Source: Rhodospirillaceae bacterium
Lineage (GTDB): Bacteria > Pseudomonadota > Alphaproteobacteria > Rhodospirillales > Magnetovibrionaceae
Direction: 5' to 3'
Assembly (NCBI GenBank): GCA_002401565.1
Contig: NVTL01000002.1
Span: 9,298-21,406, forward strand
Length of the DNA: 12,109 nucleotides
Shown here: positions 1-12,109 of the stretch, piece after piece
Layout of the letters: each line of letters starts with the position of its first letter
How positions within the stretch are numbered: position 1 is the stretch's first letter
Translations under genes and position numbers: made by a program
The notes under the pieces: generated by a model
What the model saw: the letters and a program-made list of their open reading frames with translations, nothing else
What the model was told of the DNA's origin: nothing
Database searches by the model: none

Positions 1-642
1 GAAGAACTGTCCAGTTCTATTCAGGAAATTTCACGCCAAGTTTCACAATCCACTCTGATTGCCGGAACCGCGGTGGTTGAAGTTGAATCCACCAACGATA
101 AAATCCAAAGTCTGGCCGAAGCCGCCAACAAAATTGGAGAAGTTGTCGCGATGATTACCGACATCGCCGACCAAACCAACTTGCTGGCCTTGAACGCCAC
201 CATCGAAGCCGCGCGTGCCGGTGAAGCGGGTAAAGGCTTTGCGGTTGTGGCGTCGGAAGTGAAAAACCTCGCCAATCAAACGGCCAAAGCAACCGAAGAA
301 ATCAGTTCGCAAATTTCCAACGTTCAGGGTGCCACACAAGATGCGGTCACCGCCATCGGCAGCATCGGCAATACCATCTCGCAAATTAACGAGATTTCAT
401 CCAGCATTGCCGCCGCCGTCGAAGAACAAGGTGCGGCAACGCAAGAAATCGCCCGCAACGTCGAAATGGCGGCGGGGGACACCACCGAAGTTTCCACCAA
501 CATCGCTGGTGTGACACAGGCAGCGGACGAAACCGGAAACTCTGCGGATCAAATGTTAGGGGCTTCTGACGAGCTGTCTCAACAAGCCGAAACACTGCGC
601 ACCGAAGTCGAACGGTTCTTGAACCAAATCAGAAAAGGTTAA
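1..642 (+). CDS. Methyl-accepting chemotaxis protein, C-terminal signalling part (5' end cut by window)
   Basis: The frame is open from base 1, giving 213 residues before the TAA at 640-642. The start lies outside the window, so sensor, membrane segments and HAMP domain are not visible. What remains is the long antiparallel coiled coil of a chemoreceptor. The highly conserved hairpin tip, which contacts CheA and CheW, is encoded at about 165-270 and includes [20 protein letters not shown] followed by [17 protein letters not shown]. Heptads rich in Ala, Glu, Gln and Ser flank it and carry the likely methylation sites. The C-terminus ends in RFLNQIRKG with no CheR-tethering NWETF-like pentapeptide. 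Its ligand cannot be inferred. The nearby motAB genes fit a motility setting but are not in the same transcript. Family call is secure; subtype unknown. Confidence 0.96.
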
Positions 643-665
643 AACCTTACCGATTTAAGCAAACG

Positions 666-703
666 AAAAAGGCCCCCAGATTTCACATCTGGGGGCCTTT
701 TTT
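666..703. terminator. Strong intrinsic terminator, probably bidirectional
   Basis: A perfect 11-base stem (GGCCCCCAGAT at 671-681 pairing with ATCTGGGGGCC at 687-697) encloses a 5-base loop (TTCAC). It is preceded by five A (666-670) and followed by six T (698-703), so it reads as a Rho-independent terminator from either side. It lies between the chemoreceptor stop at 642 and the convergent nnrU-family stop at 722, and can end both transcripts. Confidence 0.95.
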
Positions 704-721
704 AGGCGTCATTCATTCTTA

Positions 722-1405
722 TCATTGAGGAAACGGGGATACGCCAATCACCAGGGTGTGGGCTCCAAACAAAATGCAATACAAGGTCAGCCCACCCAAT
801 CCCGGAACCATCAGCATATTGCACCAATCAAATTTAGTGCGGCGCTGCAATATTGCCAAAAACGGTATATTGGATGTGGGGCCAGATAACTTTAGCCATT
901 CTTCTTCACCCAATTGACGGCGCTGTTTTATGTCCAAGCTTTTTGGCCCAACCAAACCTAAGACCAAAAACAAGCCAAAGAACACCAGCGATGCACTGTC
1001 CCCGTTAGGCACAATATGTGAACCCGCCCAAAGGATAAAAGACCAGATCAATGGATGGCGCGTAATGGCGACGACGCCCGGCTGGCTGGGCTCAAACTTG
1101 GCCGCCTTCACACCCACCGACAACGGATTGGGGTGCGTTAACGCCCCCACCAACAATACACAGGCAAAATACAGAGCCACGATGGGCACCCAACGCATCC
1201 ACGGCTGTTGCACCCATACCAAATCACTGTCGGCACGGCCATAAGCCAAACTGACCCACACCAACACCGCAATCGACAAGGCCGAATAACCGATGATATA
1301 GCCGGGTTTGCCCACGGCTGAAATCAAACGGGTGCGCACCGGGCCAATGGCCGGAATCAAATGAAACAGAATAAAAACGGTGAGACTCAGCAGCAGCTCT
1401 TGCAC
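722..1405 (-). CDS. NnrU-family integral membrane protein
   Basis: This 227-residue, strongly hydrophobic protein has about six membrane segments (roughly residues 3-20, 36-54, 73-90, 117-131, 138-152 and 200-220). The middle part carries TRHP (residues 115-118) followed by LIWSFILWAGSHIVPNGD. That block matches the NnrU family, whose RHP motif resembles that of isoprenylcysteine methyltransferase-like membrane enzymes. NnrU was named from denitrifier nitric-oxide gene clusters, but its biochemical role is not established and many non-denitrifiers carry homologues. The GTG start is supported by GAGG (1413-1416) seven bases upstream. It lies 17 bases after folD and is probably the last gene of the yggT-yggU-folD transcript, ending at the terminator at 666-703. 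Nothing nearby points to denitrification. Confidence 0.85.
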   Translation of the reverse strand: MQELLLSLTVFILFHLIPAIGPVRTRLISAVGKPGYIIGYSALSIAVLVWVSLAYGRADSDLVWVQQPWMRWVPIVALYFACVLLVGALTHPNPLSVGVKAAKFEPSQPGVVAITRHPLIWSFILWAGSHIVPNGDSASLVFFGLFLVLGLVGPKSLDIKQRRQLGEEEWLKLSGPTSNIPFLAILQRRTKFDWCNMLMVPGLGGLTLYCILFGAHTLVIGVSPFPQ

Positions 1406-1412
1406 GTTTGGA

Positions 1413-1416
1413 CCTC
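1413..1416 (-). promoter_or_regulatory. Ribosome binding site of the nnrU-family gene
   Basis: GAGG on the minus strand lies seven bases before the GTG at 1405-1403, inside the 17-base gap after the folD stop. It decides for this GTG start over internal ATG codons. Confidence 0.65.
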
Positions 1417-1422
1417 TTGTTC

Positions 1423-2316
1423 TTAAGGTTCAGGAATGCCTTCGATGCGGCAGCACGCGGTGACCGTGGCCGACAACAAGACCGCGATGGTCATGGGGCC
1501 AACGCCACCGGGAACCGGCGTAATAGATCCCGCAACTTTGGCCGCGCTGTCATAATCCACATCGCCCACCAAACGCATTTTGCCTTCGCCGCGTTCAGGG
1601 GCAGGAATGCGGTTGATGCCCACATCAATCACGCACGCGCCGGGTTTAACCCAGTCGCCCAAAATCATTTGCGGACGACCAACGGCGGCCACCAAAATAT
1701 CGGCGCGGCGACATTCTTCGGCCAAATCTTTGGTGCGGGAATGAGCGATGGTCACGGTGCAGTGTTCGTTCAACAACAATTGCGCCACCGGTTTGCCAAC
1801 GATATTAGACCGTCCAACCACAACCGCGCGCAGGCCCGACAAATCATCACCCAAGGCATGCTTGACCAACATCACACAGCCCGCGGGCGTGCACGGCACC
1901 ATGGATTTTTGCCCGGTCGCCAGTCGCCCGGAATTGATGACATGAAAACCATCCACGTCTTTATCAGGATTGATCGCGTTGATCACGCGGGCTTCGTCAA
2001 TGTGACCCGGCAACGGCAACTGCACCAAAATACCGTGCACCGAAGCATCTGCATTCAGTTCTTCGACCTTCGCCAGCAAATCATCTTCGCTGACGGAAAC
2101 GGGCATTTTAAATTCAAACGAATTCATGCCGCATTCTTTGGTTTGCACACCCTTGTTGCGCACATAAACTTGAGACGCCGGGTCTTCGCCCACCAAAATC
2201 ACCGCCAAGCCCGGCGTGATGGAATGGTCGGTTTTGATTTTTTCAACGTTGGCGGCAATCTGTTTGCGCAGATTTTGGGCAAAGGCTTTTCCGTCGATGC
2301 GTTTCGCTTCAGTCAT
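1423..2316 (-). CDS. folD: Bifunctional methylenetetrahydrofolate dehydrogenase / methenyltetrahydrofolate cyclohydrolase
   Basis: FolD interconverts 5,10-methylene-THF, 5,10-methenyl-THF and 10-formyl-THF in the cytosol, using NADP, and so supplies one-carbon units for purines and formyl-methionine. The 297 residues match the usual length. Visible signatures are the YVRNK motif (Tyr51, catalytic Lys55), VQLPLP (98-103, Gln99), KDVDGF with Asp122, the Rossmann motif GRSNIVGKP (168-176), and PGGVGPMT (269-276). The ATG at 2316 is preferred over an upstream in-frame ATG at 2373 because AAAGGA lies seven bases before it and the protein then begins [10 protein letters not shown] as is usual for the family. 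Its start overlaps the end of yggU by eight bases, so translation is probably coupled. Confidence 0.97.
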
Positions 2317-2653
2317 GAAAGTATCCTTTGCGTTTGGCCCAAATCTGTACTGTTTGCGCCAGTTGATTTGCATTCCCAGAAAGGTGCAAGATTTTATTGC
2401 GGCTGGTTTGGCCTTGTAACACTTCCAGGGTGGATTTTGCCAGCTTCCATTCTTTCGCCAGCAATTTTATCAGGGCCTGATTGGCTTTGCCGTTTTCAGG
2501 GACTTGGGTCACGGTGGCTTTTAAAACATCTAAGCCCTCCACATTTTGCATCACACCGTCGGTGCAATTGGCGCGCCCGGATGGTTTTAAGCGGACCCGT
2601 ACATTCACCCCATTTTCAACAAGCGTAAAAAATTTACATTTGATAGAGCACAT
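2309..2653 (-). CDS. yggU: DUF167 / YggU family protein
   Basis: A 114-residue soluble protein of the YggU (DUF167) family, a small alpha/beta fold of unknown function. The sequence shows the expected order: an N-terminal beta strand with [11 protein letters not shown] (residues 16-26), a central [26 protein letters not shown] region (near 44-68, containing the family hallmark GKAN), and a C-terminal [10 protein letters not shown] block (near 78-87) matching the typical G-x-x-S-R-x-K. The start at 2653 overlaps the end of yggT by 20 bases, and its stop (TGA, 2311-2309) lies inside folD. An AAGG sits about eleven bases upstream of the ATG. The yggT-yggU pairing is common across proteobacteria; here it is fused operonically to folD. 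Function remains unknown. Confidence 0.9.
2324..2329 (-). promoter_or_regulatory. Ribosome binding site of folD inside yggU
   Basis: AAAGGA on the minus strand sits seven bases before the folD ATG at 2316-2314 and within the 3' end of yggU. It fixes the folD start and indicates translational coupling of the two genes. Confidence 0.75.
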
Positions 2654-2930
2654 CTCTCAACAGGCCTTGAATAAAATAAAGCCCCAGCAAGACGACGATC
2701 GGCGATAAATCGACGTTGCCAAAATTGGGGAGCACATTACGAATGCGGCTGTATAAAGGTTCGGTCAAGCGATAGGTGAAATCCATGACCATATGCACAA
2801 ATTGATTGGACGTGTTGATGACGTTAAACGCCACAAGCCAGCTGAAAATGATATTGGCAATGATAATATAATAATAAAAATTAAGGGCAACGACCAGCAC
2901 CTTGAGTAAATTGACGACAATGATATCCAT
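2634..2930 (-). CDS. yggT: YggT family small membrane protein
   Basis: A 98-residue membrane protein with two hydrophobic segments (about residues 5-33 and 75-93 counted from the ATG at 2930) separated by an amphipathic loop. The loop carries DFTYRLTEPLYSRIRNVLPN, the hallmark of the YggT family, followed by DLSPIVVLL. The family is linked by homology to osmotic shock tolerance and, in photosynthetic relatives, to thylakoid organisation; no enzymatic role is proven. Two in-frame GTG codons just upstream (2942 and 2939) could extend it by up to four residues. I favour the ATG because the product then begins MDIIVV and a GGTG lies a few bases before it. It is the first gene of the minus-strand operon, and its promoter must lie in the gap up to motA. 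Confidence 0.88.
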   Translation of the reverse strand: MDIIVVNLLKVLVVALNFYYYIIIANIIFSWLVAFNVINTSNQFVHMVMDFTYRLTEPLYSRIRNVLPNFGNVDLSPIVVLLGLYFIQGLLRDVLYQM

Positions 2931-2942
2931 GTGCTTCACCAC

Positions 2943-3134
2943 TTAAATTAAAAACTGTACCCAGAACTTATGTCGCCAAGGCTTTGTTCGCAAGTGTGAG
3001 AATAAGGATTTTATGTTTGCTTTTATACGTCTATAACAGGTGAGCAATATATCGTCGTTATAAAGTACGGGGGAAATCGCACTAATGAGTTGATACAGTT
3101 ATACAATTGCTTTTTTAAGTAAGGATTAAAATTC
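2943..3134. promoter_or_regulatory. Divergent control region between yggT and motA
   Basis: This AT-rich gap must hold the promoters of the yggT operon (minus) and of motAB (plus). It contains a perfect dyad, TTATA-CGTC-TATAA (3023-3036). It also has a box resembling the -35 of the flagellar sigma-28 consensus, TAAAGTAC (3061-3068), followed about twelve bases later by ACTAATGA, a poor -10 match. A TTGATA at 3090-3095 could be a sigma-70 -35, but its -10 partner is weak. None of these is decisive; the region as a whole is supported by its position only. Confidence 0.45.
3121..3125 (+). promoter_or_regulatory. Ribosome binding site of motA
   Basis: AAGGA lies nine bases before the GTG at 3135. 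It supports the GTG as the motA start; the product then begins MGHIDFATLIG, as PomA-like proteins usually do. Confidence 0.7.
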
Positions 3135-3941
3135 GTGGGCCACATAGATTTTGCCACCCTCATTGGGTTGATCATCGGGGTAGTTGTTGTTGTTGCAGCG
3201 ATTCTGGTGGGCTCGGGACTCGATATTTTCCTCAATCTGCCCGGTTTTTTGATCGTGGTCGGCGGCACCATGGCCGCAACGTTTGTTAAATTCCCCCTCA
3301 ATAAAGTGTTTATCGCTTTAAAAACGGGCGGCCAAACAGCGGTCATGAACGTGCAGCAAGATCCCCGTGCTTTGATCGATACTTCTTTGGAGCTTGCCGA
3401 AATCGCCCGAAAAAACGGTGTTTTGGCCTTGGAAAGTGTCGAAATTAAAAACCTCTTTTTCAAACGCGGCATTAAACTTTGCGTCGATGGCCACCCCGCA
3501 GACGTGATCCGCAGCGCCATGTTGCGTGATATGGAACTGTCCATTCACCGCAACGAAGAAGGCTCGCATATTTTTTCGGCCATCGGCGATAGTGCTCCGG
3601 CGTTTGGCATGATCGGAACCTTGGTGGGTTTGGTGCAGATGCTGTCGGCCATGGATGACCCCAAATCCATCGGCCCGGCCATGGCGGTGGCGCTGTTGAC
3701 CACCTTGTACGGCGCGATTATTGCCAACCTGATTGCCCTGCCGATTTCCGATAAATTGGAATCCAAAACCGAAGAAGAACGCCTCACCAAAGAGCTGATC
3801 TTGGAAGCCATTATGCAAATCCAAGCGCGCCAAAGCCCGATGATTTTGGCCGATATCTTAGAAGGCTTCCTGCCGGAAAACCAACGCGGACGTGTTGGCG
3901 ATGATGATGACGACGGAGACGAAGAAGAAGACGCAGCATGA
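3135..3941 (+). CDS. motA: Flagellar motor stator protein MotA, PomA-like (Na+-type)
   Basis: MotA forms the inner-membrane ring of the stator and pushes the rotor using ion flow through the MotA-MotB channel. The 268 residues show four membrane segments (about 9-26, 34-50, 152-172 and 180-202). Between TM2 and TM3 is the large cytoplasmic domain, with Arg/Glu-rich parts that contact FliG. TM3 carries GMIGTLVGLVQMLSAMDDP and TM4 carries AVALLTTLYGAI, as in Vibrio PomA. Thr162 and Thr190 align in motif and spacing with PomA Thr158 and Thr186, associated with Na+ use. The protein ends in an unusually acidic tail (residues 256-266, nearly all Asp and Glu). It overlaps motB by ATGA. Family call is firm; ion preference is inferred. 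Confidence 0.96.
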   Translation: MGHIDFATLIGLIIGVVVVVAAILVGSGLDIFLNLPGFLIVVGGTMAATFVKFPLNKVFIALKTGGQTAVMNVQQDPRALIDTSLELAEIARKNGVLALESVEIKNLFFKRGIKLCVDGHPADVIRSAMLRDMELSIHRNEEGSHIFSAIGDSAPAFGMIGTLVGLVQMLSAMDDPKSIGPAMAVALLTTLYGAIIANLIALPISDKLESKTEEERLTKELILEAIMQIQARQSPMILADILEGFLPENQRGRVGDDDDDGDEEEDAA

Positions 3942-4771
3942 GCAAAAAGAAAGCCGCTGGTGCGCCGCTGTGGATTGTGACTTTTGCAGACTTGATGAGT
4001 CTGTTGCTGACCTTTTTTATCTTGTTGCTGTCTTTTTCAAACATGGAAGTTCAAGAATTTAAAAAAGTTGCCGGCGCCATGCGCAGCGCTTTTGGCCTGC
4101 AAACCCAAGACCGCTTGGCGGGCCTCATTGAACTCGACGGCTTTACCGAAAGCAAAGCCGTCAAACACGTGGTGCAAATTCCGTTACCCGAACAAGACAT
4201 CACGGATATGGTGATCCCCGACCAAGAAGACACGCTGGATGAAGGTGAGGACGTGCCTCAGGGCCCGCCTGCTCCACCGCCCCCCAGCGCCGAAGAAATC
4301 GCCAGCAAAAAGTTGTTTGGAGATCTTAAAGACATCATGACCGATGAAATGAAATCCGGGGCCTTGGAACTTTTTCAAGAAGGCAATTCCATTGTCGTGC
4401 GCTTTCCCGCCGAACATTCTTTTGCTTCGGGGCAAAATGGACTGTTGCCGGATATTCTTCCGGTCTTGACCAAAGTCTTGGATGAATTGGAAACGTCCGG
4501 CGGGCAAATTATCATTGCGGGCCATACCGACAACATTCCCATCACCACCGACCAATACAGATCGAATTGGGATTTGTCGGCGAGCCGAGCCGCCTCAGTC
4601 GCTCACTATATTTTAGATTATACGGGCATTCCAGCCAACCGCATTACGGTGCAGGGCTTTGCCGATTCACGCCCGCTGACCAATAACGACACGGTTGAAA
4701 ATCGGGCCAAAAATCGACGCATCGAACTGATCATCGATAAGTTCACAAAAACCATACCAACCAATCCTTAA
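3938..4771 (+). CDS. motB: Flagellar motor stator protein MotB, PomB-like
   Basis: MotB anchors the stator to peptidoglycan and supplies the ion-binding Asp of the channel. The 277 residues show a short basic cytoplasmic N-terminus and one membrane segment (about 11-33) containing TFADLMSLLLTFFILLLSFS, with the essential Asp at position 18. A plug/linker follows, with an acidic, then Pro-rich stretch (about 95-118, with APPPPS). The OmpA-like peptidoglycan-binding domain (about 150-270) carries AGHTDN (194-199), WDLSASRA (211-218) and NRAKNRRIE (255-263). The FADLMSLLLTFF form is PomB/MotS-like rather than the E. coli MotB YADFMTAMMAFF form. Its ATG overlaps the motA stop, so the subunits are probably co-translated. 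Its TAA stop overlaps the stop of the convergent eamA gene. Confidence 0.96.
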   Translation: MSKKKAAGAPLWIVTFADLMSLLLTFFILLLSFSNMEVQEFKKVAGAMRSAFGLQTQDRLAGLIELDGFTESKAVKHVVQIPLPEQDITDMVIPDQEDTLDEGEDVPQGPPAPPPPSAEEIASKKLFGDLKDIMTDEMKSGALELFQEGNSIVVRFPAEHSFASGQNGLLPDILPVLTKVLDELETSGGQIIIAGHTDNIPITTDQYRSNWDLSASRAASVAHYILDYTGIPANRITVQGFADSRPLTNNDTVENRAKNRRIELIIDKFTKTIPTNP

Positions 4772-5652
4772 GGGTTTTTATGGATGGCTTCACGGTGCGC
4801 CGTATAGATTCCCGAACCGACAATGATTGCGGCCCCAACCCACGTCCAAGTATCCGGTGTTTCAGCAAAAAAGACATAGCCCATCAAGGCAATAAACGGA
4901 ATTTGCACAAATCCAAAGGGCGCGATAAACGACGCATCCCCTCGAACAAAAGCCCGGTTTAAGGCCAAGTGCGCCGCCGTTGCCACCAATCCCAAAACCA
5001 CCAACCACGCCGAAGTTTCGACGCTTGGCCATTGCCATACTGGTATTGCAGATGGCAGAGAAAACAATGTCATGAAAAAGCCCATCCACACCACCATGGC
5101 GTTGGGGTTTTCAGTTTTGGCCAAAGATTTGTTCGACAACATCGCGCCCGCAATCAACACCGCACATAAAATCGCGATCAACTGAACCTCGCCAACGTCA
5201 CGAAAACCGGGGCGAATAATCACCAATACACCAACAAAGCCCATAAAGGTCGCTAACCAGCGCCGGGGTCCCACTTGTTCGCCCAAAAACAGGGCCGCGC
5301 CCAAAGTGGTAAACAACGGGGCGGAAAAACTAATAGACGTGGCTTCGGCCAAGGGCATTTTTGTGATCACCCAAAACCACGACAACATGGCCAAGATGCC
5401 AAAGATGGAACGGCGAATATGTGCCCACAAACGATCCGTTCGCATCACCGCAAAACCAGCGACAATCAACCACGGCACCATTAATAAAAGCTGGGCAATG
5501 TTTCTGAAAAAGGCAATTTCAAAGGGATGAAGTTCACCGGAAACCTGGCGCACCAAAAGGCTCAAGGTCGCCAACAGGCACGCCGCCAAGACCATCCAAG
5601 CAGCCCCAGATGCGACCCGCGTATTCGAATTTGATGCATCAGCCTGTTTCAT
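4768..5652 (-). CDS. EamA-domain (DMT superfamily) transporter
   Basis: A 294-residue inner-membrane protein with about ten membrane helices in two EamA repeats (about residues 17-150 and 160-290). This is the usual architecture of drug/metabolite exporters such as RhaT-like and YdcZ-like carriers. Recognisable features are PFEIAFFRN near residue 45, the conserved ITKMPLAEATSISFSAPLF near 97-115, and ALNRAFVRGDASFIAPFGF in the second half. The substrate cannot be read from sequence; amino acids, nucleotides or S-adenosylmethionine are all known within the superfamily. The 14 hydrophilic residues at the N-terminus precede TM1. The Shine-Dalgarno is weak (AGG about eight bases upstream). It lies 66 bases downstream of the small membrane protein gene and may share its transcript. 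Its stop overlaps the motB stop. Confidence 0.9.
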   Translation of the reverse strand: MKQADASNSNTRVASGAAWMVLAACLLATLSLLVRQVSGELHPFEIAFFRNIAQLLLMVPWLIVAGFAVMRTDRLWAHIRRSIFGILAMLSWFWVITKMPLAEATSISFSAPLFTTLGAALFLGEQVGPRRWLATFMGFVGVLVIIRPGFRDVGEVQLIAILCAVLIAGAMLSNKSLAKTENPNAMVVWMGFFMTLFSLPSAIPVWQWPSVETSAWLVVLGLVATAAHLALNRAFVRGDASFIAPFGFVQIPFIALMGYVFFAETPDTWTWVGAAIIVGSGIYTAHREAIHKNP

Positions 5653-5718
5653 AGAAGAAACCTACGGCGACTTTTCTAAGAAGACCAGTGCTTTAAACGC
5701 AGGACTGGGTTGCGCAGA

Positions 5719-6003
5719 TTAATCTTTGTCTGATTTTTCGCCAGGCTTGGCATTGCGGTCGCCTTCGGCGGTGGCGCCTTCGGCCAACAGTTCACGGTGA
5801 CGCAAGTGTTTGGTCAACGCCAGCAATCCGGCAGAACTGTGCAAAACAATATCAAACCACGACATGGCAACCATGCCTTCACCGTTATAGATGATCATGA
5901 TTTTTTCGATGATATGCGGTTCGGGCGCAAACGGCATAAGGAAAAAGACCGTGCCAAGAAAAACAGTTGGCCCATAAGCCATTTTGTCTAAAATTTTATT
6001 CAC
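5719..6003 (-). CDS. Small membrane protein of unknown function, two hydrophobic segments
   Basis: This 94-residue protein starts at a GTG supported by GAGGA (6013-6017) nine bases upstream. Residues 9-27 form a hydrophobic segment ending in PFAPEPH, then comes a short amphipathic stretch (IIEKIMIIYNGEG). A second hydrophobic segment follows (about 44-63, SWFDIVLHSSAGLLALTKHL), and then a hydrophilic, charged tail rich in Glu, Lys and Asp. The layout (hydrophobic start, FxPEPHxxEK, DIVLH) fits a family of roughly 70-90-residue alphaproteobacterial proteins that I recall being labelled 'RND transporter' in databases. That label cannot be right for so short a protein with no RND features. Function unknown. 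It lies upstream of an EamA transporter gene on the same strand and divergent from another. Confidence 0.7.
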   Translation of the reverse strand: MNKILDKMAYGPTVFLGTVFFLMPFAPEPHIIEKIMIIYNGEGMVAMSWFDIVLHSSAGLLALTKHLRHRELLAEGATAEGDRNAKPGEKSDKD

Positions 6004-6088
6004 GTACTTAATTCCTCGTATGTTAGCGTTCGATAAATGAGCTTATAACAAGCTTCTCCTAAAAAGACCACCATACGGATTCAAACCT
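6004..6088. promoter_or_regulatory. Short divergent region between the small membrane protein and the second EamA gene
   Basis: These 85 bases must start transcription in both directions. A small dyad, AGCTT-ATAAC-AAGCT (6040-6054), contains a TTATAA that could be part of a -10 element. No convincing -35 partner or known operator is visible. Confidence 0.35.
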
Positions 6089-7033
6089 ATGCCGACACTT
6101 TCGCTATACATCACCACCGTGCTGATTTGGGGCTCGACGTGGTATGCCATTAAATTGCAATTGGGGATCGTGGCGCCCGAAGTTTCGGTGGCTTACCGCT
6201 TTGCCATCGCCGCTATTTTATTGCTGTTGTTCAGTGTCATCCGCCGCAAAAACATGCGTTATAGCCGCAAAGAGCATGGCTGGATGGCGATTTTGGGCTT
6301 TTTTCTGTTTTGTTCCAATTATGCGGTCTTTTATGTGGCAACCGGGTATTTAACGTCCGGCTTGGTCGCCGTGGTGTTTTCCACCGTGGTCTTTTGGAAT
6401 ATCTTTTTTGGGCGTATTTTATTCGGCACACCCGTATCTGCGCGTGTTGTCTTCAGTACTTTTTTAGGCATCGGCGGGTTAGCTTTGGTGTTTTGGCCTG
6501 AAATCGCTGACCTGCAAGGCGATGGAGATGTGATGCACGGCCTGACGTTGTGCATCTTTGCCACGGTTTTGGCTTCGCTGGGCAACATCACGTCTGGGCA
6601 CATCCAACGCAAGGGCCTGCCCGTGTTGCAAAGCAATGCGTATGGCATGGCCTATGGTGCAGCGTTTACGGCTCTGTATGCTCTGGCGGCGGGTTTGGAC
6701 TTTAACTGGGACCCCGCGCCCGCATATTTAGGATCGTTAATTTACTTGGCGATCTTTGGCTCTATTTTAGCCTTTGGCGCCTACCTGACATTGTTAGGCC
6801 GCATCGGCGCGGGCAAGGCTGCGTACGCCGCCGTATTGTTCCCGGTCGTGGCCTTAACCATGTCGGTATTTTTGGAAAGTTATGCGTTTACGCCGCTGGC
6901 GGGATTGGGCGTGATTTTGGTTTTAGGCGGCAATGTTATTGCGCTGACCAAGATCAGGGCGTCAAAGCCGCCGTCTCTAACCGACCCAAAAGACGCTCAA
7001 ACAAAACCTGTTCTTTCGCCAAAAAGCGATTAA
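6089..7033 (+). CDS. EamA-domain (DMT superfamily) transporter
   Basis: A 314-residue inner-membrane protein with two EamA repeats and about ten helices. It begins MPTLSLYITTVLIWGSTWYAIK, the classic first helix of the family with the conserved WGS(T/S) motif, followed by a VAYRFAIAAILLL second helix. The second repeat starts near residue 150 and includes YLAIFGSILAFGAYLTLLGRIG, another typical signature. It belongs to a different subgroup from the EamA protein at 4768-5652, with little visible similarity outside the fold. Substrate unknown. After the last helix it has a hydrophilic tail of about 27 residues rich in Pro, Lys and Asp. That tail is encoded in the same DNA as the C-terminus of the convergent ferritin-like gene (overlap 6954-7033). 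The Shine-Dalgarno before the ATG is weak. Confidence 0.9.
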   Translation: MPTLSLYITTVLIWGSTWYAIKLQLGIVAPEVSVAYRFAIAAILLLLFSVIRRKNMRYSRKEHGWMAILGFFLFCSNYAVFYVATGYLTSGLVAVVFSTVVFWNIFFGRILFGTPVSARVVFSTFLGIGGLALVFWPEIADLQGDGDVMHGLTLCIFATVLASLGNITSGHIQRKGLPVLQSNAYGMAYGAAFTALYALAAGLDFNWDPAPAYLGSLIYLAIFGSILAFGAYLTLLGRIGAGKAAYAAVLFPVVALTMSVFLESYAFTPLAGLGVILVLGGNVIALTKIRASKPPSLTDPKDAQTKPVLSPKSD

Positions 7034-7610
7034 CACGTTCAGACGTATCGGCGTCTAAATTCGCCAGATTCTCTTCCATTTCGGTCAAATGGCCCTGTTC
7101 TTCGGCCAGCAGGCTTTTTAACGACAGCTTGATCCCCGCCGCATCCAAACAGGTCTGGTACAACCCAAATGACCACACCGCGCGAAATTCGATAATCATC
7201 GACATATACAGGTACGCAATACGCAAAGGCTCGGCTTCGTCTTTGACGTCCAACGCGATATAGCTTTCCAGACGTTTAAAATACATGCGCGCAAACGGCG
7301 AGGCGATCATGTCTTCGTCGGCGTATTCCAAGGATCGCCCGGCCATTTTATCGGCTTTGCGTTTGAAAAAGAACGCGTGGCGGACTTCTTCGGCCATGTG
7401 TTTTAAGGTTTCTTGGCCCAGACCCGCATTGCTTTGCGTGATCATGATGCGCCGTGACCCCATGTGTTCCATCATCGACAAGGTATTTAAAAACCGCGCA
7501 TGGGTTTCCTTATCTTGGACAATGGTATCCATACAAACGCCTAATCTGGCCGCAAAGGGCTGATTGGCGGTCTCAAAGTCCAAGTAGGTCGGGTGCGTTT
7601 GAAAGGGCAT
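6954..7610 (-). CDS. Ferritin-like di-iron protein of unknown function in the biotin operon
   Basis: I do not recognise this 218-residue protein as a named family. It is soluble, helical, and carries a complete ferritin-like di-iron ligand pattern: Glu48 in MMEHMGSRR, Glu75-x-x-His78 in MAEEVRHAFF, Glu141 in IIEFRAVW, and Glu171-x-x-His174 in AEEQGHLTE. The spacings (27 and 30 residues within each pair) are those of four-helix carboxylate-bridged di-iron proteins such as MiaE, Coq7, ribonucleotide reductase R2 and rubrerythrin. No rubredoxin domain or CxxC is present. It is the fifth gene after bioB, bioF, bioD and bioA, and its ATG lies inside bioA (38-base overlap), so it belongs to the operon. 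A later ATG at 7532 is possible and would keep all ligands. The 3' end overlaps the convergent EamA gene by 80 bases. An oxidative step in biotin precursor synthesis is inference only. Confidence 0.82.
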   Translation of the reverse strand: MPFQTHPTYLDFETANQPFAARLGVCMDTIVQDKETHARFLNTLSMMEHMGSRRIMITQSNAGLGQETLKHMAEEVRHAFFFKRKADKMAGRSLEYADEDMIASPFARMYFKRLESYIALDVKDEAEPLRIAYLYMSMIIEFRAVWSFGLYQTCLDAAGIKLSLKSLLAEEQGHLTEMEENLANLDADTSERVNRFLAKEQVLFERLLGRLETAALTP

Positions 7611-8841
7611 GATAAATCTTATCCAAGTCGTCGTCGGTCACACAGTACGGAGGCATTATATAAACCGTGTTTCCAAGTGGACGCAACAACACATCGCATT
7701 TTTGAAAATAGTCGTACAGTTTTGGCGCTATATTTGACAGATAACCTTGGTCGGGAACCGTAATATCCACCGCCGCAATTGTACCGCACTGGCGCACATT
7801 TGAAAAATGCGAATCCATGGACAGCTTGTGCAAACGGTCAGCCTGACGCCCCACCAACGTATCGATGCGTTCACGCACAGGCTCATTTTTCCACACTTGA
7901 GTATTCGCATAGGCCACCGCGCACGCAATTGGATTTGCCGTGTACGAGCTGGAATGAAAAAACATCTTTGCCCGGTCTTTGCTGTAATGGGCATCATAAA
8001 AACGCTGATGGCATAAGGTCGCCGCCAACGGCATCAAGCCGCCCGTCAAACCCTTGGATGTACACAAAATATCGGGCACAACGTCCGCTTGTTCACAGGC
8101 AAACAAGGTTCCGGTGCGACCCCACCCGGTCATCACTTCGTCGGCGATAAAAACCACATCATCGCTTTCGCAAACGGTTTTTAAGTCTTTTAAAACAGAG
8201 GCTTCGTACATTAACATGCCGCCCGCGCCCAACACCAAAGGCTCGACGATCAGGGCCGCGATTTGCCCTGGATTATCGACTAGTAGTTTTTTCAAAGCCT
8301 CGGACGTTTCCTTTTCTTTGCCGGGGCTTGGAAACGGAATGGTATCGACTTCAAACAGCAACGGAGCATACGCCGCGTTATAAACGCCGCGTTCACCCAC
8401 CGACATGGTGCCAATGGTATCGCCGTGATAGCTGTGGTCCATGACAACAATGCGTTGGCGTTGGCGTTCGCCCAAGTTGTGCCAATAGCCCAAGGCCATT
8501 TTTAAGGCGACTTCCACGGCGGTTGAGCCGCTATCGGAAAAGAAAATTTTGTCCAGACCGTTTGGCACCATGTCCATCAAGGCGTCGGCCAGCTTTTCGG
8601 CCGGGTCATGGGTGTGACCCGCAAAAATGACTTGATCTAAGGTGCTTACCTGCTCTTTTGCGGCCTCAACCAGAGCCGGATGACAGTGCCCATGGGTCAC
8701 CACCCACCACGATGAAATAGCATCAATGATTTGACGATTATCGGGAGCATACAGATAGGCGCCTTCGGCCCGGTCAATTTTGGTCATTTGGGGCATCAAG
8801 GCGTGTTGGGTGAAAGGATGCCAAATATGTGATAAGGTCAT
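7573..8841 (-). CDS. bioA: Adenosylmethionine-8-amino-7-oxononanoate aminotransferase
   Basis: BioA converts KAPA to 7,8-diaminopelargonate (DAPA) with S-adenosylmethionine as amino donor, using PLP. The 422 residues match the family length. Signatures are IWHPFTQH near the N-terminus (6-13), SSWWVVTHGHCHP (43-55), the PLP-phosphate motif SDSGSTAVEVALK (102-114), DHSYHGDT (135-142), FIADEVMTGWGRTG (231-244, with PLP-ring Asp234), and the PLP lysine in CTSKGLTGG (Lys263). The SSWW and HPFT motifs separate it from other class III aminotransferases. The ATG follows the bioD stop by two bases with no clear Shine-Dalgarno, so translation is probably coupled to bioD. Its last 38 bases overlap the ferritin-like gene. 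Confidence 0.97.
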   Translation of the reverse strand: MTLSHIWHPFTQHALMPQMTKIDRAEGAYLYAPDNRQIIDAISSWWVVTHGHCHPALVEAAKEQVSTLDQVIFAGHTHDPAEKLADALMDMVPNGLDKIFFSDSGSTAVEVALKMALGYWHNLGERQRQRIVVMDHSYHGDTIGTMSVGERGVYNAAYAPLLFEVDTIPFPSPGKEKETSEALKKLLVDNPGQIAALIVEPLVLGAGGMLMYEASVLKDLKTVCESDDVVFIADEVMTGWGRTGTLFACEQADVVPDILCTSKGLTGGLMPLAATLCHQRFYDAHYSKDRAKMFFHSSSYTANPIACAVAYANTQVWKNEPVRERIDTLVGRQADRLHKLSMDSHFSNVRQCGTIAAVDITVPDQGYLSNIAPKLYDYFQKCDVLLRPLGNTVYIMPPYCVTDDDLDKIYHALSNAPDLLGL

Positions 8842-8843
8842 TT

Positions 8844-9458
8844 TTATATACTAAAATCTTGGATGTTAAAATTACGGTTAAAAACTTGAATGAGATTTTC
8901 TGCATCCAAGTTAGTCAGCAAAGGCAAGCGCCCAAGCACCTTTTGCCCACTGATTTGGGCAATCGTTTGCATATTATCTTCATTTTCATCACCCACAAAT
9001 ATAAGACCGAGCACATTCATGTCCCGCGCCCGCAGCGCTTCCAAAGACAATAAAGTGTGATTAAGGGTGCCAAGTCCGGTTCGGGCCACCAAAATAATCG
9101 GTTGATTCCACGTTTTAAAAAGGTCAATGAAAAGAACTTGTCTGTTAACGGGCACCATAAGCCCACCGGCACCCTCGACAATTAACATGGGCTCGTCGGG
9201 TGGCGTCAATTGGCTTAAATTAACCTCAACACCCTCTAATTCCGCCGCCCGGTGTGGCGAAAGCGGGGCTTTCAACTCAACGGGGCTGGGCAATATACGA
9301 TCAGGCCCCAAACCCGTCATACGCCGAACAGCTTGCACATCTGTTTCGGGGTCTGTTCCGCATTGGATGGGTTTAAAATATTTTGCCCCCAAAGCCAGCG
9401 TCAACATGGCCGCAACCACGGATTTGCCAATATCGGTGTCGGTTCCGGTGATAATCAC
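8844..9458 (-). CDS. bioD: Dethiobiotin synthetase
   Basis: BioD closes the ureido ring of dethiobiotin from DAPA, CO2 and ATP. The 204 residues are somewhat shorter than the roughly 225 of E. coli BioD. They carry the P-loop GTDTDIGKS (5-13, Lys12), the FKPIQCG motif with Lys29, which corresponds to the substrate-binding YKPVASG block, and LIVEGAGGLMVPV (92-104) with Glu95. The C-terminal part contains LIFVGDENEDNM, the adenine-binding side. The start is GTG at 9458, forming a GTGA overlap with the bioF stop; no ATG fits the conserved N-terminus. Two bases separate its TAA stop from bioA. Confidence 0.95.
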   Translation of the reverse strand: MIITGTDTDIGKSVVAAMLTLALGAKYFKPIQCGTDPETDVQAVRRMTGLGPDRILPSPVELKAPLSPHRAAELEGVEVNLSQLTPPDEPMLIVEGAGGLMVPVNRQVLFIDLFKTWNQPIILVARTGLGTLNHTLLSLEALRARDMNVLGLIFVGDENEDNMQTIAQISGQKVLGRLPLLTNLDAENLIQVFNRNFNIQDFSI

Positions 9459-10549
9459 GATATCACCGCTTTCGCCAAATCCTCAATATCGGTTGGAGTG
9501 ACGTTTAAGGTGATGCTGAGCCGCAGCCGCGCGGTGTTTTTTGGCACCGTTGGGGTGCGAATGGCGCGAATGTCAAAACCCTGCTCTTGCAGGCGTTTGG
9601 CCTGTGCAAAGGCCGCCCCATCGCCGCCGATGATCAACGGAATAATTTGCGTTTCCCCCGGCACGTTTTTAAAGGTCCCATGGGCATGGCTGATCAAGTC
9701 CAGTAATTTCGCCCGGCGATCCGGTTCATCGCGCACAGCTTTTAACGCGGCCTCAACCGCGACTGCCATCAGGGGCGTCGGGGCCGTGGTGTAAATAAAG
9801 CTGCGCGCCGTATTGATCAGATAATCTTTCAACACAGCCGACAAGGTCACCAGCGCACCCGCTTGGCCCAAGGCTTTTCCACAGGTGTGCACGGCGATCA
9901 GATTTTCAGCACCTTCGAATACGGCGCTTAATCCGCGTCCGTCCGGACCATGAACCCCTGTTGCGTGGGCTTCGTCGACAATCAGATACGCGTCATAACG
10001 GTTCGCGATGTCCATCAATTGGGCCAGCGGGGCCATGTCGCCATCCATGGAATAGACGCTTTCCACCGCGATCCAGATGTTTTTGGCGCCCCGGTCCCGT
10101 GCACGTTTCACCGCGTCTTCACAGGCGCTGGCGTTGTTGTGGGCGAATTTTGAATGTTTAGCCGGCGAGGCATGAATGCCTTCTTTGGCGCTGGCGTGCA
10201 CATATTCATCAAAGATGATTTTGTCGCCGCGTGCGGCCAAAGCCGTAAAAACCGCCAAATTTGCCAAGTATCCGGTGGACATAAACAGGGCGGCCTCGGC
10301 CCCAAAAAAGTCTGCGGCAAAGGATTCCAAGCTTTCATGTTGGGGGTGATTACCACGCAGCAAGCGCGATCCGCCCGCACCCAACGCAATATCGCTTTGC
10401 AAATGCTCAATCAGGTTTTGACGAAGGCCCTCATGGTTTGCCAGACCCAAATAATCGTTCGAGCTGAAATCGATTCCATTTGCCGAAATAAGAGCGCGTC
10501 GTTTATTCAGCGCCGACAGCTCGGTCAGCTTGTCCTGAAACAAATTCAT
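9455..10549 (-). CDS. bioF: 8-amino-7-oxononanoate synthase
   Basis: BioF condenses pimeloyl-ACP (or -CoA) with L-alanine to KAPA using PLP, the first committed step of the ring-assembly pathway. Counting from the ATG at 10549 it has 364 residues. Visible are SSNDYLGL (about 29-36), [19 protein letters not shown] (about 57-75), the [10 protein letters not shown] block (about 162-171), DEAHATG (192-198) with the PLP-ring Asp, and the PLP lysine in HTCGKALG (Lys225). The start is uncertain. An ATG at 10561 has its only AGGA fused to it, whereas that AGGA is well spaced for the GTG at 10552 (8 bases) or the ATG at 10549 (11 bases). The gene starts inside bioB, overlapping its end by about 47 bases, and ends in a four-base overlap with bioD. 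Confidence 0.96.
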
Positions 10550-11540
10550 CACGGGCAACATCCTGATTTTGGGCTTGAGGCGTTTGCGGGCCTTGCGGTT
10601 TTAAATCAAGCCGGGAAAGAAGGTCCATATCGTTGGCCGATTGGACATTGGGCGTGGTCAAAAGCTTTTCACCAAAGAAAACTGAGTTGGCGCCGGCAAA
10701 GAAACACAGCGCTTGCGTTGCTTCGTCCATGCTTTCGCGCCCGGCCGATAAGCGTACATACGAATTGGGCATCATGATGCGCGCAACCGCCACGGTGCGA
10801 ACAAAGATGAATGGATCAATCTTATCTGCGTTTTCCAAGGGCGTGCCTTTGACGCGCACCAGCAAATTGATGGGCACGCTGCCGGGGTGTTCCCCCATAT
10901 TTGCCAATTCCATCAAAAGTGCCGAACGGTCAGATTCACCCTCACCAAGGCCTAAAATACCTCCGCAACAGACATTTATACCTGCGTCGCGGACTTTTTC
11001 CAGCGTGTCGAGGCGATCTTGGAATTTACGCGTGGTGATGATTTTTTCATAATGTTCGCGTGATGTATCCAGATTGTGATTGTAATAATCCAGCCCCGCG
11101 TCTTTTAGGGCACGCGTTTGATCTTCATCTAACGATCCCAACGTCACACAACATTCCATGCCGATACCTTTGACACCGCGGATCATGTCCAAAACCATGG
11201 GGAAATCGTGTGAATTTGGATTTTTCCACGCAGCACCCATGCAAAAACGCGTGGCGCCTCTATCTTTGGCGGCGTGCGCCTGTTCCATCACCTTTTCAAT
11301 TTCGACCAGGCGTTCTTTTTCCAAATCCGTGCCGTGATGTGCACTTTGCGGACAATATCCACAATCTTCGGGACAGCCACCCGTTTTGATCGACATCAGG
11401 GAACTAAATTGAATTTCGTTTGGGTCGAACACAGCTTTGTGAACCGTGTGGGCGCGATACAGCAATTCCATAAACGGTAAATCGTAAAGGGACTGAACTT
11501 CGTCGAGTGTCCAGTCATAGCGCAAAGTTAAATCGGTCAT
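10503..11540 (-). CDS. bioB: Biotin synthase (radical SAM)
   Basis: BioB inserts sulfur into dethiobiotin. The 345 residues carry the radical SAM motif [13 protein letters not shown], with [4Fe-4S] ligands Cys56, Cys60 and Cys63. The auxiliary [2Fe-2S] ligands Cys100 (RFCMGAAW), Cys131 (CVTLG), Cys191 ([11 protein letters not shown]) and Arg263 (YVRLSAGRE) are all present, each offset by three from E. coli Cys97, Cys128, Cys188 and Arg260. The enzyme should therefore be fully functional. YNHNLDTS (153-160) is the family's substrate/SAM region. The last 35 residues are Gln-rich and poorly conserved and overlap bioF. It is the first gene of the bioBFDA operon and divergent from the TrmH-like gene. 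The ATG at 11540 has only a weak AGG upstream. Confidence 0.98.
10561..10564 (-). promoter_or_regulatory. Ribosome binding site of bioF inside bioB
   Basis: AGGA on the minus strand lies eight bases before the GTG at 10552 and eleven before the ATG at 10549. It shares its last base with an in-frame ATG at 10561, so it cannot serve that codon. It therefore argues for the shorter bioF start. Confidence 0.5.
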
Positions 11541-11684
11541 GGATTTAGCGGCCTATATAGAGTGAATAACAGCCCTAAGGTAGGTTTGTGGCAGCACCTG
11601 AGCAAGTTAATTATGACAAAGTCTTGAAAAATCCCCGCCATTAGGTCATTTTGTCGCCAAATTACAATTGAGGAAGACTGTATT
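11541..11684. promoter_or_regulatory. Divergent control region between bioB and the TrmH-like gene
   Basis: These 144 bases must hold the promoters of the biotin operon (minus) and the methyltransferase gene (plus). I searched by eye for a BirA-type operator (TTGTAAACC with its inverted half) and for a BioR box (TTATnnATAA) and saw neither. An eight-base palindrome CTATATAG (11553-11560) lies just upstream of bioB and might form part of a -10 element. On the plus strand, TTGAAA (11624-11629) is a possible -35 without a good -10. Promoter positions are not resolved. Confidence 0.4.
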
Positions 11685-12109
11685 ATGAGAGGTTATTTTG
11701 GCGTTGGAGCCGAGGGCATCAGCAAGTCCATGAACGTTGGGGCGATTTTTCGCACCGCACATGCGTTCGGGGCCAGCTTTGTCTACACCGTAAACGCCGC
11801 TTATGGGCGCAAACAAGGTGGCTGGGCAGACACATCTAAGTCTTTGGAACATTTGCCGTTTTATGACTTTCCGAAGATTGACGACATGCTTTTACCCAGC
11901 GATTGTCGTTTGGTCGGCGTTGAGCTGACCGACGATGCGGTTGAATTGCCCAGTTTTCGCCACCCCAGCAAATGTGCTTATGTGTTGGGTCCGGAACGCG
12001 GGTCGTTGTCCCCCGAAATGGTCGACAAATGTGAGTTCGTGGTGAAGATTCCCACCAAATTTTGCATCAACGTTTCAGTTGCCGCCGCTTTAATCATGTA
12101 TGACCGGAC
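11685..12109 (+). CDS. SpoU/TrmH-family RNA 2'-O-methyltransferase (3' end cut by window)
   Basis: The ATG at 11685, ten bases after GAGGA (11670-11674), opens a frame that stays open to the window edge (141 codons). It is a SPOUT-fold RNA ribose methyltransferase that uses S-adenosylmethionine through a C-terminal trefoil knot. Motif 1 is NVGAIFRTAHAFGA (17-30, with Asn17 and catalytic Arg23), motif 2 is YVLGPERGSLSPEM (about 101-114), and motif 3 is VKIPTKFCINVSVAAALIMYD (about 120-140). It begins directly with the SPOUT domain and has no N-terminal L30e-like substrate-binding domain, as in compact tRNA methyltransferases such as TrmL. Motif 3 reads CINVS where SLNVS is usual. The RNA target cannot be assigned. 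Only a small C-terminal part should be missing. Confidence 0.92.
   Translation, partial: MRGYFGVGAEGISKSMNVGAIFRTAHAFGASFVYTVNAAYGRKQGGWADTSKSLEHLPFYDFPKIDDMLLPSDCRLVGVELTDDAVELPSFRHPSKCAYVLGPERGSLSPEMVDKCEFVVKIPTKFCINVSVAAALIMYDR

Follow-up and report, generated by a model that had tools for sequence, protein, structure and literature searches.

The stretch of DNA analysed here, 12,109 nt long and called the window below, contains a compact biotin biosynthesis operon on its minus strand, in the order bioB-bioF-bioD-bioA-diiron gene. Pfam and NCBIfam searches support the assignments of the four bio genes. The first gene of the operon, bioB (10503..11540), matches TIGR00433 with 395 bits (cut-off 225), and bioD (8844..9458, GTG start) and bioA (7573..8841) match TIGR00347 (120 bits, cut-off 83) and TIGR00508 (541 bits, cut-off 405), respectively. 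The best match of bioF (9455..10561) is the bioF model TIGR00858, with 354 bits, under the cut-off of 426. The last gene (6954..7610, minus strand, ATG start) codes for a protein of 218 residues, a putative BioE-type ferritin-like diiron oxygenase as judged from its open reading frame, metal ligands, structural model and profile match. bioB and bioF overlap by 59 nt and bioF and bioD by 4 nt, bioD and bioA are separated by 2 nt, and the diiron gene overlaps bioA by 38 nt, so that its start codon lies inside bioA. Gene order, strand and family matches thus agree with the first-pass annotation, which had described a fifth gene of a bioBFDA operon starting within bioA.

A converging gene for an EamA-family transporter (6089-7033, plus strand) overlaps the 3' end of the diiron gene by 80 nt (6954-7033), and MotA-like and MotB-like genes with a 4-nt overlap are found at positions 3135-4771 of the window. 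No MocR-type BioL regulator was recognised among the identified genes of the window. Scanning the window with a BioR-type site pattern yielded three one-mismatch matches versus 3.8 expected by chance, none of them upstream of bioB.

All six metal ligands that the first-pass annotation had proposed, E48, E75, H78, E141, E171 and H174, are present at these positions of the 218-residue protein. They are invariant in a 55-row alignment, the other rows of which are 33-95% identical to the window protein. A ferritin-like four-helix diiron fold had been expected, and the AlphaFold2 model computed from this alignment (mean pLDDT 92.2, pTM 0.90) is consistent with it. The model is all-helical and places all six ligands in four core helices, i.e. 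E48 in helix 34-58, E75 and H78 in helix 66-90, E141 in helix 128-157, and E171 and H174 in helix 165-184.

The window protein matches no Pfam family at E-values up to 1, and its two NCBIfam matches are both far under the cut-offs. Foldseek searches of PDB and BFVD gave weak matches, none at an E-value of 0.001 or better. Those in PDB include TenA, aldehyde deformylating oxygenase, UndA, MiaE and toluene monooxygenase at E-values of 0.1 and above, with TM-scores of ~0.4-0.6 for most of them, and many other helical proteins are listed too. The predicted structure is that of a helical bundle of the oxygenase type, no more. The closest PDB entries in sequence are aldehyde deformylating oxygenases, with weak matches (E-values 0.001-0.04).

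Three specific identities were discarded. The cADO family PF11266 does not match the window protein (E-values up to 1) and matches two of 13 relatives, with a best E-value of 0.0026. Similarly, the MiaE family PF06175 does not match the window protein (E-values up to 1) and matches one of the 13 relatives (E-value 0.095). As for BioZ, of the KASIII family, the all-helical model and the lack of any Pfam match at E-values up to 1 speak against this identity. cADO, UndA and MiaE, the oxygenases that the window protein weakly resembles in sequence or fold, catalyse different reactions.

The nearest known family is that of BioE, the original report of which is said to be a 2025 PNAS paper. According to the accessible part of the published account, BioE is a ferritin-like diiron oxygenase that converts long-chain acyl-ACP to pimeloyl-ACP, requires oxygen and frees Escherichia coli from its need for BioC-BioH (PMC12915131). 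The term 'uncharacterised' used in the first-pass annotation therefore remains apt for the window protein itself but not for this family, and the 'new route to the pimelate moiety' that it envisaged was already published in 2025 as the BioE route (PMC12915131). The characterised enzymes are EmBioE of Elizabethkingia, with ligands E26, E53, H56, E125, E155 and H158, and CpBioE of Chlamydia psittaci, with ligands E41, E68, H71, E140, E170 and H173; they are described as differing in CoA or ACP use (PMC12915131). Our link to both is made via these published residue numbers and the families named in that article, not via a direct alignment.

Like these enzymes, the window protein belongs to a biotin operon and has the same six ligands in the same order, with four of the five spacings equal (27/3/63/30/3 in the window protein versus 27/3/69/30/3 in EmBioE and CpBioE). 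The difference lies in the distance between H78 and E141, 63 rather than 69 residues. This middle spacing is 59-63 in the alphaproteobacterial branch versus 68-69 in Bacteroidota, and it is shorter still in five proteins of the second family described below. The hydrophobic tunnel and the basic carrier-side positions reported for CpBioE appear to be largely kept. Four of the 11 published tunnel residues are identical in the window protein (L37, I48, I139 and Y150, CpBioE numbering), five are replaced by other hydrophobic or aromatic residues (W33F, L40M, L105F, V135M and Y147F), and two differ in kind, namely L146S and L205R, the latter in a poorly aligned region. The published basic residues K46, K47 and K102 correspond to R53, R54 and R108.

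We also compared 22 rows with an EmBioE fingerprint of 17 published residue numbers, anchored on the first ligand (L148 and L068 among these rows are one protein). The rows span 6 to 16 matching positions. Two Bacteroidia proteins, L155 and L159, match at 16 of 17, their sole mismatch being K46, which is absent from all 22 rows. The middle spacing of the four lowest rows is one residue shorter.

The profile-profile search that had been suggested to place the fold family, run with 29 window-branch sequences against 12 Sphingobacteriaceae-type relatives, gave an E-value of 4.4e-39 over 198 columns. The Sphingobacteriaceae are listed as BioE-bearing, and the Alphaproteobacteria are absent from the list of families in the accessible part of the article (PMC12915131). 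In our tree, which excludes P0048, P0057 and P0081 as the ligand pattern missed them, the Bacteroidota proteins together make up one side of a branch supported at 100/100. By profile match and tree split, the window protein thus shares a homologous group with them but sits on a deep separate branch. Its identity to 97 Bacteroidota rows (80 + 17, at least three of the 17, L197, L199 and L200, being probable doubles of L143, L137 and L144) is 29-37%. The threshold of >40% identity to EmBioE used in the published survey (PMC12915131) would therefore probably not be reached, 40% being a search cut-off and not a definition.

Searching 5.8 billion proteins with the window protein retrieved 152 relatives at an E-value of 1e-3; among the 120 matches listed, those close to the window protein that bear a name are from records of Rhodospirillaceae bacterium and Magnetovibrio sp. 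A profile search collected 4657 proteins among 8000 candidates scored, and nothing in a plasmid collection matched the window protein at an E-value of 1e-5. The gene is present in 4/289 genomes sampled across the class Alphaproteobacteria, in 7/41 close relatives of the window genome, in 11/57 genomes around G276 and in 1/59 around G285 (centre genomes counted in each case). It is thus rare and patchy in Alphaproteobacteria.

The alphaproteobacterial set comprises 20 loci, seven in the family of the window (f1), one in G151, 11 in a second family (f160) and one in G285. A strict ligand pattern caught 15 of the 20 proteins; the others (L028, L179, L181, L184 and L185) were missed because their middle spacing is shorter, and visual inspection located the six ligands in them. 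The diiron gene directly follows bioA in 19 of these loci, in three families, the exception being G285. As to Bacteroidota, a bio gene is found at most 500 bp away in 76 of 80 named loci; these are the best 80 of 185, a sample thus biased to Sphingobacteriaceae. The same holds for 14 of 17 loci from 345 sampled Bacteroidia genomes, and five of the 17 (L205 and L210-L213) have the order B-F-D-A-E, as in the window. The loci with no bio gene nearby are L079, where the gene is at a contig end, L102, L105, L111, L202, L204 and L206. L202 and L204 (proteins L154 and L156), both from Bacteroidia, form a divergent pair in the tree. Most homologues surveyed thus adjoin biotin genes, a tie that the first-pass annotation had put forward as a check of its reading.

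It had also suggested a survey of whether the gene anticorrelates with bioC. BioE replaces BioC-BioH, according to the accessible part of the published account, and f1, a family of 18 genomes, shows such an exchange. Seven of them, G000-G004, G011 and G013, carry the diiron gene, always beside bioA, and no bioH-bioC pair was found in these seven, four of which are only 59-86% complete (86, 99, 81, 59, 66, 100 and 95%, in the above order). In contrast, the pair is present in the four genomes that have bioBFDA without the diiron gene. Inspection by eye of three-frame translations of ~900 bases after bioA in G007, G009, G015 and G006 revealed no trace of the diiron gene. On supported branches, the exchange amounts to only two independent pairs (three on the best tree); these two are both in the expected direction, with a sign test p of 0.5.

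No f1 genome reaches the curated BioC cut-off of 185 bits, and the identification of the pairs therefore rests on relative scores and synteny. Confirmed pairs have BioC scores of 148-176 bits, versus 53-124 bits for the best matches in the seven gene-bearing genomes and 111-118 bits for paralogue-like second matches in G007, G009 and G015. G005 and the genomes of genus g5 have BioC matches of 122-140 bits, with no pair at the rel-pdxJ locus where examined, and the score bands nearly touch. In genus g4, bioH-bioC is inserted between rel and DUF2062-pdxJ in G007, G009, G015 and G017 (L030-L033). The rel-pdxJ locus is devoid of bioH-bioC in the gene-bearing G011, G013, G000, G001, G003 and G004; that of G002 was not found, and this genome was counted among the seven by BioC search. 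G006, which has no diiron gene, harbours bioH-bioC elsewhere than at rel-pdxJ.

Left out of the count were G005 (only bioB in the stretch examined; best BioC match 137 bits), the 67%-complete G017, which has bioHC but no bioB match reaching the cut-off, and the five g5 genomes, in which no bioB match reaches it either. Among the genomes counted, bioB and the diiron gene are on different contigs in G001, where bioD was not seen, and bioB is on another contig in G004. The bioB gene of G003 (L023 12209-13236), a draft 59% complete, consists of two pieces overlapping in place, as if from a frameshift or an assembly error. According to the accessible part of one article, BioZ is the enzyme that provides pimelate in Alphaproteobacteria (PMC7645780). 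It belongs to the KASIII family, unlike the window protein, and the 12 f1 genomes examined gave a single KASIII match apiece (a fragment in G000), leaving no BioZ candidate.

The second family, f160, gave a different picture. The diiron gene is present in 11 of its 36 genomes. Near full-length BioC-like matches (127-159 bits) occur in ten genomes, i.e. 7/25 without the gene and 3/11 with it, and a BioH-like gene adjoins the BioC-like gene in eight of the ten, including the gene-bearing G684, G688 and G711. With bioH-bioC in 3/11 gene-bearing and 7/25 gene-less genomes, there is no anticorrelation across f160. The other eight gene-bearing genomes have no BioC-level match (≤84 bits), and in each of them bioA, whole or in part, adjoins the gene. 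Within genus g230, the gene occurs without a BioC-level match in G276, G680 and G681, and bioH-bioC without the gene in G678, G679 and G683, whereas G682 has neither. The anticorrelation with bioC thus holds in f1 (seven versus four genomes) and in genus g230 (three versus three) but fails across f160, where three of 11 genomes have both. The loci concerned are L189, L190 and L191 with L179, L180 and L176. Genomes with both could run the BioC-BioH route without air. Outside Alphaproteobacteria, four gene-bearing Sphingobacteriaceae genomes have no BioC match above 90 bits.

The predicted fold, the ligands, the place in the operon, the homology and the exchange with bioH-bioC in f1 all point in the same direction. 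On the basis of homology, operon and genomic exchange, we consider it quite likely that the window gene encodes an alphaproteobacterial BioE that cleaves long-chain acyl-ACP to pimeloyl-ACP. By analogy with published BioE enzymes, from which we infer substrate, reaction, product and oxygen need, this four-helix diiron oxygenase would take O2 and electrons from a donor and cut a long-chain acyl-ACP between C7 and C8. The pimeloyl-ACP would then be turned into biotin by BioF, BioA, BioD and BioB of the same operon. The enzyme would substitute for BioC-BioH, a methyltransferase and an esterase acting through fatty acid synthesis, and for BioZ. Like the predicted window enzyme, BioC-BioH supplies pimeloyl-ACP to BioF, and the pair occurs in sister genomes without the diiron gene. 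BioI is a heme enzyme, with a fold unrelated to that of the diiron protein. The overall job of this Bacillus cytochrome P450, acyl-ACP to pimeloyl-ACP, would be the same (PMC12915131, accessible part), and the pimelate-making diiron oxygenase analogous to BioI proposed in the first-pass annotation is the reading best supported by the homology to BioE, the operon and the exchange.

A biotin-serving diiron oxygenase with a changed substrate or product, for instance one that acts on chains of another length or on acyl-CoA, or that releases a diacid or aldehyde finished by a further enzyme, appears improbable. The deep separate branch, a middle spacing at least five residues shorter (59-63 versus 68-69), the tunnel changes of L146 to S, V135 to M and L105 to F relative to the published CpBioE residues, and the reported difference between EmBioE and CpBioE in CoA or ACP use (PMC12915131, accessible part) are consistent with such a shift. 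However, the basic carrier-side residues are retained, the window operon has no further gene, and the gene-bearing f1 genomes have no BioC-BioH or BioZ candidate.

A role of the diiron protein in guarding the Fe-S enzyme BioB or feeding it iron, in the manner of a ferritin or rubrerythrin, is very unlikely. The ferritin-like helical bundle, the operon shared with bioB and the naming of the relative P0119 as a rubrerythrin by one source would fit this role, but the closest sequences of solved structure are, weakly, aldehyde deformylating oxygenases, and Ferritin_2 matches one of 13 relatives (14 bits, cut-off 24.7) and not the window protein. Moreover, the alternation with bioH-bioC indicates a role at the precursor step, and bioBFDA is kept without the diiron gene in four sister genomes. 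A MiaE-like tRNA hydroxylase or an unrelated passenger gene is hardly credible: MiaE chains are among the weak fold matches, but the Pfam MiaE family matches one of 13 members (E-value 0.095) and not the window protein, and a place after bioA kept in 19 of 20 loci from three families is not expected of a passenger.

The BioE-type gene also has relatives in viral sequences. An IMG/VR scan with profile A1 identified 16 contigs coding for proteins 48-52% identical to the window protein over the best segment, and a second profile retrieved the same 16 (labels L214-L229 and L230-L244). Neither the Bacteroidota profile A3 nor a single-sequence scan with P0001 found a viral relative, and a phage collection searched with a viral relative gave no match at an E-value of 1e-3. 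The six ligands are present in 15 of the 16 copies, which are 63-100% identical to one another; the remaining copy is truncated where its stretch ends. In tblastn searches with the bio genes of the window, no bio gene was found beside the viral copies, in stretches of up to 5 kb on each side. All 16 copies adjoin a relative of the 500-residue phrog_13692 protein, with a head-tail adaptor relative beyond. Head maturation protease and portal relatives lie on the other side in 12 of 16; the stretches of the remaining four are short on that side. The viral diiron gene points against the structural genes. These assignments come from PHROGs searches with eight L221 and two L214 proteins and, for the remainder, from similarity to L221. 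No function is given for phrog_13692, and a capsid role is our guess from its place.

The gene of G285 (L029 6629-7288) is the only alphaproteobacterial copy found away from bioA. In a tree that includes the viral copies, it falls within a set that holds all viral rows, at a weakly supported node (64/72); the stronger node (100/94) holds G285 and the viral rows and also P0061, P0063, P0068, P0096 and P0103. This tree contains six Bacteroidota locus rows and 11 of the 15 viral proteins, the others repeating sequences already included, and it carries a long-branch warning. The 9-kb contig of G285 has no match to the other five phage proteins tested. A transposase-like ORF was seen by eye on the same contig, and G285 has a second match of 42 residues (L012).

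We tentatively propose a BioE subfamily that is peculiar to Proteobacteria and separated long ago, and that a line of tailed phages may carry as a single cargo gene next to a gene of capsid type. If true, these viruses would supply their hosts with the oxygen-dependent first step of biotin synthesis, the first known case of a pimelate-forming enzyme encoded by a virus. The viral branch raises the question of why phages would carry a biotin-precursor or fatty-acid-cutting enzyme. Among the articles listed in our literature searches, which leave out most subscription papers, we found no report of BioE in Alphaproteobacteria or phages. Our findings suggest that a 40% identity threshold makes homology searches overlook an entire branch. 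The BioE route would extend to the Alphaproteobacteria, for which BioZ was the described pathway, and sister species with bioBFDA and either the diiron gene or bioH-bioC form a natural replacement experiment.
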